A stretch of DNA of 64,000 nt from Funiculus sociatus GB2-C1 (GTDB lineage: Bacteria; Cyanobacteriota; Cyanobacteriia; Cyanobacteriales; FACHB-T130): positions 62,001-126,000 of the forward strand of contig NZ_JAMPKJ010000010.1 in NCBI RefSeq assembly GCF_039962115.1, in the 5' to 3' direction. Under the pieces are notes generated by a model that was not told the DNA's origin, searched no databases, and was given only the letters and a program-made list of their open reading frames with translations. Within the stretch, counting starts at the first letter, position 1. Every line of letters starts with the position of its first letter. Both the position numbers and the translations under genes were made by a program. This document shows, one piece after another, positions 1-64,000 of the stretch.

Positions 1-1658
1 AAGAAAATCTCTTCTCGCTGTTTTGCAAGACTCACGACTCGCAAATCTTCCATCAAATTCATCTCTTGCAAAACAGCAACAACAGATGAAAGCTGACCTT
101 TCCCACCGTCAATCATCACCACATCAGGCCAATCGGAATTTCCCACTCGTTGTAATTGTGGATCTTCAGCATACTTGCGAAAACGCCGCCCAATGACTTC
201 CGCAAGACTAGCAAAGTCGTCAGAGTGACCAGATGTAACCGTGGGATTCTTAATTTTATAGTGGCGATAGTGCTGCTTTGCGGGCAAGCCGTCAATAAAC
301 ACTACTTGCGACGCTACAGCATTTGACCCTTGGATGTGGGAAATATCGTAACCTTCGATGCGGTGGGGTAAATCTGGCAAATCCAGAATCGCTGCTAAAT
401 CTTGCATCGCTTGTTCGTTGCGATCGCCAACTCGTTGCATCCGCGCCAGTTCGTGTTGGGCATTGCGCTCCACCATCTCAACCAATTCTGCCTTAGTTTG
501 GCGCTGTGGCGCGAGAATACTAACTTTTCGCCCTTTGCGTTCCGTTAAGAATTCCCCCAGCATCTCGCCTTCTGGCAATTCATGCTGCACTAAAATTTCT
601 GTGGGGATTTCCACAGACTCAGCGTTTTGGTAATGATCGTCCAAAACGCGCTGCAATATTGCTCCCGGAGTTCCTGAGTCCGCTTCAGCAAGAAAGCCTA
701 AACGTCCCACCAGTTTTCCCGCCCGAATCTGGAACAATTGAATGCAGGCGTGTTTCTCGTCGGCGGCCAGAGCGATCGCATCCCGCGAAACGGTATCATC
801 TGGCAAAGACACTTTTTGGTCAGCTGTCAGCGACTTTAACCCCGCAATCTGATCGCGTTTCCTCGCCGCCGCCTCAAAGTTTAGTTCCGCTGCCGCTTGT
901 TCCATTTGCGCTGTCAAGATGTCGATTAATTCGCTAGTGCGTCCCTGGAACACCATTGCTACTTTTTGCACTGTTTTATGGTATTCCTCTGGGGAAATCA
1001 GTTGCTGACAGACACCAGGACAGCGCCCGATGTCGTAATTTAGACAAGGGCGATCTGTAAATAGCGGTTGCGGTCGTTGTCGCAGTAGAAATATTCGCTT
1101 GGCTACTCGCAGGCTATTTCGCAACAGTCCTGCATCAGTGTAAGGGCCATAATACTTGTCTCCTTTTTTACCTACACGCCGATTTCGGGTGATGAAAATA
1201 CGGGGATATTGTTCTGACCAGGTGATCAGTACGTAGGGATATTTTTTATCATCCTTTAGGAGTACATTGAAGTAAGGTTGGTGCTGTTTGACAAGATTTG
1301 CCTCTAGCGCCAAGGCTTCGGCTTCGGTGTCGGTGACGATGAATTCAATCTCAGCAACCTGGCGTACCATCATCGCAATGCGATCGCTTAATTTCTGAGA
1401 GTCTCGGAAATAGGAACGAACGCGCGATCGCAACTTCTTCGATTTGCCGATGTAGAGAATGCGATCGCACCCATCCCGCATGATATAGACTCCCGGTTCT
1501 GGCGGAATCTCCTTCAGGCGATTCTCCAACCGTTCTGGCTCTTTGACTAGCGGCAATGTTTTCCCCGCTGGGGTCATTCCAGCAGACGAGACATAACCGC
1601 TTTGAGTTGTAGCGGGGGATAACTCGTTCCCATCCCTCAGCATTTGCGGATCTGTCAT
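1..1658 (-). CDS. uvrC: Excinuclease ABC subunit C, UvrC (3' end outside window)
   Basis: UvrC makes the two incisions around a bulky lesion in nucleotide excision repair, acting with UvrA and UvrB in the cytoplasm. Reading from ATG at 1658, about 552 residues are visible and the frame is still open at base 1. After a variable 45-residue N terminus comes a GIY-YIG nuclease domain (GVYIMRDG, then [13 protein letters not shown]), a cysteine-containing [14 protein letters not shown] segment, a UVR UvrB-binding motif ([17 protein letters not shown]), and the RNase H-like UvrC domain with [10 protein letters not shown] and [12 protein letters not shown]. The final (HhH)2 part lies beyond the edge. 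The gene is followed on its 5' side by an AT-rich spacer and seems to be transcribed alone. Confidence 0.96.
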
Positions 1659-2032
1659 AAACAAAGCACTCCTTGAAAGCAGTAGTCTTTAACTGGAATA
1701 TGTCCTTGAGAAAAGGGTAGCGCGATCACTAAATCAGTAAAATCTCGCAAGGAGTATTTTTGGCGATTTCGCACTTCAGTAGCATTTCACGCTAGGCATT
1801 CAAAAAAAGTAAAAATCTCAGTAATATTTCGTAACTAGCAATGTTTTTGTATTCCCTATAACCTAATTTTAGAGTAATTTTAAAGATTCGATAAAGCAAT
1901 TACTCTCCTAGATAAATTTATAGTAATTCATAAGATTTTTATCTGGAATAAGCTAAATTATTTTTGTTATTTGATATGCTGAGATAGGTAAGTTATTGAT
2001 TTATTTACTACCTTATATTCCAGGTCAAAGTC
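1659..2032. other. Intergenic spacer with no recognised gene
   Basis: This AT-rich stretch separates the 5' end of uvrC from a small plus-strand gene, so it should hold divergent promoters. I saw no tRNA, convincing hairpin or coding frame in it. Confidence 0.6.
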
Positions 2033-2212
2033 ATGAATATAGAAGAGTTTGAGGCTAACTACCGAAACGCTATGGATGAAACCCTTAATCAACTGCAAAC
2101 AGTTGTTTTCTTATTATCGCGAGTCGAAACACAGGTTGGAGAAATCAGCCACTCCATACAAGCTCTCAGCAAAACCGTGGAGGAATATATTAACAATCAT
2201 AAAATTGAATAA
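2033..2212 (+). CDS. Small predicted coiled-coil protein, 59 aa
   Basis: The ATG frame begins MNIEEFEANYRNAMDETLNQ, runs 59 codons and stops with TAA. The product is soluble and almost all helix-forming, with hydrophobic residues spaced as in a coiled coil (LNQLQTVVFLLSRVETQVGE, then SIQALSKTVEEYI). From memory, short proteins opening with an IEEFE-type sequence recur in cyanobacteria without known function; I cannot confirm this here. The stop lies 10 bases before the converging response-regulator gene. A different, overlapping frame from 2049 is longer, but its composition looks random. No function is proposed. Confidence 0.65.
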   Translation: MNIEEFEANYRNAMDETLNQLQTVVFLLSRVETQVGEISHSIQALSKTVEEYINNHKIE

Positions 2213-2222
2213 ATTGCCCCAC

Positions 2223-2672
2223 CTAACAGGAAGCCTCTAAACTCCCCATCTGGAGTTCTTCCTGTATGGCTTGCTTCAAATCAACGATATTTACAGGTTT
2301 AACGATAAAGCGACGGGCGCCCAATCTAAGAGCTTTTTCTTTGTCTACTTGAAAAGCAAAGGCTGAAACAACAATTATAGGAATGTGCAGCCACTCTGTC
2401 CCTTTTTGGATTTGTTGAAGTAAGCTATAACCATCGATATCCGGTAACTTCAAGTCTAGCAAAATCAATTCAGGTTGAAAGTCAATCAGCGCCTGAAAAA
2501 AGCCCGATCCCTCTGCCAATGCGAAAACTTCGTATCCCAGATATTCCAGGTAGTCATTCAGCAACTCTCGATTCATGGGACTATCCTCAACGATCAAAAT
2601 TCGCTTGCCAGCTGCGGAGGCGCTGGAGTTTAATTTTTGGTTGGTCGTTGAACTTTGTGTTTCGCTGCTCAT
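2223..2672 (-). CDS. Single-domain response regulator (CheY-like receiver)
   Basis: The 149-aa protein is one receiver domain after a serine-rich 22-residue leader. It carries the acidic pair E29/D30, the phosphoacceptor D73 in LILLDLKLPDIDGY, S103 in IIVVSAFAF and the invariant lysine K125 in FIVKPVN. There is no output domain, so it should relay phosphate or bind a partner protein, like PatA/CheY-type cyanobacterial regulators. No histidine kinase is adjacent, so the partner is unknown. The start ATG is at 2672, and the gene converges with the 59-aa gene with almost no spacer. Confidence 0.92.
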   Translation of the reverse strand: MSSETQSSTTNQKLNSSASAAGKRILIVEDSPMNRELLNDYLEYLGYEVFALAEGSGFFQALIDFQPELILLDLKLPDIDGYSLLQQIQKGTEWLHIPIIVVSAFAFQVDKEKALRLGARRFIVKPVNIVDLKQAIQEELQMGSLEASC

Positions 2673-3077
2673 GATACGTTAGCTGTGAAGGACTGCTGAA
2701 AATTATATGAGCATTAACAAAATAATTTGTTATCTATTTTACCTGAGTTTTCCTTAAAAATCTATTAAACTAAAAAATTATATTATAATTGAGTTTAAAA
2801 TGTATTAAAAACTCAACTTGCCTCAGAAACTAATCTTTTCCCATAGCCTGCATCCCTAGGATAGGTATTGCTCACACTTTGCTTTAGTGGTAGGCAATGG
2901 GGAAGATACGGTATTCACTATTTAATTATGTCTGCCTATTTATTGGCTAAGGAAACTATCCAAAACAGAAAAACTCTAACCTACTCGCCGCAAGGTTGAA
3001 ATCAATTTGGATAAAATAGACAAGTAACTACATTCTTCAAAGCATTTTTCAACCACATTTTCTAAAGGAGTTTAACT
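2673..3077. other. AT-rich divergent promoter region
   Basis: This spacer lies between the divergent response regulator and pepF. It is AT-rich near the regulator. A strong Shine-Dalgarno sequence, AAAGGAG at 3064-3070, sits 7 bases before the TTG start of pepF. I saw no other gene or RNA structure. Confidence 0.6.
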
Positions 3078-4922
3078 TTGGCTTTGGTGCAATCGTCTTC
3101 TAATGCCAATGAATCTAAAGCACTTACCACTTTAGACCAGCTAGATAGCCCTCAAGAGTGGAATCTTTGTGACCTCTACAAAGGCTTTGACGATCCCCAT
3201 CTGGCGCAAGATTTGCAGGTACTCCAGCAGGATGCAACCCAGTTTAGAGAAAATTACCGGGGAAAAGTCAGTTCCCTGACACCGGAAGAACTGGCGCAAT
3301 GTCTGCAACAGCTAGAAGCATTGGCAGAAAAATCTGGTTATCTTTATGCCTTCCCTTCTCTGGTTTTCTCAGCGGATACGCGCAACAATGAGGCGAAGCA
3401 ATTTCTAGATAAGGTGAGAGAAGCCTTAACTGGAATTGAAAACCAACTGCTGTTTTTTGACCTAGAATTGCAGGATTTAGACGGTGCTAAATTTAGGGAA
3501 TTGCAGGGATCAGCAGCCTTATCTACCTACAGCCACTACTTAGATCGGATCGCCCAATATCGCCCTCACAAACTTTCTGAAGAAGTCGAGCAAACCCGTA
3601 ACCAGAATAGCTTAACAGGTCGGCAGGCGTTTATTCAATTGCGTTCTATTCATCTCGGCGAACAGGAGTACGAACCTGTCACCACGCCAGAGGGAAAAAC
3701 ATCTGACACCGAGGCGGAACTGGGTGCATTACTATTTCATCCCTCAGCCGAGGTGCGCTACAACGCTTATCGGTCGGTGCGGAAAGTGATGCAGCAGCAC
3801 AACTTGCTGTATGGCTATATTTTAAACACTGTGACGCAAGATCATCGGCTGGAAAGCCAGATGCGATCGCACGCCTCGACGTTGCACAAACAACTGTTGG
3901 CGGATGAAGTCTCGGAGGCTGTGTTTCGGGCGATTATGGAAGGAACGCGATCGCGTTTTGATCTGTTCCAACGATACTACCAGCTCAAAGCAAAATCGCT
4001 GAATCAAGAAATCCGGATTTGCGACATCTATGCACCTTGGACAGATGGCGACGACCAGGCTGCGCCAATTGAGTACAAAAATGGTGTAGAAACCCTGCTA
4101 TCTGCTTTAGAACAGTTTGACATCAACTATGCTCGACGGGCAGAAGAATTTTTCGTAAAAAACTGGGTGGATGCCAAAGTGCGTCCCGGTAAGCGCGGCG
4201 GTGCTTTCTGCTCCTACACTCATGGTAAGCACAGTTACTTGTTGCTTTCTTACACAGAAGATTACAACTCTCTGTTTACGTTAGCGCACGAGATGGGGCA
4301 TGGCTTGCACTTTGCCTGGATAGGCGATCGCCAAACCTATTTTAACAGTAATCCGCCAATGGTGCTGGCAGAAATTGCCTCAACCTTTAATGAATTACTG
4401 TTGTTGGATTACTTGCTGAAAACTGCTGGCGACGACGAAAAACTTAAGCGATCGCTAATAACTCGGCAATTGGAAGATCAGCTAAATTTGCTATTCCGCC
4501 AAAGCACAATTAGCCGTTTAGAATTGGCAATTCACGAACGCGCCGTCCAAGGTAGTTTTGACCACAATTTTGTTAACGAAAAGTGGACGGAACTTTACCG
4601 CGAACTCTGTGGCGATACCGTGGAAATTTTGCCCGAACACCAGTATGATTGGGCGCGGATTGGCCACATCTACTTTAAACCGTTCTACTGCTATCAATAC
4701 ACAGCTTCCAACATTGTCAGTCTCGCTTGTTACCAAAAATATCTTCAGGTAGGTAAAGATTTTATTCCTGGCTACCTCGATCTATTAGCAGCAGGAGGAA
4801 GCATGAATCAGGTGGAAGCATTACGCAAGTATGTGGGAATAGACATCGAAGATCCAGCCACAATTAGCGGTGCTTTGACTTATGTTGAGGGTCTTTTAGA
4901 TCAGCTGCAAGCAACGCTTTAA
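3078..4922 (+). CDS. pepF: M3-family oligoendopeptidase F
   Basis: This is a cytoplasmic zinc metallopeptidase that cleaves short peptides, 614 aa, the usual PepF length. The zinc motif is H404-E-M-G-H408 in LAHEMGHGLHF, with the third-ligand region about 28 residues later in VLAEIASTFNE. The N-terminal half is the helical oligoendopeptidase domain. The start is TTG at 3078, chosen because AAAGGAG lies at ideal spacing and no ATG is nearby in frame. A perfect hairpin 24 bases after the stop probably ends the transcript. The gene is monocistronic. Confidence 0.94.
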   Translation: MALVQSSSNANESKALTTLDQLDSPQEWNLCDLYKGFDDPHLAQDLQVLQQDATQFRENYRGKVSSLTPEELAQCLQQLEALAEKSGYLYAFPSLVFSADTRNNEAKQFLDKVREALTGIENQLLFFDLELQDLDGAKFRELQGSAALSTYSHYLDRIAQYRPHKLSEEVEQTRNQNSLTGRQAFIQLRSIHLGEQEYEPVTTPEGKTSDTEAELGALLFHPSAEVRYNAYRSVRKVMQQHNLLYGYILNTVTQDHRLESQMRSHASTLHKQLLADEVSEAVFRAIMEGTRSRFDLFQRYYQLKAKSLNQEIRICDIYAPWTDGDDQAAPIEYKNGVETLLSALEQFDINYARRAEEFFVKNWVDAKVRPGKRGGAFCSYTHGKHSYLLLSYTEDYNSLFTLAHEMGHGLHFAWIGDRQTYFNSNPPMVLAEIASTFNELLLLDYLLKTAGDDEKLKRSLITRQLEDQLNLLFRQSTISRLELAIHERAVQGSFDHNFVNEKWTELYRELCGDTVEILPEHQYDWARIGHIYFKPFYCYQYTASNIVSLACYQKYLQVGKDFIPGYLDLLAAGGSMNQVEALRKYVGIDIEDPATISGALTYVEGLLDQLQATL

Positions 4923-4945
4923 TCGTCCAAATTTCTCGTATTTCT

Positions 4946-4970
4946 CGCTACCAGGCTCAGCCTGGTAGCG
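4946..4970. terminator. Hairpin after pepF
   Basis: CGCTACCAGGC and its exact complement GCCTGGTAGCG form an 11-bp stem around a TCA loop. There is no long T tract, so it may act as a processing or pausing hairpin. Stems of this CCAGGC...GCCTGG kind also recur as dispersed repeats in cyanobacteria. Confidence 0.6.
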
Positions 4971-4992
4971 CAGTTTAGGTTTAAATTACATC

Positions 4993-5127
4993 GTGAACGA
5001 CAATGCCTTGATGCTGGTGGTGGCATCCCGCAAGGAGTTGAGCGTTTACCGCAATGAGTATCGGCTTGTCTGTCAATTTTTCAACCTGGGTCACGTTCTT
5101 AAGCTAGGCGAACTGACTACAGAGTAA
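4993..5127 (+). other. Unexplained 44-codon open frame, possibly a gene remnant
   Basis: From GTG at 4993 a frame reads NDNALMLVVASRKELSVYR and continues to a TAA at 5125. The composition is protein-like, but there is no clear ribosome binding site and I recognise no family. It sits at the edge of the accessory island and may be the tail of a decayed gene. Confidence that it is expressed is low. Confidence 0.2.
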
Positions 5128-5144
5128 GAGTTTTGAAATCGTAA

Positions 5145-5363
5145 TCAGGCAATTTGAAGTGTGCTGGGTTCAGGGATGGATTCACCTTCGGGAAGCCGTG
5201 CTTCTAAGTACATTTCAATCACTTCTTCCCCATTACGAATTGCTTCGTCACGAGTTTTCCCATGAGTGCAAGGCATGACAACGCGATCGCCAAACTCTGG
5301 GATTGTGACTAGAAAAAGTTGGTCTTCATCTGACCACTGAATAACCATGCTGTATCGATTCAT
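5145..5363 (-). CDS. HicB-like (UPF0150) antitoxin-type protein, orphan
   Basis: The 72-aa protein begins MNRYSMVIQWSDEDQLFLVT and contains the small beta-alpha-beta fold typical of HicB antitoxins: an IPEF strand end, a CTHGKTRDEAIRNGEEVIEM helix, then PEGESIPEPS. HicB normally neutralises the HicA mRNA interferase. No HicA-like ORF (about 60 aa, GSHH motif) is present on either side, and there is no C-terminal DNA-binding extension. It is therefore an orphan of the short type common in cyanobacteria. It follows the PARIS-like pair on the same strand with an 80-base gap. Confidence 0.75.
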   Translation of the reverse strand: MNRYSMVIQWSDEDQLFLVTIPEFGDRVVMPCTHGKTRDEAIRNGEEVIEMYLEARLPEGESIPEPSTLQIA

Positions 5364-5443
5364 AAATCCTCGTCCTCCCTTAACTCTTCCAGTTCACTTT
5401 TTTATTTGGAAGTCTCTAAAGTAAATGTCACAGTCATAAGGAG

Positions 5444-6310
5444 CTATATGTCATTCCGCCAAACTTTAAATGGTTGATTGTTGTTTTCCCAGGTGCAAAT
5501 GGCCAAGTAAACTTGCGTTTTGCGAAAGTAAGCTTCTTCATAGGCAAACCGTAAATTACGCTCAAGGCTGATCGGTTCAACATCAGTAGCTTTGGCGGAG
5601 CCAATTGCCTTGCGTAAGCCTAGGGACAGGATTTCAACCAAGTCATGACCACAGCAGATTTGCCAGGGATCATGGCTGCTGCTTTTCTGGTTTGTTAGCC
5701 GTTGTTGTATATCTTCACTTTTCAGCGAGAAAGCTTGGGATTTATTCTTAACTTCTTGAATTAGTTTACATTCATCAATTTGCAGGGTTTGCTCATCGAT
5801 GAACTTGCTGAATGTGATGCCATCAAAGGTCAGGTTTAATCCATCACATTGAGAAACCCAGAGTAGATAACCAACCGACATACCAGCTTGAAGCAATGCT
5901 GTTCTTACATCTCGACCAAACCTAGTAATTTTCTCCTGCGAACCAAACTCAGCAATCACCTTATCGAAGGCGACCGAATTGAGCAGCATGGTTTCAAGGT
6001 CATGGGTATCTGTACGAAGCAGATTAGGGCTATGATGTGATGAAGTTTCAAGACGATCGAAATCTGCATCAACAATGGCTAAAACTCCTTGGAAGCTTGA
6101 TTTCTCCAAAATGTCCAGAACAGCAATCACTCGAAGCTTGCTGGAGGGTTTGCCTGAAACAGTAACTACTTCACAGGCTGCCTTGTCACTAAAACGCTCA
6201 TAGAAAATCTTATCCGATCTACCTTCAACTAATAGAAAAGTACCTGAAAAATTACTCCGTTTTAGTCGAATTGCATTAGCTTCACGGTCAACTGAAAGAA
6301 ACTCTCTCAC
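5444..6310 (-). CDS. DUF4435 TOPRIM-like protein, PARIS AriB-like candidate effector
   Basis: The 288-aa protein has the DUF4435/TOPRIM pattern: E29 in FLLVEGRSDKIFYERF, then D81, D83 and D85 in LAIVDADFDRL, then a DTHDLETML segment. In the PARIS defence system the DUF4435 protein AriB is released by its ATPase partner AriA when a phage trigger appears, and acts as a toxic nuclease. The start is GTG at 6310 and overlaps the stop of the upstream ATPase in GTGA, with AAAGGA just upstream, so the two are translationally coupled. The family match is from motifs and gene pairing, not from a search. Alternatively it is another OLD/RloB-like ATPase-coupled nuclease. Confidence 0.75.
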   Translation of the reverse strand: MREFLSVDREANAIRLKRSNFSGTFLLVEGRSDKIFYERFSDKAACEVVTVSGKPSSKLRVIAVLDILEKSSFQGVLAIVDADFDRLETSSHHSPNLLRTDTHDLETMLLNSVAFDKVIAEFGSQEKITRFGRDVRTALLQAGMSVGYLLWVSQCDGLNLTFDGITFSKFIDEQTLQIDECKLIQEVKNKSQAFSLKSEDIQQRLTNQKSSSHDPWQICCGHDLVEILSLGLRKAIGSAKATDVEPISLERNLRFAYEEAYFRKTQVYLAICTWENNNQPFKVWRNDI

Positions 6311-7686
6311 TTGGCTGGTCCTTTCAGTTCAACTGTCAAATCCCAGCGATCTTGAATGATATCTGGTGAGTGAGTAGCCATTAAAACATCTAAATCTGCA
6401 AGTCCTGTGATTTCTTGCAAGTCCTTTAAAAACTGAGCCTGCCATCCCACATGGAGAGATAGTTCAGGCTCATCAATCAAGACTAGAGAATCAGGTTGGA
6501 CTTTAAATAGTAGTTCGTACAGAAGAACCAATTCATGTTGCTCACCCGATGATAAATCGGGTGGGAAAAGAGGTTTTAAATCAGAGAACGAGGGATGATA
6601 AAGTGTCTTAAAGACAAACCCTTTCTCTTTATTAAAGTTCATCTCTTTATAGGAATAAGCAAACTTATTATTAATAATTCTCCTCAATAGATCAATTTTG
6701 CTGGCAATTTCATTAAAAACACTCAGCTTCTTTTCTACGTCCTCAACATACACTGATAAGATATTCTTGGTACTTTCATCTATGGCTTGAGGCTGGATTT
6801 GAAAGTCTGAGTTTTCATCCTTATCTAATAGACCCACTTCTATAAGACGAGAGCGAGTCTCCTCAAGATCGTTTAGCTGATGACGAAGTTGTTCATCTGT
6901 TAAATCGGGAGATGGTTGTTGTTGTACCACCCTTGCAGGAAATGTTCTATCTAGCGATTGAGATGTTGTACCGTATTCAGCAAGCTTAGACTGAATAAGC
7001 TGTGCAAGCTCATCAGAATAGGCAGAAACAGTTGGCAACATTGAAGGTACCCCAGAATACAATCTGGAAGAACGACTAGGGACAACGTTTAGTAAACGTT
7101 GTGATTCTATGAGACGAACATTAATATTATTCTTCAAGTTCTCTAGCCACTCAGGTTCTTCTCGTGACTTTACTTTTGAGGGTAGAAGGTCCTCAAAACG
7201 ATCTATAACTTCGTTTAAAGAAAGAGTTTCACCAGTGGGTAGATACCGCCAAAATTTAGAGCCTACTCGACGAATTTCAGGTATTATGTCTTCTAAAATG
7301 TCAATTGGAAAGTCTATATCAGGAGGGTTCTTTGTTCCCTTGAGAGGAAAAGAAACTTTTTCTGAATTAGGTTCGTAAAAGTTGAAAGTTATATTATTTT
7401 TTTTCTTTGTCTTCTCCGAGGTGTCAGAGGCTTTTACTACCTCAATACTACTGCCATTATCAAACTCAACTTGGAAACTACTAAACGGGATAGTCCGAAA
7501 CACTGAGTATTTGGAGTTGAGGAATCCATTCAGCATCCTCAGCATTGCTGTTTTTCCAAAGCCATTCGGACCATGAATAATTGTGATCCTCTCATCCATG
7601 TTCAACGGAATCACATGGTCAAAAATTCCAAATAAGCCACTGACGGAAATTTGCTGAATTCGCATAGTTTTCGAGTCTATAGCCAT
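6307..7686 (-). CDS. AAA/ABC-type ATPase, PARIS AriA-like candidate sensor
   Basis: The 459-aa protein is an SMC/ABC-like ATPase (AAA_15/AAA_21 style). Walker A is G39-P-N-G-F-G-K-T46, a signature-like LSSGEQHELVLL follows near residue 385, Walker B is LVLIDEPELSLH, and a switch histidine is in VLMATHSPD. The middle is charged and predicted coiled. With the overlapping DUF4435 gene it forms the pair that defines PARIS; in PARIS the ATPase scaffold holds AriB inactive until a phage anti-restriction protein is sensed. The start ATG at 7686 is preceded by the decayed ATPase region, so this pair probably has its own promoter there. Other ATPase plus DUF4435 defence pairs remain possible. Confidence 0.78.
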   Translation of the reverse strand: MAIDSKTMRIQQISVSGLFGIFDHVIPLNMDERITIIHGPNGFGKTAMLRMLNGFLNSKYSVFRTIPFSSFQVEFDNGSSIEVVKASDTSEKTKKKNNITFNFYEPNSEKVSFPLKGTKNPPDIDFPIDILEDIIPEIRRVGSKFWRYLPTGETLSLNEVIDRFEDLLPSKVKSREEPEWLENLKNNINVRLIESQRLLNVVPSRSSRLYSGVPSMLPTVSAYSDELAQLIQSKLAEYGTTSQSLDRTFPARVVQQQPSPDLTDEQLRHQLNDLEETRSRLIEVGLLDKDENSDFQIQPQAIDESTKNILSVYVEDVEKKLSVFNEIASKIDLLRRIINNKFAYSYKEMNFNKEKGFVFKTLYHPSFSDLKPLFPPDLSSGEQHELVLLYELLFKVQPDSLVLIDEPELSLHVGWQAQFLKDLQEITGLADLDVLMATHSPDIIQDRWDLTVELKGPAK

Positions 7687-7769
7687 AGGCTTCTTGACTC
7701 CGATTGTAACCTCTATCTGCCTCTGTGCTTCCCAGAGAGTAGCATCCTGTGTGCAGATAAAAACAAGCT

Positions 7770-8182
7770 AGATCGAGCAGTGGCTCCCACGAGCCGAAGG
7801 AGCTTCCCGACTACTGGAGCGACTATATGATAAACACTCGTAGCTTGCGGGTAAGCTACTTGGACGACGAATCTGCTCGTGAGTTAATCGTGCAGCCTTT
7901 GGAGGACTTTAACAACATTTGCGAGTGCGCTGCTGTAAATACCATTATTCACCTCACGCGCTGCGACGGCGAGTATTTCCGGTAATTGTGGAGAAGCCTG
8001 ACAGATAGCGATCGCTTCGCTACTTCCTGCGGTGTCTAGTTTCTGGGGAAACTCCCACAGACCAAAATCCCAAGATTGTCCGAAAACTGGTAAGGAAAGA
8101 AGTGTTGCATCAACAAGGCGATCGCATCCTCGTGCCTTTAGTGCAAAAATTTATTGAACAGGTGGTAGAAGAGGAAGAATAG
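7770..8182 (+). pseudogene. Frameshifted remnant of a large AAA ATPase
   Basis: Two coding-like pieces lie in different frames. The first (about 7770-7985) reads SGSHEPKELPDYWSDYM, then LRVSYLDDESARELIVQPLE and TIIHLTRCDGEYF. This resembles the sensor/lid part of the AAA ATPase proteins with long C-terminal extensions that are abundant in filamentous cyanobacteria. The second (about 8060-8182) reads VRKLVRKEVLHQQGDRILVP and ends EEEE before TAG, resembling the end of the same kind of ATPase domain. The Walker motifs are missing. This is a truncated, frameshifted relic, consistent with turnover in an accessory locus. Confidence 0.65.
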
Positions 8183-8279
8183 GCAAGGGTTTCAGCAATT
8201 CCTTTAGGGTAATTTTATAGATGAAACATACCTTAAGCGATCGCTCGTGTCAGAATGCGATCGCGCAGAAGCATATACT

Positions 8280-8867
8280 TCAAGATGCCTCTGTCTCCGT
8301 AGATTCAAATCTAACTTGTCGATATACAGCATCTACGCTTAGAGAAAGTCCCACACTAGAGAGAGTGAATGTATCTCCTGACTCATAGGGATAAAGTACC
8401 CACAAACCCTCCTCATTGCGCCTAAAGCACTCCACCCCTATCTGTTCTGACTGGATCAGCACGTACTCCTGTAAAGTTTCCATCTGACGATATCGGGCAA
8501 ATTTACCCCCCCGATCAAAAGCTTCTGTAGAAGGGGAAAGGACTTCTACAATTAGGCAAGGATACTGAACAAACTGATTAGAGTTTCGATCTCTGGAGTC
8601 ACAAGTCACTACCACATCAGGGTAATGATAAGGGCCATTCTCAGAGGCTTGCACCTTAACATCTGCAATATAGACTTCGCAGCCTCTCTCTTGTAAATGA
8701 CTATCTAGAGCCGTGTAGATATTGCCAGCGATCCGGTTGTGGGGCTTCGTCCCCCCAGTCATGGCAAAGACTTCCCCATCAATGTATTCGTAGCGGATTT
8801 CTTGAGTAGGTTCCCATTCCAAATACTCTTGGGGAGTCATCTGGTTAAGTTGTCGAATAGCAATCAT
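8280..8867 (-). CDS. Uma2-family protein (DUF820, restriction-endonuclease fold)
   Basis: The 195-aa protein shows the DUF820/Uma2 pattern: MTPQEYLEWE, then IRYEYIDGEVFAMTGG, HNRIAGNIYTAL, YPDVVVTC and a core VEVLSPSTEAFDRGGKFARY. The D and E-x-E-type residues of a PD-(D/E)XK fold are visible (PDVVV and LIVEVLS). These proteins occur in many copies in cyanobacteria; their role is not established, though a nuclease function is inferred from fold. It is a single gene between the ATPase relic and rtcB. Confidence 0.88.
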   Translation of the reverse strand: MIAIRQLNQMTPQEYLEWEPTQEIRYEYIDGEVFAMTGGTKPHNRIAGNIYTALDSHLQERGCEVYIADVKVQASENGPYHYPDVVVTCDSRDRNSNQFVQYPCLIVEVLSPSTEAFDRGGKFARYRQMETLQEYVLIQSEQIGVECFRRNEEGLWVLYPYESGDTFTLSSVGLSLSVDAVYRQVRFESTETEAS

Positions 8868-9018
8868 AGTTTCTATTACTTCCTCGTAAAAGCTTTGTTG
8901 ATGAGGCGAGAAGCATTAACTCAATTTTTCTCAAATTATATTTTAAAACAGACCAATAAAAAACCATCATTTTTATTAATTAGTGAAAAATATCAACCTA
9001 CCTTTTAAATTTATTAAA

Positions 9019-9050
9019 CTCTGCGTACCGCTGCGTTAACCTTTGCGTTA
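9019..9050. repeat. Degenerate 11-bp tandem repeat (CTCTGCGTACC type)
   Basis: Three imperfect units read CTCTGCGTAC, CGCTGCGTTAAC and CTTTGCGTTA. This kind of repeat is scattered in intergenic DNA of filamentous cyanobacteria. Confidence 0.5.
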
Positions 9051-9079
9051 AAAAACTAAAAAGGTGGGCAATGCCCACC
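9051..9079 (-). terminator. Rho-independent terminator of rtcB
   Basis: Read on the minus strand, GGTGGGC, loop ATT, GCCCACC is followed by TTTTTAGTTTTTT. This is a 7-bp GC-rich stem with a T tract, directly after the rtcB stop. Confidence 0.8.
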
Positions 9080-9088
9080 CTACATAAA

Positions 9089-10270
9089 TTAACCCTTAAT
9101 ACAGATAACTTGCTTCAGCGTCGCCACAACTTCGACGAGATCCGCTTGATTAGCCATGACTTGCTCAATCGGCTTATAAGCACCAGGAATTTCATCCAAA
9201 ACGCCCTCATCCTTGCGGCACTCTACACCATTTGTTTGCTGAATCAAATCATCCAACGTGTAGACATTCTTTGCCTTGTTCCGAGACATCAAACGTCCAG
9301 CACCATGACTGCAAGAACAGTAACTTTCAGCATTACCTTTACCCTTAACAATGAAGGATTTTGCCCCCATTGAGCCGGGAATAATGCCATAATCTTCTTC
9401 ACGCGCCCGGACTGCACCTTTACGAGTCACATACACATCTTCGCCAAAATGCACTTCTTTTTCGGCGTAGTTGTGGTGACAGTTCACTGACAGCAACGGC
9501 TTTGTTTGCTTACCACCAGCGAGATGCTTTTCCACAATCCGCTTAAAACGCGCCATCATCACATCGCGGTTGAAACGGGCGTAGTCTTGCGCCCACTGTA
9601 AATCGTGCCAGTAGGTGGCAAATTCTGCCGTACCAGCGACAAAGTAAGCTAAGTCTGGATCGGGTAAGCGATCGCCTGCTAGTTTCGCTAGTTCCTTAGC
9701 CGTGCCAATATGGTTTTGCGCCAGCATATTGCCAATATTGCGCGAACCAGAGTGCAACATTAACCAAACAGAGTTCTCGGTATCCAGACAAACTTCTATA
9801 AAATGATTCCCGCCACCGAGAGAACCCATCTGTTTCATGGCTTTACTTTCCAGGCGTTGTACACCTGAATGTAGTTCCTTGAAATCTCGCCAACCCTGCC
9901 AGTTTAAAACGGCTTTTTCAACATCTTTGTTTTCATTAAAACCAACAGGAATAGCAGCTTCTAAATCCAGACGGATTTGCTTTAGCTTGCCCTCCAATTG
10001 CGCGCCGGTGAATGGCGTTTTAATTGCCATCATCCCGCAACCAATATCCACGCCCACAGCAGCGGGCATAATTGCTTCTTTAGTAGCCACTACAGAACCC
10101 ACCAAGGCACCTTTGCCAAGGTGAACATCTGGCATTAGCGCTACGTGCTTAAAGACAAATGGTAGGGATGCGACATTCCTTGCCATCTTGGTTTCATCAG
10201 AACCAAGGGCATGATTTGCCCAAGATAGCACTGGCTTTGGAGTCGAAATTTCTAACTTTTCGTAGGGCAT
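9089..10270 (-). CDS. rtcB: RNA-splicing ligase RtcB
   Basis: RtcB joins RNA 2',3'-cyclic phosphate (or 3'-phosphate) ends to 5'-hydroxyl ends using GTP and manganese. Visible motifs include LMPDVHLGKGALVGSV, VGVDIGCGM with the metal-binding cysteine, SLGGGNHFIEV, LHSGSRNIG and CSHGAGRLMSR, whose histidine takes the GMP. The frame is open to 10327, but I chose the ATG at 10270 (MPYEKLEISTPKPVLSW), which gives 393 residues and drops a non-conserved 19-residue leader. No archease or release-factor gene is adjacent. The gene is monocistronic and ends at a clear terminator. Confidence 0.95.
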   Translation of the reverse strand: MPYEKLEISTPKPVLSWANHALGSDETKMARNVASLPFVFKHVALMPDVHLGKGALVGSVVATKEAIMPAAVGVDIGCGMMAIKTPFTGAQLEGKLKQIRLDLEAAIPVGFNENKDVEKAVLNWQGWRDFKELHSGVQRLESKAMKQMGSLGGGNHFIEVCLDTENSVWLMLHSGSRNIGNMLAQNHIGTAKELAKLAGDRLPDPDLAYFVAGTAEFATYWHDLQWAQDYARFNRDVMMARFKRIVEKHLAGGKQTKPLLSVNCHHNYAEKEVHFGEDVYVTRKGAVRAREEDYGIIPGSMGAKSFIVKGKGNAESYCSCSHGAGRLMSRNKAKNVYTLDDLIQQTNGVECRKDEGVLDEIPGAYKPIEQVMANQADLVEVVATLKQVICIKG

Positions 10271-10511
10271 AAACGTGTGCCAACTATAAACAAAGATCCG
10301 TATTGCCGCAAGGTTACTTCCCGTCAATAAAGCAGACTCAGATGGGATAGCTGCGGCAAAAGTTGTATATTACTTTTATGCTACATATAAATTACAATTT
10401 TGTCATCCCTAGAGACAACCCGCAGGCAGAGGTTCTGAGGTATAAGTTACATTAAGATTCGTAAAGAGGAGGTATGCTCCTCTGGTATTCACATTACCCG
10501 GATGAAATCCT

Positions 10512-11402
10512 ATGGCGGTTGGCAAGAACTCAATCTATGAGCGCTTCTTAGCACCTGTGATTCGGATGTTCATTGATGAGAAAGGGTTACGGCGTTTTTA
10601 TGAAAGCGTTGATTGGCAAAAGGAGAGCGATCGCTTCCGCAATCCCAATTTAGAATATCCTTCTTACTACAGTAGTCAAAACTTCCACGGCATAGAGGGC
10701 GGTTATCTTACCCCTGGTGCGGCAGTTTCCTACGATCCCGTTACCCAGTATGTTTTGCCGCCTAACGAAGCCTGGATACGTCAAAGCTTGGTTGATGCAA
10801 TTTGTGGGCAACCGCGACGGATACTGGATTTAGGTTGCGGTACAGGTTCCACAACTCTGATGTTAAAAAAGGCTTTCCCGGAAGCGGAAGTTATTGGTTT
10901 AGACTTATCGCCTTATATGCTGGTAATGTCTGAATACAAAGCCAGAAACGCTGAGGCTAATATTCAATTTTTGCACGGCAGTGCGGAGGCTACGGGGTTT
11001 CCCGATGCGTCTTTTGACTTGGTAACAGCTTCTCTGTTGTTTCACGAGACACCACCAGAGATATCGCGTGCCATTCTGCGGGAAAGTTTTCGCTTGCTGA
11101 GGGCTGGAGGAGAGGTTTTAATACTCGATGGGAATCAGAAAACTATTCGCCAAGTTGATTGGTTGAGCGAAATTTTTGAGGAGCCTTATATTAGAGCTTA
11201 CGCCGCCGATAGCGTCGATGCTTGGATGGGATCGGCAGGATTTGAAGCTGTGCAAACTCAGGACGTGTGGGCGATACACCAATTAACTAAAGGTGTTAAA
11301 CCTATCCCAGTCCAGAATTCCCGGCGTACAGCGATCGCTGACATAGCTGATAATGAAGATTTGGCGGGCTTGGGTATCCCGGCTTATGGCACATTGGCAT
11401 GA
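10512..11402 (+). CDS. Class I SAM-dependent methyltransferase
   Basis: The 296-aa protein carries SAM motif I (ILDLGCGTGSTTLML, residues 104-118), motif II VIGLDLSPYML, and the FDLVTASLLFHE and LRAGGEVLILDG strands of a Rossmann-like methyltransferase. The N-terminal 90 residues (RFLAPVIRMF, then YYSSQNFHGIEGGYL) are specific to a cyanobacterial subgroup whose substrate I do not know. The last four bases overlap the next gene (ATGA), so it is co-translated with a HAD hydrolase. Confidence 0.88.
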   Translation: MAVGKNSIYERFLAPVIRMFIDEKGLRRFYESVDWQKESDRFRNPNLEYPSYYSSQNFHGIEGGYLTPGAAVSYDPVTQYVLPPNEAWIRQSLVDAICGQPRRILDLGCGTGSTTLMLKKAFPEAEVIGLDLSPYMLVMSEYKARNAEANIQFLHGSAEATGFPDASFDLVTASLLFHETPPEISRAILRESFRLLRAGGEVLILDGNQKTIRQVDWLSEIFEEPYIRAYAADSVDAWMGSAGFEAVQTQDVWAIHQLTKGVKPIPVQNSRRTAIADIADNEDLAGLGIPAYGTLA

Positions 11403-12100
11403 CTTTGAAGGCAGTTCTGTTTGATTTTAACGGTGTAATTATTAAGGATGAGGCAATTCACCGGGATCTGATTGATGAAATTCTAATTTCGGAAAATCTG
11501 CGCTCAAAACCGGGGGAGTATCGACAATTTTGTTTAGGCAGAAGCGATCGCGCCTGTCTACAAAAGATTCTCACAAATCGCGGCAGAGAAGTCAGAGACG
11601 GCTATTTAACCCAATTGGTGAACCGCAAGGCTCAAGCCTACCAGCAGGCTTTGGATAAGTTGGAAGAACTGCCAATTTATCCTGGGTTAGAGGACTTTAT
11701 TCAAAAGCTGCGGTTGCATGAGGTGAAACTAGCTATTGTCAGCGATGCCCTCCGCACTGAAGTAGAATTGGTGTTAAATCGCACCGGGTTACTTGAGCAT
11801 TTTTCGGTTATTATTGCTGCTGACGACATCACCACCAGTAAGCCAGAACCTGATGGGTATCTCTTGGCGATAGAACGCCTCAACCTCAAAGCTTCTAATT
11901 GTCTGGCAATTGAAGATACCCCAGCCGGAATTCAAGCGGCGAGATCGGCTGGTGTACAAGTGGTGGGGGTAGCCCATACTTACCCGTTTCATATGCTCCA
12001 GCGTTGGACTAACTGGGCTGTAGATTATTTTACCGACTTAGAAGTGGAGCGGGTGCAGCAAATATTTTCCCGCACGACACCGCAGGCAACCGCAGGTTAA
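11399..12100 (+). CDS. HAD-family hydrolase (beta-phosphoglucomutase-like) with DxN motif
   Basis: This 233-aa protein has a HAD core plus a helical cap. Motif I is F-D9-F-N11-G-V, motif II is AIVSDALRTE, motif III is TTSKPEPDGYLLA, and motif IV is CLAIEDTPAGIQAA. The second Asp of the usual DxD, the general acid/base, is Asn here, so phosphatase chemistry may be weakened or altered. DFNG variants are known in some cyanobacterial members. It is translationally coupled to the upstream methyltransferase, hinting at a shared pathway that I cannot name. Confidence 0.87.
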   Translation: MTLKAVLFDFNGVIIKDEAIHRDLIDEILISENLRSKPGEYRQFCLGRSDRACLQKILTNRGREVRDGYLTQLVNRKAQAYQQALDKLEELPIYPGLEDFIQKLRLHEVKLAIVSDALRTEVELVLNRTGLLEHFSVIIAADDITTSKPEPDGYLLAIERLNLKASNCLAIEDTPAGIQAARSAGVQVVGVAHTYPFHMLQRWTNWAVDYFTDLEVERVQQIFSRTTPQATAG

Positions 12101-12147
12101 AAGTAAAGTGTTAGAATAGCTAAGGCAAAAAAATTAAGTTTAGATTA

Positions 12148-12220
12148 GGGGAATTAGCTCAGTTGGTAGAGTGCTGCGATCGCACCGCAGAGGTCAGCGG
12201 TTCAAATCCGCTATTCTCCA
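12148..12220 (+). tRNA. tRNA-Ala (anticodon CGC)
   Basis: A 73-nt cloverleaf: acceptor GGGGAAT/ATTCTCC, D-arm GCTC/GAGT, anticodon stem CTGCG/CGCAG around loop ATCGCAC, 5-nt variable loop, and T-arm AGCGG/CCGCT with TTCAAAT. The anticodon CGC (12181-12183) reads GCG. The acceptor has the G3-U70 wobble that defines alanine identity, independently supporting the call. CCA is not encoded. A TTTTT run follows at once. A HIP1 palindrome (12176-12183) overlaps the anticodon arm. Confidence 0.95.
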
Positions 12221-12226
12221 TTTTTC

Positions 12227-12267
12227 TGTACATTCGCAAATTAAATGTCGTAATTTGCGAATGTACA
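12227..12267. terminator. 17-bp perfect stem-loop after tRNA-Ala
   Basis: TGTACATTCGCAAATTA and its complement flank a 7-nt loop, starting 7 bases after the tRNA. It has no T tract on the plus-strand side. It could be a 3' processing or termination structure, or a small inverted-repeat insertion. Confidence 0.5.
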
Positions 12268-12349
12268 TCAGCAGAGTAGTTGATAAGGCTACTACTGTGT
12301 CCGAAGTAATAAGCGCTAACATTGAGCCAATGTTATTAGAGGATACATT

Positions 12350-12649
12350 ATGGCTCAAGTGTCAGTCGCTACTCTCCTGCTAATAGGGTTCAGCCTGTTC
12401 GCTACTGCAACCCGCGCCCAAGAGCATACCGCTATAACTCGCCTGGTTATGCGCGATCGCACCATTACCATCACTTCAGATTCTAACGGTTTGCTATACT
12501 CAGTTAGCACACAGGATGGTACTGTGCTTAATGCCAATCTCAGAGAAGAACAGCTACAAGCAAAGTATCCTGATGTGTATGAGAATGTTCGCCCAGCCAT
12601 CGCCAGTGACAAAGTGACGGACAGTGTTATCCCTTGGGCTGGGATGTAA
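12350..12649 (+). CDS. Small exported protein of unknown function, 99 aa
   Basis: The first 22 residues (MAQVSVATLLLIGFSLFATA then TRA) form a Sec signal peptide with a likely cut before QEHTAI. The mature domain reads TRLVMRDRTITITSDSNGL, then LYSVSTQDGTVL and LREEQLQAKYPDVYENVRPA. I recognise this as a recurring small cyanobacterial periplasmic family without assigned function. The gene follows the tRNA and ends at a strong bidirectional terminator. The mature part has no cysteine and no membrane segment. Confidence 0.75.
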   Translation: MAQVSVATLLLIGFSLFATATRAQEHTAITRLVMRDRTITITSDSNGLLYSVSTQDGTVLNANLREEQLQAKYPDVYENVRPAIASDKVTDSVIPWAGM

Positions 12650-12679
12650 TCGTTTCTTAGATTGGCATAACCTATACAG

Positions 12680-12720
12680 AGATAGCCCCACTCCACTTTG
12701 ACAGTGGAGTGGGGCTATCT
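12680..12720. terminator. Bidirectional terminator, 17-bp stem
   Basis: AGATAGCCCCACTCCAC pairs perfectly with its complement around TTTGACA. It sits between the convergent small exported-protein gene and the RNA-binding protein gene and can stop both. Confidence 0.85.
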
Positions 12721-12751
12721 ATATATGGCTAAAAGAGTTTAGTCTTAAAGC

Positions 12752-13069
12752 TTAGTAGCGGTTAGAGAAATTGCTGTTTCTCCGACCACCGCCGCCACCA
12801 CCACCACCAAAGGATGAACCTCGGTCTTCGCGGGGCTTGGCTTTGTTAACTTTCAGATCGCGGCCCATCCATTCAGCGCCATCAAGCGCTTCAATGGCTG
12901 CGGTTTCTTCAGCATCTGTACTCATTTCCACAAAAGCAAAGCCGCGCATGCGACCTGTTTCGCGGTCAGTAGGTAGCTGAACCCGCTTGACACTACCGTA
13001 TTCTGCAAAAACACCACTGAGGTCTTCTTGTGTGACTTCGTAGGAAAGATTGCCTACATAAATTGACAT
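12752..13069 (-). CDS. RRM-domain glycine-rich RNA-binding protein (Rbp family)
   Basis: The 105-aa protein has one RRM: RNP2 IYVGNL (residues 3-8) and RNP1 RGFAFVEM (42-49), followed by a basic linker and a glycine-rich tail ([16 protein letters not shown]). It matches the cyanobacterial RbpA-type cold-responsive RNA-binding proteins. These proteins bind single-stranded RNA; some target photosynthetic mRNAs to membranes. The 5' region is gene-free for over 800 bp, and a long 5' leader controlling cold induction is typical of this family, but I see no proof of it here. Confidence 0.92.
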
Positions 13070-13907
13070 AGAGTTTCTCCAAAATCAAAGCTTTGTAGAG
13101 ATTTAGATTTCGGAGACAAGCCTGTCAAAACTAAAAGGAAAATGCCTGTCAATTCTAAAAACAAACGCTGCTACCGAACTTATTCTCACTTACGATACTA
13201 GCACGGTATGGAGCTATAGGGGGGAGAGCTAGAAAAACGTTACAAAACGCAACAGTTGGGATGATGAAGTAGAACAAAGCGATCGCCTGATACTATTCAA
13301 GATTGGTAAATCCTCGTCAGTAGACGATTTCAGGATTTTAAGTGTGGCAAATCCATATACCCGTTCGTGTTGGGAGTTGGGCGATCACGTGTCACAACTG
13401 GCTCCGAAAGGGATAAAGCCGAGGTTAGTTATAAGCCTCAACAAGAAAGAGAATGGGGCAGTTGGCTTACAACCCCCTAATACCAAAAACTGATTTAAAA
13501 CAGATGAAACCTTTTGCTAGCCTGATTTGTAGCGTTATATATTTATTGGTATAATAATATCGAGTATGGTCAGAAATCATATTTAAGCGACAGTTATTAC
13601 AGATTTTTACAGCCAAAGTTCCTTTGCCTGGGGTAGAGGGGATAATGAAACGGCGAGAAAACTGAGAAAGCGAAACCCCCTACCCTCCATCTTTGTCAAG
13701 TTATTATTCACTTTGTTAAGTATTTTGTAACTATTGTTTCAACTTGTGCGATCGCATTTTTGCTATTACCAGATAAGTTATCGTGGAAAACTAAAGGAAT
13801 AATTAAGTAGAGGCGGCGAACCGTAACCACCTCCTCCCACCGTACAAATAAAACCAGTTACCACCGATTCCACCACCAAGCACAAGTATCCGCGAAAAGG
13901 AGACTGT
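13070..13907. other. 838-bp gene-free region between the RRM gene and a small protein gene
   Basis: No convincing protein gene is present. The first ~130 bases are probably the leader and promoter of the RNA-binding protein. The middle contains the candidate structured RNA described separately. The end contains an AAAAGGAGA ribosome binding site before 13908. An open frame without ATG (13233-13494) runs through the structured part. Confidence 0.6.
13301..13480 (+). ncRNA. Candidate structured non-coding RNA
   Basis: Several nested complementary segments lie close together. AAATCCT/AGGATTT (13308-13314/13332-13338) encloses CGTC/GACG. AGTTG/CAACT brackets a segment containing CACGTG. GGCT/AGCC flanks CCGAAAGGGATAA. 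GAGGTTA/TAAGCCTC is at 13421-13439. A GGGG/CCCC hairpin is at 13455-13476. The general look (GAAAGGG loop, then CAACAAGAAAGAGAATGGGG) recalls HEARO/omega-RNA elements of IscB transposons, but no IscB ORF follows. Direction and family are inferred. Confidence 0.35.
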
Positions 13908-14141
13908 ATGACTCCCACAATGCTACGTCAGCTTTGGACTGTAATTGAGACCACTCAGGCCAATATGCTGTTGAAATTAGACGATGCCAACTTGGTACAG
14001 TGGCTACTCAAGCAGATAAAACAACAGCGATCGCTCAATTCCGATGAAGCCAACATAATGAGCGACTATCTGCACTCTAAGCTATCCTTGATTCGGGATC
14101 TGGCTCAAGAGCGTCAGTCTGTATGGCAAGAAACCCACTAG
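13908..14141 (+). CDS. Conserved hypothetical protein, 77 aa
   Basis: A soluble helical protein beginning MTPTMLRQLWTVIETTQANM, with QWLLKQIKQQRSLNSDEAN and SKLSLIRDLAQER further on. A strong Shine-Dalgarno AAAAGGAGA precedes the ATG at 13908. I recall similar short cyanobacterial proteins without a function. No cysteine pair, membrane helix or DNA-binding motif is evident. It ends just before a bidirectional terminator. Confidence 0.75.
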   Translation: MTPTMLRQLWTVIETTQANMLLKLDDANLVQWLLKQIKQQRSLNSDEANIMSDYLHSKLSLIRDLAQERQSVWQETH

Positions 14142-14182
14142 AAGGCTCTGATGGAAAAAAGAATTCTTCGGCATTAGAAAAA

Positions 14183-14206
14183 GAGACGCGATGAACATCG
14201 CGTCTC
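14183..14206. terminator. Bidirectional terminator, 10-bp stem
   Basis: GAGACGCGAT, GAAC loop, ATCGCGTCTC. It lies between convergent genes, with A-rich sequence on its left and GCTTTT on its right. Confidence 0.75.
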
Positions 14207-14214
14207 GAATGCTT

Positions 14215-14826
14215 TTATGGAGCCGGAGGGCGCGTTGGGAAAGACAGTTTCTCCGGGGGAGAATCTGGCGGTGAGATAGTCCGAGAGGAATTATCAAGTG
14301 TCCGCGACACCAAAACATAGCCCAAATAAGCGGGTAAAGACATAGCAATAACAGCTGCGATCGCATAAACCCCAGTACGCCGCCTTAACCTAGTCCCATA
14401 ATGGCTACGGTAAGGGTCATAAGAAAGCGATTCCGATGGAATAATGTCCCGCATAGCGATCGCTCGCTTAAACCGCACCCGCCGATCGTCAAGTTTTTCT
14501 AACAAAATCCAGCCAGATTGCGCCTCTTCTTCACACAGCTTTTGAAAAATAGCTGAATTGCGAAACAAATCAGACGAGGCGCGCACAATTTTAAATTCCC
14601 AGCCCATCATACGCGGTTCTTTGGATGCTCCCACAGAACCGCCGTTAGAAGATAGCAACTCTGCTGGTGCGGAGTCTTGTTTAGATTCATAACGAGTCAA
14701 AGTTTCTTCCTCCTCCTCATCTTGCTGACGTGTAATCACCTGCTGCCAGCGCATCCATCCGCTCAGCATCACCGCATCCATTCCCAAACTTCCAACCAAC
14801 AGGCTGCCAAAAATAACTTCGAGCAT
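14215..14826 (-). CDS. Membrane protein with DUF4177-like segment, unknown function
   Basis: The 203-aa protein has an N-terminal hydrophobic helix (MLEVIFGSLLVGSLGMDAVM) and an acidic linker. A central WEFKIVRASSDLFRNSAIFQ...GWILLEKLDDRRVRFKR block resembles the small DUF4177 fold (a WEYK start, then GWELV-like and FKR ends). A second membrane helix lies near residues 151-172 and is followed by a proline-rich tail. It looks like a cyanobacterial two-helix protein exposing the central domain on one side of the membrane. It is transcribed toward the terminator at 14183. Confidence 0.65.
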   Translation of the reverse strand: MLEVIFGSLLVGSLGMDAVMLSGWMRWQQVITRQQDEEEEETLTRYESKQDSAPAELLSSNGGSVGASKEPRMMGWEFKIVRASSDLFRNSAIFQKLCEEEAQSGWILLEKLDDRRVRFKRAIAMRDIIPSESLSYDPYRSHYGTRLRRRTGVYAIAAVIAMSLPAYLGYVLVSRTLDNSSRTISPPDSPPEKLSFPTRPPAP

Positions 14827-14895
14827 ATTTCTATAGCTAATGGTTCCTAGCTAATAGCTAATGGCAATTGACAATAAGCTATTAGCTATTAGCCA

Positions 14896-16029
14896 CTAGC
14901 CACTGACTAACGGTAAATAACCTTCCACCAAGCAATCTGAGCCAACTGTGCGCCAACGGACGCGCTCTAAGGTCAGAGCCTCGGTCATAGTTGCCAACCC
15001 CAAATCCCCCACCGGAGAGGGAGCCGTCTTACCACCGACAATTTTGGGAGCAATGAAAGCGAAAATTTTTTGCACTGCTCCTTCTGCGATCGCTCGTGCT
15101 GCTAAAGTGCCACCACATTCCCACAGCACCGAAAGTAATCCCTGCTCATATAAATATGCCATTGCCTTTGTCGGTGTCAGCCCAGTTAGCTCCACCACGG
15201 TTACACCCTTTTTCAGCAGCAGCTGTTGGAAATCCGGATTAGCTCCTTGCTCTGTTAAGACTAAAGTAGGAGCCACCCCTGTCTCCCACACATGAGCCTC
15301 TGCGGGTAAATCCAGAGATTGACTCATCACTACCCTTAAAGGATTGCGAGTCTCAGTTTGATGGCTGGTTAAGTGGGGATTATCCCGACGGACAGTATTA
15401 CCGCCCACAATCACAGCATCGCAAGACCCCCGAAGAGTACGATGCACCTCATTCCGAGCATCAATGCCTGTAATCCAAGCGCTGTGTCCCGTAGTAGTGG
15501 CAATCTTGCCGTCCAGAGTCATCGCGTATTTCAAAATGCCAAACGGACGGCGGTAAAGAATGCGATGGATAAAAGCCTCATTGAGCTGCTTGCAGGCTTC
15601 CTCCTCCACTCCTACAACTACTTCTATCCCCGCCTGTCGTAATCGCTCAATACCTCCCCCTGACACGCGCGGATCGGGGTCAACCATACCCACCACCACC
15701 TTACTCACACCCGCTGCAACCAATGCTTCCGAACAGGGAGGCGTCCGTCCGTAGTGATTGCAAGGTTCCAGATTGACATAAATTGTGGCTCCTTTGGCGC
15801 GATCGCCCGCCTCCCTCAACGCAAATACTTCTGCGTGGGGATGACCTGCCCCCGGATGAAACCCTTCGCCCACAATCTGTCCATCTTTGACAATTACAGA
15901 ACCTACTAGGGGATTGGGAGCCGTTCGTCCTCTGGCGCTTAGGGCTAGTTCTATGCACCGTTGCATCATGGCGCTATCATTGAGGGTTACAAGCGACTCT
16001 TGTTGGGCGTCTTTGGGAAATTTATCCAT
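14896..16029 (-). CDS. ribD: Bifunctional riboflavin biosynthesis deaminase/reductase RibD
   Basis: RibD carries out the deamination and the following NADPH reduction that convert the GTP cyclohydrolase II product in riboflavin synthesis. The 377-aa protein has the N-terminal cytidine-deaminase-like zinc site (H65-A-E67, C90, C99 in EPCNHYGRTPPC). The C-terminal reductase domain has MTLDGKIATTTGHSAWITG and AVIVGGNTVRRDNPHLT. Length and domain order are standard. The spacer before the next minus-strand gene holds TAGCTAAT-type short repeats. Confidence 0.95.
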   Translation of the reverse strand: MDKFPKDAQQESLVTLNDSAMMQRCIELALSARGRTAPNPLVGSVIVKDGQIVGEGFHPGAGHPHAEVFALREAGDRAKGATIYVNLEPCNHYGRTPPCSEALVAAGVSKVVVGMVDPDPRVSGGGIERLRQAGIEVVVGVEEEACKQLNEAFIHRILYRRPFGILKYAMTLDGKIATTTGHSAWITGIDARNEVHRTLRGSCDAVIVGGNTVRRDNPHLTSHQTETRNPLRVVMSQSLDLPAEAHVWETGVAPTLVLTEQGANPDFQQLLLKKGVTVVELTGLTPTKAMAYLYEQGLLSVLWECGGTLAARAIAEGAVQKIFAFIAPKIVGGKTAPSPVGDLGLATMTEALTLERVRWRTVGSDCLVEGYLPLVSG

Positions 16030-16249
16030 GAGTTTGCTGTCCTGGCTACACCTGAGTTTAATTAATTAAGGGGCAAGCCAGCATAAGATCGCGATGGGAT
16101 ATGCTGGAGGCTGTTTCTAGGCCGCAAGCGATCGCTTGTTATTTCTATAAAAATGTCTAATATAAATTCTCTTCTAAATCCTCTAAAAACTTATGTTACA
16201 CCTGTTAAGGTAAATAAACGTGTCTAAAGGTTGATATCTGTAACGTCTT

Positions 16250-17059
16250 ATGAAAGGTACAGCCCCCTCAGTTTCGCAACCACCCCAGTGTTACCAACGT
16301 CAAGCAACTTCCCCGTATTACCCAGAACTGACGGTGTTTTGTGACTTTGACGGCCCCATCGTAGATGTTTCTAGGCGCTACTACACAACTTATCAGTTAG
16401 CGTTAGGTGAAACTCAAGAGCTGTACCAAGCTCAGGATGAAATCCTGCCGATTACAATGCTCAAATTACAGCAGTTCTGGCAAATGAAGCAAGAGCGCGT
16501 CCCAGATGTGGAAATTGCCATGCGCTCTGGCTTAGCTGGAGAGCAGATAGATATATTTTTGCAGTGCGTGGTAAACATTGTGAATCAACCAGCACTGTTA
16601 CAAAAAGACAAGATGCAGCCTGGGGTAAATTGGGCGCTGCCGTTGCTACATTCTCAGGGCTTTAAGCTGGTATTAGTGACGTTGCGCTCTTCATCCCAAG
16701 TCACCCAAATCTTGCAGAATTACGGTTTGGCGCGGCTGTTTAGTGGCATCTATGGAACCGAAGACGATGATGCTGCCTATGTAAACTACGCCCACGTGAA
16801 AACGCAACTTTTAGAAAAAGCTATAGCCCAACACTCTCAGCCGAACAGCGAAAGCTCATTAGCTTGGATGGTAGGCGATACCGAAGCCGACATCTTGGCA
16901 GGACAAGCAGTCTCAATTCCCACAATAGCTCTTACTTGCGGCATTCGCTCTCGCCAAAGATTACAGCAGTTTCAGCCAACTTGCATTCATAGTGACTTAC
17001 TTTCAGTTGCACATTACCTGTTAGAAGTCAATAGTCTTAGACTAATGCCTAACTGCTAA
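16250..17059 (+). CDS. HAD-family hydrolase (phosphoglycolate phosphatase-like)
   Basis: The 269-aa protein has motif I F-C-D32-F-D34-G-P-I-V, motif II LVLVTLRSS, a basic residue region before motif IV, and motif IV WMVGDTEADILAGQAV. Both catalytic aspartates are intact, unlike the HAD protein at 11399. The first 27 residues are a low-complexity leader. The substrate is not deducible. The gene converges with mreD and stands alone. Confidence 0.85.
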   Translation: MKGTAPSVSQPPQCYQRQATSPYYPELTVFCDFDGPIVDVSRRYYTTYQLALGETQELYQAQDEILPITMLKLQQFWQMKQERVPDVEIAMRSGLAGEQIDIFLQCVVNIVNQPALLQKDKMQPGVNWALPLLHSQGFKLVLVTLRSSSQVTQILQNYGLARLFSGIYGTEDDDAAYVNYAHVKTQLLEKAIAQHSQPNSESSLAWMVGDTEADILAGQAVSIPTIALTCGIRSRQRLQQFQPTCIHSDLLSVAHYLLEVNSLRLMPNC

Positions 17060-17088
17060 TTGTTAAACAATTAGCAGTTAGCAACTTT

Positions 17089-17634
17089 TCAAGATTGCTG
17101 CAACAAATTCATCTGCTGCCACCAACGATTCAACGGATAGTACACTACTGGGGCCCAGAGACTGCTGAGAATGGCACTAGAGAGGGCGATGCGCTGGTGA
17201 TAAGTCCAAATTGCTGCCAGAGTGCGATCGCTCCCGATAGAGAACTGAATTGCGCTCACCGTCTCCGCGACAACTGCCATCGCGAACACAATTAACGCCA
17301 CAGAAATAAAATCTTCTTCAATATACCGCTGCTTTTGAATCCGCGCCGTTAAAATTCCTACTACGGCCAGACTCAAAGCATGACTGGGTTCGGGTGAGGT
17401 CATTCCATCTTGGATCAGTCCCAACACCAAACCCGCTACAGCACCTTGAACAGCTGTTCGCTTCACACTCCAAGCCACCACCCAAATCAACAACCAATTG
17501 GGGGCAATTCCTAATAACTCCATTCCAGGTAGGCGAGTCGGCAAGATTAGCAAGCACAGCACCACAGAACCAACGGTTACTGCCCAGTTGACAATTTGAC
17601 GCGCCCAAGGTGACAAATTAGAAACCTTAATCAT
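17089..17634 (-). CDS. mreD: Rod shape-determining membrane protein MreD
   Basis: This 181-aa, mostly hydrophobic protein with five or six predicted helices (TVGSVVLCLLILPTRLPGM, NWLLIWVVAWSVKRTAV) fits MreD in size and position, third after mreB and mreC. MreD is part of the elongasome that positions peptidoglycan synthesis. Sequence conservation in MreD is weak, so the call rests partly on context. The spacer to mreC is 91 bp of short repeats. Confidence 0.88.
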   Translation of the reverse strand: MIKVSNLSPWARQIVNWAVTVGSVVLCLLILPTRLPGMELLGIAPNWLLIWVVAWSVKRTAVQGAVAGLVLGLIQDGMTSPEPSHALSLAVVGILTARIQKQRYIEEDFISVALIVFAMAVVAETVSAIQFSIGSDRTLAAIWTYHQRIALSSAILSSLWAPVVYYPLNRWWQQMNLLQQS

Positions 17635-17725
17635 TAGTCATTAGTTATTAATTATTAGTTATTAATAAATTGTGATTAGCTAATTGTTCAAGAGCCATTA
17701 ACTATTAGCCAATAACTAAACAAAT
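17635..17725. repeat. Short TTAGTTATTAA-type repeats between mreD and mreC
   Basis: Near-repeats of ATTAGTTATTA and TAATAACTAA fill the spacer and can pair into imperfect hairpins. They may separate mreD expression from that of mreC. Confidence 0.6.
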
Positions 17726-18460
17726 TTATTTGGGATATATTACCACCCACTCCAAATAACTAATCGGCGCTGTCACCTTAATAATTGCTTCAGGAGCCGG
17801 GGTTTTTTCCAAATTTACAGACTCGACGCGACCCAGTGGCAAGCCTGGAGGGAACAGTTTACTGGCAGAGGATGTTGCGACAACATCGCCCCGCCGGACA
17901 TCCGGCACTTTGTCAAAAAACTGCATCACCACTCTATTAGAGCCGTAGCCCCGAATATAACCCATAACGCGGCTGCGGCTAACCACCGCACCCGCGCGAC
18001 TGCTAGGGTCGCTAATCAGCAAGACGCGGCTGGTATGGGATGTCGCTTCCACGACGCGACCTATCAAGCCACCTGTACCCATAACAATAAAGTCTTTTTG
18101 GATGCCATCTTCAGTGCCACGTCCCAAAGTGACCTGTTGCCACCAATTGTCCGGGGTACGCCCGACTATTGGCGCCGTTATCGCCTTCTGTTTCCTTTGT
18201 TGTACATAACCTAGAAGCTCTTGTAACTTCTGATTTTGGTTTTGCAGTTCGGTCAGGCGATCCTGCAATTCTTGTACGCGGGCATTCTCTCTAATCTCTT
18301 GTGGCGGGGCTTCAGTTTGAAAGGGGCGGGTAAGCAACTGGTAAACCTCAAACATGGCTGCCCCTTGGGTTTGCCGGAGGAACCAGGCACTCCCAATAGC
18401 TGCCCCCGCCACCATAACTTGTATGCCGTGCCGAACCCACCAGCGACGCAGTGTATACAT
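17726..18460 (-). CDS. mreC: Rod shape-determining protein MreC
   Basis: MreC is a bitopic membrane protein linking cytoplasmic MreB to periplasmic cell-wall synthases. The 244-aa protein has a membrane helix near residues 11-30 (GIQVMVAGAAIGSAWFL), a coiled coil (ENARVQELQDRLTELQNQNQ), then the beta-rich MreC core with GTGGLIGRVVEATSHTSRV and ISDPSSRAGAVVSRSR. Length is normal for the short cyanobacterial form. It lies between mreB and mreD in the canonical order. Confidence 0.94.
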   Translation of the reverse strand: MYTLRRWWVRHGIQVMVAGAAIGSAWFLRQTQGAAMFEVYQLLTRPFQTEAPPQEIRENARVQELQDRLTELQNQNQKLQELLGYVQQRKQKAITAPIVGRTPDNWWQQVTLGRGTEDGIQKDFIVMGTGGLIGRVVEATSHTSRVLLISDPSSRAGAVVSRSRVMGYIRGYGSNRVVMQFFDKVPDVRRGDVVATSSASKLFPPGLPLGRVESVNLEKTPAPEAIIKVTAPISYLEWVVIYPK

Positions 18461-18475
18461 TTAGCTATCAGCTTT

Positions 18476-18531
18476 TTGTCTGTTATTCGTTGTCTGTTAT
18501 TCGTTGTCCGTTGTTCGTTGTCCGTCGTTCA
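18476..18531. repeat. Four 14-bp tandem repeats between mreC and mreB
   Basis: The units are TTGTCTGTTATTCG twice, TTGTCCGTTGTTCG and TTGTCCGTCGTTCA, an obvious array with drift toward one end. Each unit is a pair of heptamers, as in cyanobacterial short tandemly repeated repetitive (STRR) sequences. Confidence 0.85.
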
Positions 18532-18557
18532 TTGGCGTTTGAAAGTTTGAAGGTTGG

Positions 18558-18579
18558 AAAGTTGTCGCCTGACAACTTT
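18558..18579. repeat. Hairpin AAAGTTGTC/GACAACTTT between mreC and mreB
   Basis: A 9-bp stem with a GCCT loop, inside a longer imperfect dyad of AAGTTTGAAGG/CAACGTTTCAAC type. It may attenuate transcription from mreB into mreC. Confidence 0.55.
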
Positions 18580-18634
18580 TCAACGTTTCAACATTCCAAC
18601 TTTTGCCTGACTACTGACCACTGACCGCTGATTG

Positions 18635-19678
18635 CTACATACTGCGCGATCGCCCACTAAAGACCCGCTCCAATTGTTTGAAGTTCTCTAACACTCTACC
18701 TGTCCCCAGCACCACGCACGACAGCGGATCTGCCGCTACGTGAGTAACAATTCCCGTTTCGTGGCTGATTAGCGTATCAAGCCCCTTCAACAAAGCACCA
18801 CCACCAGCCAGCATGATACCTCTGTCGATAATGTCGGCTGCTAGTTCCGGAGGAGTTCGTTCTAAGGTTCGCTTCACCGCATCCACAATCACTGAAAGCG
18901 GTTCAGACATACTTTCGCGAATTTCCGGCCCCTTGATAGTAACAGTTCGGGGCAAGCCAGAGAGCAGGTGTAAACCCCTCACCTCCATGATTGCCTCTTC
19001 ATCAAAACTGGTGGGGTAGGCAGAACCAATCTGAATTTTGATTTCTTCAGAGGTACGTTCCCCGATTACCAGGTTGTGGACTTTTTTCATGTACTGCATG
19101 ATAGCTTCGGAAAGCTCATCACCAGCCACGCGCACCGACTCACTTAAAACCGTTCCTTGTAAAGAAAGCACGGCAACTTCAGTTGTGCCGCCACCAATAT
19201 CAATGATCATGTTACCCGTAGGCTCTGCCACTGGTAGTCCAGCGCCAATAGCCGCAGCAACAGGCTCATCAATCAGGTAAACATCTCTGGCACCAGCCTG
19301 AGATGCTGCCTCCATAACGGCTCGGCGTTCTACGCCAGTGACACCTGAAGGAATACCGATTACAATCCGAGGAGAGACTAATGCTCTGCCTTCATGAACC
19401 CGCCGGATAAAATGCTTAAGCATTAGCTCGGCAGTGTCGAAGTCGGCAATGACACCATCGCGAAGGGGCCGCAAGGCCACCACATTGCCGGGAGTTCTTC
19501 CCAACATTTTTTTCGCATCTTCCCCCACGGCCAGCGGGGTTTTAGTGTCCATATCCATAGCAACCACAGAGGGTTCTTGGAGAACAATCCCTTTGCCGGA
19601 TACATAGACCAGGGTATTAGCAGTACCCAAGTCGATACCCATGTCCCGGGATAAGGAAAAGCGACTGAAAAGACCCAC
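18635..19678 (-). CDS. mreB: Rod shape-determining actin-like protein MreB
   Basis: MreB is the bacterial actin that guides lateral wall synthesis. The 347-aa protein has the actin-fold ATP sites: phosphate 1 [14 protein letters not shown], connect/phosphate 2 [17 protein letters not shown], and the adenosine motif [13 protein letters not shown]. Length matches MreB. It is the first gene of the mre set and lies divergent from ssb across a 263-bp AT-rich spacer that must hold both promoters. Confidence 0.97.
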
Positions 19679-19941
19679 TCGTTTCTACGCCCCCAAAATG
19701 AAATGCTGTTGTGTGTGACGGAATCTTAACGGAAATGGAACCGAGGTGGATTCTATTACGTTTTCTATCCTGAGTCTAGTCACGAAGAAGAATTCTTTAT
19801 GTAAATTTGCCTCAAACTGATTTCCAAGCATGATTCTAATCGTCCAAGAGTAAATCAGGATAAAGTTAATTTGAGACTAAGATTTCAGTTCGCTAAAGTA
19901 TAATTGACCATACGTAAGTACAAATGTACTAAAAAATTCTT

Positions 19942-20304
19942 ATGACTCTAAATGTTGTAACCCTGGTAGGGCGTGTAGGTGGAGATCCGGATGTTAAGTA
20001 TTTCGAGTCAGGGAGCATTAAGTGTAAGCTGACGCTGGCAGTAAGAAGACGATCGCGCAATAACGACCAGCCGGATTGGTTCAATTTAGAACTTTGGGGT
20101 AAAACGGCGGAAGTAGCTGAAAACTTTGTCCGTAAGGGCAGCTTGATTGGAGTGCAAGGCTCGTTAAAGTTTGATACTTGGAGCGATCGCAACTCAGGAG
20201 CTACCCGTTCTACACCCGTCATTAAGGTGGATCACCTGGATCTATTGGGTTCTAAGCAAGACACTGATGCTAGTGCGGGCAGCTATAACGATAGCGAGTT
20301 CTAA
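19942..20304 (+). CDS. ssb: Single-stranded DNA-binding protein
   Basis: A short SSB of 120 aa with one OB fold: MTLNVVTLVGRVGGDPDVKY, FNLELWGKTAEVAENFVRKG and GVQGSLKFDTW. The acidic tail is short and ends DSEF rather than the usual DIPF, though the terminal Phe that docks partner proteins is kept. Such short SSBs are normal in cyanobacteria. The gene is monocistronic and ends in a 19-bp inverted repeat. Confidence 0.93.
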   Translation: MTLNVVTLVGRVGGDPDVKYFESGSIKCKLTLAVRRRSRNNDQPDWFNLELWGKTAEVAENFVRKGSLIGVQGSLKFDTWSDRNSGATRSTPVIKVDHLDLLGSKQDTDASAGSYNDSEF

Positions 20305-20309
20305 AAATT

Positions 20310-20360
20310 AAAAATTCAAAATTTAAAAAGAAGAATTTCCCTTTTAAATTTTGAATTTTT
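20310..20360. terminator. 19-bp AT-rich inverted repeat after ssb
   Basis: AAAAATTCAAAATTTAAAA (20310-20328) is perfectly complementary to 20342-20360. It lies between convergent ssb and the SIMPL gene and ends in TTTTT on the plus strand. Confidence 0.75.
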
Positions 20361-20377
20361 AATGCTTTATCCCTAGA

Positions 20378-21112
20378 TTAATAACTAATTTGCAGGGTAA
20401 CTGATGCCTCTACCTCTTGCTCACCGCCAATTACCGGAGTAGTTTTTGCTAGAGTCTCAGACCGCATAGCCATATCAGCTATGGGTATTGGCCGTGGCGG
20501 CGGTACAACAGCGCCATTGACTTGAATGTTGACGATTTCCCTACGAGTGAGATTTAGGGAACTCAAAACAGCATCAGCTTGGGCTTGGGCATCTTGGGTA
20601 GCTTCGCGTAGAGCTTGTTTTTGAGCAGACGCGATCGCGCTATCATCAGCTACAAAACTTATACCATCAATCCGGGTTGCCCCTGCTTTAACTGCCTCGT
20701 CCAGAAGAGTTCCGGCTTTTTGAGTATCAATCCGAAAGCTGACAATATTGGTAGCACTATACCCAGTTAGACGCTGGACATTGTTCTCGTAGCTGTAAAT
20801 CGGATTGAGGCTAATGCCAGTAGTTTCTAATTTCTCCACATTGCGAGATTTTAGCAGCTCCACCACAGCAGCTGAGCGTCGGGCAGCTTCCTGCTGCACA
20901 TCCGCCGCAACTTTCCCCTGAACTTCCACCCCCAGCCGCACCTGCGTCAAAGTTGTGGGAATATTTTCGACACCTCGCCCACTAACAGTCAGGGTTCGCA
21001 GCATTTTTTCTTGGGCAACAGCTCTTGTAGCAATACTCAAGCTAAGCACACTCAATACTAACGATATCAGCCCAGCCTGCTTCCAAAAACTAGACGCAAA
21101 GGTTAAATTCAT
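20378..21112 (-). CDS. SIMPL-domain (DUF541) exported protein
   Basis: The 244-aa protein begins with a signal peptide (LISLVLSVLSLSIATRAVAQ) and continues as a DUF541/SIMPL domain: LTVSGRGVENIPTTLTQVRL, the helical VQQEAARRSAAVVELLKSR, ETTGISLNPIYSYENNVQRL, then GYSATNIVSFRI. It should be periplasmic. The family has been linked to oxidative-stress tolerance and forms ring oligomers in some bacteria; its role here is unknown. It is transcribed alone. Confidence 0.88.
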   Translation of the reverse strand: MNLTFASSFWKQAGLISLVLSVLSLSIATRAVAQEKMLRTLTVSGRGVENIPTTLTQVRLGVEVQGKVAADVQQEAARRSAAVVELLKSRNVEKLETTGISLNPIYSYENNVQRLTGYSATNIVSFRIDTQKAGTLLDEAVKAGATRIDGISFVADDSAIASAQKQALREATQDAQAQADAVLSSLNLTRREIVNIQVNGAVVPPPRPIPIADMAMRSETLAKTTPVIGGEQEVEASVTLQISY

Positions 21113-21422
21113 AGATTCTCCTCACAGACATAACCGCTTGTAATGCAGTTTGAATGTTCTCACTGTGCCACTACAGCAGCCAGAAAGTGTAAACAGTTAC
21201 AGTTTTGGCAACTGAACTAAAGATACTTTTAAGGCGATCGCACTAGCCGGTAAAACAAGTATTTATACTCAATAATAAAAACCAAGCTCAAATCCAACTA
21301 ATTAGGCTGAGTGAAGAATCGCTAAGAGCGATCGCACACCCTTGAGAGCAATCATCTTGTAGCCTAGTTCACTCCAATTCCATAGCCGAATCGACGCAGG
21401 GATTTGTAAAGAAGCTTGTACA
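21113..21422. other. Divergent promoter region
   Basis: A 310-bp spacer between the divergent SIMPL and antiporter genes. It contains two GCGATCGC sites and no gene or strong hairpin that I can see. Confidence 0.6.
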
Positions 21423-22856
21423 GTGAGAAGAATGAATTATGCAGACCCAATGGAGATAGTTTCAACTGCCTGGGTGAATTTTATCACCCCATTCTCATTT
21501 CCACTTTGGAACAAAACCATTCCTGTGCTGGCAACAGCAACACCAGAAGCAGAAAACGCCCCACTCGTCCTAGCAGGGGTACTGCTGAGTTTAGTCGTAA
21601 TTTACCTTGCCAGCAAAATCGGGGGAGAATTATCTAACAACATCGGCTTACCACCCGTCTTAGGCGAACTCGTCGGAGGCGTGGTGGTGGGTGTCTCCGC
21701 CCTGCATCTGCTGGTATTTCCAGAAAGCGGCGCAGACAGTTCCAGTTCTGTAATTATGTCTTTCCTCCAATCCACTGGAGGGTTAAGCCCCGACGCAGCG
21801 GTAGACGTGTTTCAAACCCAAAGCGAAGTCGTGTCCGTTCTGGCAGAACTGGGCGTGATCATTTTGCTATTTGAAATTGGACTGGAATCGAATTTCAGGG
21901 AACTGATGGATGTTGGTATCCAGGCGTTACTCGTAGCAGTAGTCGGGGTAGCAGTGCCATTTGCCGCAGGCACTGCGGGACTGATGATCTTGTTTGGCAT
22001 TCCAGCGGTGCCAGCGATTTTTGCGGGTGCAGCTTTGACTGCAACCAGTATTGGTATTACCTCCAAAGTTCTATCAGAACTAGGGCGTCTTAATTCCAAA
22101 GAAGGTCAGATTATTCTTGGCGCTGCCGTCATAGACGACGTGATCGGTATCATCGTCCTGGCAGTGGTGGCAAGTCTTGCCAAAACTGGCAAAGTGGACG
22201 TAAGTAACGTTTTCTATCTGATTATCAGCGCCAGTGCTTTCTTGATCGGTGCGATTCTGCTTGGCAAAGTCTTCAACAAATCTTTTGTGATCATTGCCGA
22301 GAAACTCAAGACACGCGGTAGCTTGGTCATACCAGCATTCATCTTCGCCTTTATAATGGCTTATCTTGCCGCCGCCATCCATTTAGAAGCCATACTCGGA
22401 GCTTTTGCGGCTGGCTTAGTCTTAGACGAAACGGATAAGCGTAAAGAGTTGGAAAGGCAAGTGTGTCCCATTGCCGATATGTTTGTGCCGATTTTCTTCG
22501 TCACGGTAGGAGCCAAAACAGATTTAGGCGTACTCAACCCAGCTGTTCCTAGTAACCGGGAGGGTTTGATAATTGCCATTTTCCTTATCGTAGTGGCGAT
22601 TGTCGGAAAGGTTGTTACTGGTCTTGCAGTATTTGGTCAACCCCAGATTAATCGATTAGCGATCGGTGTCGGAATGATTCCTAGAGGCGAAGTAGGATTA
22701 GTCTTTGCTGGTGTCGGTTCCGCCAGTGGTGCTTTGTCTGAAGCCACAGAAGCCGCGATTATTATGATGGTCATCTTGACAACCTTCTTAGCACCCCCGT
22801 TATTAAGGTTTGTGTTTCAAGAGGCTCCCGCAGTTCCGGTTAAGGAGAGTGATTAA
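21423..22856 (+). CDS. Cation:proton antiporter (CPA2/KefB-like)
   Basis: The 477-aa polytopic protein has about 12-13 hydrophobic helices and CPA2 hallmarks: GLPPVLGELVGGVVVG, VLAELGVIILLFEIGLESN, the paired aspartates AAVIDDVIGIIVLA that carry ions, and MIPRGEVGLVFAGVG. It exchanges Na+ or K+ for protons across the plasma or thylakoid membrane. There is no C-terminal RCK domain. The frame opens with GTG at 21423; ATG at 21432 is equally possible. Cyanobacteria have several such NapA/NhaS-type genes. Confidence 0.92.
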   Translation: MRRMNYADPMEIVSTAWVNFITPFSFPLWNKTIPVLATATPEAENAPLVLAGVLLSLVVIYLASKIGGELSNNIGLPPVLGELVGGVVVGVSALHLLVFPESGADSSSSVIMSFLQSTGGLSPDAAVDVFQTQSEVVSVLAELGVIILLFEIGLESNFRELMDVGIQALLVAVVGVAVPFAAGTAGLMILFGIPAVPAIFAGAALTATSIGITSKVLSELGRLNSKEGQIILGAAVIDDVIGIIVLAVVASLAKTGKVDVSNVFYLIISASAFLIGAILLGKVFNKSFVIIAEKLKTRGSLVIPAFIFAFIMAYLAAAIHLEAILGAFAAGLVLDETDKRKELERQVCPIADMFVPIFFVTVGAKTDLGVLNPAVPSNREGLIIAIFLIVVAIVGKVVTGLAVFGQPQINRLAIGVGMIPRGEVGLVFAGVGSASGALSEATEAAIIMMVILTTFLAPPLLRFVFQEAPAVPVKESD

Positions 22857-23375
22857 CTGGGGGCGGGGACTGGGGGCTGGGGACTAGGTAAGACTTTTTC
22901 TCAATTCCCAATTCTTAATTCCCAATTCCCAATTCCCAATTCCCAATTTCCTGTAACTGCTACCCACAGATAACGAACAACTAACAAATAAAGGCTTTTA
23001 GAGAAACTTAAGTCATTGTCTCAACGTCCTTGGGGCGTGACTCAATGAATTCAAAAGTTTTCTCGCTAGAGAGAATTTTGAGTAACCGATGTAGCGATGG
23101 GCAGCATAAGGACACTTAATTGCCAAACACCAGGGGTAAAAATTTACGATACATGAATCCAGTTCGATAGGGCATCTCCAAAGATGGCAAGTAAAATCAG
23201 CCATTCCTGCTTAATGTTCTGCATTGCTGCCGCAGTCGTGGTATCGTTCAACCCAGTCTAAAATCATTAACTTGGCTACGCCATGCCCCGGATGCGACTT
23301 GATCGCACCCGAAATAGGACTAGAGCGTACAGACCGCTTTAACTCGGTCTTTACCTTTCTTTTGGAGAAACGATA
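22857..23375. other. 519-bp spacer with repeats, no gene
   Basis: It starts with G-rich GGGGACTGGGGGCTGGGGAC repeats and the AATTCCC array. The remainder is non-repetitive and shows no convincing gene. A GGAG at the 3' end precedes the GTG start of the amidase. Confidence 0.6.
22901..22950. repeat. AATTCCC heptamer tandem array (STRR)
   Basis: About six to seven consecutive or near-consecutive copies of AATTCCC, one changed to AATTCTT. This is a classic cyanobacterial STRR. Confidence 0.85.
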
Positions 23376-25295
23376 GTGAGACTTTACTGGCTATTACCCA
23401 GTTGTTTGAGCCTTTTTCTGGTTACATCTCCCGCTTTTGCGGCAAAACTGGTTTCGTGGCGTTTTGATACTAATCAAAACCGGCTGGATTTTAGGACTGA
23501 CGATGGAGTGCAGCCGAAAGCGCAGCTTTTGGCTAATCCTTCACGTCTGGTAATCGATTTGCCTGGTACAACTTTCGGACGCCCAACGGTAACTCAGCAG
23601 TTGGCGGGGGCGTTACGCAGTTTGCGGGTGGGACAGTTTGAGGGTAATGTTACTCGCCTGGTAATTGAATTAGACCCTGGTTACACGCTTGATCCGGAGC
23701 AAGTAGTCTTTCAGGGAGCTTCCCCCAGTCAGTGGTCGGTACAATTACCAAAACCTCAACGAGTTTCACAATTACCAAATTCTTCTGCTAGACCAACTCT
23801 GGTAAATTCTTCGTTCTCCTCGATACGGCCAACTTCTCCCAGTAAGCCAACTTTGGGAAATTTGTCGCCGTCGTCTGGATTCAATCGATCTTTAAGCAGT
23901 CAAGCAGCCGCCAGCCCAGCTGGGTCGGTTGCTCAAATTGAAGATATACAGGTGACGAATGATGGGTTTTTCCTGCGGACGAATGGCGATCGCCCTTCAA
24001 TTATTAAGGTAAAGCGGAGTAGCGATCGCCGCAATATTACCTTTGACATCCAAGGCGCTACCATATCCCGTAGTCTCTCATCGCCAGAGTCGCGGGTGAA
24101 TCGCTATGGTGTCAGTCGCATTCTCTTATCTCAGGTGGATACTTCACCTTCAGTCGTCCGCGTGACGATGAACGTGACCAAGGAAAGTCCCGACTGGCAG
24201 GCAAGCGTCAGCGGTTTTGGCGGTATTGTCCTATTACCGCAGGGAACTACTGCTGGAAGCATTGAAAGCCCGACTTTGGCTGGCAATCAGCCTTCTCCTT
24301 TCAATCCCCCAACTCGAACGGTGCCAACAACGCCAACAACGCGCCGCGACGGTGAGGTGGCAACGATTCAGTCGGTTGAACTCTCCGGAACTCAGTTATT
24401 CATCAGAGCAGATCGGTCTGTAAAATTTACTGGTAAATGGGATGGCTCAGCTGGGGCCTACCGAATTACTATTCCTTCTGCGACTCTGGCTGAAAGAGTC
24501 AAAGGGCCAACTCTAGATGCTAGGACTATGGTGCGGCGGGTGCGTCTTGTACAGCAAGACCCTCGTACTGTAGTAGTTCTGGTGCAACCGGGAGATGGGG
24601 TGCAAATTGGGGAACTCAATCAGCTGACTGACCAGCTATTAGCACTACAGCTGCAACGTGGTCGCTTTAGTTCGGTGCTTCCCCGTCCTGATACAATTCC
24701 TGTCCCGGCACCGGAAACTAATAATCCCCCAGAGTTTTCCCCCCGCCCTCGTAACGGACGATTGGTGGTGGTGGTAGACGCCGGACACGGAGGCAAAGAT
24801 CCCGGAGCTATCGGCGTTGGTGGGCTCAGGGAGGTGGATGTCATTTTGCCGATCGCACGGCAGGTGGAGGCTTTGCTAGAGCGGCAGGGTGTTCAGGTGG
24901 TGATGACGCGAAAGGATGACTATTTCGTAGACCTGCAACCGCGTGTGACAATGGCTGAACGGGCAAACGCCGATTTGTTTGTCAGTATCCACGCCAATTC
25001 AATTGGTGGTCGTCCAGATGTGCAAGGGGTAGAGACTTACTATTACTCTAGCGGCGGACGTTTAGCTCGAAGCATTCACAACAGCATTTTGCAGGCTACC
25101 GATGCTAAAGATAGAGGGGTGAGGCAGGCGAGATTTTATGTACTTAGAAAGAGTTCTATGCCATCTGTGTTAGTAGAAGTTGGTTTTGTTAGTAACCGAC
25201 AAGAGGCGGCGAAACTTGGCTCACCTGATTACCAGAGTCAGATGGCACAAGCGATCGCTCGCGGTATTCTACAGTACATTCAACAAAATCTTTAA
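23376..25295 (+). CDS. N-acetylmuramoyl-L-alanine amidase with AMIN domains (AmiC-like)
   Basis: A 639-aa exported cell-wall hydrolase that cuts the bond between MurNAc and the stem peptide during daughter-cell separation. It has a signal peptide (LPSCLSLFLVTSPAFA) and three AMIN-like beta domains (about 25-120, 185-290, 335-440) joined by Ser/Pro-rich linkers. The Amidase_3 domain covers about 462-636: zinc ligands H in VVDAGHGGKDPG, E in LREVDVIL and H in FVSIHANS, and the catalytic E in VLVEVGFVSN. AmiC in filamentous cyanobacteria also drills septal junction pores. The start is GTG with GGAG upstream. murI follows closely. Confidence 0.93.
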   Translation: MRLYWLLPSCLSLFLVTSPAFAAKLVSWRFDTNQNRLDFRTDDGVQPKAQLLANPSRLVIDLPGTTFGRPTVTQQLAGALRSLRVGQFEGNVTRLVIELDPGYTLDPEQVVFQGASPSQWSVQLPKPQRVSQLPNSSARPTLVNSSFSSIRPTSPSKPTLGNLSPSSGFNRSLSSQAAASPAGSVAQIEDIQVTNDGFFLRTNGDRPSIIKVKRSSDRRNITFDIQGATISRSLSSPESRVNRYGVSRILLSQVDTSPSVVRVTMNVTKESPDWQASVSGFGGIVLLPQGTTAGSIESPTLAGNQPSPFNPPTRTVPTTPTTRRDGEVATIQSVELSGTQLFIRADRSVKFTGKWDGSAGAYRITIPSATLAERVKGPTLDARTMVRRVRLVQQDPRTVVVLVQPGDGVQIGELNQLTDQLLALQLQRGRFSSVLPRPDTIPVPAPETNNPPEFSPRPRNGRLVVVVDAGHGGKDPGAIGVGGLREVDVILPIARQVEALLERQGVQVVMTRKDDYFVDLQPRVTMAERANADLFVSIHANSIGGRPDVQGVETYYYSSGGRLARSIHNSILQATDAKDRGVRQARFYVLRKSSMPSVLVEVGFVSNRQEAAKLGSPDYQSQMAQAIARGILQYIQQNL

Positions 25296-25346
25296 GCCTC
25301 GGTTAAGAGCCTTGGTTCGTGGTGAGTGGGGAGTGATCGATTGAAA

Positions 25347-26210
25347 ATGAACAACAAACAAGAAGGACACATAAATGGACAAAAAAGCAATGAAATATTA
25401 CAAAGAAGCAGAATAGGCGTTTTTGATAGCGGTGTCGGTGGTCTGACTGTATTGAGAGAACTCTACCGACATCTGCCTAATGAGTCGATTCTTTATTTTG
25501 GCGATACGGCTCGACTGCCCTACGGTACCCGCTCTCAAGCTGAAATTTTGCAGTTTGTGCGCGAAATTCTGATCTGGATGGTAGATCAGGGTGTCAAAAT
25601 GGCGATTATGGCTTGCAACACCAGTTCCGCTCTGGCGCTGGAGGCAGTGCGGTCTGAGTTCGACCTACCAATCTTAGGGGTCATCTTGCCTGGAGCGCGT
25701 GCTGCTGTTGGCCTGGGTAAACGGATTGGTGTGATTGCTACCCCAGCCACGGCTGCCAGTAATGCCTATCGCCGCGCTATTTTAGAAGTTGATGCTACTG
25801 TCTGTGTCTGGCAAGTCGGTTGCCCAGAGTTTGTGCCGCTCATTGAGCAAAACCGCATTTATGACCCCTATACTTTGGAGGTAGCGCGGGAGTACCTAGC
25901 ACCTTTGCTACAATATCGGATCGACACGCTGGTTTACGGTTGCACCCACTATCCTCACTTGGCACCGATTCTTAGGACAATTCTGCCCAGGTCGGTTAAC
26001 CTTTGCGATCCAGCAGTTCACGTAGTTTCCGCTGCTTCACAAGAGCTTGATTTATTGGGATTGAGAAATGTTCGCCCTCCTTTGGCAACTCGATTTGCGG
26101 TTAGCGGCTGTCCCGAACAGTTTGCCAAACTGTCCGTACAGTGGCTCGGCTGCACTCCAGAGGTTGAAAAAGTTTATTTACCAGCAATGCTACACCGACA
26201 ATTACCCTAA
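25347..26210 (+). CDS. murI: Glutamate racemase
   Basis: MurI makes D-glutamate for peptidoglycan. The 287-aa protein has IGVFDSGVGGLTVLREL, the substrate motif GDTARLPYGT, the first catalytic cysteine in IMACNTSSALAL and the second in VYGCTHYPHLAPI. The frame opens at GTG 25326; I chose ATG at 25347 because the preceding seven residues are not conserved-looking. It follows the amidase by about 50 bp and is probably co-transcribed with it. It ends at a strong hairpin. Confidence 0.95.
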   Translation: MNNKQEGHINGQKSNEILQRSRIGVFDSGVGGLTVLRELYRHLPNESILYFGDTARLPYGTRSQAEILQFVREILIWMVDQGVKMAIMACNTSSALALEAVRSEFDLPILGVILPGARAAVGLGKRIGVIATPATAASNAYRRAILEVDATVCVWQVGCPEFVPLIEQNRIYDPYTLEVAREYLAPLLQYRIDTLVYGCTHYPHLAPILRTILPRSVNLCDPAVHVVSAASQELDLLGLRNVRPPLATRFAVSGCPEQFAKLSVQWLGCTPEVEKVYLPAMLHRQLP

Positions 26211-26253
26211 GCTTGCTGTTAGCAGTCGAATTTAGGCTGCTAACAACAAGCTT
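26209..26253. terminator. Hairpin between murI and a converging small gene
   Basis: AAGCTTG-CT-GTTAGCAG pairs with CTGCTAAC-AA-CAAGCTT (15 of 17 bp), loop 11 nt. It overlaps the murI stop and lies 21 bases from the stop of the small minus-strand ORF. Confidence 0.75.
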
Positions 26254-26273
26254 GTTGTCCGTAAGTGCGATCG

Positions 26274-26402
26274 CTAGGGCGCAGATTTCGTTCTTCCTGC
26301 ACCCTTAACAGTCCGCTGCGCCAAAATCAACAGCAGATACACTGTTAACAAATAACCAGTAGCTAGAACGGGAATAATCAAAGGCATATCATTATACGTC
26401 AT
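26274..26402 (-). CDS. Small single-helix membrane protein, 42 aa
   Basis: From ATG at 26402 the frame reads MTYNDMPLIIPVLATGYLLT and then VYLLLILAQRTVKGAGRT, ending at TAG. It contains one strong membrane helix (about residues 6-27) and a basic tail, the layout of small subunits of photosynthetic membrane complexes such as NDH-1 or the photosystems. I cannot match it to a named subunit. The position, converging with murI on a shared hairpin, supports a real gene. A start at the internal ATG (26387) would give 37 aa. Confidence 0.55.
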   Translation of the reverse strand: MTYNDMPLIIPVLATGYLLTVYLLLILAQRTVKGAGRTKSAP

Positions 26403-27000
26403 AACGTCACTAACAACTAAAGGATGGTGAATTTTTATAACAAACTTTTGAATAGCAAACTTGGCTCACGCTATGGTTGAGCTTATTGCTGCCTATGAAA
26501 ATTTTGGGTATTCGTTTCCGACCCCTAAAATTTTTAATCGATTAATGCCAGTCCCTAGAAGTACAGTTGAAAATCTAAGATTTTCAACTGTACTTCACCT
26601 AGCAAAGCTCCCTATAAAGAAAGCTACTCGCAAGTCTTTCATTTTTCTGACGGCTGTTATCCCCAGCGCTAATGCACTGTGAGATTATGCAGGAAGCCAG
26701 AAATGCTACTGCCTACCAAAAACCGTCATAACTACTCATCACAGACACACCAAAAGCGTGACCTGTAATTTTTCTACTCAGTAAGTCTATGAAGTTATTC
26801 AAATCCTTACATACTAGAGTAACACAATATCCTCAGTGGTTAAAGCCGTTTTTTTTATATACTTTACAAATCGATACAATTTCAGAAAAAGCCTTGGTCA
26901 GCATCTTCTAACCAATAAAACCTTCCCTGTACGGGATCATTAGCTTAAAATAAATGACAAGAATGTAAAATTTCGTAACTAACGCCTGAATGGCTAATCC
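26403..27000. other. 598-bp spacer upstream of sds
   Basis: It holds the promoter side of the 42-aa ORF, a 39-nt near-perfect palindrome (26558-26596) and AT-rich sequence before sds. An open frame from 26461 crosses the palindrome and has no family likeness, so I do not call it a gene. Confidence 0.55.
26558..26596. repeat. 39-nt palindrome with 19-bp arms
   Basis: GAAGTACAGTTGAAAATCT, a single A, then the exact complement. It is not next to any gene end, so it is unlikely to be an ordinary terminator. It could be a cruciform, a transposon-end remnant or a small RNA hairpin. Confidence 0.8.
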
Positions 27001-27972
27001 ATGACCTCAGTCACTACCCTCTTTGCCCCTGTTGAAGCTGACCTACGTGTTCTCACGGAGAACTTGAAAAAATTGGTTGGTGCGCGTCATCCCATCCTCT
27101 ATGCGGCGGCAGAACATCTATTCGGGGCGGGAGGAAAGCGCGTCAGACCCGCAATTGTCCTACTGATATCACGGGCTACGATGCTAGATCAAGACATCAC
27201 GCCACGTCACCGAAGGTTAGCAGAAATTACAGAGATGATTCACACCGCAAGCCTGGTACATGACGACGTAGTAGATGAATCGGAAATACGACGGGGTGTG
27301 GCTACGGTTCACAGTCGGTTTGGCAACCGCATAGCTGTGTTAGCGGGGGATTTCTTATTTGCCCAATCTTCTTGGTACTTGGCAAATCTAGATAACCTGG
27401 AAGTGGTCAAGCTACTCTCAGAAGTGATTATGGATATGGCAGAAGGAGAAATTCAGCAAGGGCTGAATCGGTTTGACACGAGTTTGTCGATTGAGGCTTA
27501 TCTGGAGAAAAGTTACTATAAAACAGCCTCGTTAATTGCCAACAGTGCCAAGGCTGCTGGTTGCTTGAGCGATGTGTCGCCGGAAGTGGCGGATAATTTG
27601 TATTGCTATGGGCGTCACCTTGGGTTGGCTTTCCAGATCGTAGATGATATATTTGACTTCACAGGCTCGACAGAAGCGTTGGGCAAACCAGCCGGGTCTG
27701 ACTTAAAAAGTGGTAATCTCACCGCACCCGTATTGTTTGCTTTAGAAGAAAAACCTTACTTAGAGGTGCTAATCGAGCGAGAGTTTACCCAGGATGGGGA
27801 TTTAGAAGAAGCGATCGCGCTGATAATGGAAGCGAAGGGCATTGAGCGATCGCGCGAATTAGCCTCACATCATGCTCAACTCGCCGTCCAACAATTAGCT
27901 TCTCTACCCACCTCAGAATGCCATCAAGCCCTGATTGATATGGCTGAATACGTGTTGAGTCGCCTTTACTAG
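27001..27972 (+). CDS. sds: All-trans polyprenyl (solanesyl-type) diphosphate synthase
   Basis: This enzyme lengthens FPP/GGPP with IPP to make the plastoquinone side chain. The 323-aa protein has both aspartate-rich motifs: LVHDDVVDES (FARM) and QIVDDIFDFTG (SARM), with GGKRVRPAIVLL upstream. Small residues before the first motif suit a long-chain product. It follows murI in a cell-wall and isoprenoid cluster, but separate regulation is likely given the 790-bp gap. The spacer after it holds STRR repeats. Confidence 0.93.
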   Translation: MTSVTTLFAPVEADLRVLTENLKKLVGARHPILYAAAEHLFGAGGKRVRPAIVLLISRATMLDQDITPRHRRLAEITEMIHTASLVHDDVVDESEIRRGVATVHSRFGNRIAVLAGDFLFAQSSWYLANLDNLEVVKLLSEVIMDMAEGEIQQGLNRFDTSLSIEAYLEKSYYKTASLIANSAKAAGCLSDVSPEVADNLYCYGRHLGLAFQIVDDIFDFTGSTEALGKPAGSDLKSGNLTAPVLFALEEKPYLEVLIEREFTQDGDLEEAIALIMEAKGIERSRELASHHAQLAVQQLASLPTSECHQALIDMAEYVLSRLY

Positions 27973-28079
27973 GGGCTGGTTGTAGTGGTTGTACTGGGAA
28001 CTATAAGAGTGAGGTAGAGATAAGGGTTAACTCCTCTCTCTACGAATGAAGAATTATTAATTCCTAACTCATAACTTGT

Positions 28080-28112
28080 TCCCTAGTCCCCAGTCCCCAG
28101 TCCCTAGTCCCT
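28080..28112. repeat. CCCCAGT/CCCTAGT heptamer array (STRR)
   Basis: Five heptamer units (CCCTAGT, CCCCAGT, CCCCAGT, CCCTAGT, CCCTAAT) stand just before menB, leaving about 10 bases to its ATG, so the array lies in or next to the menB leader. Confidence 0.85.
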
Positions 28113-28122
28113 AATATCCTGT

Positions 28123-28956
28123 ATGCAACCTAACTGGCAAACCGCCAAAACTTACGAAGACATCCTATATCACAAAACAGACGGCATCGCCAAAATTACC
28201 ATCAATCGCCCCCACAAGCGCAACGCCTTTCGCCCCAAAACTGTTTTTGAACTTTACGATGCTTTCTGCGATGCCCGTGAAGATACCAGCATCGGCGTAG
28301 TTTTATTTACCGGGGCTGGCCCTCACACAGATGGCAAATACGCTTTTTGTGCTGGTGGCGATCAAAGCGTGCGGGGTCAAGCTGGATATGTGGATGATGA
28401 TGGCATCCCGCGCCTCAACGTCCTCGATTTGCAACGCCTGATCCGTTCGATGCCCAAAGTTGTAATCGCCCTTGTAGCTGGTTACGCTATTGGTGGGGGA
28501 CACGTTTTGCACTTGATTTGCGACCTTACCATCGCCGCAGATAATGCTATTTTTGGGCAAACTGGCCCGAAAGTCGGTAGCTTTGATGGTGGATTTGGTG
28601 CCAGCTACCTCGCCCGGTGTGTCGGACAAAAAAAAGCGCGAGAAATTTGGTTTCTCTGCCGCCAGTACAGCGCACAGCAGGCGTTGGAAATGGGTTTAGT
28701 AAATTGCGTTGTGCCAGTGGAACATCTGGAGACGGAAGGTATCCAGTGGGCTAGTGAAATTTTAGAAAAAAGTCCGATTGCGATTCGCTGTCTGAAAGCT
28801 GCCTTTAATGCTGACTGCGATGGTCAAGCGGGGTTGCAAGAACTTGCTGGTAATGCCACCTTACTCTATTACATGACCGAGGAAGGAGCCGAGGGGAAGC
28901 AGGCGTTTCTCGAAAAGCGATCGCCTGATTTCCGTAAATACCCTTGGTTGCCCTAA
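28123..28956 (+). CDS. menB: 1,4-dihydroxy-2-naphthoyl-CoA synthase MenB
   Basis: MenB closes the second ring of the naphthoquinone in phylloquinone synthesis (photosystem I cofactor). The 277-aa crotonase-fold protein has [60 protein letters not shown] and the typical C-terminal [16 protein letters not shown]. All match MenB rather than a fatty-acid enoyl-CoA hydratase. It ends at a 15-bp-stem terminator. Confidence 0.96.
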
Positions 28957-29037
28957 TAGTGTATTGCATAGTTCATGGTTCGCCCTACAAGAGCAATGAA
29001 TCATGAACTGAGACCAGTACCTCCAACTTATGAAATC

Positions 29038-29073
29038 AAAAGTCGCACTTTTGTTTAAAAAAGTGCGACTTTT
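29038..29073. terminator. 15-bp stem terminator after menB
   Basis: AAAAGTCGCACTTTT pairs with AAAAGTGCGACTTTT around a 6-nt loop. Being AT-flanked on both sides, it could serve menB and the converging gene. Confidence 0.85.
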
Positions 29074-29154
29074 GGGAGAGGTAATATTTATTTTTTATGG
29101 CATATATATTTATCAAGATATCCTGCTTGGGATAGCTTGCGATTGGCAGTTTAG

Positions 29155-29469
29155 TCACACAAGCAGTACATCATCTGCTGATTGTTGGTCAGTAGAGGAG
29201 TTCTCTTGCTCCTCGCTTGGTTGCTGAGAACAAGCGAGCGCGCATTTCGATGAGGTTGATTGCTGCACCCGCAAATTTTCATCTTGCCAGCGCATAATTC
29301 CTTCCAAACTTTCCCATGAAGGAGCAAAGGCTTTTAGCGCTAATGAACACGCTATCCAGCTAGCTCGAACTGGTACCCCAAGTTGCTGACAAACACCACC
29401 ACGTCGTCCCTCCGGCTTGTAATATTGACAATACCGGCAGGCAGAAGTCATAGAATTTACAGTCTTCAT
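29155..29469 (-). CDS. Small cysteine-rich conserved protein, 104 aa
   Basis: The N-terminal half has CRYCQYYKPEGRRGGVCQQL, then VPVRASWIACSLALKAF, giving four cysteines (C-x2-C...C...C) that could bind zinc or an iron-sulfur cluster. I recall this motif in small cyanobacterial proteins of unknown role. The C-terminal half is a Gln/Ser-rich acidic tail. The start is ATG at 29469; an internal ATG seven codons in would also keep the motif. Convergent with menB. Confidence 0.75.
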   Translation of the reverse strand: MKTVNSMTSACRYCQYYKPEGRRGGVCQQLGVPVRASWIACSLALKAFAPSWESLEGIMRWQDENLRVQQSTSSKCALACSQQPSEEQENSSTDQQSADDVLLV

Positions 29470-29850
29470 GGGAATCCTCTTGAGGGAATTTTTTCTTCTA
29501 TGTCTTATATTAAAATTCCCTATAAACGGTCAAAGAACCCTGAATCAAGCAATCTATTATCCTGCCTATGTTCTACGATCCCCGCTGCAAAAAACGGCTT
29601 TATATTTTCTTAATTTTCTTGTGATAAACATACATAAACATACATAAATAGGCTCTTCAATCAGAATATAAAATTTAGGTAATAATACTGATTTAAATAG
29701 AAACCTGATGGGGATCAAGACAAACGTTAAGGGTATGCGTTTAAGAAAAAACCTAATTTAATTTCAAATAGGGGCAGAAAAACGTTTAATTGAAGGGAAT
29801 AATTCTGCAAAAAAAATACTTAATGTAGACATTAGATGTTTAAGTAGGCA

Positions 29851-29931
29851 TTGGCGTTAAATGGTGCGATCGCGATCGCGCTCATTTTTATCTTACTTTT
29901 GGGAGTAGGCGGAATGCAACAGAGACGGTAA
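29851..29931 (+). CDS. Possible 26-aa membrane peptide
   Basis: From TTG at 29851 the frame reads M/L-ALNGAIAIALIFILLLGV then GGMQQRR and TAA. The middle is one hydrophobic helix with a basic end, as in tiny photosynthetic or respiratory subunits. The start is non-ATG and the ribosome binding site (AGTAGG) is weak, so the call is tentative. A GCGATCGCGATCGC double palindrome lies within the coding part. Confidence 0.3.
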   Translation: MALNGAIAIALIFILLLGVGGMQQRR

Positions 29932-29960
29932 ACAAAGCGGTAGCAGCACCTAAAGATAAC

Positions 29961-29998
29961 AAATGTAACTGTCCAAGTAACCCTGAGCAGTTACATTT
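29961..29998. terminator. 11-bp hairpin AAATGTAACTG/CAGTTACATTT
   Basis: It lies 29 bases after the 26-aa ORF and 29 bases before the end of the converging DUF721 gene; the loop is 16 nt. Confidence 0.55.
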
Positions 29999-30026
29999 AA
30001 AACAAAAAAAACATAGTAGGGGAAAA

Positions 30027-30596
30027 CTAGCGTTGCCATTTATGGACGGCACACAGAGCGCAAACGTTCCAGCGCTGGAGTTCCCCTGGGGGTGTGGGAC
30101 ACTGACACTGGGGACAAAGAGGTGAGAGATGCGATCGCTCCCGCATTACCGATTCCCAATGTTGAAAAGCAGCTTTTGGCTCTTTTAGCTCAGGCTTCTT
30201 GTCAGAAAGTGCTGCCGAAGACATCCCCTCAACCCGACTGGGATGCTCTTGCCAAGTCACAGATTGTTCCTCAGCATAGGGAGAGCGGCTAGAGGCAGAT
30301 TTGTTCTGCCATTGAGCTGTCGAAAAGCGAATATCCACCAACTGGCTGCTCAACTTAGCATTCAACTTTTGCAAAATCCGCTGACGCTCAAAAGTAAGAG
30401 TTTGCGCCCAAGCAGCACCGCTGGTTGCAACCGATAGCACTCCCCGCGATATCGAAATTGGTCGCGTCTGGGCTGCCACCGCTACCCCCACCACCTCAGT
30501 CCAACACTTGAGCAAACGCTTAAATTCTTGTTGAGCCTGCCACGCCGCCTGATTTTCGATACTGTCTAAGATATGGTTAAGAGATTTAAAAGACAT
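30027..30596 (-). CDS. DUF721 (DciA-like) protein with C-terminal zinc finger
   Basis: DciA proteins help load the replicative helicase DnaB in bacteria lacking DnaC. The 189-aa protein has the DUF721 core in residues 1-95 (WTEVVGVAVAAQTRPISISR, GVLSVATSGAAWAQTLTF, LVDIRFS), a low-complexity middle, and a C-terminal four-cysteine finger CPQCQCPTPPGELQRWNVCALC. The finger is an addition I associate with cyanobacterial members. The helicase-loader role is inferred from the family. Confidence 0.82.
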   Translation of the reverse strand: MSFKSLNHILDSIENQAAWQAQQEFKRLLKCWTEVVGVAVAAQTRPISISRGVLSVATSGAAWAQTLTFERQRILQKLNAKLSSQLVDIRFSTAQWQNKSASSRSPYAEEQSVTWQEHPSRVEGMSSAALSDKKPELKEPKAAFQHWESVMRERSHLSPLCPQCQCPTPPGELQRWNVCALCAVHKWQR

Positions 30597-30757
30597 TGTT
30601 GTAATACCTAGTTAAATGGCAGAATAATCAGCCATCAGGTTTGATCGTACCGAACTAACGCCAGACTACAAATTACGGTTACGGTTGCCTAGAAGCCGAA
30701 AAAAGCGTCTAATGAATAGGCAAAGCAGCTCTCCAAGATTCGTCAGTTGCAACAGCT

Positions 30758-32059
30758 ATGAGTCAAGGTCATTCGGTTGAATCTTCTAGTCGCTCCTCTT
30801 CAGCCCAGTCCATTAACCCAGCCTTGCAGGCGGCTCTGGGCAGTCTCGACGTGCATCTAGAAGAGGAATTATCCAGATATCGGCGCGAACGGGCAGGGCG
30901 GGGCGTGCCGCCAAATCGTGGCATGGGTCACAACCAGGTTCGCAAACCCATCGACATGATTTCCGTAAACGCCACGGGCGGCAGGAATCCATCCCCAGCT
31001 CCAAAAGAGGCTTATTCCACCCCAGCAATACCAGCAAGCGAACCACCACTGGCAGCACAGGAAATCAAGGCAGTTGAACAAACACACAAGGAGCCGATAG
31101 AGACACATAGCGCAGCAATGCCGTCTTTTAACTTAGCCGCTGCCTCAGATATACCCATTCCTAGAGCGCCGGAAGCAGCACCACCAGAGGTGCCAGCACC
31201 GCCGGAACCTATCGACCAGGCAGCAACCACTATCCAGCCGGATGACTATCTGGAATCTTCCGAGCAACTGCTACGAAGCCTTGCACAGGAAGAAGCGGCA
31301 GCTCGGTCACAACGTAGTTTTCTGGACAATATTCTTACTCCCTTGGGGGTTGGTTCCCTGTTACTTTTGCTGTTTTCCACAGCCATGCTGGGCTATGTGG
31401 TGACAAATCCATCGACTCTGAGTTCTCTGGGACTAGATCGATTCTGGAAGTCATCCACTCCTACTGTGGCTCAAAGTCCGACAGCAACGACTCCCCAAAC
31501 AAATGCCTCACCAGCAACCGATACAGGGAAACCCAACGGGCCAGACCTTTCGTCGGATGAATTTAAGGACTTGAATTTGGACACACTGAGTACGTTGAAA
31601 CCTACTCCTAGTTCATCATCAAGAACCCCTCAGGTGGCAGTACCTAGCCCTCAAGTATCGGTACCACCTATTGCCCCCTTACCCAATCCTCCTGCTATTG
31701 AATCTACTACTGATGTGCCGTCAGGAACAGGGGCGATAGTGCCAGTAAGACCCCCCGCCCCTCTACCAGTATTGCCCGCGCGATCGCCTGTTGCTGCCAC
31801 AACTCCCTCGGCACAACCAAGCGCTTCCCCAACGGTAACGGAACCTGCCCCACCGAATCCGGAAGGGTTCTACTATGTGGTAGTGAAATACAACGGGCCA
31901 TCCTCCTTTGAGGAGGCGCGGAAAGTTGTACCTGATGCCTATATGTCACCCCAAGGAACCCAAATTTATCTAGGAGCCTTTAAAAAAGATTCTGAGGCTA
32001 AAACATTGGTGACAGAACTTCAAAAACAAGGGATTTCTGCATCGGTCTATCAGCCTTAA
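30758..32059 (+). CDS. Proline-rich single-pass membrane protein with SPOR-like C terminus
   Basis: The 433-aa protein has a disordered Ser/Pro/Ala-rich cytoplasmic region (1-185) and one membrane helix (about 198-218, GVGSLLLLLFSTAMLGYVVT). A long Pro/Thr/Ser-rich linker follows, then a folded end (365-433: FYYVVVKYNGPSSFEEARKV, IYLGAFKKDSEAKTLVTELQ) that resembles a SPOR domain. SPOR domains bind denuded septal peptidoglycan, so a division or septum role is plausible but inferred. It starts 161 bp from the divergent DUF721 gene. Confidence 0.72.
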   Translation: MSQGHSVESSSRSSSAQSINPALQAALGSLDVHLEEELSRYRRERAGRGVPPNRGMGHNQVRKPIDMISVNATGGRNPSPAPKEAYSTPAIPASEPPLAAQEIKAVEQTHKEPIETHSAAMPSFNLAAASDIPIPRAPEAAPPEVPAPPEPIDQAATTIQPDDYLESSEQLLRSLAQEEAAARSQRSFLDNILTPLGVGSLLLLLFSTAMLGYVVTNPSTLSSLGLDRFWKSSTPTVAQSPTATTPQTNASPATDTGKPNGPDLSSDEFKDLNLDTLSTLKPTPSSSSRTPQVAVPSPQVSVPPIAPLPNPPAIESTTDVPSGTGAIVPVRPPAPLPVLPARSPVAATTPSAQPSASPTVTEPAPPNPEGFYYVVVKYNGPSSFEEARKVVPDAYMSPQGTQIYLGAFKKDSEAKTLVTELQKQGISASVYQP

Positions 32060-32201
32060 GCTGGAGGTGGCAAGCTTTGTAGGTGACATAGCATTCAGTT
32101 AACGTTTCTAACGTGTCCGCGATCGCTAATGTCTTGATTATTCAGTAGCCGACCGGAGAGCCACCAACACTAAATCCAAGCGTCGTGAATGGAGACTTGA
32201 G

Positions 32202-32960
32202 ATGGGATTGATCGACCGCATTCTGCGAGTAATTCGAGCCAACATTACCAATTTGATTGGAAAAGCGGAAGATCCAGAAAAAGTGTTGGAAGAAACGGTT
32301 TTGGAAATGCAGGAGAATTTGATTCAACTGCGCCAAGCTGTGGCTCAAGCGATCGCTACTCAAAAACGTACTGAGCGGCAATACTCTCAAGCGGAAAACA
32401 CCGCCTCTGAATGGTATGATCGCGCCCAACTAGCACTCTCTAAAGGCGACGAGAACTTAGCCAGACAAGCTTTGACCAAGCGCAAAGGCTATCAAGAAAC
32501 AGCAGAGGCAATGCGCGAGCAAATAGACCAGCAAAGCCAGATGGTTAACCGGCTCAAACAAGATATGCGATCGCTAGAAGCAAAAATCTCCGAAGCCAGA
32601 ACCAAAAAAGATATGTACATCGCTCGCGCTCGTTCTGCCCAAGCTAGTGCGAAAATTAACGAAATGATCGGCGGCGTGAATACCACCAGTACCCTGACCG
32701 CCTTCGAGCGCATGGAAGATAAAGTTTTGCAACTAGAAGCACAAAGTGAAGCGATCGCTGAACTCGGAACTGACGATTTGCAAAAGAAATTTCTGACGCT
32801 GGAAGATGCTGGTGAAATTGACACCGAATTAACCGCCATGAAAGCTCAACTTGGTCAAGGCACCCAAACACCGCAATTGCCGTCTACTCAAAGCGTCACC
32901 CCAGATCCTAGCTTAGATCCTGAATTACAAAAAATCCGCTCCCAATTGGAAAGTTCTTGA
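32202..32960 (+). CDS. pspA: PspA/IM30-family protein (PspA paralog)
   Basis: The 252-aa, almost entirely helical ESCRT-III-like protein starts MGLIDRILRVIRANITNLI, an amphipathic membrane-binding helix, followed by EDPEKVLEETVLEMQENLIQ and long coiled coils. It has a short C-terminal extension (LDPELQKIRSQLESS). Compared with the next gene it is further from plant VIPP1, so I call it the PspA paralog, which maintains plasma-membrane integrity under stress. It lies 246 bp upstream of vipp1 on the same strand. Confidence 0.87.
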   Translation: MGLIDRILRVIRANITNLIGKAEDPEKVLEETVLEMQENLIQLRQAVAQAIATQKRTERQYSQAENTASEWYDRAQLALSKGDENLARQALTKRKGYQETAEAMREQIDQQSQMVNRLKQDMRSLEAKISEARTKKDMYIARARSAQASAKINEMIGGVNTTSTLTAFERMEDKVLQLEAQSEAIAELGTDDLQKKFLTLEDAGEIDTELTAMKAQLGQGTQTPQLPSTQSVTPDPSLDPELQKIRSQLESS

Positions 32961-33206
32961 TCTGGAAGCTACCGATTTTGTTGTGAAGTTTCTAGACTAG
33001 AAAGAAAAGCGATCGGTCTTTAACAATTCCTAAAGGTTGTGTGAGTCATTTTTGCATACCACCCTAGACTGGAAATGGTGTTACCAAGAATTGCTGACAG
33101 CACAACCAACGGAAAAACTGATCTACTAAATTGAACTTGCTCTTTTCTACTCCATAGAGCCTGCAAAATACCTACTTTAGTACACGCCAAGAGGATAAAC
33201 AGCGTC

Positions 33207-33983
33207 ATGGGATTATTTGATCGCATTAGCCGAGTCGTCCGAGCCAACCTAAACGACGTGGTGAGCAAGGCTGAAGACCCAGAAAAGATTCTGGAGCAGT
33301 CTATCATCGATATGCAGGAAGACCTGGTGCAGTTGCGTCAGGCAGTTGCCAGATCCATTGCCGCTCAAAAACGGACTCAGCAACAGTATAACCAAGCCCA
33401 AACTGAAGCAAACAACTGGCAACAACGCGCTCAGCTAGCTATCCAAAAAGGCGATGAGAATCTTGCTAGAGAGGCGCTGGTACGCAAGAAGACACACGCC
33501 GAAACAGCTGGCACCCTGAAAACCAGCCTGGATCAGCAAACGACTCAGGTGGATGCCCTCAAGCGCAACTTAATTGCTCTAGAAAGTAAGATTTCTGAAG
33601 CCAAGACTAAGAAGGATATGCTTAAGGCACGGGCGCAAGCTGCTAAAGCCAACGAGCAGCTACAAAACACCGTGGGACGCTTGGGAACCAGCACCGCGAT
33701 GGGAGCCTTTGAGCGCATGGAAGAAAAAGTTTTGGAACTGGAAGCTCGTTCCCAGTCAGCGCAAGAACTTACTGGCAATGCTTTAGAAGAGCAATTTGCC
33801 ATGCTGGAATCCGGCAATGACGTTGATGATGAATTAGCAGCGTTGAAAGCTCAGATGTCTTTAGGCCCTGCAACGGCATCAGGAGGCGCACTACCAGCAG
33901 CTAAACCAACTTCTACCTCGTCACCTAATGCCGCAGTTGATAACGAGTTAGAAGACCTGAAAAAGCAATTGGATAACCTCTAA
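33207..33983 (+). CDS. vipp1: Vipp1/IM30 thylakoid membrane-shaping protein
   Basis: The 258-aa protein begins MGLFDRISRVVRANLNDVVS and continues AEDPEKILEQSIIDMQEDLV, very close to cyanobacterial and chloroplast VIPP1. It has the C-terminal extension helix (DNELEDLKKQLDNL) that distinguishes Vipp1 from PspA. Vipp1 forms rings and rods that shape and protect thylakoid membranes. The tandem arrangement with the upstream paralog shows a local duplication or ancient pair. It ends at a HIP1-centred palindromic hairpin. Confidence 0.92.
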   Translation: MGLFDRISRVVRANLNDVVSKAEDPEKILEQSIIDMQEDLVQLRQAVARSIAAQKRTQQQYNQAQTEANNWQQRAQLAIQKGDENLAREALVRKKTHAETAGTLKTSLDQQTTQVDALKRNLIALESKISEAKTKKDMLKARAQAAKANEQLQNTVGRLGTSTAMGAFERMEEKVLELEARSQSAQELTGNALEEQFAMLESGNDVDDELAALKAQMSLGPATASGGALPAAKPTSTSSPNAAVDNELEDLKKQLDNL

Positions 33984-34022
33984 GCTGAGGCTTTATGAGA
34001 CACTAAAAGCGTCAGATTGTAG

Positions 34023-34050
34023 GTTGGGTAATGCGATCGCATTACCCAAC
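34023..34050. terminator. 28-nt perfect palindrome centred on HIP1, after vipp1
   Basis: GTTGGGTAATGC-GATC-GCATTACCCAAC is a complete palindrome whose middle is GCGATCGC. It is followed by TTTGGCTTT and is the likely vipp1 terminator. Confidence 0.75.
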
Positions 34051-34083
34051 TTTGGCTTTATAATGTAGGGTTTCTTACCAGAA

Positions 34084-34108
34084 GAGCCGGAAATTTATTT
34101 CCCGGCTC
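34084..34108. terminator. Hairpin GAGCCGG/CCGGCTC
   Basis: A 7-bp GC-rich stem around AT-rich sequence, 66 bases after the stop of the minus-strand hydrolase gene, which it may terminate. Confidence 0.55.
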
Positions 34109-34173
34109 AAAGCTCAAACCTGTTAAAAGTTGAAATCAATATTCAACAAGCAGTTGAGCCAGATGAAAAATTA

Positions 34174-35058
34174 TTAATTATCAACCTTATCTTTCTGTTG
34201 GTGTTGGCGTTTTAGCAATGAACCAACACTGAAGGCACCAAACATTACAACACCTAATGTAGTAGAAGCTTCGGGTACATCGGCGGCTGAAACACTAGCT
34301 TGGTTACTAAAACTACTTTGTCTAAAAGCAAAAGTGGCTTCAGGAACAGGAGTCAAAGGATTAATTAAAAAATCATTGACATTGTTGGCAATTAGTTGAT
34401 GCAAACGCACGTCATTATCAATGCCGAGGTGAACGATATTTTGGTCGTTGAACAGTTCCTCAACGTTTATATTGTCGGCACCCTTAACATTTTTTTGTAC
34501 CGCTGGCGTTACTGCCCTTTCTATAACTTTTTGTGTTAAAGAGCCGCCGGGATAGCTGGGATTCCGCTGAAAATAATTAAATCCTTTGCTCACATTGTCC
34601 GGTACCTTATCATCAGAAATACCCACGGAATCAATTTGAACTAGCAGATTAATTGGCTGGGGTGCTGGAAAATTTTTAGCAAACACAGACGCTGCATTTC
34701 CGCCTAAGCTGTATCCGATTATCCCTATAGAACTAAGGTTATCGAAACTTTGGAGATAGTTTAATGCGTCGCTTGACTGCGCGTATGTAAAAACTCTGCT
34801 GTCGAAGGGTCGAGCAGAATTGCCCCCAAACTGGTTCTGTAATAGGGTATTAAGTATATTCAAACCAGTCTGCGGATTAGCAGGGTCTTCGCCGAATCCG
34901 GTGAATAACGCGATCGCAGTGCGTGGAGTGTTGGGCGAATCGCTATCTCCAGACAAGCTTACCGCTATTGCCCCATCAGGCAACAGAGCAAGCAAAGTCA
35001 CAGGAAATGTGTAAATAAACGCCTTGGCGAGTGTAAAACAAACTCTGGGAAAGAACAT
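34174..35058 (-). CDS. Exported alpha/beta-hydrolase-like protein with PEP-CTERM anchor
   Basis: The 294-aa protein has a signal peptide (FPVTLLALLPDGAIAV), a hydrolase-like core with strand/elbow IGIIGYSLGGNAASVFA (GxSxG serine) and DSVGIS, and later HLGIDNDVRLHQLI that may hold the catalytic His. The C terminus is V-PEAS followed by a hydrophobic helix (TLGVVMFGAFSVGSLL) and KRQHQ, the PEP-CTERM sorting tail recognised by exosortase. It is thus likely an exported, cell-surface or exopolysaccharide-associated hydrolase. The substrate is unknown; the catalytic Asp/His are not assigned with certainty. Confidence 0.75.
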   Translation of the reverse strand: MFFPRVCFTLAKAFIYTFPVTLLALLPDGAIAVSLSGDSDSPNTPRTAIALFTGFGEDPANPQTGLNILNTLLQNQFGGNSARPFDSRVFTYAQSSDALNYLQSFDNLSSIGIIGYSLGGNAASVFAKNFPAPQPINLLVQIDSVGISDDKVPDNVSKGFNYFQRNPSYPGGSLTQKVIERAVTPAVQKNVKGADNINVEELFNDQNIVHLGIDNDVRLHQLIANNVNDFLINPLTPVPEATFAFRQSSFSNQASVSAADVPEASTTLGVVMFGAFSVGSLLKRQHQQKDKVDN

Positions 35059-35341
35059 TGCCTCGTTTTAATAATGAATTTTAAAGCAGCTATTTTCAGC
35101 GCTGAACAAGCTTGACTATCCAAAAATTAGAATAAATGTAGGGGCAATGACTCTACCCTGAGCGATAGAAGCGGACTACCATGTACTTTCCTTGGCTGAA
35201 GCGAAACTCCTACAGACCGGAAAAGACCGCCTGTACTTTTTTCAGGGTAAAATTCGGTCTATTGTAGAAACAGCAAGCAGCAGGGTTGATACCTGCCTAA
35301 TGGGTTAGTGCAATCAAAATAGTGTTAGATGGTAGGTTGCG

Positions 35342-35668
35342 ATGAGCACCAGTATTATTTCTATTACAGATACCGAATTTGAAACGGAAGTCCTGAAAGC
35401 AGGACAGCCCGTATTGGTGTACTTTTGGGCTGCTTGGTGCGGCCCTTGTCGCCTGGTATCGCCAACAGTGCAAGCAGCTGCCGATACTTATGGCGATCGC
35501 CTCAAGGTCGTGAAAATGGAAAGCGACCCCAATCCCGAAACTGTGGCAAAGTACAAAGTGGAAGGTCTGCCAGCTCTCAGGCTGTTTAAGGACAGTGAGG
35601 TAATTGAATCTCACGAGGGAGCCATTGGGAAACAGACATTGATGAGTATGCTGGAAACTCACTTGTAA
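35342..35668 (+). CDS. Thioredoxin-family protein
   Basis: The 108-aa protein has the thioredoxin active site WCGPC in VLVYFWAAWCGPCRL, the cis-proline region EGLPALRLF and normal length. It reduces protein disulfides. It differs from the main cyanobacterial trxA in loop residues (KMESDPNPETVAKYKVE), suggesting a paralog. It lies 66 bp upstream of an aminotransferase on the same strand and may be co-transcribed with it. Confidence 0.92.
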   Translation: MSTSIISITDTEFETEVLKAGQPVLVYFWAAWCGPCRLVSPTVQAAADTYGDRLKVVKMESDPNPETVAKYKVEGLPALRLFKDSEVIESHEGAIGKQTLMSMLETHL

Positions 35669-35734
35669 ATGACTAATAGCTAATGACTAATTGTTAAAAG
35701 TCATTAGCTATTAGCAAAGGACAAAGGATTAACT

Positions 35735-36904
35735 ATGCAGTTTGCCAAGCGTTTACAACCACTGCAATCAAATGTCTTTGCTGATATGGATCGGGCGAAG
35801 GCAAAAGCTAGGGCAGCTGGACAGGAGATAATTGATCTGTCGCTGGGTTCTTCTGATTTACCGACATCGACTCATATCATCGATGCGATCGCGCAATCTC
35901 TATCTGACCAGAGTACCCACGGCTACTTACTTTTTCACGGAACTCAAGCTTTTCGTCAAGCCGCCGCTAACTGGTATACGCAGAAATACGGTATTCCTAT
36001 TGATCCAGAAACTGAGGTGCTGCCTCTAATTGGTTCTCAGGAAGGCACCGCTCATTTACCCTTAGCGGTACTGAATCCAGGGGATTTTGCCTTATTGCTT
36101 GACCCTGGCTATCCTTCTCATGCTGGGGGAGTGTACTTGGCTGGGGGCCAAATCTATCCGATGCCAATAGGGGCAGAAAATGGATTTTTGCCCGTATTTG
36201 AAGAAATACCCCTGCCAGTTTTGCAAGAGTCACGGATGATGGTACTCAGCTATCCCCATAATCCTACGACTGCGATCGCGCCTTTATCTTTCTTTCAGTC
36301 AGCAGTTGCTTTTTGCCAGCAGCATAATCTCGTGTTGGTTCACGATTTTCCTTACGCCGATCTAGTATTTGAAGACGTAGCGGTTCCCTCAATTTTGCAA
36401 GCCGACCCGGATAAAAGCGTCTCGATTGAGTTTTTTACTATGTCCAAGTCCTACAATATGGGCGGCTTCCGCATCGGCTACGCAATTGGAAATGCTCAGC
36501 TGATTCGCGCCTTGCGTCAGGTAAAAGCGGCAATTGATTTTAACCAATACGGGGGAATTTTGAATGGCGCGATCGCTGCCCTTAATGGCCCGCAAGAAGG
36601 TGTAAAGGCAGCAGTTGAAACTTTTCGCCAACGTCGGGATACCTTCGTTAAAGCGCTTCACAGGATTGGCTGGGAGGTTCCTACCCCAGGTGCCACCATG
36701 TACGTATGGGCTAAGTTGCCTCAACTTTGGGCAAACGATTCCATCGGATTTTGCAGCCAGCTAGTAGAAACTACTGGTGTTGCTGCTTCCCCCGGTGCCG
36801 GGTTTGGGAAATCTGGGGAAGGTTATGTGCGCTTCGCCTTGGTACACGATCCAGCAATTTTGCAAACTGCGGTGGAACGGGCATCGTTGTTTTTACGCAA
36901 GTAA
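35735..36904 (+). CDS. PLP-dependent class I/II aminotransferase (LL-DAP aminotransferase-like)
   Basis: The 389-aa fold-type I enzyme has IIDLSLGSSDLPT at the N terminus, the cofactor segment SYPHNPTTAIAP, HDFPYADLVFED, the PLP lysine in TMSKSYNMGGFRIG and the C-terminal arginine in GYVRFALVHD. Its overall pattern is nearest to LL-diaminopimelate/aspartate-type aminotransferases, so a role in lysine or amino-acid metabolism is likely, but the substrate cannot be fixed from sequence alone. Confidence 0.88.
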   Translation: MQFAKRLQPLQSNVFADMDRAKAKARAAGQEIIDLSLGSSDLPTSTHIIDAIAQSLSDQSTHGYLLFHGTQAFRQAAANWYTQKYGIPIDPETEVLPLIGSQEGTAHLPLAVLNPGDFALLLDPGYPSHAGGVYLAGGQIYPMPIGAENGFLPVFEEIPLPVLQESRMMVLSYPHNPTTAIAPLSFFQSAVAFCQQHNLVLVHDFPYADLVFEDVAVPSILQADPDKSVSIEFFTMSKSYNMGGFRIGYAIGNAQLIRALRQVKAAIDFNQYGGILNGAIAALNGPQEGVKAAVETFRQRRDTFVKALHRIGWEVPTPGATMYVWAKLPQLWANDSIGFCSQLVETTGVAASPGAGFGKSGEGYVRFALVHDPAILQTAVERASLFLRK

Positions 36905-37201
36905 TTACACGTAAATAAATAGTCATTATTTTATAGTTAAAACCAGTTTACGTACTCAAGTATTAATACTGGTAAATAGCTTGTAAAAACCTGTTCAATT
37001 CTTTACTCAGGTGTGACAACAGTTCACGCTAAATTTGCCTATTCAGCTTTGGGAATTTCTACAATTGACATGACCTGTGAGAGAAATCCTCGCCGAGAGT
37101 AATGCAGACAAGAGCAACTCCGGTGTGAGGAAACCACATTTAAAGTGAGAATCCTCAGACAGGCTATATCCCACCTTAGTTAACTTTAAAAAGGTCAAGT
37201 C

Positions 37202-38320
37202 ATGTTAATAGGTTCTTCCAAAAGACTGAACAACCAGGAATTCTCCAAGCAAACCCGTATGCTAAAGGCAATCGAGAAATTACTAATTAGTGCCTCGGTT
37301 GTAGGTGTAAGCGCGATCGCATCTAACCCAGCCTTCGCTACAACACTCAAACCTAGTAATATTCAGTTCAGCACTTACCAGGACAAACCCCAAGTTCAGA
37401 CCTACCTTTTTGGAGATACTCAATATAAAACTGTCAATGGGATTGAAAGACAACTTTTAAATGACATCACCAGAGATGACATTAATAAAGCAACCCAAGC
37501 TTTAACCGATGACAGTGCCGCCACCAACGTTGAGTTTTGGTATGGAAGTGAAAACCCTCAAAGAGTTGGATTCACTGCCAATCTAGGAAAAAACACAGTT
37601 AAAGTCGAGACTGTCGTACAAGAAGATTGGCAAGATGAGAAATTGGCAAAAGGCTGGCTAGACGGCTTCCTCGGCGCTTACGGTTCGCTGCTACCAGCCT
37701 CACCGACTGCGGATCAATATAATTTGATGCTGGATACACTGAAAACAAAAGGTCTGTACAGTGCTGGAGATCCTAACGTCGGCGCTGTGGCGCTAGATGA
37801 CCAAACTGGTAAATTACAAATTGACCTGGTTGGACACTTGGATAGGGCTGGACTTTATATAGATACCAGACAGACTATTGAAGATACGAGAAAGACGATT
37901 CGTATAGGTGGAAAAACAATAGCTAACCCTACTTTTGGGAAGCAAATTTCCAACCCGAATTATCTAAAGCCAAAAAATGATGCTCGTTACGCCACAGGTA
38001 ACATATTTCTGGATCAAGCTATAGTCGCTTTAGCCACAAAGTCAGTCCAACAAGGCAAATTCTTCCAAATGAGTGAGATTGCCAAAGTAACCTTCAATGG
38101 CGTGGTTGATTATGCTTTCGGCTTCTCAGCAATAGATTCTGGCGCTTTTGCTGCGGACGCTTCTATTAGCGACACTACATCTCACACTGCCATTTACAGC
38201 TGGAACCGGACGTATCAGCTACCCCCATCTGAGTCTGTACCTGAACCTTCTGCCATGTTAGGTTTAATTTCTGTGGGTGGTTTCTTGGTTGGTAAGCGTA
38301 AGATGTTGAAAAAAGCTTAG
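37202..38320 (+). CDS. Exported PEP-CTERM protein, unknown function
   Basis: The 372-aa protein has a signal peptide (KLLISASVVGVSAIASNPAF) and ends VPEPSAMLGLISVGGFLVGK with KRKMLKK, a textbook PEP-CTERM tail. The middle (FWYGSENPQRVGFTANLG, DQTGKLQIDLVGHLDRAGLY) is not a recognised enzyme. The start at 37202 is supported by AAAGG upstream; an internal ATG 19 codons later would give a more usual signal length. Probably surface-exposed or released. Confidence 0.85.
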   Translation: MLIGSSKRLNNQEFSKQTRMLKAIEKLLISASVVGVSAIASNPAFATTLKPSNIQFSTYQDKPQVQTYLFGDTQYKTVNGIERQLLNDITRDDINKATQALTDDSAATNVEFWYGSENPQRVGFTANLGKNTVKVETVVQEDWQDEKLAKGWLDGFLGAYGSLLPASPTADQYNLMLDTLKTKGLYSAGDPNVGAVALDDQTGKLQIDLVGHLDRAGLYIDTRQTIEDTRKTIRIGGKTIANPTFGKQISNPNYLKPKNDARYATGNIFLDQAIVALATKSVQQGKFFQMSEIAKVTFNGVVDYAFGFSAIDSGAFAADASISDTTSHTAIYSWNRTYQLPPSESVPEPSAMLGLISVGGFLVGKRKMLKKA

Positions 38321-38658
38321 TTTTTGCGATATCGATTGCTTTAAACAATACCTTCGCCAAAAATCTAAAGGGCTTTTGTAGTTCAGTTGTTTACTAAGGC
38401 GACAACTCCGAATCTACGAAAGCTCACGCCTGACATTCAAGGACTATAGCGTTTCTCAGTTGGGTGGAATATATCGCGGTTGTTTTGTTTTCGCCACCTT
38501 GGTATAGCCCTACAGATATATTGTTTTCCAGAGACATATAACAATTCTAATAGGATTGTGAGATGCCCGTCCTTCAGATACCCGACTTCTTAAAGAAGTC
38601 GGGTATCTTGCGTTCACGAACCATTTAGGGCTGCTATATAGAAGTTTTCTATGAAAAG
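38321..38658. other. 338-bp convergent spacer with a terminator
   Basis: It separates two convergent genes. The only clear element is the hairpin at 38576-38608; the rest has no gene. Confidence 0.6.
38576..38608. terminator. Bidirectional hairpin, AGATACCCGACTTCTT stem
   Basis: The 16-nt arm and its complement AAGAAGTCGGGTATCT abut with a one-base centre, so the real loop is formed by opening the innermost pairs. GC-rich in the middle; located between convergent genes. Confidence 0.75.
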
Positions 38659-39330
38659 TTAAGGATTTTTTTTCCTAGCCAAAATTGGCAGGAAGGAGAG
38701 TAAGGCGAGGAAACTCAATGCTAAGAAAAAAGGGAAGCGATCGCCTCCTCGCAAAACCGACTCTCCCGTGGCTCCCACCCAGACGTAAGCTATCATTCCA
38801 GGGATAATTCCTAAAAAGGTACCGACTGCATACGGAACCCAATTAATCGGTGTTAGTCCAAAAAGAAAATTGACGACAGTGAAGGGCGAAATTGGCGCAA
38901 AACGCACCGCTAACACAAAAGTCAGAGGTTGACGGGCGATCGCTTGATTAAACCGCATCAAGGCTGGATGTTCGCCAAATCGACGTTTTGCCCAGTCATG
39001 CAACAGGTAACGGGCAGTCCAGAAAGCAGCGATCGCTCCCAGTGTAGCTCCCACGGTAGACCAAAAGGTTCCCCAAACTAACCCAAAAACGGCACCAGCA
39101 ACAACCGGAAACATAATTCCAGGTATACCTACCGCCGTTGCTGCGGTGAAAATTAGAAGAAACAAAAAGATGCCCCAATTCCCCCAACTTTTTATCTGCT
39201 GAGTGAGAACAATGGGATCGAACAAAACTTTCAGCGGGCTAAAGATACATAGCAGCAGGAAAAATAGCAGCGCGATCGCCATCCAAAATCGTGGATTTTT
39301 GAGCAATTTGACTGGCGACCGATTTATCAT
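38659..39330 (-). CDS. TVP38/TMEM64-family (SNARE-associated, DedA-like) membrane protein
   Basis: The 223-aa polytopic protein has the family core: GIPGIMFPVVAGAVFGLVWG, TVGATLGAIAAFWTARYLL, FRFNQAI-like RFNQAIARQPLTFVLAVRFA, and PYAVGTFLGIIPG. I placed the start at ATG 39330 because the arsS stop TGA lies one base upstream (TGA-A-ATG), a tight coupling. Such VTT-domain proteins move lipids or small molecules across membranes. Its coupling to arsS suggests handling of an arsenolipid or arsenosugar product, which is inference. Confidence 0.88.
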   Translation of the reverse strand: MINRSPVKLLKNPRFWMAIALLFFLLLCIFSPLKVLFDPIVLTQQIKSWGNWGIFLFLLIFTAATAVGIPGIMFPVVAGAVFGLVWGTFWSTVGATLGAIAAFWTARYLLHDWAKRRFGEHPALMRFNQAIARQPLTFVLAVRFAPISPFTVVNFLFGLTPINWVPYAVGTFLGIIPGMIAYVWVGATGESVLRGGDRFPFFLALSFLALLSFLPILARKKNP

Positions 39331-39331
39331 T

Positions 39332-40333
39332 TCACACCAAAGCACCGCCGCAACTAGAACCACTCCCAGCCGTACAACCGTAACAATACTGTGCCGTCTG
39401 TACCTCGTCTATTAAGTCTAACCTTCCAGCTTCCAGTAACTTAGCCACTGTCAGCGTTTCACCTGTGCGAGTTTTTGCTGGAATATTTGTCATCTGGTTA
39501 AAGTCGCAATCATAAATATTGCCCAGATAGTCGATTGAAAGTTCATTTCGACACATTAAATTTTCAACTGTATCGCCATTGAAATGAGCCTCTAGAAACT
39601 GCAAATAGGGAGTATATAGCTGCTTACGTTGTAAATGCTGCTGCACTCGACCTATCGGTAAATTCGTAATCGTAAATAGGTTGTTAAATTCAACCTCAAA
39701 ATGTTCTTTCAAAAAATCTTTGTAATCTTGTTGCAGCTTACTCTGATTAGGAGTTAGAGAAAATTTTTCTGTATGCGGTACTTGCGGGTTAAACACCAAA
39801 TCTAGGATTAAATTTGGGTCTTGGGCATAACCCAACTTATTCAGCCATTGCAGCGCCCGAATTGAAGCGTCATAAACCCCATTTCCGCGCATTTTATCAA
39901 CATTATCTTCCAGATAACAGGGCAGAGAAGCAACTATTCTTGTTTGATGTTTGGCACAGTATTCAGGGATATCTTTAAAACCCGGTTCAAAGTAAATAGT
40001 GAGGTTAGACCTGACAATTACTTGTTTACTATTTTCCCTGGCTGCTTCTACCAATGGCTTGAAACCATAATTCATTTCCGGTGCGCCGCCCGTCAAGTCT
40101 ACTATTTTGAGTTCGGGAAATTTATATATTACTTCAATCAGTTGATTGCAAACTTCTGGGGTAAGTTCTTCTGTGCGTTTTGGCCCTGCTTCCACATGGC
40201 AATGAGTACAGGCAAGATTGCAGCGCTTTCCTAAATTGATTTGCAAAACACTGATTTTGCTTTTACTTAGAGGAAGTCCGATTTTTTCTTTAAATTGGGT
40301 TATTTTTGGTTGATTTGATTGAATCTGGAGCAT
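39332..40333 (-). CDS. arsS: Arsenosugar biosynthesis radical SAM protein ArsS
   Basis: ArsS transfers a 5'-deoxyadenosyl group to dimethylated arsenic on the way to arsenosugars. The 333-aa protein has the radical SAM motif CNLACTHC (C-x3-C-x2-C), the GGAPEMN SAM loop, and a C-terminal cysteine-rich extension (NELSIDYLGNIYDCDF, CYGCTAGSGSSCGG) typical of this subfamily. It is translationally coupled to the TVP38 gene. The upstream terminator after arsH indicates its own promoter near 40340-40400. Confidence 0.92.
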   Translation of the reverse strand: MLQIQSNQPKITQFKEKIGLPLSKSKISVLQINLGKRCNLACTHCHVEAGPKRTEELTPEVCNQLIEVIYKFPELKIVDLTGGAPEMNYGFKPLVEAARENSKQVIVRSNLTIYFEPGFKDIPEYCAKHQTRIVASLPCYLEDNVDKMRGNGVYDASIRALQWLNKLGYAQDPNLILDLVFNPQVPHTEKFSLTPNQSKLQQDYKDFLKEHFEVEFNNLFTITNLPIGRVQQHLQRKQLYTPYLQFLEAHFNGDTVENLMCRNELSIDYLGNIYDCDFNQMTNIPAKTRTGETLTVAKLLEAGRLDLIDEVQTAQYCYGCTAGSGSSCGGALV

Positions 40334-40401
40334 TTCTTAACAAAAATTTATGGTTCTCTCCCGATCATATCGTTCCATCTTGTAGCTGAGTAGTTAAAAA
40401 A

Positions 40402-40424
40402 CCCGTAATCTTTGAGATTACGGG
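40402..40424 (-). terminator. Rho-independent terminator of arsH
   Basis: On the minus strand CCCGTAATCT, CAA loop, AGATTACGGG is followed by TTTTTT. It lies 57 bases after the arsH stop, separating arsH from arsS. Confidence 0.88.
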
Positions 40425-40480
40425 CTTCGAGAAACAGTATTTCACAGCTAGACTTGTTGACCTCTAGCTGTGGTATGAAA

Positions 40481-41107
40481 TTACATCTGAAGCAGCTTGG
40501 CTTCTTTTTCCTTGCGTTCGCTGTAGCGGTCGGTGAGGTGGTCTACTTGATCTCTGAGTAGCAGCGTAAACTTGTAAAGTTCTTCCATTACGTCGATAAC
40601 GCGATCGCGATAAGGTGAATCCTTCATCGTCCCGTCTTCGTTAAACTCGTTGTACGCTTTTGCAACTGAAGACTGATTCGGGATGGTAAACATCCGCATC
40701 CAGCGTCCCAAGATTCGCATGGTATTGACGGCGTTAAACGACTGAGAACCGCCGCTTACCTGCATGACTGCCAAAGTTCTGCCTTGAGTTGGTCTCACTG
40801 CCCCTAAAGTTAGAGGAATCCAGTCAATTTGGTTTTTCAGGATGCCTGTAATATTCCCGTGCATCTCTGGACTAGACCAAACTTGACCCTCAGACCACAA
40901 GCTTAAATTCCGCAATTCTTGAACCTTCGGATGGTCAGCTTCTACGCTGCCGTGAATCGGCAATTCACGCGGGTCAAAAAATTTGGTTTCTGCACCGAAA
41001 CCTTCGATGATTCTGGCGGCTTCTTCTGCTAATAAACGGCTATAAGAGCGCTCTCTTAAAGAGCCATACAAGAATAAAATTCTAGGTGGATGATCGAAAG
41101 TTTTCAT
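40481..41107 (-). CDS. arsH: Organoarsenical oxidase / NADPH:FMN reductase ArsH
   Basis: ArsH is a flavodoxin-fold NADPH-FMN enzyme that oxidises trivalent methylated or aromatic arsenicals to less toxic pentavalent forms. The 208-aa protein has the FMN-binding [19 protein letters not shown], the [20 protein letters not shown] segment and [18 protein letters not shown], all ArsH marks. It is divergent from ynfA across 178 bp and ends at a strong terminator. Confidence 0.94.
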
Positions 41108-41285
41108 GGAAATTAGTAACCTCTAGTTTAGGAATTCAACTAACGAATAGATCATGACTTCTAGATGTAATATCATGTCCGGTTGAATAGCTATAATTAG
41201 AACTTAAGCGGACAGGTTTTTATTATTGATAATTAGACGGACTTGATATAGTATGTCTATTTTGACCTCTTAGTAATTATTAAAA

Positions 41286-41609
41286 ATGCAAGCGTTTGGC
41301 TTCTTTCTACTTGCAGCTCTAGGAGAAATCTCCGGGTGTTACACCTTTTGGGCATGGTTACGACTAGGAAAGAGTATCTTGTGGACTGTTCCAGGTATCT
41401 TCGCTCTGATCATCTATGCTGTTGCTCTAACCAAAGTAGATGCTTCAAATGCTGGAAGAGTATACGCTGCCTACAGTGGTTTCTACATCCTCTTATCTCT
41501 GTTTTGGTTATGGTTGGCTGAGGGGGTTAAACCCGATAAGTGGGACTTACTTGGCGTTACGATCTCCCTCATCGGAGCGGTTGTAATCTTGTTCAGCCCT
41601 CATCGCTAA
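41286..41609 (+). CDS. YnfA (UPF0060) family small membrane protein
   Basis: The 107-aa protein has four predicted helices: [53 protein letters not shown] and [15 protein letters not shown]. It has the GCY and RVYAAYSG motifs of YnfA. These proteins resemble small multidrug-resistance transporters and some have been linked to drug or metal export. It is the only plus-strand gene inside the arsenic island and is divergent from arsH, so control by the same spacer is possible. Confidence 0.92.
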
Positions 41610-41677
41610 TGAACCTCCGTCTGCATCCAAACCTTTACTGCACAATCCTCCACCGTCCCGTATGTCAATTGGCTTAT

Positions 41678-42151
41678 TTATCTTCCTGCCAACTCTCGCA
41701 AAAAGGTGCTTTGGGCTGCTCGCAGTTCGACTTCGGAGTTCGCACTCTCAATTGTCTGCATTGCATCGTTATAAGATACGCCAGTGCAAATCAGGTAAGA
41801 AGCTAGCATCGTTCCCGTCCGTCGTCTGCCACTGGTGCAATGCACTGCAACAGCGTTGCCTTGGCGATTTTGACTGTCAACAAAGTTGTATAATTCTTCA
41901 ACCTGTTCCCGACTGGGTTGAGTACCGCCTTTGGTTGGCAACCAGAGGTGAGGGATGTTTGCCTGGTGATACAAATCTAGGTTGGAGGGGTCATCCATAA
42001 CAGAGACAATCGCGCCAACACCCGCAGCCTGTAGTTCGTTCAGTTCCTCTGGCATTGGCTTACGAACACCTGCGAGTTTGCCTGGAATCACCCACCACAA
42101 ATTCTCTGCAATCGGTTGGATTGGTTGCTCTATCGGTGTTTGGTTTGTCAT
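41678..42151 (-). CDS. Cys-based tyrosine/dual-specificity phosphatase-like protein
   Basis: The protein has the P-loop HCTSGRRRTG, which fits H-C-x5-R-(T/S), a general-acid Asp region (VSVMDDPSNLDLY) and length about 157 aa from ATG 42151. I chose that start because it lies 7 bases after the arsC stop; the longer frame would overlap arsC. A phosphatase of this fold is chemically related to arsenate reductases. Here it is the last gene of the pstS-aquaporin-arsC operon. Whether it acts on phosphoprotein, phosphate esters or arsenate is not known. Confidence 0.8.
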   Translation of the reverse strand: MTNQTPIEQPIQPIAENLWWVIPGKLAGVRKPMPEELNELQAAGVGAIVSVMDDPSNLDLYHQANIPHLWLPTKGGTQPSREQVEELYNFVDSQNRQGNAVAVHCTSGRRRTGTMLASYLICTGVSYNDAMQTIESANSEVELRAAQSTFLRELAGR

Positions 42152-42158
42152 TAGAACC

Positions 42159-42572
42159 TTATCCAACAGGTGTCGCTTCTTCTTTAAGCGATTCAATGAG
42201 TTGAGTCACCCGTTCTTTTATCTGATCGCGCACTCTGGGGAAAATTTCAGGCTGTTCAGCCGGATCGTCAAGCTGCCAATCTTCAAAGACTTCCCGAAGT
42301 ACCCAATCTGTCGGCAGATTAACTCCACAACCGCACAGGGAAATTACCACATCAAAGTCTTCAGCCTTGAAGTCGCTAAGAGGTTTCGAGTCTTGATTGG
42401 TAATGTCAATGCCGATTTCTTTCATGGTAGCGATCGCTTCCGGTCTCACCTGAGAGGCTTCTAATCCAGAGCTAATCACTTCAATTTTTCCCTTACCCAG
42501 CGTTTTTGCAAAGCCTTCCGCCATTTGGGAACGGGCAGAATTTTTCTTGCACACAAACATGACACGTTTCAT
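42159..42572 (-). CDS. arsC: Arsenate reductase ArsC (low-molecular-weight PTP type)
   Basis: ArsC reduces arsenate to arsenite. The 137-aa protein has the CX5R P-loop at the N terminus (F-V-C8-KKNSA-R14-S) and the general-acid EDWQLDDP. The LCGCGVNLP segment supplies shuttle cysteines for thioredoxin- or glutaredoxin-linked recycling. The start ATG 42572 has GAGGAAA upstream and is 13 bases from the aquaporin stop, so they are co-transcribed. Confidence 0.94.
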   Translation of the reverse strand: MKRVMFVCKKNSARSQMAEGFAKTLGKGKIEVISSGLEASQVRPEAIATMKEIGIDITNQDSKPLSDFKAEDFDVVISLCGCGVNLPTDWVLREVFEDWQLDDPAEQPEIFPRVRDQIKERVTQLIESLKEEATPVG

Positions 42573-42585
42573 TTCGTTTCCTCGC

Positions 42586-43299
42586 TTACTGAATATCTCG
42601 AAATCCGTTGGAAAGTTGTCTGTACACTAGCACCGCTAATTGCGCCCCTAAAATCGGTGCCACCCAATAAACCCAATGGTGCTGCCATATTCCGCCCACT
42701 AAAGCAGGGCCAAATGACCTTACAGGATTCATACTCGCTCCGGTAATTGGCCCCATAAACGCCGCCTCTAACCCCACCGTCAAGCCAATTGCTAACCCCG
42801 CAAAGCCAATCGGGGCGCGGCGATCGAGACCAGAACCAAAAATCACAAACATTAAAATAAAGGTGAGAACCGTTTCCAGCACTAGAGATTGCAGCCAATT
42901 CCCTTCTAGTGGCACAGTTGCGCCCAAATTAGCTACGCGCCCCAAAGCTATTAACAGTAAAGCTGAGGCGATAACTGCTCCCAATGACTGCGCCAAAATA
43001 TAAGGCAGCACTCGCCGCTTGGGAAAAAAGCCACTTGTCCAAAAAGCTAGCGTCACTGCCGGGTTAAAATGAGCGCCGCTAATGTGTCCCAGCGTATAAA
43101 TTAAAGCGGCAACAACTGCCCCAAATACAAAGCTGATACCGAGATGAGTAATAGCCCCATTACTAATTTGATTGACCATCACAGCGCCAGTCCCAGCAAA
43201 GACTAAAACAAAAGTGCCAATGCCTTCCGCCATCGTCTCTCGCCAGCAATGGGAAACTAATTTCCACAAAAAAATTTTTGAATTTGATTTCAAAGCCAT
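42586..43299 (-). CDS. Aquaporin, NIP/AqpN-like, probable arsenite channel
   Basis: A 237-aa MIP channel with six helices. The first pore motif is HFNPAV in GHISGAHFNPAVTLAF; the second is NPV rather than NPA in GASMNPVRSFGP. The GHISGAHFNPA and TGASMNPVRS contexts recall plant NIP channels and their bacterial AqpN relatives, many of which pass arsenite. In arsenic operons such a channel can replace an arsenite pump by letting arsenite made by ArsC flow out. The start ATG 43299 was preferred over a TTG two codons earlier. No ArsB or Acr3 is in the window. Confidence 0.88.
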   Translation of the reverse strand: MALKSNSKIFLWKLVSHCWRETMAEGIGTFVLVFAGTGAVMVNQISNGAITHLGISFVFGAVVAALIYTLGHISGAHFNPAVTLAFWTSGFFPKRRVLPYILAQSLGAVIASALLLIALGRVANLGATVPLEGNWLQSLVLETVLTFILMFVIFGSGLDRRAPIGFAGLAIGLTVGLEAAFMGPITGASMNPVRSFGPALVGGIWQHHWVYWVAPILGAQLAVLVYRQLSNGFRDIQ

Positions 43300-43318
43300 T
43301 CTCAATGGGGGATAGGTA

Positions 43319-43349
43319 ATAGGTAATAGGTAATTGACCTATTACCTAT
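43319..43349. terminator. 13-bp stem between pstS and the aquaporin gene
   Basis: ATAGGTAATAGGT, loop AATTG, then its exact complement; a third ATAGGT unit precedes it. It lies inside the operon and could lower read-through from pstS into the aquaporin-arsC part. Confidence 0.55.
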
Positions 43350-43358
43350 GTCTTAAAA

Positions 43359-44411
43359 TTAAAACTTTGCTTCTTGGCGTAACAACTCACCAATTGTCAG
43401 ATTTAGCTTCTGCTCTCCAGCAAATACCGTCCCTACTTTTCCTCTTTCAAAGTGGACAAAGGCGATGTGATAACCTTCTTCAGGTAAAGGTATGTAGCCT
43501 ACAGTGTTAACCAATCGGTTCGCATTTTTCAGGTAGAATTCTACAAAAGCTCGGACTTCCGGTTTGTTTTGAGCATATTTTGCATTTACGTAGATTAAAA
43601 GCGGTCGAGAAAGGGGTTGATACTGAGCATTTTCTACAGCCTGACGTGCAGGAAGCACTGCTCCATTGCCACTGTTAACCGCTAAAGCTTTCAATCTATT
43701 TTGGTTAGCTTCGTAGTAAGCGTATCCAAAGTAACCCAAAGCGTTTGGATCTGTGCCAACTCCTCGCACTAGAAAGTTATCATCTTCACTGGCTGTATAG
43801 TCAGTGCGGCTGGCTCTGGCTTTACCGACTGTTGCTTCTGTAAAGTAGTCAAACGTACCAGATTCGCCACCTGCACCATAAAGTTTAAGCGGTTTGTTAG
43901 GCCAAGAAGACCGAACTTGATTCCAACTGGTAATTTTTCCTTGGGCTGCTGGTTCCCATATCTTTTTCAACTCTGCAATCGTAATGTCTTTTGCCCAATC
44001 ATTTTGGGGATGAACCGCGACGGTGAGGGCATCATAGGCTACAGGTATTTCTATGTAACGCACGCCAGCTTGACGGCAAGCTTCTACCTCATCGGTGAGG
44101 ATGGGGCGCGAGGCGTTGCTGATGTCTGTTTCGCCAGCACAGAACTTTTTAAATCCAGCGCTGGTTCCGGAAAAGGCGACTTGTATTTCGCTGTTGCCAT
44201 TTTTATTTAATTTATATTCTTTGGCTACTGCCTCCGTAATCGGAAAAACCGTGCTAGAACCATCAATTTTAACTGCTCCGTTGCTAGAAGCACTGCTCTG
44301 ATTTTGTTGCGTGGATGGGGCTGAAGTACATGAGTTTAGTGTCGCTGCGATACTAGCTGTCAAAGCAAGAATACCTAGCCGGATAGCCGAACCCTTTGCT
44401 GTTGTGTCCAT
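43359..44411 (-). CDS. pstS: Phosphate ABC transporter substrate-binding protein (PstS/SphX-like)
   Basis: The 350-aa lipoprotein has a lipobox L-N-S-C28 and the PstS fold: DGSSTVFPITEAVAKEY, FSGTSAGFKKFCAGETDIS, NASRPI, and GESGTFDYFTEATVGKARAS. PstS binds phosphate in the periplasm for the PstCAB permease, which is absent here. Its placement behind an ArsR-type operator, in front of the arsenite channel and arsC, suggests it is induced by arsenic to favour phosphate over arsenate uptake. It could alternatively bind arsenate; the binding site is not resolvable here. Confidence 0.92.
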   Translation of the reverse strand: MDTTAKGSAIRLGILALTASIAATLNSCTSAPSTQQNQSSASSNGAVKIDGSSTVFPITEAVAKEYKLNKNGNSEIQVAFSGTSAGFKKFCAGETDISNASRPILTDEVEACRQAGVRYIEIPVAYDALTVAVHPQNDWAKDITIAELKKIWEPAAQGKITSWNQVRSSWPNKPLKLYGAGGESGTFDYFTEATVGKARASRTDYTASEDDNFLVRGVGTDPNALGYFGYAYYEANQNRLKALAVNSGNGAVLPARQAVENAQYQPLSRPLLIYVNAKYAQNKPEVRAFVEFYLKNANRLVNTVGYIPLPEEGYHIAFVHFERGKVGTVFAGEQKLNLTIGELLRQEAKF

Positions 44412-44454
44412 TGCCCTCCCCCGATTACATATTTTAGGGGTATATCTATATCAT

Positions 44455-44470
44455 TTCAAAAAAAATTGAT
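44455..44470. promoter_or_regulatory. Putative ArsR operator upstream of pstS
   Basis: TTCAA-AAAAAA-TTGAT matches the ATCAA-N6-TTGAT dyad I recall for cyanobacterial ArsR, with one mismatch. It is 44 bases upstream of the pstS ATG, where repressor binding would block transcription. Confidence 0.6.
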
Positions 44471-44533
44471 TTGTCAAGTAGTAGGGAAGGCATTAGAGAC
44501 AATATCCTTATTAAAAAAGTTGATGGGTGAAGG

Positions 44534-44857
44534 CTAGTCAGGGCAGGAGCGAGCAGGCAACATCACAGCTTTTGTACGGTACTCGGCGAGGTACTGCTCC
44601 AAGAGGACAAATTGGGGGAGGTTCAGACTGTAGTAAATCCAGCGCCCTTCTTGACGCGATCGCACGAGTTCGGCTTCTTTGAGTGTTTTCAGGTGAAAAG
44701 AGAGTTTAGACTGCGTAACCCCTAATTTCTCGCAAAGTTCGCACACACATAGCTCTTGCGATCGCAGCAAATCTATGACTTGAAGCCGCAGAGGGTCAGA
44801 CAGAGCATGAAAACTAGAAGAAATGGAAGCTGGTGCGATCGCCTTTAAGTTAACCAT
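44534..44857 (-). CDS. arsR: ArsR-family arsenic-responsive repressor
   Basis: The 107-aa winged-helix repressor has the arsenite-sensing motif ELCVCEL (C37, C39, with C42 nearby) at the start of the recognition region, then LGVTQSKLSFHLKTLKEAEL as the DNA helix and GRWIYYSLN as the wing. Arsenite binding to the cysteines releases DNA. I chose ATG 44857 over TTG 44860. A dyad matching the operator next to pstS covers its start codon, indicating autorepression. It lies between arsM and pstS on the same strand. Confidence 0.94.
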   Translation of the reverse strand: MVNLKAIAPASISSSFHALSDPLRLQVIDLLRSQELCVCELCEKLGVTQSKLSFHLKTLKEAELVRSRQEGRWIYYSLNLPQFVLLEQYLAEYRTKAVMLPARSCPD

Positions 44858-44871
44858 CAAGTTTTGTTGAA
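44856..44871. promoter_or_regulatory. Putative ArsR operator overlapping the arsR start
   Basis: ATCAA-GTTTTG-TTGAA matches ATCAA-N6-TTGAT with one mismatch, placed over the first codon and leader of arsR. Confidence 0.55.
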
Positions 44872-45034
44872 ACGACTCTTTAGCTATCCTAAACCTTGCA
44901 CCAACTTTCTAAAACGGAAGCGATCGCCTCCCAAGCTTTGTTACCCAGCTTACGCCGGCTAACGAGAGAAGAAAGCTTCCTCCCCGTTAACCAACCGGCC
45001 TAGGGAGGGATTCGGAATATGTTTGCAGCCTATA

Positions 45035-46003
45035 TCAACAGCAACCGCCGCCAGTATAGTGCCAAGTTGAATCAGTAATTAATACTTCATTTGGCATTAA
45101 TCCTCCCAGTTTTACCGCCGTTTTATCGCACACTGCTGCTGGAATGCCACGCTGAAGTATATGCCCATTCGAGTCATCAAAAAACTCTTCAGAACCAGCA
45201 TAAATTGCTGTTTTTCCTGTAAAAATACAGGCACCATCTTCAGGGATTTGGACTTTAAAAGAGACAGAATCTAAACTTTCCAAAAGCAAAGGTTCCTGCA
45301 AACCGTAGGTAGCAGAATCCAGCAGCCGATATGGACGACGGGCGCGAATTTCCACCTGACCAAACCCAGCATCAATTAGTTGCTGAGTATACTGTTCGTA
45401 AGTCATAGCACCAGACAAACACATTGCCCGTAACCTTTCATCTTTCTGAAGATGGGATGGAATCGGACGAGTAGCAATGGGGTCGCTCATTAGCAGCCTG
45501 CCACCCGGTTTTAATACCCGATAAGCTTCTTGAAGCGCCTTATTCAAGTCAGCGGGTTCAAAGATATTAAAAAGACAATTTTGGGCAACTACATCCACAG
45601 AGGCATCTGGTACTGGTAAGGCGAAAGCGTCGCCTTCCCGAATCTCTACAAAACTGAGGTCAAACCAGGCGTTTTGGGCAGAAGCCATTCTCAAGTTCCT
45701 AGCAGCAGCTTCGCGCATTTTTGCTACTGGATCGACGGCAATTACCCCACCAACTCGTCGAGAAAAATAGGCAAATTGCAGCGCTTCCAAGCCACCGCCA
45801 ACACCCACATATAGCACACTCGGAGAGTTAGCCAGTTCCGCCGCATGGACAGTAGTGCCGCAGCCATAATTCATCTCCTGCATCTGGGGCGGAATTTTCA
45901 GTCCTGGTAATTGTAGCGGACTGCTTTGAACGCAGCATAAACCAACTTCTGGTGTCTGTGCCACTTCGCCGTAAAATTCAGCAGCGGTTTCAAGATAGCT
46001 CAT
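45035..46003 (-). CDS. arsM: Arsenite S-adenosylmethionine methyltransferase ArsM (arsenosugar type)
   Basis: ArsM methylates arsenite using SAM and thiols. The 322-aa protein has the SAM motif YVGVGGGLEALQFAYF, the post-I acid VIAVDPVAK, the core VAQNCLFNIFEPADL, LKPGGRLLMSDPIAT and MCLSGAMTYEQYTQQL. Cysteines at GLCCVQS, NYGCGT, QNC and MCL, and a C-terminal GGGCC, are candidate arsenic ligands. This form is the one found with ArsS in arsenosugar clusters. The gene is transcribed toward arsR with a 177-bp gap. Confidence 0.92.
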   Translation of the reverse strand: MSYLETAAEFYGEVAQTPEVGLCCVQSSPLQLPGLKIPPQMQEMNYGCGTTVHAAELANSPSVLYVGVGGGLEALQFAYFSRRVGGVIAVDPVAKMREAAARNLRMASAQNAWFDLSFVEIREGDAFALPVPDASVDVVAQNCLFNIFEPADLNKALQEAYRVLKPGGRLLMSDPIATRPIPSHLQKDERLRAMCLSGAMTYEQYTQQLIDAGFGQVEIRARRPYRLLDSATYGLQEPLLLESLDSVSFKVQIPEDGACIFTGKTAIYAGSEEFFDDSNGHILQRGIPAAVCDKTAVKLGGLMPNEVLITDSTWHYTGGGCC

Positions 46004-46092
46004 TAAAATGTTCCCTTTTCTAGCAATTGCAAGAGAAAGACGCTAGACTCCTTTCAAACACTAGCAAAACCTGTCCCTACTGAACGAGTAGG

Positions 46093-46470
46093 GTGAAGTT
46101 AATATGGATCAATAATCATTCGGGACACAAGAGCGGACAGGGGAAATTGGAAAATATTACACCAGAAAATTCTTTAGAACAACAGCAGCGTTGCCTATTT
46201 GTTTGCCAGTACCGCTCATGTCTAGCACATGGCTCCGCCGAAGTGTTAGCCGCTTTTGAGGCTCAGGAAGTACCAGGAGTTACGGTAAAGGGGAGCGGTT
46301 GCCAAGGACAGTGTAGCTGTGGCCCTACGGTGCGGATAGTCCCGGAAGAAACTTGGTACTGCCGAGTTCAACCCCAGGATGTAGCGGCTATTATTGAACA
46401 ACATTTAAAAGGGGGCCAACCGATAGAAGCCAAGCTTAACCCCAGGATTCATATAAAAATAACTTTTTAA
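46093..46470 (+). CDS. Thioredoxin-like [2Fe-2S] ferredoxin-domain protein
   Basis: The protein has the four cysteines of a thioredoxin-like [2Fe-2S] domain: FVCQYRSCLAHGS, then GSGCQGQCSCGPTVRIVPE. It should carry electrons in the cytoplasm. The frame opens with GTG 46093, giving a non-conserved 30-residue leader; the true start may be later (TTG before ENITPENS). It is divergent from arsM by about 90 bp, so it may supply electrons in arsenic metabolism, which is inference. Similar proteins are general in cyanobacteria. Confidence 0.82.
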   Translation: MKLIWINNHSGHKSGQGKLENITPENSLEQQQRCLFVCQYRSCLAHGSAEVLAAFEAQEVPGVTVKGSGCQGQCSCGPTVRIVPEETWYCRVQPQDVAAIIEQHLKGGQPIEAKLNPRIHIKITF

Positions 46471-46668
46471 GGTTATTTATGCTACATATAGTAACTTCTG
46501 ACTATGATTTTTTTTCAGGGGTTAACTGGTTGTTTGCTTCTAAAGATATTTCTGGGGCTGTTTGGTTACATCCGTAATCCCACTTAAATGTAATGTAGAT
46601 CAAAACCTGATTACTTTCTTGGTAAGCTTTCATAGTTTCAGTAGAATGCTGTATAAGAGTTGATTAGT

Positions 46669-47640
46669 ATGCCTACTTATACCGGAATTTCCAGCGAAGC
46701 ATTTAGACACCCCCTCGACCGACAAGCCGAGGAAACTTTACGCAGCGTACCTGGATTTGACCTTGCGGCTCGCAAGTTTGTCGAATTTTTCTCTGAGCGT
46801 CCCCAGTTTGTCTATCAGATGGGGAATAGCATTCAGGTGGGCCCGCGCCAGTATTCCACCATTTACGGGATATTTCGGGAATGTGTACGCGATTTGGACA
46901 TTTACCCAGAGCCATTGTTGTTCATCTCTCAAACTCCAGAGGCTAACGCTGGAGCAATTGGAGAAGAACGCCCTTTTATTATCTTAAATTCAGGTCTTTT
47001 AGACCTGCTAAACGAAGTAGAAATTCGAGCAGTAATTGCTCATGAATTAGGACATCTTAAATGCGGCCATACGACTTTAACTCAAATGGCAGTTTGGGCG
47101 CTGCGAACCATTAACTATATAGGTAATGCGACATTTGGATTTAGCAATTTGCTAAGCAGTGGTTTGATTTTGGCGTTTTATGAATGGAGCCGAAAAGCTG
47201 AGTTATCAGCAGATAGGGCAGCTCTTTTAGTAATAGATGACCTTAATCCAGTAATGAACAAAATGATGAAACTCTCAGGTGGGAGTATGCGTTATGTGAA
47301 TGAAGCAAGCTTAGATGAATTTATTCGCCAATCAGAGAGGTATCAAGAACTTGATCAAGATGGACTAAATCAAGTGTACAAATTTTTACTTTATAACGGA
47401 GGTCAAGGCTGGTTTGTTACCCACCCATTTACAGTTGAACGTGTCTACCACTTGCGAAATTGGGCAACATCCGAGGAGTATGGCCAAATTCGTAGGGGAA
47501 ATTACCAGCGTAAAGGAGCGTCGGGAGCGGTGAATGTTCCCTCGGAAGCACCAGTTGATGACGTGGAAGCACTGCGGCGTCAACTTGAGGAATTACAAGC
47601 TGAAATTAACCGCTTTAGGTCGCGATCGCAAGATCCCTAG
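46669..47640 (+). CDS. M48-family zinc metallopeptidase
   Basis: The 323-aa protein has the HEXXH zinc site in VIAHELGHLKCGH and the third ligand glutamate in KAELSADRAALLV. A moderately hydrophobic stretch (WALRTINYIGNATFGF) may contact the membrane. The C terminus is a coiled-coil (DVEALRRQLEELQAEI). It resembles HtpX/Oma1-type membrane-linked quality-control proteases. I chose ATG 46669 over TTG 46660. It is a single gene outside the arsenic island. Confidence 0.9.
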   Translation: MPTYTGISSEAFRHPLDRQAEETLRSVPGFDLAARKFVEFFSERPQFVYQMGNSIQVGPRQYSTIYGIFRECVRDLDIYPEPLLFISQTPEANAGAIGEERPFIILNSGLLDLLNEVEIRAVIAHELGHLKCGHTTLTQMAVWALRTINYIGNATFGFSNLLSSGLILAFYEWSRKAELSADRAALLVIDDLNPVMNKMMKLSGGSMRYVNEASLDEFIRQSERYQELDQDGLNQVYKFLLYNGGQGWFVTHPFTVERVYHLRNWATSEEYGQIRRGNYQRKGASGAVNVPSEAPVDDVEALRRQLEELQAEINRFRSRSQDP

Positions 47641-47778
47641 CAGTTGAAAATTCTTTTCAAATCTGGCTATTGCAGCCAGAGCAAATAGGATAAACTGCAA
47701 TTACTCTGTGACGACGGGTGCTATTTACTTTCTCTTTTCATACTCTAAGGAAGGACTCAATAGTCCTAAAGTGCTGGA

Positions 47779-49146
47779 ATGATCGGGGATCTTCTATCAG
47801 ATGGGTATCAAACTAAGGCTCGCGTCAACTCTAATCAGTCAGAGCGCGAAATTTTGCCTAGTCAAGACATGATATATCGCTTCTTATTGGAGATTGTTCA
47901 GCACTGGCCTCCAGAAGATGTTTTGCTGGAATTTAAGCGATTATTTATTTATTATGATACTAATCCTATTAATGCTACAGCAATAAAATCGCTGTCAGAA
48001 ATTATATTTTCTAATAACGAGGAGGAGTTTAGAAATACGCTGAAGCGGTCTTGTTATATTCTCATTAATAATTGGGAGACAACCAGAAACTATAGCTCTA
48101 TAAAAGAGTTAATTCATTCATTTGATAATTTGCTAATTAGCAAAAAAACTCTGTCTCATAATTTAAGTAGACTGAGACTTTGGCTAGCAAATTTTATTAA
48201 AAGCAAAGACTATCAAGAGTTAAAGTTATTTGCTGCAAGATACGAAGATAGTGACAACTCACACTGGAGCCAGCGTTATACTTCTTATTTATTAGTACCT
48301 CAGTATGCCGATCTCAAAAACCCCGTAGAACAGCGGGAAGCTGCGAGAGTGCTATCGCAAGAACTAAAAGACAAGTTTAAGTTTGATCTGGCGATGTATA
48401 CTGCGCGATCGCAATCGGCGGTAGGTAGAGAACAATTGCCGAAAAACCCGACTGGCTTAGGAGATGAGGTTCTGCGTCTTATCAAGGCAATTGTAGCCAA
48501 AAGAGGGCCATTCAGTTATGAAAATCTGGCCAATATTTTTAAACAACAGACAAAAGAACTTCCCTATCAAGATTTTAAGCAAAGCTTAAAAAAATACTTA
48601 ATCTTTTCAGTACAAAACCCAAATTTTGTCGAAGTTCTGAGAACCAAATTATCTGAAAAATTAGACAAATTATATAATAGTCATAACGAGAATTCCTTAA
48701 ATGATGCGATAATGCTCCGAACCTGTAATCGGGTTATCGAGTATTTAACAACTGAAAATCATCAAGAACCATCGCCGCTATTTGGTTTGTTGATGTCTCA
48801 GGGGAATCCCTTGACTCTAGTGATTGTATTATTAAAAGTTATTTTAATATCAAAAAATTCTCGCACCCATTTGGAAACTTGCATTGCTGAATTAATTCAG
48901 TATTATATGCACTATCCAGAAGAAGATTGCAAGTGGGTAATTAGTTTTTTTGAGATATTCAATATAACATTTGCGATTTATGGAGAAAATGTGCAATACA
49001 ATTTAATAAAAATGCAAGAACATAGAAAAGAATATCAGTCGGATAAACCTGTGGAGGTATACCGGGTTTTTTCTCAATTGAAAATGAATGACGAGCTAGA
49101 AGCAGCGAATGAAGCGATCGCAGAGCCTCCAATAACGGATGAATAA
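47779..49146 (+). CDS. Conserved hypothetical protein, 455 aa
   Basis: I do not assign a function. The protein is mostly helical and soluble, AT-rich in coding (many Ile, Asn, Lys). It has an HWPPEDVLLEFKRLFIYYDT block, a distinctive PVEQREAARVLSQELKDKF then KFDLAMYTARSQSA block near 190, and helical repeats afterwards (ENLANIFKQQTKELPYQDF). No catalytic motif, signal or membrane helix is evident. The PVEQREAA/FDLAMYTARSQ part looks conserved across cyanobacteria from memory. Confidence 0.75.
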   Translation: MIGDLLSDGYQTKARVNSNQSEREILPSQDMIYRFLLEIVQHWPPEDVLLEFKRLFIYYDTNPINATAIKSLSEIIFSNNEEEFRNTLKRSCYILINNWETTRNYSSIKELIHSFDNLLISKKTLSHNLSRLRLWLANFIKSKDYQELKLFAARYEDSDNSHWSQRYTSYLLVPQYADLKNPVEQREAARVLSQELKDKFKFDLAMYTARSQSAVGREQLPKNPTGLGDEVLRLIKAIVAKRGPFSYENLANIFKQQTKELPYQDFKQSLKKYLIFSVQNPNFVEVLRTKLSEKLDKLYNSHNENSLNDAIMLRTCNRVIEYLTTENHQEPSPLFGLLMSQGNPLTLVIVLLKVILISKNSRTHLETCIAELIQYYMHYPEEDCKWVISFFEIFNITFAIYGENVQYNLIKMQEHRKEYQSDKPVEVYRVFSQLKMNDELEAANEAIAEPPITDE

Positions 49147-49177
49147 ATTTAAAATTTAGAATGGGGATTATTCATTT

Positions 49178-50143
49178 TTAATTTTTCACCAACGATGCTA
49201 GTCCCGCAGCTGCTACTTCCGCCAAAATACTTACCATGCGGAACAAGGCAACGACACTAATAAGAATAGCGGGAGAAAACTGTTGCCTCAAGAGTGCCAA
49301 AGCAGTTGCTTCAAATACCCCAATCCCCCCAGGAGCGCCCGGTACAACTAAGCCCAAAAGCCACGCCAGACTAAAAGCACTTAACAGCATTGGTATTTGA
49401 CTGGAATTGATAGCCACAAGCGCCTGCATCGCAAACAAAAAGCCAGTACCGCGCAATAGCAAAAAGCCAATTTCTCCCAACAATGGTAACAGGGGATAGC
49501 GTTCTAGCCGAAAAGAAGTTTCTTTTTGTTGAATTAGGGACTCTTGATTAGGGGCTGGGAATCCTATTTCCTCTGCTTGTGGACTTGTGGGTTGCTCTAT
49601 TTTTCTTTTTCCCTTCAACTTGCTCGCCAACTGCATCAGTGGGTTCAAAATCCGGGGATGAACGCCAAGCAAAACGACAGCCAAACTGAGAACTTGCAAG
49701 CCCCAATTTTGGGATTGACTACCTATCAAGGCAATTAGTAAAGCCGCCGCAACCATCAGCAGAGGTTCTAGTACCACGCTGAGAGTTGCTGCACCTAAAG
49801 AGCCACCATGCGACGTCACCGCCACGATGCGCCCGTAGTAGTGCCAGACATTTCCTGGTAAATATTTAGCAAGGTTGGTTTTGAGATAAACCTGGATTAC
49901 CCATCGGGGTTGAACAGGTTGGTGGAAGGATTGTAGAATCCAACTCCATACCCATCCAGACCAAGTGTGAGCAAGTAAGGTAATTAAAAACGCGATCACT
50001 AAACAAGTCCATCCATTACCAGTAATCTGAATTGCTGCAACCTCTCGCCAGTTGTCTTTCAGAGCTTTCGCTAAAAAAAACAACGTCGCGCCGAGAATTA
50101 CCCAGCGCAAGTATGGCTTTAGAGTTGACCAAATTTTTTTCAT
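49178..50143 (-). CDS. UPF0104 (YbhN / LPG-synthase transmembrane domain) membrane protein
   Basis: A 321-aa polytopic protein with about eight helices, including ILGATLFFLAKALKDNW, CLVIAFLITLLAHTWSGWVW, NLAKYLPGNVWHYYGR and LAWLLGLVVPGAPGGIGVFE. The PGNVWHYYGR and PGGIGVFEA motifs define UPF0104, the flippase-like domain of lysyl-PG synthase. There is no soluble synthase domain, so a lipid-transport role is the closest inference. The gene is monocistronic. Confidence 0.87.
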   Translation of the reverse strand: MKKIWSTLKPYLRWVILGATLFFLAKALKDNWREVAAIQITGNGWTCLVIAFLITLLAHTWSGWVWSWILQSFHQPVQPRWVIQVYLKTNLAKYLPGNVWHYYGRIVAVTSHGGSLGAATLSVVLEPLLMVAAALLIALIGSQSQNWGLQVLSLAVVLLGVHPRILNPLMQLASKLKGKRKIEQPTSPQAEEIGFPAPNQESLIQQKETSFRLERYPLLPLLGEIGFLLLRGTGFLFAMQALVAINSSQIPMLLSAFSLAWLLGLVVPGAPGGIGVFEATALALLRQQFSPAILISVVALFRMVSILAEVAAAGLASLVKN

Positions 50144-50592
50144 GGGCTTCTAAATTGAGTAGTCAGTTGCAGCAAATACCTAATCCTAGGGTAAGAGCAT
50201 AACGGGTAGGGATTGGTAGCGAGAATGTGATTTTGGAAACAGGTAGCGATCGCAAAGTCATCCTTACACTTTGCCAGCATTGGCGAACTATAGACCTTAT
50301 TTGCGCTCTAGCTAATGGTCTAATTTCTCCAGACCCTCACAAATAGGTGTTGGCAACTATACTTCCAATAGAGCGATAAATCAGCCAAGTTGTATACTAA
50401 GACAGCGATTTAGCTTTCTTAGGGGCGCTGCTGACAACTAGATACGCACTTTTGGCTAATTCTTGTGAATCTCTCTAGAGTTAGATACGATTGGCTTGCA
50501 GTCGCTGCCAGAATGTGACCTTCGCTAGATGAGCGACCACGCTGCTATTTGTATTAATTACAACAGTTGGTAAAAATTGTTGGGGGCGGTGT
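50144..50592. other. 449-bp divergent promoter region
   Basis: It lies between the divergent UPF0104 gene and the first LEA-like lipoprotein. Only a HIP1 site and a GGGGGCGG before the GTG start stand out; I see no gene. Confidence 0.6.
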
Positions 50593-51150
50593 GTGAAACA
50601 CTTAACTACTTTCTTTAAAAAACTACGCTTTGGTCAAATAGTGACCATCTTTTTCGCAGGTGTGTTGCTCATGGTAAGCACAGCTTGCAATAACGGTGAC
50701 AACTTAGGTGCGCGTCCAAGTAATCCTCCCGTGCAAATGGGAGGTAACAACAACCCGCACGCAAATGGTGGAGATGGGTACACAAACTACAAAATGTCTA
50801 CTGATCCATCTGTAAAAAATCAAACAGCCAAGCCAAATCGCGCTGAGATTAATACATTCAATCAACTAATTGCCACCAATAAAGATTCTGAAATACTTTA
50901 CCCAGGCGCAGAGACACCAGCGGGTAGAATAGCCAAAGAGAACGAACTACCAATAAAAACCGCCAAAGATTTCGTGCAGCCTGAACCCGGTGGACTAAAT
51001 CAGCGTAATCCAGACTTAGGTGAACGAGTGGGAAATCGTCTGGAGAAAGTTGGGGAAACGTTCAAAGAAGCTACCGAATTTGTCAAAGAAAAGGCGGATG
51101 AGGCTGGTGCAAGACCAGAAGCCCAAAGCAACCCCGCTTTGCACAAGTAA
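50593..51150 (+). CDS. Lipoprotein with LEA-like tail, unknown function
   Basis: The 185-aa protein starts at GTG with a short basic N terminus, a hydrophobic stretch (IVTIFFAGVLLMVSTAC) and a lipobox V-S-T-A-C, so it is predicted to be lipidated. The body is Gly/Asn/Pro-rich, then a charged amphipathic helix (EKVGETFKEATEFVKEKADE) resembling LEA or apolipoprotein repeats. It shares N-terminal architecture with the next gene and the two are likely paralogs that act in envelope stress, which is inference. Confidence 0.75.
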   Translation: MKHLTTFFKKLRFGQIVTIFFAGVLLMVSTACNNGDNLGARPSNPPVQMGGNNNPHANGGDGYTNYKMSTDPSVKNQTAKPNRAEINTFNQLIATNKDSEILYPGAETPAGRIAKENELPIKTAKDFVQPEPGGLNQRNPDLGERVGNRLEKVGETFKEATEFVKEKADEAGARPEAQSNPALHK

Positions 51151-51153
51151 TCT

Positions 51154-51202
51154 CAGAATTTTAGATTTTGAAAAGGCAATCATTTCAAAATCTAAAATTC
51201 TG
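51154..51202. terminator. 20-bp perfect stem between the two lipoprotein genes
   Basis: CAGAATTTTAGATTTTGAAA pairs exactly with 51183-51202 around a 9-nt loop. It probably ends or attenuates the first transcript before the second gene. Confidence 0.75.
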
Positions 51203-51243
51203 TAGCTAACAACTATTAACTCTACAAAAAAAGGAGCTTTTCT

Positions 51244-51957
51244 ATGGACAGAATAATTGCACGAATTAAAAGCATCAATCTGGGCAAAATCATTACCGTC
51301 TTCTTGTCGGTAATCATCATGTTTGTTAGCACCGCTTGTAACGGTGGAGCGCAAGCAACAACCCCAGCTCGAGGCAAAACCGCAGATCAAATAAGACATG
51401 AAGTTCCTTCAGGTGCCGTAACGTCTGAATACAAAGGCGGGATGAACGACTATAGCGATGTAGATCCCAGAGCCGACTTCTCAGACGCACAAACCAAGGC
51501 TAAAGCTCTGATAGACAAAACTGAGCGCAACGTCATTGACCAAACTGAAGATGTAGGAACAAACACCAAGCGGATACTTGATAAGAAGGGTGAAAACGCC
51601 AAAGATTTCGGTAAGAATGTGAACGAAAATGCCGAAAATGCTGGCGACAAAGCTCAAAAATCAGCTCGTGATTTCTCTAAGGGAACACAGCGGGGTATTG
51701 AGAATATCAAGGACAATGCTCAGGATGCACTCTCTGGCGCGAATAAGTCAGCAGCGCGCGCAGCTGATGACGTTAAGCAAAATGCCTCAGAAGTGAATCA
51801 AAAAGCAATGCGGGCAGCTGACAACGTTAAGGACAATAGCAAAGACGCAGGCAAAAACGTACTTGACAGTGCCAAGGAAGCAGCTGATAAAGCTTCTAGT
51901 TATGTTCAGAACAAAACAAATGAAGCTGTTAGCGGTGCCAAACGCGCGATTGATTAG
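51244..51957 (+). CDS. Lipoprotein with LEA-like amphipathic repeats
   Basis: The 237-aa protein has a hydrophobic segment and lipobox (VIIMFVSTAC) followed by repeated 11-residue-style amphipathic helices rich in Lys, Asp, Ala and Asn (NENAENAGDKAQKSARDFSK, VKQNASEVNQKAMRAADNVK, AKEAADKASSYVQNKTNEAV). Such repeats are typical of LEA/apolipoprotein-like proteins that protect membranes during drying or osmotic stress. Tandem with the 50593 gene and ended by a strong terminator. Confidence 0.78.
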   Translation: MDRIIARIKSINLGKIITVFLSVIIMFVSTACNGGAQATTPARGKTADQIRHEVPSGAVTSEYKGGMNDYSDVDPRADFSDAQTKAKALIDKTERNVIDQTEDVGTNTKRILDKKGENAKDFGKNVNENAENAGDKAQKSARDFSKGTQRGIENIKDNAQDALSGANKSAARAADDVKQNASEVNQKAMRAADNVKDNSKDAGKNVLDSAKEAADKASSYVQNKTNEAVSGAKRAID

Positions 51958-51994
51958 CAGCCTCTTGAGTTAAACCAAAACTCAATAAGTTATT

Positions 51995-52032
51995 AAATAG
52001 GGTGGGCCTTGTCCACCCTATTTGTTTTTTTA
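51995..52032 (+). terminator. Canonical rho-independent terminator
   Basis: AAATAGGGTGG, loop GCCTTGT, CCACCCTATTT followed by GTTTTTTT. It ends the lipoprotein operon and abuts the converging larC. Confidence 0.92.
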
Positions 52033-52040
52033 GGCTACTG

Positions 52041-53393
52041 TCACAAGCCCCTAGCGGCTCGGTGCTGACTATACCAAGCATCCAGCGCCAGTTGATGCAC
52101 TTGACGCCAGGGTAGGTTGTTAGCCCGTGCCAAAGCCGCGCAATCTTCATATTCTGGCTGCACGTTAGCGATCGCTCTTTCTCCATCACTACCACTCCAA
52201 GCAACCTTGACGCGGATTAAGCCAATATCTGTTTCAAGCTGCTGAATTTCCCGTTGCAAGATGGAACGTTGCTGCATCAGCCGCCGGATGCCCAGTGTAG
52301 TCGTTTCGCGGAATAAAACTGCTTCGCAAGCAGCTAAATGCTCTGGATGGCAGATAACCGTCAGCAAGACACCAGGGCGGGACTTTTTCATACCAATTGA
52401 TTGAGTGAAAACATCCACCGCACCAGCCTCAAAAAGTGCCTCAAACACATAGCCGATAGCTTGGGGATTCAAATCATCAATTTGCGTTTCCAGCACCGAA
52501 ATCATTTCTAATTGAGGCGACTGGGGAATAGAGATTGGGGTAGAGAGATCCCCAGTTTGTAGCGCAGGCATCTCGCCTGTGAATTCCCCAATCCAGAGAC
52601 GTAGGATATTGGGAATCGCTAACTGGCGGGAACCAGCACCATTACCAACACGCAGAATAGTCATTGGCGGCGGAGAACCAAAACTCGTGGCAAGAGTAAC
52701 TGCGATCGCGGCCCCAGTCGGTGTCACCATTTCCCGGTCAATCCCATTACTGTAAACTGGCACCTGGCGGGATTCCCACAACTTCAGCACCGCTGGTACT
52801 GGCACTGGCATCACACCATGAGATGCCCTGACCGTACCGCCACCAGTGGGAAGTGCCGAACAATACAGTTCGTCAATCCCTAACCAATCCAAACCCAAGC
52901 AAGTACCCACAATATCTACAATGGCATCAGTAGCCCCAACCTCGTGAAATAATACCTCTTCCGGAGCAATACCGTGAACCGCCCCTTCCGCCTCTGCCAG
53001 TCGTCGAAACACTGCCAGGCTCGATGCTTGCACCCGTAAAGGCAACCCGGCGGCGTTAATTAACTGCACAATTTCTGGCAAGCGCCGCGTCGGGGGATGA
53101 GCATCCTCGTGGTGGTGATGGTGATGAGCATCATCCTCGTGATGGTGATGGTGATGTTCTTGGTGCTGACTCCCATTGCCATTATCCAGAACACTTAAAT
53201 CTACATGAACTTTGGTGGCTTGCTGAGCGTTACGATGGACTTTTTCGGCTCGTAACTGGTACTCGTGGGACATCCCCAAACCATCAAGCTTTTCTATCAG
53301 GTAATCCAAGGGAACCCCCGCATCTACAAGCGCCCCCAAACACATATCACCAGCAATTCCCGTCGGACATTCTAGATAAGCTAGCTTGTTCAT
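52041..53393 (-). CDS. larC: Nickel-insertion protein LarC (nickel-pincer cofactor)
   Basis: LarC inserts nickel into the pyridinium-dithiocarboxylate precursor to make the pincer cofactor of lactate racemase. The 450-aa protein has LAYLECPTGIAGDMCLGALV at the start and FHEVGATDAIVDIVGTC, ALPTGGGTVRASHG and TPTGAAIAV in the middle. A histidine cluster (EHHHHHHEDD then AHHHHHHED, about residues 80-98) likely stores or delivers nickel. No larA, larB or larE is in the window. A dispersed repeat lies in frame near 52559. LarC-like proteins are common in cyanobacteria even where lactate racemase is unproven. Confidence 0.9.
   Translation of the reverse strand: MNKLAYLECPTGIAGDMCLGALVDAGVPLDYLIEKLDGLGMSHEYQLRAEKVHRNAQQATKVHVDLSVLDNGNGSQHQEHHHHHHEDDAHHHHHHEDAHPPTRRLPEIVQLINAAGLPLRVQASSLAVFRRLAEAEGAVHGIAPEEVLFHEVGATDAIVDIVGTCLGLDWLGIDELYCSALPTGGGTVRASHGVMPVPVPAVLKLWESRQVPVYSNGIDREMVTPTGAAIAVTLATSFGSPPPMTILRVGNGAGSRQLAIPNILRLWIGEFTGEMPALQTGDLSTPISIPQSPQLEMISVLETQIDDLNPQAIGYVFEALFEAGAVDVFTQSIGMKKSRPGVLLTVICHPEHLAACEAVLFRETTTLGIRRLMQQRSILQREIQQLETDIGLIRVKVAWSGSDGERAIANVQPEYEDCAALARANNLPWRQVHQLALDAWYSQHRAARGL
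52559..52582. repeat. Dispersed GCGCAGGC...GCCTG repeat inside larC
   Basis: GTAGCGCAGGCATCTCGCCTGTG lies in the larC coding strand region; it pairs GCAGGC/GCCTG imperfectly and closely matches 63409-63433. Confidence 0.55.
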
Positions 53394-53590
53394 AGAGTAA
53401 TGAAGAGTCAGGGGCTTTAACCAAATTATCTGTTAAAGGGGTTTTGAGGTTTAAATAAACTGAAAACTTGCACCATTTTCAACAATCCGGAGGCTCCCGT
53501 CTCCCATCATCTCGTTCCTAGCCTCTGACTAGGGACGAAAATAATAACTGGTAACTAAATATAAGCTAAGTGCGAGAGAGCTAATTTTTC

Positions 53591-54244
53591 ATGGCGACCA
53601 TCTACACCATCCATCCTGATACACCCCAAACACGTCGAATAGAACAAATAGTAAAGGCAATGCGAGATGGTGCTGTAATCCTTTATCCCACAGATACTGT
53701 CTACGCGATTGGCTGTGACATTAACGTTAAGTCAGCTGTGGAGCGGGTGAGGCGGATTAAGCAGCTATCGAATGATAAGCCCCTGACGTTCCTGTGTCCG
53801 TCTCTGTCTAACATTGCCCAATATGCCATAGTCACCGATGCCGCCTACCGCATTATGAGGAATTTAATCCCAGGCCCCTACACATTTGTGCTACCTGCCA
53901 CCAAGTTAGTACCCCGACTGGTAATGAACCCTAAACGCAAAACTACAGGCATTCGGGTTCCCGATCATATAGTGTGCCAGTCGCTGTTGCAGGCATTGGG
54001 CAATCCGATTATTTCCACATCAGCACATTTATCAGACGAGAATGGGGATACCCCGATAGTGGGTTTGGAGAAGGCGGAACTGTTCGACCAATTGGACAAT
54101 TTGGTAGACGTAATTGTGGATGATGATTCTCAAGTAAGCTTCGAGGTTTCCACAATTTTAGATTTGACCGAACAGGAACCTGTAATCGTCAGGAAGGGTC
54201 TGGGATGGGAGGCTGCTACGGCTTGGGCGACATCGGTCAGTTAA
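53591..54244 (+). CDS. YrdC/Sua5-family L-threonylcarbamoyladenylate synthase
   Basis: The 217-aa single-domain YrdC-fold protein makes threonylcarbamoyl-AMP for the t6A modification of ANN-decoding tRNAs. Motifs include GAVILYPTDTVYAIGCDI, RIKQLSNDKPLTFLC, GPYTFVLPAT, RKTTGIRVPDH and PIISTSAHLS. The length fits TsaC/YciO-type proteins without the extra Sua5 domain. A YciO-like role cannot be excluded. Confidence 0.93.
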   Translation: MATIYTIHPDTPQTRRIEQIVKAMRDGAVILYPTDTVYAIGCDINVKSAVERVRRIKQLSNDKPLTFLCPSLSNIAQYAIVTDAAYRIMRNLIPGPYTFVLPATKLVPRLVMNPKRKTTGIRVPDHIVCQSLLQALGNPIISTSAHLSDENGDTPIVGLEKAELFDQLDNLVDVIVDDDSQVSFEVSTILDLTEQEPVIVRKGLGWEAATAWATSVS

Positions 54245-54697
54245 TTTGACTAGATAAAGGCGATCGCTAATTTATCCAAAATCGCCATCTAAAATCCCAC
54301 TGTGGACCATAAACCATAAACTACAGCCGAAAAAACGGGAACTTCGGACTAAAAACTACCACCAACCCAGTTTGTGAATTGTCTACTAAACACTGACTAT
54401 ATATGCCCCACAGTAACGGTCATGCACCGATGTTCTGCGGGGCTTAAAGTTTATGCACAGCAAGGGTTTGAGGTTCTTTTGAGCGGCTTTTCATCCCTGG
54501 AGAGCATCAAGAGTCTCCTTAGTTAGATAAAAGTAGTAACACACAAGCTGCCCGGTGTCTAACGGCAAGCCTCTACAGTCTAAATATAGAGAGCTGAAAC
54601 GGTCAATCGCAGGCACTGCCTGATATTACTCAAAATTGCACCGTTTAACAGCGCCTCTAGTTGACTTTAATTACTACCACCGCCAGGGGCTTTCACC
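54245..54697. other. 453-bp spacer upstream of hetZ
   Basis: It contains a dyad at 54405-54443 and AT-rich stretches. No gene is evident. It probably carries a long hetZ leader or several promoters. Confidence 0.55.
54405..54443. promoter_or_regulatory. Structured hairpin upstream of hetZ
   Basis: GCCCC-A-CAG pairs with CTG-C-GGGGC, with an inner CGGT/ACCG stem. It may be the terminator of the YrdC gene or part of a structured hetZ leader. Confidence 0.4.
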
Positions 54698-55894
54698 ATG
54701 ACTACTATAAATTCTCTCAGCCAAACTTCTGACAATACGTTTAATTCGGCTGAGCAATTATTAGGATTCGATTCCCAAACTTTGACAGAGCTTTTAGTAG
54801 AGGAACTGCGGTCTGAAATCAAAGTGATGTCTAGGCACGTTCAGGCAGTTGCCAGCAGGATTGCGCTGGAGGTGGAACGGATTTGCCACAAGAGTTCCCG
54901 CATTCAAACTTCAGGCGAAATCAGTTCCTGGCAGCTAAACTTAGCGCGTCATCGGTTGCAAAAGTGTCTGTCGTACTACCGACTAGGTTCTAAGCGCGGT
55001 CGCGTGGAACTGCACAGCAATCTCAGTGCTATGGTTTATCGCTATGTGGTAGCGCCTCAATCTCAGTTAGGTTTTCAAGCTCGCTACAACCTGATTGAGG
55101 ACTTCTTGCAAGAGTTTTATGTAGAGTCTATCAAAGCTTTCCGGCGGGAAAATCAGCTTGGAGCAGACTATACGCCGCGCACTCAGTTGGAATTGGCGGA
55201 GTATATGGCGTTCAGCGAACAGTATGCCAAGCGGCGGATTAATTTGCCGAATCGCACCAGCCAACAGCTGGTTGTGTTGCGGGCGCAGAGCTTTGCTCGT
55301 CGCTTGCCCTCTGAGACGACAATGGATATTGAACAGGCGGTCGAGTTTCCCAAGGGTGAGGATGCTCAAACGCAAAGTCGGTCAGCGGCGATGCAACAAG
55401 TGCGATCGCAATTAGTTGCTGATACAGTTGACCCAGCGGAAGCTGTTTTGCGCGATCGCGTCATCATTGAACTGATAGAATACCTAGAATCTCAAGGTCA
55501 ACAGGACTGCGTAAATTACCTTACCTTAAAACTGCAAGACCTTTCCGCTCCTGAAATTGACGAGTTTCTGGGTCTAACCTCGCGCCAGCGTGACTACCTG
55601 CAACAGCGCTTCAAGTACCACGTTGAGAAATTCGCTCGTCAGCACAACTGGCAACTGGTGCATCAATGGTTGGGTGCCGACCTTGACCAAAAGTTGGGAA
55701 TGTCCTCTACTCAGTGGGAAGAGTTTTATAATCAGCTTTCCCCGGAACAGCAGCAGGTGTTGCAGCTAAAACAGGCTCAAATGGACAATCAAGAGATTGC
55801 GCGATCGCTCAAATGCACCCCTAAGCAGCTGCAAAAGCGCTGGACTCAAGTCCTAGAAATGGCTTGGAAAGTCCGCAACCAAGGAGACTTATGA
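54698..55894 (+). CDS. hetZ: HetZ-family differentiation/transcription regulator
   Basis: HetZ is needed early in heterocyst formation in Nostoc and binds DNA. The 398-aa protein matches what I recall of HetZ in its core: NLARHRLQKCLSYYRLGSKR, GRVELHSNLSAMVYRYV, LIEDFLQEFYVESIKAFRRE and LAEYMAFSEQYAKRR. Near the end GLTSRQRDYLQQRFKYHVEK and a C-terminal helix-turn-helix-like NQEIARSLKCTPKQLQKRWT follow. The start ATG is at 54698. No patU gene follows, in contrast with Nostoc. In a non-heterocystous organism it may regulate filament or cell-cycle functions. Confidence 0.8.
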   Translation: MTTINSLSQTSDNTFNSAEQLLGFDSQTLTELLVEELRSEIKVMSRHVQAVASRIALEVERICHKSSRIQTSGEISSWQLNLARHRLQKCLSYYRLGSKRGRVELHSNLSAMVYRYVVAPQSQLGFQARYNLIEDFLQEFYVESIKAFRRENQLGADYTPRTQLELAEYMAFSEQYAKRRINLPNRTSQQLVVLRAQSFARRLPSETTMDIEQAVEFPKGEDAQTQSRSAAMQQVRSQLVADTVDPAEAVLRDRVIIELIEYLESQGQQDCVNYLTLKLQDLSAPEIDEFLGLTSRQRDYLQQRFKYHVEKFARQHNWQLVHQWLGADLDQKLGMSSTQWEEFYNQLSPEQQQVLQLKQAQMDNQEIARSLKCTPKQLQKRWTQVLEMAWKVRNQGDL

Positions 55895-56080
55895 CTCATG
55901 AGTTATGAGTGCTGAGTTTAGAATAAATTCTCTCTATTCAAAATTCAGCACTCAACACTCAGCCCAGCCCCAAGTTTATAGCAGAAAAATTTTCTAAATT
56001 CCTAACTTATAATTCATATCTCCTAACTTTTTTCAAGCCATCCTAGTTTAGTTTTGCTAGGGTATTGTTAACAATTATCA

Positions 56081-56809
56081 ATGAAAGCGCACGACTCATT
56101 TGAGGTTATGGCGATTAATCTTGTTCATTCTGCTTCACCCCATCCCCCAGCGCAAAATACAACAGCGCTCCGGGAGGTCTTTGAGACAATTCAGGCTGAT
56201 AGCTGTCCCAGTACCTATAACTTCCATATGCACACCATCTGCTCTGATGGTAGGCTGAAGCCAGAAGAGTTGATAGAGCAGGCAGTCGTCCTCGATCTCA
56301 AAGGTCTTGCTATTACCGATCATCACTCTGTTCGTGGTTACAAGGCGGCTCAATGTTGGCTAGATAAGGTATTTGATGGCTCTAAAGTGGACGCTCCGCA
56401 CCTGTGGACTGGTGCGGAAATTACCTCTAAGCTGCTGGAAATAGAAGTCCACATCCTCTGCTATGCCTTTGACCCAGAACATCCCGCAATGCAGCTGTAT
56501 TTACAAGGCAAGGCACCCAGAGGAAGTGATGCTGAAGCTGCTAATGTAATTACTGCGGTTCATCAAGCTGGTGGCTTGGCGGTTTTGGCGCACCCATCCC
56601 GCTATCGCCTTCGGGCCACTGAACTCGTAAGAGCGGCTGCTGAAATAGGTATTGATGGCATGGAAACCTACTATGCTTACAATAACCCTAGCCCCTGGAA
56701 ACCCAGCCCCAAGGAAACCACGGAGGCAATACAATTGGCTACTACCTATCGTTTGCTAAACACTTGCGGCACTGATACCCACGGCTTGAGCTTGCTTCAA
56801 CGTTTGTAG
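56081..56809 (+). CDS. PHP-domain metal-dependent phosphoesterase
   Basis: The 242-aa PHP-fold protein has NFHMHTICSDGRLKPEELIE (HxH and D ligands), LAITDHHSVRGYKAA, GAEITSKLLEIEVHILCYA, LAVLAHPSRYR and CGTDTHGLSLL, a nearly complete PHP metal site. Relatives hydrolyse 5' ends of nucleotides or small phosphates (YciV-like). The start at 56081 or an internal ATG (ten codons in) are both possible. It lies 186 bp after hetZ. Confidence 0.88.
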   Translation: MKAHDSFEVMAINLVHSASPHPPAQNTTALREVFETIQADSCPSTYNFHMHTICSDGRLKPEELIEQAVVLDLKGLAITDHHSVRGYKAAQCWLDKVFDGSKVDAPHLWTGAEITSKLLEIEVHILCYAFDPEHPAMQLYLQGKAPRGSDAEAANVITAVHQAGGLAVLAHPSRYRLRATELVRAAAEIGIDGMETYYAYNNPSPWKPSPKETTEAIQLATTYRLLNTCGTDTHGLSLLQRL

Positions 56810-56866
56810 GGGAGCTGGGGGCTGGGGACTGGGGAGGAGTATTATCAATTAAAACTAAATATCAAG

Positions 56867-56902
56867 AAACCCGTTTTCGATAGGGAAAACGGGTTTTTTA
56901 AG
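56867..56902 (+). terminator. Rho-independent terminator after the PHP gene
   Basis: AAACCCGTTTTC, loop GATAGG, GAAAACGGGTTT followed by TTTTAAG. Confidence 0.9.
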
Positions 56903-57099
56903 CAATTCTCTCGGTTAGTGATATTTAATCCAAGGAGATAGCCAATCGCCTTTTTTAAGGCGGGGGATCAAGTGTTAACCGAAAAGTATTGTTTAAATTG
57001 CGATCGCATTACGCCTAATTGATTAAATAAGCTTTAAGCTAATCCATAAATTATTGCCTCTTCTCAAAGTAAGATATTTTTTATAGTTTATAAAATAAA

Positions 57100-57121
57100 T
57101 GCCGCTCACTAAGGAGCGGCA
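57100..57121 (-). terminator. Terminator of the 38-aa ORF
   Basis: TGCCGCTC/GAGCGGCA around a 6-nt loop, followed on the minus strand by TTTATTTTAT. It lies 36 bases after the ORF stop. Confidence 0.75.
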
Positions 57122-57157
57122 CACATAGCCCGAGTCAGGAATAATGAAAAATTATTA

Positions 57158-57274
57158 TTAAAAATTGCTACTTTGCATCAGCATCAGAACGGTGACGCTA
57201 ACGCTCATCATCACCAAAAGGATAGCCAGAGAAACTGATTGACCCAAGTGGTTAGAAGATTGTGAAACTTTCAT
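57158..57274 (-). CDS. Small single-helix membrane protein, 38 aa
   Basis: ATG at 57274 opens MKVSQSSNHLGQSVSLAILL and VMMSVSVTVLMLMQ follows, ending SSNF and TAA. A hydrophobic, methionine-rich helix (about 14-33) follows a polar N terminus. An A/G-rich AAAAGAGAAAAAA lies just before the ATG and a clear terminator follows the stop, which together support a real gene. I do not recognise the family. Confidence 0.55.
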   Translation of the reverse strand: MKVSQSSNHLGQSVSLAILLVMMSVSVTVLMLMQSSNF

Positions 57275-57514
57275 TTTTTTCTCTTTTAAATTACGAATCT
57301 GTTTAATCAAGATATCAGTAACCTTAAGGGATCAATGAGAAAAGCACAAGTTTCTTCAATTAACGCAAGGTTTCTTAATAAGAAGGATAGCGATCGCTCA
57401 GTTTTCCAGATGCCTAACGACTAGAAGCTCCCGCACACGAATAAAGCCAGCCTGCGCGGGTTAATTCCTCGTTATCCGGGCAGAAGCCTGGATAACGAAG
57501 AAAGGGACAATTCA

Positions 57515-58201
57515 TTACCTAGTTAAGCCGTGTTCCAGGGCATACCGTACCAACTCGGTGCGGCTATTGGTTCCAGTTTTACTAAACAAGCGGCTGACGT
57601 ACTTCTCGACGTTGCGGACGCTGGTTTCCAGACGACGGGCAATTTCTTTATTCATCAATCCCTCCGCCACTAAGTCTAAAACACTCTGTTCTCTGGGAGT
57701 CAAGTCGATGCGGATGGGTGAGGGTGTTTGCACAATGCGATTGGTATCTTCTAACATTCCCCTGATGGCGGCAATCTGAAGCTTGATATCTTCAATATCG
57801 CTGCCACCGCCTGCTGTGTTTGCGCCTGTTGTGCGACGTTCCAGCAAATTTTTGACTATTGCCTCTAATTCTTCCGGGTCAAAAGGTTTTGGGAGATAGG
57901 CATCGCATCCAGCTTGATAACCTAGTATGCGATCGCTTGTCATACCTCTGGCGGTCAAAAACACGACTGGAAGACTCTTAAACCGAGGATCTTCCCGCAA
58001 CTGCTTGAGGAATTGATAACCATCCACCTTGGGCATCATCACGTCCGAAATCACTAAGTCCGGTACGTTCTTCTGCAACATCTGCCATGCGTCAGTAGCG
58101 TTACTGGCAACCTGAACCTTAAAACCACTATCTTGCAGATACTCTTTGACTGCTTCGCGCAATCCAGGTTCGTCGTCTACCAGTAATAATTGTGCTGACA
58201 T
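57515..58201 (-). CDS. NarL/LuxR-type response regulator
   Basis: The 228-aa protein has a receiver domain (LLLVDDEPGLREAVKEYLQD, phosphoacceptor Asp in LVISDVMMPKVDGYQFL, lysine in AYLPKPFDPEE), a linker and a LuxR-type helix-turn-helix (LTPREQSVLDLVAEGLMNKE, then TSVRNVEKYVSRLFSKTG). It resembles the cyanobacterial and plastid Ycf29-type regulators. The cognate kinase is not nearby. The gene stands alone between terminator-rich spacers. Confidence 0.92.
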   Translation of the reverse strand: MSAQLLLVDDEPGLREAVKEYLQDSGFKVQVASNATDAWQMLQKNVPDLVISDVMMPKVDGYQFLKQLREDPRFKSLPVVFLTARGMTSDRILGYQAGCDAYLPKPFDPEELEAIVKNLLERRTTGANTAGGGSDIEDIKLQIAAIRGMLEDTNRIVQTPSPIRIDLTPREQSVLDLVAEGLMNKEIARRLETSVRNVEKYVSRLFSKTGTNSRTELVRYALEHGLTR

Positions 58202-58376
58202 TGTTGTTTCCTTGCCGCTACGTTTTCTTTACAGTTTTGCTGGCATTAGTGTTTTTTTGCCGCTATTTTTTCAATGTAGCGAACTTTTTTCACAGCTATT
58301 TGATCGGACTTCTAGACTATACAAATTACACCATTAATGCTAATACTTATTTTTATATTTATTTTATAAAAAAATT

Positions 58377-58408
58377 CTCGTTCTCCAGGCATCACCCCAA
58401 AGAACGAG
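58377..58408 (-). terminator. Rho-independent terminator of mraY
   Basis: On the minus strand CTCGTTCT, a 16-nt loop, AGAACGAG and then AATTTTTTT. It follows the mraY stop by about 32 bases. Confidence 0.85.
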
Positions 58409-58440
58409 TTTTGTTATGTCTAGCCCCTAGTCCTTAGCCC

Positions 58441-59553
58441 TTAATGCAGCACCAGACCTAACAAAGCTAAGACACTGTTAATCAGGTAGAACACCCCTAC
58501 AATCTGCGTTTCACTCCAGCCACTCAGTTCTAGATGGTTGTGGAACGGAGACATTTTAAACAAGCGCTTGCCGATGCCATCTGGGCCTTTGGTGGCTTTG
58601 TAGTAGCTAACTTGGGCAATTACCGAAATTGCTTCCACAAAGAAAATCCCGCTGAGTATGAATAGCGCCCAGAGGTTGTTACTCAGAAGCCCGACTGCTG
58701 AGAGTGCGCCTCCGAGTGCCAGGGAACCTGTATCGCCCATGAAAACGCTGGCTTTGTTGCGGTTGTGAACCAAAAAGCCTAGACAACTGCCACTCATACA
58801 GGCGCAGAAAATCATCAGACTGGGCGAGGTTGGGGCAACTATAGCACCAAGTCCAACTAGAGCGATCGCGCACGTTCCCGCCGCTAGTCCATCCAAACCA
58901 TCCGTGAGGTTTGTAGCATTACTCTCCGCTACCACAACAAAAACCGCCAAAGGCCAGAACAACAGCCCCAGAGGTAAAGCTAAATTGAAAGGCAACGAGA
59001 TAGTTGTAATCCCCGCAGGTTGACTTATAGCCAGCCACGTACAAAAAAGCACACCTACCCCAATCTGCAAACCCAGTTTCATCCGGGGCGAGATGCCTTT
59101 ATTCGAGCGGAGTCTGATTACTTGCCAATCGTCAACCCAGCCAATTGTTCCATATGCTAAAGTTACAATTGATACTGCCATTACAGGCGCAAGCTCTTGC
59201 ACCCCTACAGTTAAGCAAGACCAAATCAAAGCTACAAATACACCCACAGGCACAAAAAACAAGCCCCCCATCGTTGGGGTGCCTGCTTTTTTCAGATGAG
59301 TTTGGGGGCCATCTTCACGAATAAATTGACCAGTTTTCAATGCTTGCAGGAGGGGTACTGCCCAGTACCCTAATCCCGCCGTCACTACAGCACACAGGCA
59401 CAGGGGCAAAGTCATAGAAATGCCCAGCGCTGCCAGATAACCTGCTTGCCAATCGAAAATCAGTGTTCCCACACTTAGCCCAACCGCCAGCAACGCTAGT
59501 AGGCTCGTTCCTGAGAACTTCAACGAACGATCGGAAAATAATTTAGCGTCCAC
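58441..59553 (-). CDS. mraY: Phospho-N-acetylmuramoyl-pentapeptide transferase MraY
   Basis: MraY makes lipid I, the first membrane step of peptidoglycan synthesis. The 370-aa protein has about ten helices and the signature residues: GPQTHLKKAGTPTMGGL, IGWVDDWQVI, ATNLTDGLDGLAAGTCAI (catalytic Asp), ASVFMGDTGSLALGGAL and MSPFHNHLELSGW. Length is normal. It stands apart from the mur/fts cluster. Confidence 0.96.
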   Translation of the reverse strand: MDAKLFSDRSLKFSGTSLLALLAVGLSVGTLIFDWQAGYLAALGISMTLPLCLCAVVTAGLGYWAVPLLQALKTGQFIREDGPQTHLKKAGTPTMGGLFFVPVGVFVALIWSCLTVGVQELAPVMAVSIVTLAYGTIGWVDDWQVIRLRSNKGISPRMKLGLQIGVGVLFCTWLAISQPAGITTISLPFNLALPLGLLFWPLAVFVVVAESNATNLTDGLDGLAAGTCAIALVGLGAIVAPTSPSLMIFCACMSGSCLGFLVHNRNKASVFMGDTGSLALGGALSAVGLLSNNLWALFILSGIFFVEAISVIAQVSYYKATKGPDGIGKRLFKMSPFHNHLELSGWSETQIVGVFYLINSVLALLGLVLH

Positions 59554-59653
59554 AGATTTTTAGTTCACTTCTCACACCAAAATTCAGAAGCCTAAATTCA
59601 GAATCCAGAAGTTTCTTTTGCCTCCTGAAGCCTGAATTCTTATGCGCTGACTA

Positions 59654-59905
59654 TTAATCCTCGACCTCGACGACATCATCATCGTCGTCTAGGTCATCGT
59701 AAGCACCATCATCGACCGTCATCAGGTCGGCGATTTCTTCATCTTCATCCATAAATGTGTCTTCTACGACTTCACGCGCCAACAGCCGCCCTGTTGATTC
59801 CAGCCAGTCGAGAATTGAAGGTTCTTGTTGTAGCGGAATGATACCAGCCAGTTGATGACGCGGTTCTTCGCGCAGAGACGGATTGTAAAACTTAGGGTCG
59901 GACAT
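59654..59905 (-). CDS. DUF3134-family acidic protein
   Basis: I set the start at ATG 59905, giving 83 aa beginning MSDPKFYNPSLREEPRHQL, followed by GIIPLQQEPSILDWLESTG and RLLAREV. This agrees with the cyanobacterial DUF3134 pattern; the 16 residues upstream look unconserved. The end is strongly acidic (DDGAYDDLDDDDDVVEVED). No function is known. It lies 100 bp upstream of mraY on the same strand. Confidence 0.82.
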   Translation of the reverse strand: MSDPKFYNPSLREEPRHQLAGIIPLQQEPSILDWLESTGRLLAREVVEDTFMDEDEEIADLMTVDDGAYDDLDDDDDVVEVED

Positions 59906-60104
59906 AAGAGGATAAGAGCCAGGGTCGCTAACTAGACATATTGAGTTTACCATTCGGAGAATAGCGATCGCTGCTAGGTCATCCCTTTTGTGTCAAGGTG
60001 AGCGTTACTAAACTTATCAAAAATGAAGATGAGGGTGTCAGTTTGGTTGGAAAAACAAGGGCTAAGCTGATGGTAGTGTCACGCAACGCAAGTGTAAGGT
60101 CATA

Positions 60105-60692
60105 ATGAGGAAAGCAGCACTGCTGGAAGCGATCGCTTTTCAAAACCGTGGACTGCTGGCGACAGAAACCGACAAAACAGCCATTCTCGCCGCCGTTGCC
60201 CAATTGGAAGACATAAATCCCACACCCCGTCCGGTTGAGGCGGCTGACTTACTAGACGGCAATTGGCGGCTGCTTTATACCACCAGTCGCAGTTTATTAA
60301 ACATTGACCAGGTTCCATTGTTTAAACTTGGTCAAATCTATCAATGTATTAGGGCAAAATCAGCCAAAATTTACAACATTGCTGAAGTTTACGGCTTACC
60401 CTACCTCGAAAGCATAGTCAGCGTTACCGCACGGTTTGAACCGCTTTCTGAACGCCGCGTATTAGTAAAATTTGAGCGTTCCATCTCCGGTTTACAGCGC
60501 TTAATCGGCTACAACTCACCCTCTGATTTTATCCAGCAAATTGAAAGCGGGAAAAATTTTCTCGCCTTAGACTTTGGTATCGAAAGCCGCGATCAAAAAG
60601 GTTGGCTGGATATCACTTATCTCGACAACGATTTGCGGATAGGTCGAGGCAATGAAGGTAGTGTTTTTGTACTAACAAAAGTCATTAAGTAG
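60105..60692 (+). CDS. PAP/fibrillin-family protein
   Basis: The 195-aa protein is a plastid-lipid-associated/fibrillin family member: ALLEAIAFQNRGLLATETDK, then DLLDGNWRLLYTTSRSLLNI, LPYLESIVSVTARFEPLSER and the C-terminal DLRIGRGNEGSVFVLTK. Fibrillins bind hydrophobic molecules at thylakoids and plastoglobules and are linked to quinone handling and light-stress protection. The start is ATG 60105. Confidence 0.9.
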   Translation: MRKAALLEAIAFQNRGLLATETDKTAILAAVAQLEDINPTPRPVEAADLLDGNWRLLYTTSRSLLNIDQVPLFKLGQIYQCIRAKSAKIYNIAEVYGLPYLESIVSVTARFEPLSERRVLVKFERSISGLQRLIGYNSPSDFIQQIESGKNFLALDFGIESRDQKGWLDITYLDNDLRIGRGNEGSVFVLTKVIK

Positions 60693-60699
60693 TAGAGGT

Positions 60700-60735
60700 G
60701 TCTCGCCTGTGTTCATAGTCAATCAGAGGCGAGAC
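60700..60735. terminator. Hairpin GTCTCGCCT/AGGCGAGAC after the fibrillin gene
   Basis: A 9-bp stem with an 18-nt loop. The GTCTCGCCTGTG half is part of a dispersed repeat type also seen in larC. Confidence 0.55.
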
Positions 60736-60772
60736 TACAAAATGACAAGGGACGACAAACAACAAATAAAAA

Positions 60773-61588
60773 ATGCAATTAAATCAAGAAACCCTGTTAC
60801 GACTATCTCAAGGACAACTGAATTTATTAGAAACTTGTCCAAGAAGATTTCAACACATCTACTTAGACAAACTAAGTTCTCCCACCCATCCAGAACAACA
60901 AGAAAGATTAAGTTGGGGTAGTCGGTTTCACTTGTTGATGCAGCAGCGAGAACTTGGATTGCCAGTAGAATCGCTGGTGCAGGAAGACGCGCAACTACAA
61001 CGCTGGGTAAATGCGTTGTTGAATGCAGCACCAGAACTTTTGAAAACAGACTCAACATTTCGTCAAAGCGAACATTGCCGGACACTAAATTTTCAGGGAT
61101 ATTTGCTGACTGTTATCTATGATTTGTTAATTGAAGATGTGGGAAATGCTCAGATTTTTGATTGGAAAACCCATCTTCAACCGAAAAAGCGGCAATGGTT
61201 AGAAGCAGATTGGCAAACACGTCTTTATCTCTATGTTTTGACAGAAACAAGCGATTATTTAGTTGAACAAGTTTCTATGACTTACTGGTTTGTTCAGTCT
61301 CAACCTGAGCCAAAAAGCATTAAGATACAATACAACGCTAGAAAGCACGAGCAAACGGAAAAAGATTTAAAACACCTGTTGACGCAGCTAACAGAATGGC
61401 TGCAACGCTACCAGGATGGGGTTGACTTTCCACAAGTTCTAGAATCTGCTAATCGTTGCGGTGACTGTAATTTTGCGGTGCGATGCGATCGCGTCCCGAT
61501 CGCATCGCACCTTCGTACTGACGAAGAAAATCCCATTAATAGAGATTTGCTGCTAAATATCGCAAATATTCAGGAAGTTTCTCTGTAA
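60773..61588 (+). CDS. PD-(D/E)XK (RecB-like) nuclease with cysteine cluster
   Basis: The 271-aa protein has TCPRRFQHIYLD at the N terminus, a RecB/Cas4-style catalytic core (IFDWKTHLQPKKRQWLEAD, D and K of the PD-DxK site; QTRLYLYVL), and CGDCNFAVRCDR at the end. Cysteine 22 plus the three C-terminal cysteines would complete an iron-sulfur cluster as in Cas4 and AddB. No cas genes are present, so a DNA-repair role is more likely than CRISPR adaptation. The ATG lies directly after the hairpin. Confidence 0.85.
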   Translation: MQLNQETLLRLSQGQLNLLETCPRRFQHIYLDKLSSPTHPEQQERLSWGSRFHLLMQQRELGLPVESLVQEDAQLQRWVNALLNAAPELLKTDSTFRQSEHCRTLNFQGYLLTVIYDLLIEDVGNAQIFDWKTHLQPKKRQWLEADWQTRLYLYVLTETSDYLVEQVSMTYWFVQSQPEPKSIKIQYNARKHEQTEKDLKHLLTQLTEWLQRYQDGVDFPQVLESANRCGDCNFAVRCDRVPIASHLRTDEENPINRDLLLNIANIQEVSL

Positions 61589-61610
61589 AAGATAAACAAT
61601 TTCAAAACTT

Positions 61611-62282
61611 ATGATGGATGAGAAAAATGATGAGGCATTTTCTAATCACTCCTCTGTATATGTCCGCAATCTAGAAATCGACGATCTGGCTCCCGTTTAC
61701 CACTTGGGAGAATCTGTTTTTACTAGCGATTTGTACCCCTATTTATACAGGACTTGGGACGAATGGGAGGTGATTGGGCTTTACAACACCGATCCAGAAT
61801 ACTGTCTAGTTGCCGAAATTGATGAACAACTAGCAGGATTCATTTTGGGAACGGTTATTAGTAAAGCAACCTGGACTTATGGATATATTATTTGGCTAGG
61901 AGTTAGCCCGAATTTTCAGCGCCGGGGTGTAGGAGATAAGCTAGTTGATAAGCTGATAGAAAGGATGATTGAAGATGGAGTGCGGTTCATGCTGGTTGAC
62001 ACCGATCCTGCTAATACTCCAGCTGTAAAATTCTTTGGACGCAAAGGTTTTGGCAATACTCGACAGCACATTTTCTTGTCGATGAACTTGAGCAAGCATG
62101 AATATTATGGGAGACTGATTTCCTACGAACGCGAAAAAGCTGAGAGGGCGGCATATAAGCGATCGCGTCGTCGTCCTTCAACGCAACCCCAGGGAATTAC
62201 CAGCGAAGCTGCAACTAAGGTAATGGTGACAGAAACCCCGCCGCCGACCGGGGAAGATCCCGGTAGATTACCAGATGAATAG
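61611..62282 (+). CDS. GNAT-family N-acetyltransferase
   Basis: The 223-aa protein has an acetyl-CoA fold: VRNLEIDDLAPVYHLGESVF, then LAGFILGTVI, WLGVSPNFQRRGVGDKLVDK (acetyl-CoA loop R/Q-x-x-G-x-G), and DTDPANTPAVKFFGRKGFGN. A basic, proline-rich tail of about 45 residues follows, unusual for the small GNAT unit. It lies 22 bp after the nuclease gene and is probably co-transcribed. The substrate is unknown. Confidence 0.88.
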   Translation: MMDEKNDEAFSNHSSVYVRNLEIDDLAPVYHLGESVFTSDLYPYLYRTWDEWEVIGLYNTDPEYCLVAEIDEQLAGFILGTVISKATWTYGYIIWLGVSPNFQRRGVGDKLVDKLIERMIEDGVRFMLVDTDPANTPAVKFFGRKGFGNTRQHIFLSMNLSKHEYYGRLISYEREKAERAAYKRSRRRPSTQPQGITSEAATKVMVTETPPPTGEDPGRLPDE

Positions 62283-62372
62283 AAAGCTGGACGGCTAAAG
62301 TCGCGGCTTTCGCGTACAAAGTCCGCCTTGGCAGGTTTTGTTTGTGTAGCGCCACCCTGAAGGGTGAACGCA

Positions 62373-62462
62373 CTAGCTGCTGAGGCGACTAAAGAAAATC
62401 GCAGCTAAGATAATCAAACCCAATAGGGCTAAGGGAACCCAGAAATTAATAGGCTCTATCAT
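62373..62462 (-). CDS. Possible 29-aa membrane peptide
   Basis: ATG 62462 opens MIEPINFWVPLALLGLIILA and AIFFSRLSS with TAG. A single helix with short ends is the pattern of tiny cytochrome b6f and photosystem subunits. The ribosome site (ACTGAG) is weak and I cannot name the family. It is divergent from the next gene, only about 96 bp away. Confidence 0.45.
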   Translation of the reverse strand: MIEPINFWVPLALLGLIILAAIFFSRLSS

Positions 62463-62558
62463 CTCAGTTAATTTTATCCCAGCAATCGGGTGTTTAAATT
62501 AATAATGTTTATAGAATACAGCTAGAATGTAAAGCGAAAATTATTTTAAAAGGCAACC

Positions 62559-64000
62559 ATGACATCACAAGATACGGTGACATGGCTACAAGAACGCACC
62601 GCACTGGGCGTACTGTCTGCACCGATATTAAATGCGATCGCGCAAGTTCTAGAAGAGAAAATTGTACCAGCACAGACGAACCTGGTAGTAGAGGACACGC
62701 CCCCCGAAGGACTCTATATTTTAAGACAAGGACAGCTAGAAGGCGATCGCAAAGAGCAAATCGGTTCAGCCTGGGGAATTAGTTTCCTCCCTGGAGCCGC
62801 CATCCACCTACAGGAATTGCTATTAGACCAGCAGGCGCAGCGCACTGTCAAGACTTTGAGCGAATGCCAGCTCTGGTTGCTTCCCGCCGCCCAATTTCAG
62901 GAATTAGTCGCCAAATATCCGGAAATTTCCCAGGCGTTCTCCCAACAAATGGCGCAAGAACTGGCGAAGCTATCTTCCCAGCTAAGCTACGAACAAGAAC
63001 GTCAAACAGCCTTGCGTCCCTACCTAGTAGCTAGAGCCAAACGCGGGATTGTGGGAAAAAGCCGCTATGCTACCAGGCTCCGAGAACAAATTAAACAGGC
63101 AGATTGCGATCGCCGTCCAGTCCTGATTTTTGGAGAACCTGGGTTAGAAAAAGACAATACCGCCGCCCTGATTCACTTTAGTTGCCCAAACCGACGCGAA
63201 CCTGTAATTAAAGTAGACTGTAGTACCCTACAAGCCAGCGGTGCAGAGCTATTTGGGCGCATCGGCGGTAAACCAGGGCTAATCGAATCACTAGGGACAG
63301 GCACCTTAATACTCAACAATATCCAAGAACTGCCCCCAGAACTCACGCCCAAACTAGCGCAACTCTTAGAAACCAACACCTACAACCCCGTTGAAAGTTT
63401 CCAGCACCGTAGCGCAGGCAAGATGCCTGCGGGACAGGAACACAAAAGCAGGGGAGAAAATTCCTCACTCAGCCTTAGACCCGAAGCACTTATTTGTCAA
63501 GCCCGCATCATTATGATTGCGGAAAAACACCTACCTACAATTGAACGTCAAGTAGGTCATTTAATAAAAGTGCCGCCGCTACGAGTGCGAAAAGCTGACA
63601 TCGAAGCTCAGGTAGAATACTACATTAGCCTCTTCTGTCGGGCAAAAGGCATTCCCAAACCCACAGTCACTCCAGAAGCTTTGCGCCGTTTACAGGCGTA
63701 TGATTTCCCTGGCAACCTCAAAGAATTGCAAAGTCTCGTAGAACGAGCTATCGTTCAGTCTCCCGGCACCAAAGAGTTAACCGAAGAAGTTTTTTGGTCA
63801 GTTGAAAGCAAGAAAAAACAATTTCGCGTTAATCTTTTAAATGCCTATCCCGGTTTGCGGCGATTTCTCAGAAGTTCCTGGTGGCCGGATAGAATTAACT
63901 ACGGCTTCACATTCGGCTTTTTTGCCATCGTCGTCGGACTATTATTTTTTGGCCCCCAGAGCCGTTCGGAAAATGTGACTCTCAACTTATTTTGGGCGTG
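62559..64000 (+). CDS. Cyclic-nucleotide-binding/degenerate sigma-54-type AAA/membrane protein (3' end outside window)
   Basis: About 480 residues are visible and the frame is open at the edge. An N-terminal cyclic-nucleotide-binding-like barrel (about 20-125) precedes an AAA domain (about 155-415): Walker A region IFGEPGLEKDNTA and FRVNLL-type ends. The ELFG segment lacks the GAFTGA loop, and the Walker B region reads LILNNIQELP, without the acidic pair. A C-terminal hydrophobic region (FGFFAIVVGLLFFG) then starts. Sigma-54 is absent from cyanobacteria, so it is not a sigma-54 activator. I recall similar proteins with a ferredoxin-like C-terminal part, but that lies outside. Start ATG 62559. 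Confidence 0.8.
   Translation, partial: MTSQDTVTWLQERTALGVLSAPILNAIAQVLEEKIVPAQTNLVVEDTPPEGLYILRQGQLEGDRKEQIGSAWGISFLPGAAIHLQELLLDQQAQRTVKTLSECQLWLLPAAQFQELVAKYPEISQAFSQQMAQELAKLSSQLSYEQERQTALRPYLVARAKRGIVGKSRYATRLREQIKQADCDRRPVLIFGEPGLEKDNTAALIHFSCPNRREPVIKVDCSTLQASGAELFGRIGGKPGLIESLGTGTLILNNIQELPPELTPKLAQLLETNTYNPVESFQHRSAGKMPAGQEHKSRGENSSLSLRPEALICQARIIMIAEKHLPTIERQVGHLIKVPPLRVRKADIEAQVEYYISLFCRAKGIPKPTVTPEALRRLQAYDFPGNLKELQSLVERAIVQSPGTKELTEEVFWSVESKKKQFRVNLLNAYPGLRRFLRSSWWPDRINYGFTFGFFAIVVGLLFFGPQSRSENVTLNLFWA
63409..63433. repeat. Dispersed CGCAGGCA/TGCCTGCG repeat inside the AAA gene
   Basis: GTAGCGCAGGCA-AGA-TGCCTGCGGG forms a perfect 8-bp dyad in the coding frame; compare 52559-52582. 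Confidence 0.6.

Follow-up and report, generated by a model that had tools for sequence, protein, structure and literature searches.

Conserved dyads in the pstS promoter and at the arsR start as predicted operators of a linked ArsR repressor in Funiculus sociatus GB2-C1

The window analysed here, a stretch of 64,000 nt from Funiculus sociatus GB2-C1 (positions 62,001 to 126,000 of contig NZ_JAMPKJ010000010.1), carries a cluster of arsenic-related genes on the minus strand in the order arsM, arsR, pstS, aquaporin gene, arsC and phosphatase-like gene, beyond which lie arsH and arsS. The arsM gene (45035–46003), which lies upstream of arsR, encodes an arsenosugar-type arsenite methyltransferase, and arsR (44534–44857) encodes a repressor of the ArsR/SmtB type (107 aa). 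The unit downstream of arsR begins with pstS (43359–44411), coding for a phosphate-binding protein of 350 aa that scores 306.1 bits against the TIGR02136 profile (cut-off, 206.6). This is followed by a MIP-family aquaporin gene (42586–43305), by arsC (42159–42572) for an arsenate reductase of the glutathione/glutaredoxin type, and by a dual-specificity-phosphatase-like gene (41678–42196), which overlaps arsC and is the probable end of the operon. No pstCAB genes are found beside pstS, the product of which is an orphan binding protein. A search of the genome for Acr3, as distinct from ArsB-type pumps, gave no match, so the aquaporin is a plausible exit for arsenite. Within positions 38659–46003, arsenosugar-type arsM and arsS are found together with the genes predicted to be under ArsR control, in a genome without an Acr3 match.

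The winged helix-turn-helix of ArsR matches NF033788 (100.9 bits; cut-off, 55), and the protein is similar to the SmtB structure 1r1t (E-value, 3.5 × 10−14). It contains the sequence C37-V-C39-E-L-C42, a CxCxxC triad, which we take to be the motif of As(III)-sensing ArsR/SmtB repressors. The ArsR search covered 388 genomes of the class, 309 of which match at an E-value of 1 × 10−15 or better, and a first set of 110 arsR loci (our own, 29 chosen automatically and 80 picked) was compiled for comparison. In these orthologues C37 and C39 are present in 110 out of 110 and C42 in 99. Residues 50–57 are identical in at least 109 of the 110, as would be expected if all of the orthologues read the same site. 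The nearest named arsR among the matches listed is that of Trichocoleus sp. FACHB-40, with 98% identity.

The dyad ATCAA-N6-TTGAT was reportedly described by Lopez-Maury in 2003 for the Synechocystis ArsR. The earlier note on this DNA claimed two dyads that each differ from it by one base, and both were indeed found, with every letter confirmed: TTCAA-AAAAAA-TTGAT at 44455–44470, which reads ATCAATTTTTTTTGAA on the minus strand, and ATCAA-GTTTTG-TTGAA at 44856–44871, which reads TTCAACAAAACTTGAT on the minus strand. Both are thus present as one-base variants of the dyad reported for the Synechocystis ArsR, and both are conserved among relatives. Read on the other strand, the site with the left half TTCAA becomes ATCAA-N6-TTGAA, so the two are one predicted operator in opposite orientations and not two damaged dyads; the apparent one-base mismatch is simply the usual form of the site.

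The promoter scan revealed a TTGACA-16-AATGAT arrangement at 44477–44450 on the minus strand, in which the first dyad fills the 16-nt spacer between the predicted −35 (TTGACA, 44472–44477) and the predicted −10 (AATGAT, 44450–44455) elements of pstS, the first base of the −10 being the last base of the putative operator. Two weaker promoter-like sites were also reported by the scan, and shuffled sequences gave an average of 3.8. The first dyad does precede pstS, as the earlier note had it, but "just before" proved too loose, since the site lies within the predicted core promoter of the gene. This layout is shared by 72 loci from 23 families, selected for a dyad preceded by at least four of the six TTGACA bases; their alignment runs through TTGACA, a single base, ATCAA, a T-rich six, TTGA[A/T] and AT[G/A]AT. 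The right half is TTGAA in 46 of these 72 loci, and the sharing of this half-site with the −10 element is suggested as the reason.

The second dyad, placed by the earlier note over the arsR start, covers the first two bases of the ATG (44855–44857), as TTCAACAAAACTTGAT is followed by G on the minus strand. No arsR promoter was reported by the promoter scan. The sequence TAGGAT (44886–44891, minus strand; four of six bases) is a weak candidate for the arsR −10; this block is kept in three close relatives, and the −10 positions of arsR are scattered among relatives. Judged from the hexamers, transcription would begin near 44443 for pstS and at roughly 44880 to 44872 for arsR.

Conservation of the dyad between arsR and pstS was examined in the first set. 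A blind scan for 5-mer dyads with spacers of 0–14 in the 300 nt 3′ of arsR yielded ATCAA with a spacer of 6 as the commonest (exact in 30/110 loci), followed by TTGAT with a spacer of 2 (13/110). With up to one mismatch, the ATCAA dyad is present after arsR in 84 of the 110 loci and in the arsR coding sequence of none. In 40 loci from 13 families, our own included, arsR lies directly 5′ of pstS, and the gap between the two genes carries the dyad (up to one mismatch) in 38, again including our own; the two gaps in which it was not found are those of loci L033 and L108. When the same gaps were shuffled in 200 rounds, the dyad occurred in a mean of 1.1 and a maximum of 4. Among spacers of 2–12, a spacer of 6 accounts for the 38 gaps and the next best, 11, for 19, while other orders of the same dyad letters reach at most 6. 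The second set, drawn from named genomes and comprising the best 80 of 403 arsR loci, gave a similar picture: the site follows arsR in 68/80 and lies within its coding sequence in 0/80, and 30 of the 32 arsR–pstS gaps have the dyad (two do not). For those named loci whose arsR was new to the first set, the corresponding values are 56/62 and 25/27. Sites on both sides of arsR are found in only 40/110 loci of the first set, and 17/110 have a site on neither side.

Two further arrangements were seen after arsR. In loci L040, L041, L046, L048 and L077, the promoter there carries, in place of a single site, two dyads in tandem at a distance of 18 nt. In loci L044, L062, L079, L087, L091 and L092, inspection by eye placed the dyad shortly 5′ of the ATG of a GAPDH-like frame, and ArsR control of an arseno-phosphoglycerate route is possible in these six.

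At the arsR start, a site with up to one mismatch is present in the surrounding 240 nt of 55 out of 110 loci (arsR coding sequence, 0/110). The blind scan before arsR is weak, with exact 5-mer dyads in few loci (TCAAT with a spacer of 4, 6/110; ATCAA with a spacer of 6, 5/110). The leading 4-mer dyad there is TCAA with a spacer of 6 (39/110), and in the coding sequence of arsR, taken as a control, unrelated dyads reach 42 (4-mers) and 22 (5-mers) of the 110 loci, which implies that relatedness inflates raw dyad counts. The support for the arsR-start site comes instead from its place. A dyad ending in TTGATG is found at the start of arsR in 36/110 loci of 14 families, 23 of which share one offset, and the ATG of this dyad is in frame with arsR in 35 of the 36, our own included; a further in-frame ATG lies upstream in seven of these 35. 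In most of these 35, the left half reads TTCAA (T in 29/35). In the named set (best 80 of 403), 46/80 loci have the TTGATG-type dyad at the arsR start.

As a plain letter match, the bare dyad is not above chance; what exceeds chance is its position and conservation. With up to two mismatches, the window contains 43 dyad sites compared with 41.8 ± 7.8 in shuffles, and with up to one mismatch the 6.47 Mb genome contains 405 compared with 260 in a reversed control. Assessment of the sites by bare-dyad counts, in window or genome, was rejected, as it would have labelled both of them chance. The only perfect dyad of the window (37713) was also rejected as an operator, since it lies inside a 372-aa reading frame. 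The refined form found in relatives, ATCAANWWWWNTTGAW, which was composed after the relatives and the window had been seen, occurs at eight places in the genome (reversed control, two on each strand); these include both window dyads, and the other six are within mechanical reading frames of at least 179 aa. A sequence-only promoter model, built from 51 promoters of relatives with the window's own site excluded and used to score 150 of 4559 first-look candidates, gave the pstS site 44 bits (E-value, 8.7 × 10−11) and the next listed place 13.1 bits (E-value, 0.48). The arsR-start dyad is absent from the list of places found by this model because the model describes a promoter of the pstS type. 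Thus, the many equal genomic matches that the earlier note named as a refutation do exist for the bare dyad and do not for ATCAANWWWWNTTGAW or for the promoter model, which has one strong match. The lesson is that plain dyad counts mislead where conservation and position decide.

After the arsR stop, a degenerate third dyad was noted at 44510–44524 (minus strand, ATCAACTTTTTTAAT, 5-nt spacer). The region 44513–44534 scored 9.8 bits in the promoter-model scan (E-value, 5.3), which is not significant alone. Its letters are identical in Trichocoleus sp. FACHB-40 (L170), and in some relatives an intact site begins 3 nt past the arsR stop.

Taken together, the two dyads are very probably the operators of an As(III)-sensing ArsR, the gene of which lies between them, and which would repress both the pstS unit and arsR until released by arsenite. 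Without arsenite, an ArsR dimer in the spacer between −35 and −10 of pstS would block RNA polymerase from pstS, the aquaporin gene, arsC and the phosphatase gene, presumably by promoter occlusion, whereas a dimer over the start codon and early transcribed region of arsR would limit synthesis of the repressor itself by occlusion or as a road-block. Arsenite bound to C37, C39 and C42 would free ArsR, and both units would then be expressed, the downstream one probably as a single transcript through the phosphatase gene. The purpose may be that PstS favours phosphate over arsenate, ArsC reduces arsenate and the aquaporin lets arsenite out. Auto-control of arsR and arsenite induction of pstS–aquaporin–arsC, as proposed by the earlier note, are strongly predicted from the conservation and position of the sites, the promoter geometry, the cysteine triad and the rarity of the refined site elsewhere in the genome, ArsR binding itself being inferred.

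Could both sites be functionless palindromes of AT-rich intergenic DNA? The window count at the shuffled level and the 405 genomic one-mismatch sites speak for this, but the site is present in 38 of 40 gaps, whereas shuffling these gaps never yields it in more than 4, its place in the promoter and at the ATG is fixed, and the promoter model has a single strong match, all of which makes this reading barely credible. Genes for pstS are typically under phosphate control, and three further ArsR-family matches are present in the genome, so that the pstS dyad might belong to a regulator of the Pho type or to another ArsR/SmtB-family protein. This we consider very improbable, though slightly less so than chance, because the site tracks an adjacent arsR: in 33 pstS stretches, it is found within 450 nt upstream in 14/16 with an upstream arsR and in 5/17 without a close one. 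The 450 nt before the four other pstS-like genes of the genome contain no site, nor do the 3.2-kb stretches around the three other ArsR-family genes, and the arsR start has a site as well. The two arsR-linked stretches that lack a site within 450 nt upstream of pstS are L155 (arsR 1296 nt off) and L161 (arsR 242 nt off), and the five with a site and no close arsR are L144, L145, L146, L156 and L163. Three of these five have it within 200 nt: L145 and L156, which precede a GAPDH gene, and L146, which precedes a permease gene. The GAPDH neighbour suggests an ars-type context at L145 and L156, as a GAPDH gene is described as linked to cyanobacterial ars clusters in a review (PMC4284471).

Control by the linked ArsR may also be real at the pstS promoter and yet serve mainly the genes downstream, with pstS as a losable passenger and aquaporin–arsC as the output that matters; we regard this as unlikely, although far from negligible. 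The same promoter precedes an aquaporin gene or other genes in other loci, and FACHB-40, the nearest named relative listed, keeps the operator intact with only a 156-nt pstS-like stretch left before the aquaporin gene (L170, 1947–2865), which indicates that pstS can be lost while the control is kept. Against this stand the 40/110 loci with pstS adjacent to arsR and the tree of 54 PstS sequences, 32 of them ars-linked. A well-supported split (100/99) places 30 of the 32 ars-linked PstS, together with 13 not so labelled, on one side; the opposite side holds the paralogue of this genome on contig C82, whose gene adjoins a permease gene, and ten further sequences. A strict clade of ars-linked PstS was rejected, since L084 and L151 fall on the opposite side and the 13 unlabelled sequences lie among the 30. 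The ars-linked label requires 13 changes on the tree, compared with a mean of 17.4 in shuffles, 13/500 of which were as low; ars-linked PstS thus seem to lean to one side without forming a strict clade.

Some neighbouring genes were considered and rejected as members of the ArsR regulon, namely arsM, arsH and ynfA, as no site with up to one mismatch precedes them. The arsH–ynfA gap has two-mismatch dyads at 41151, 41172 and 41232, which were left uncounted and partly coincide with another inverted repeat. This repeat, ATATCATGTCCG ... CGGACTTGATAT (41108–41285; one arm mismatch), flanks a third CGGAC copy, and a different regulator may use it as an operator of arsH and ynfA. The sequence CGGACWTGATAT occurs at six places in the genome, two of them in this gap; of the four other places, two (L168, L169) were inspected, and neither is arranged in this way. 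Two exact copies of the 10-mer CCTGTCCGCT are present in the window, one at 41207–41216 in the arsH–ynfA gap and the other at 46132–46141, close to the gap that separates arsM from a ferredoxin-like gene, and with one mismatch it has four window matches against 3.0 expected. The arsenic genes may share this 10-mer as a second control element.

Among known systems, Synechocystis sp. PCC 6803 likewise has a cyanobacterial ArsR of arsenic resistance (sll1957; arsBHC). Its arsR is unlinked, with an apparent regulon of five genes (arsBHC, rpaB and sll0914; PMC4010505), whereas here arsR is linked, the target is pstS–aquaporin–arsC and the genome has no Acr3 match. The Synechocystis arsM is described as outside ArsR control (PMC4010505, PMC4284471), with which the arsM of the window, having no upstream site, agrees. 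The 2014 review (PMC4284471) states that cyanobacterial arsR is sometimes upstream of pstS, "strongly suggesting" co-regulation by arsenic; the layout is the same as here, and an operator analysis is absent from the portion of the review available. In Agrobacterium tumefaciens 5A, ArsR1 represses pstS1, which lies close to an ars locus, and gel-shift evidence is cited for this (PMC7965956), but that pstS1/phoB1 system involves a full pst/pho/phn operon and other motifs, all but one of which lie away from the predicted −10/−35 regions (PMC7965956). Arsenic islands combine ars, pst and pho genes, with an extra PstS beside a distant second pst operon (PMC3834237); in the text accessible, these are linked to arsenite oxidase genes and the word cyanobacteria does not appear. 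Our literature search, from which subscription papers were mostly absent and which is therefore weak evidence of absence, returned no publication that deals with ArsR operators at the pstS genes of cyanobacteria, and the dyad string combined with ArsR gave no match. The idea of arsR–pstS co-regulation and an ArsR-repressed pstS are already known; the operator-level evidence and the leaning of ars-linked PstS in the tree are new.

With operators of the linked ArsR as the preferred reading, a broader, tentative proposal is a specialised cyanobacterial PstS lineage that answers to arsenite instead of phosphate starvation. Its orphan PstS, released by ArsR, might take the place of the housekeeping PstS on PstCAB and keep arsenate from entering, with one operator in the arsR start codon (a short-leadered mRNA) and the other in the −35/−10 spacer of the target. 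The operator evidence makes the 2014 suggestion of arsR–pstS co-regulation base-precise, testable and common to many families, and a group of PstS proteins is named in which it may be tested whether arsenite retunes phosphate uptake.
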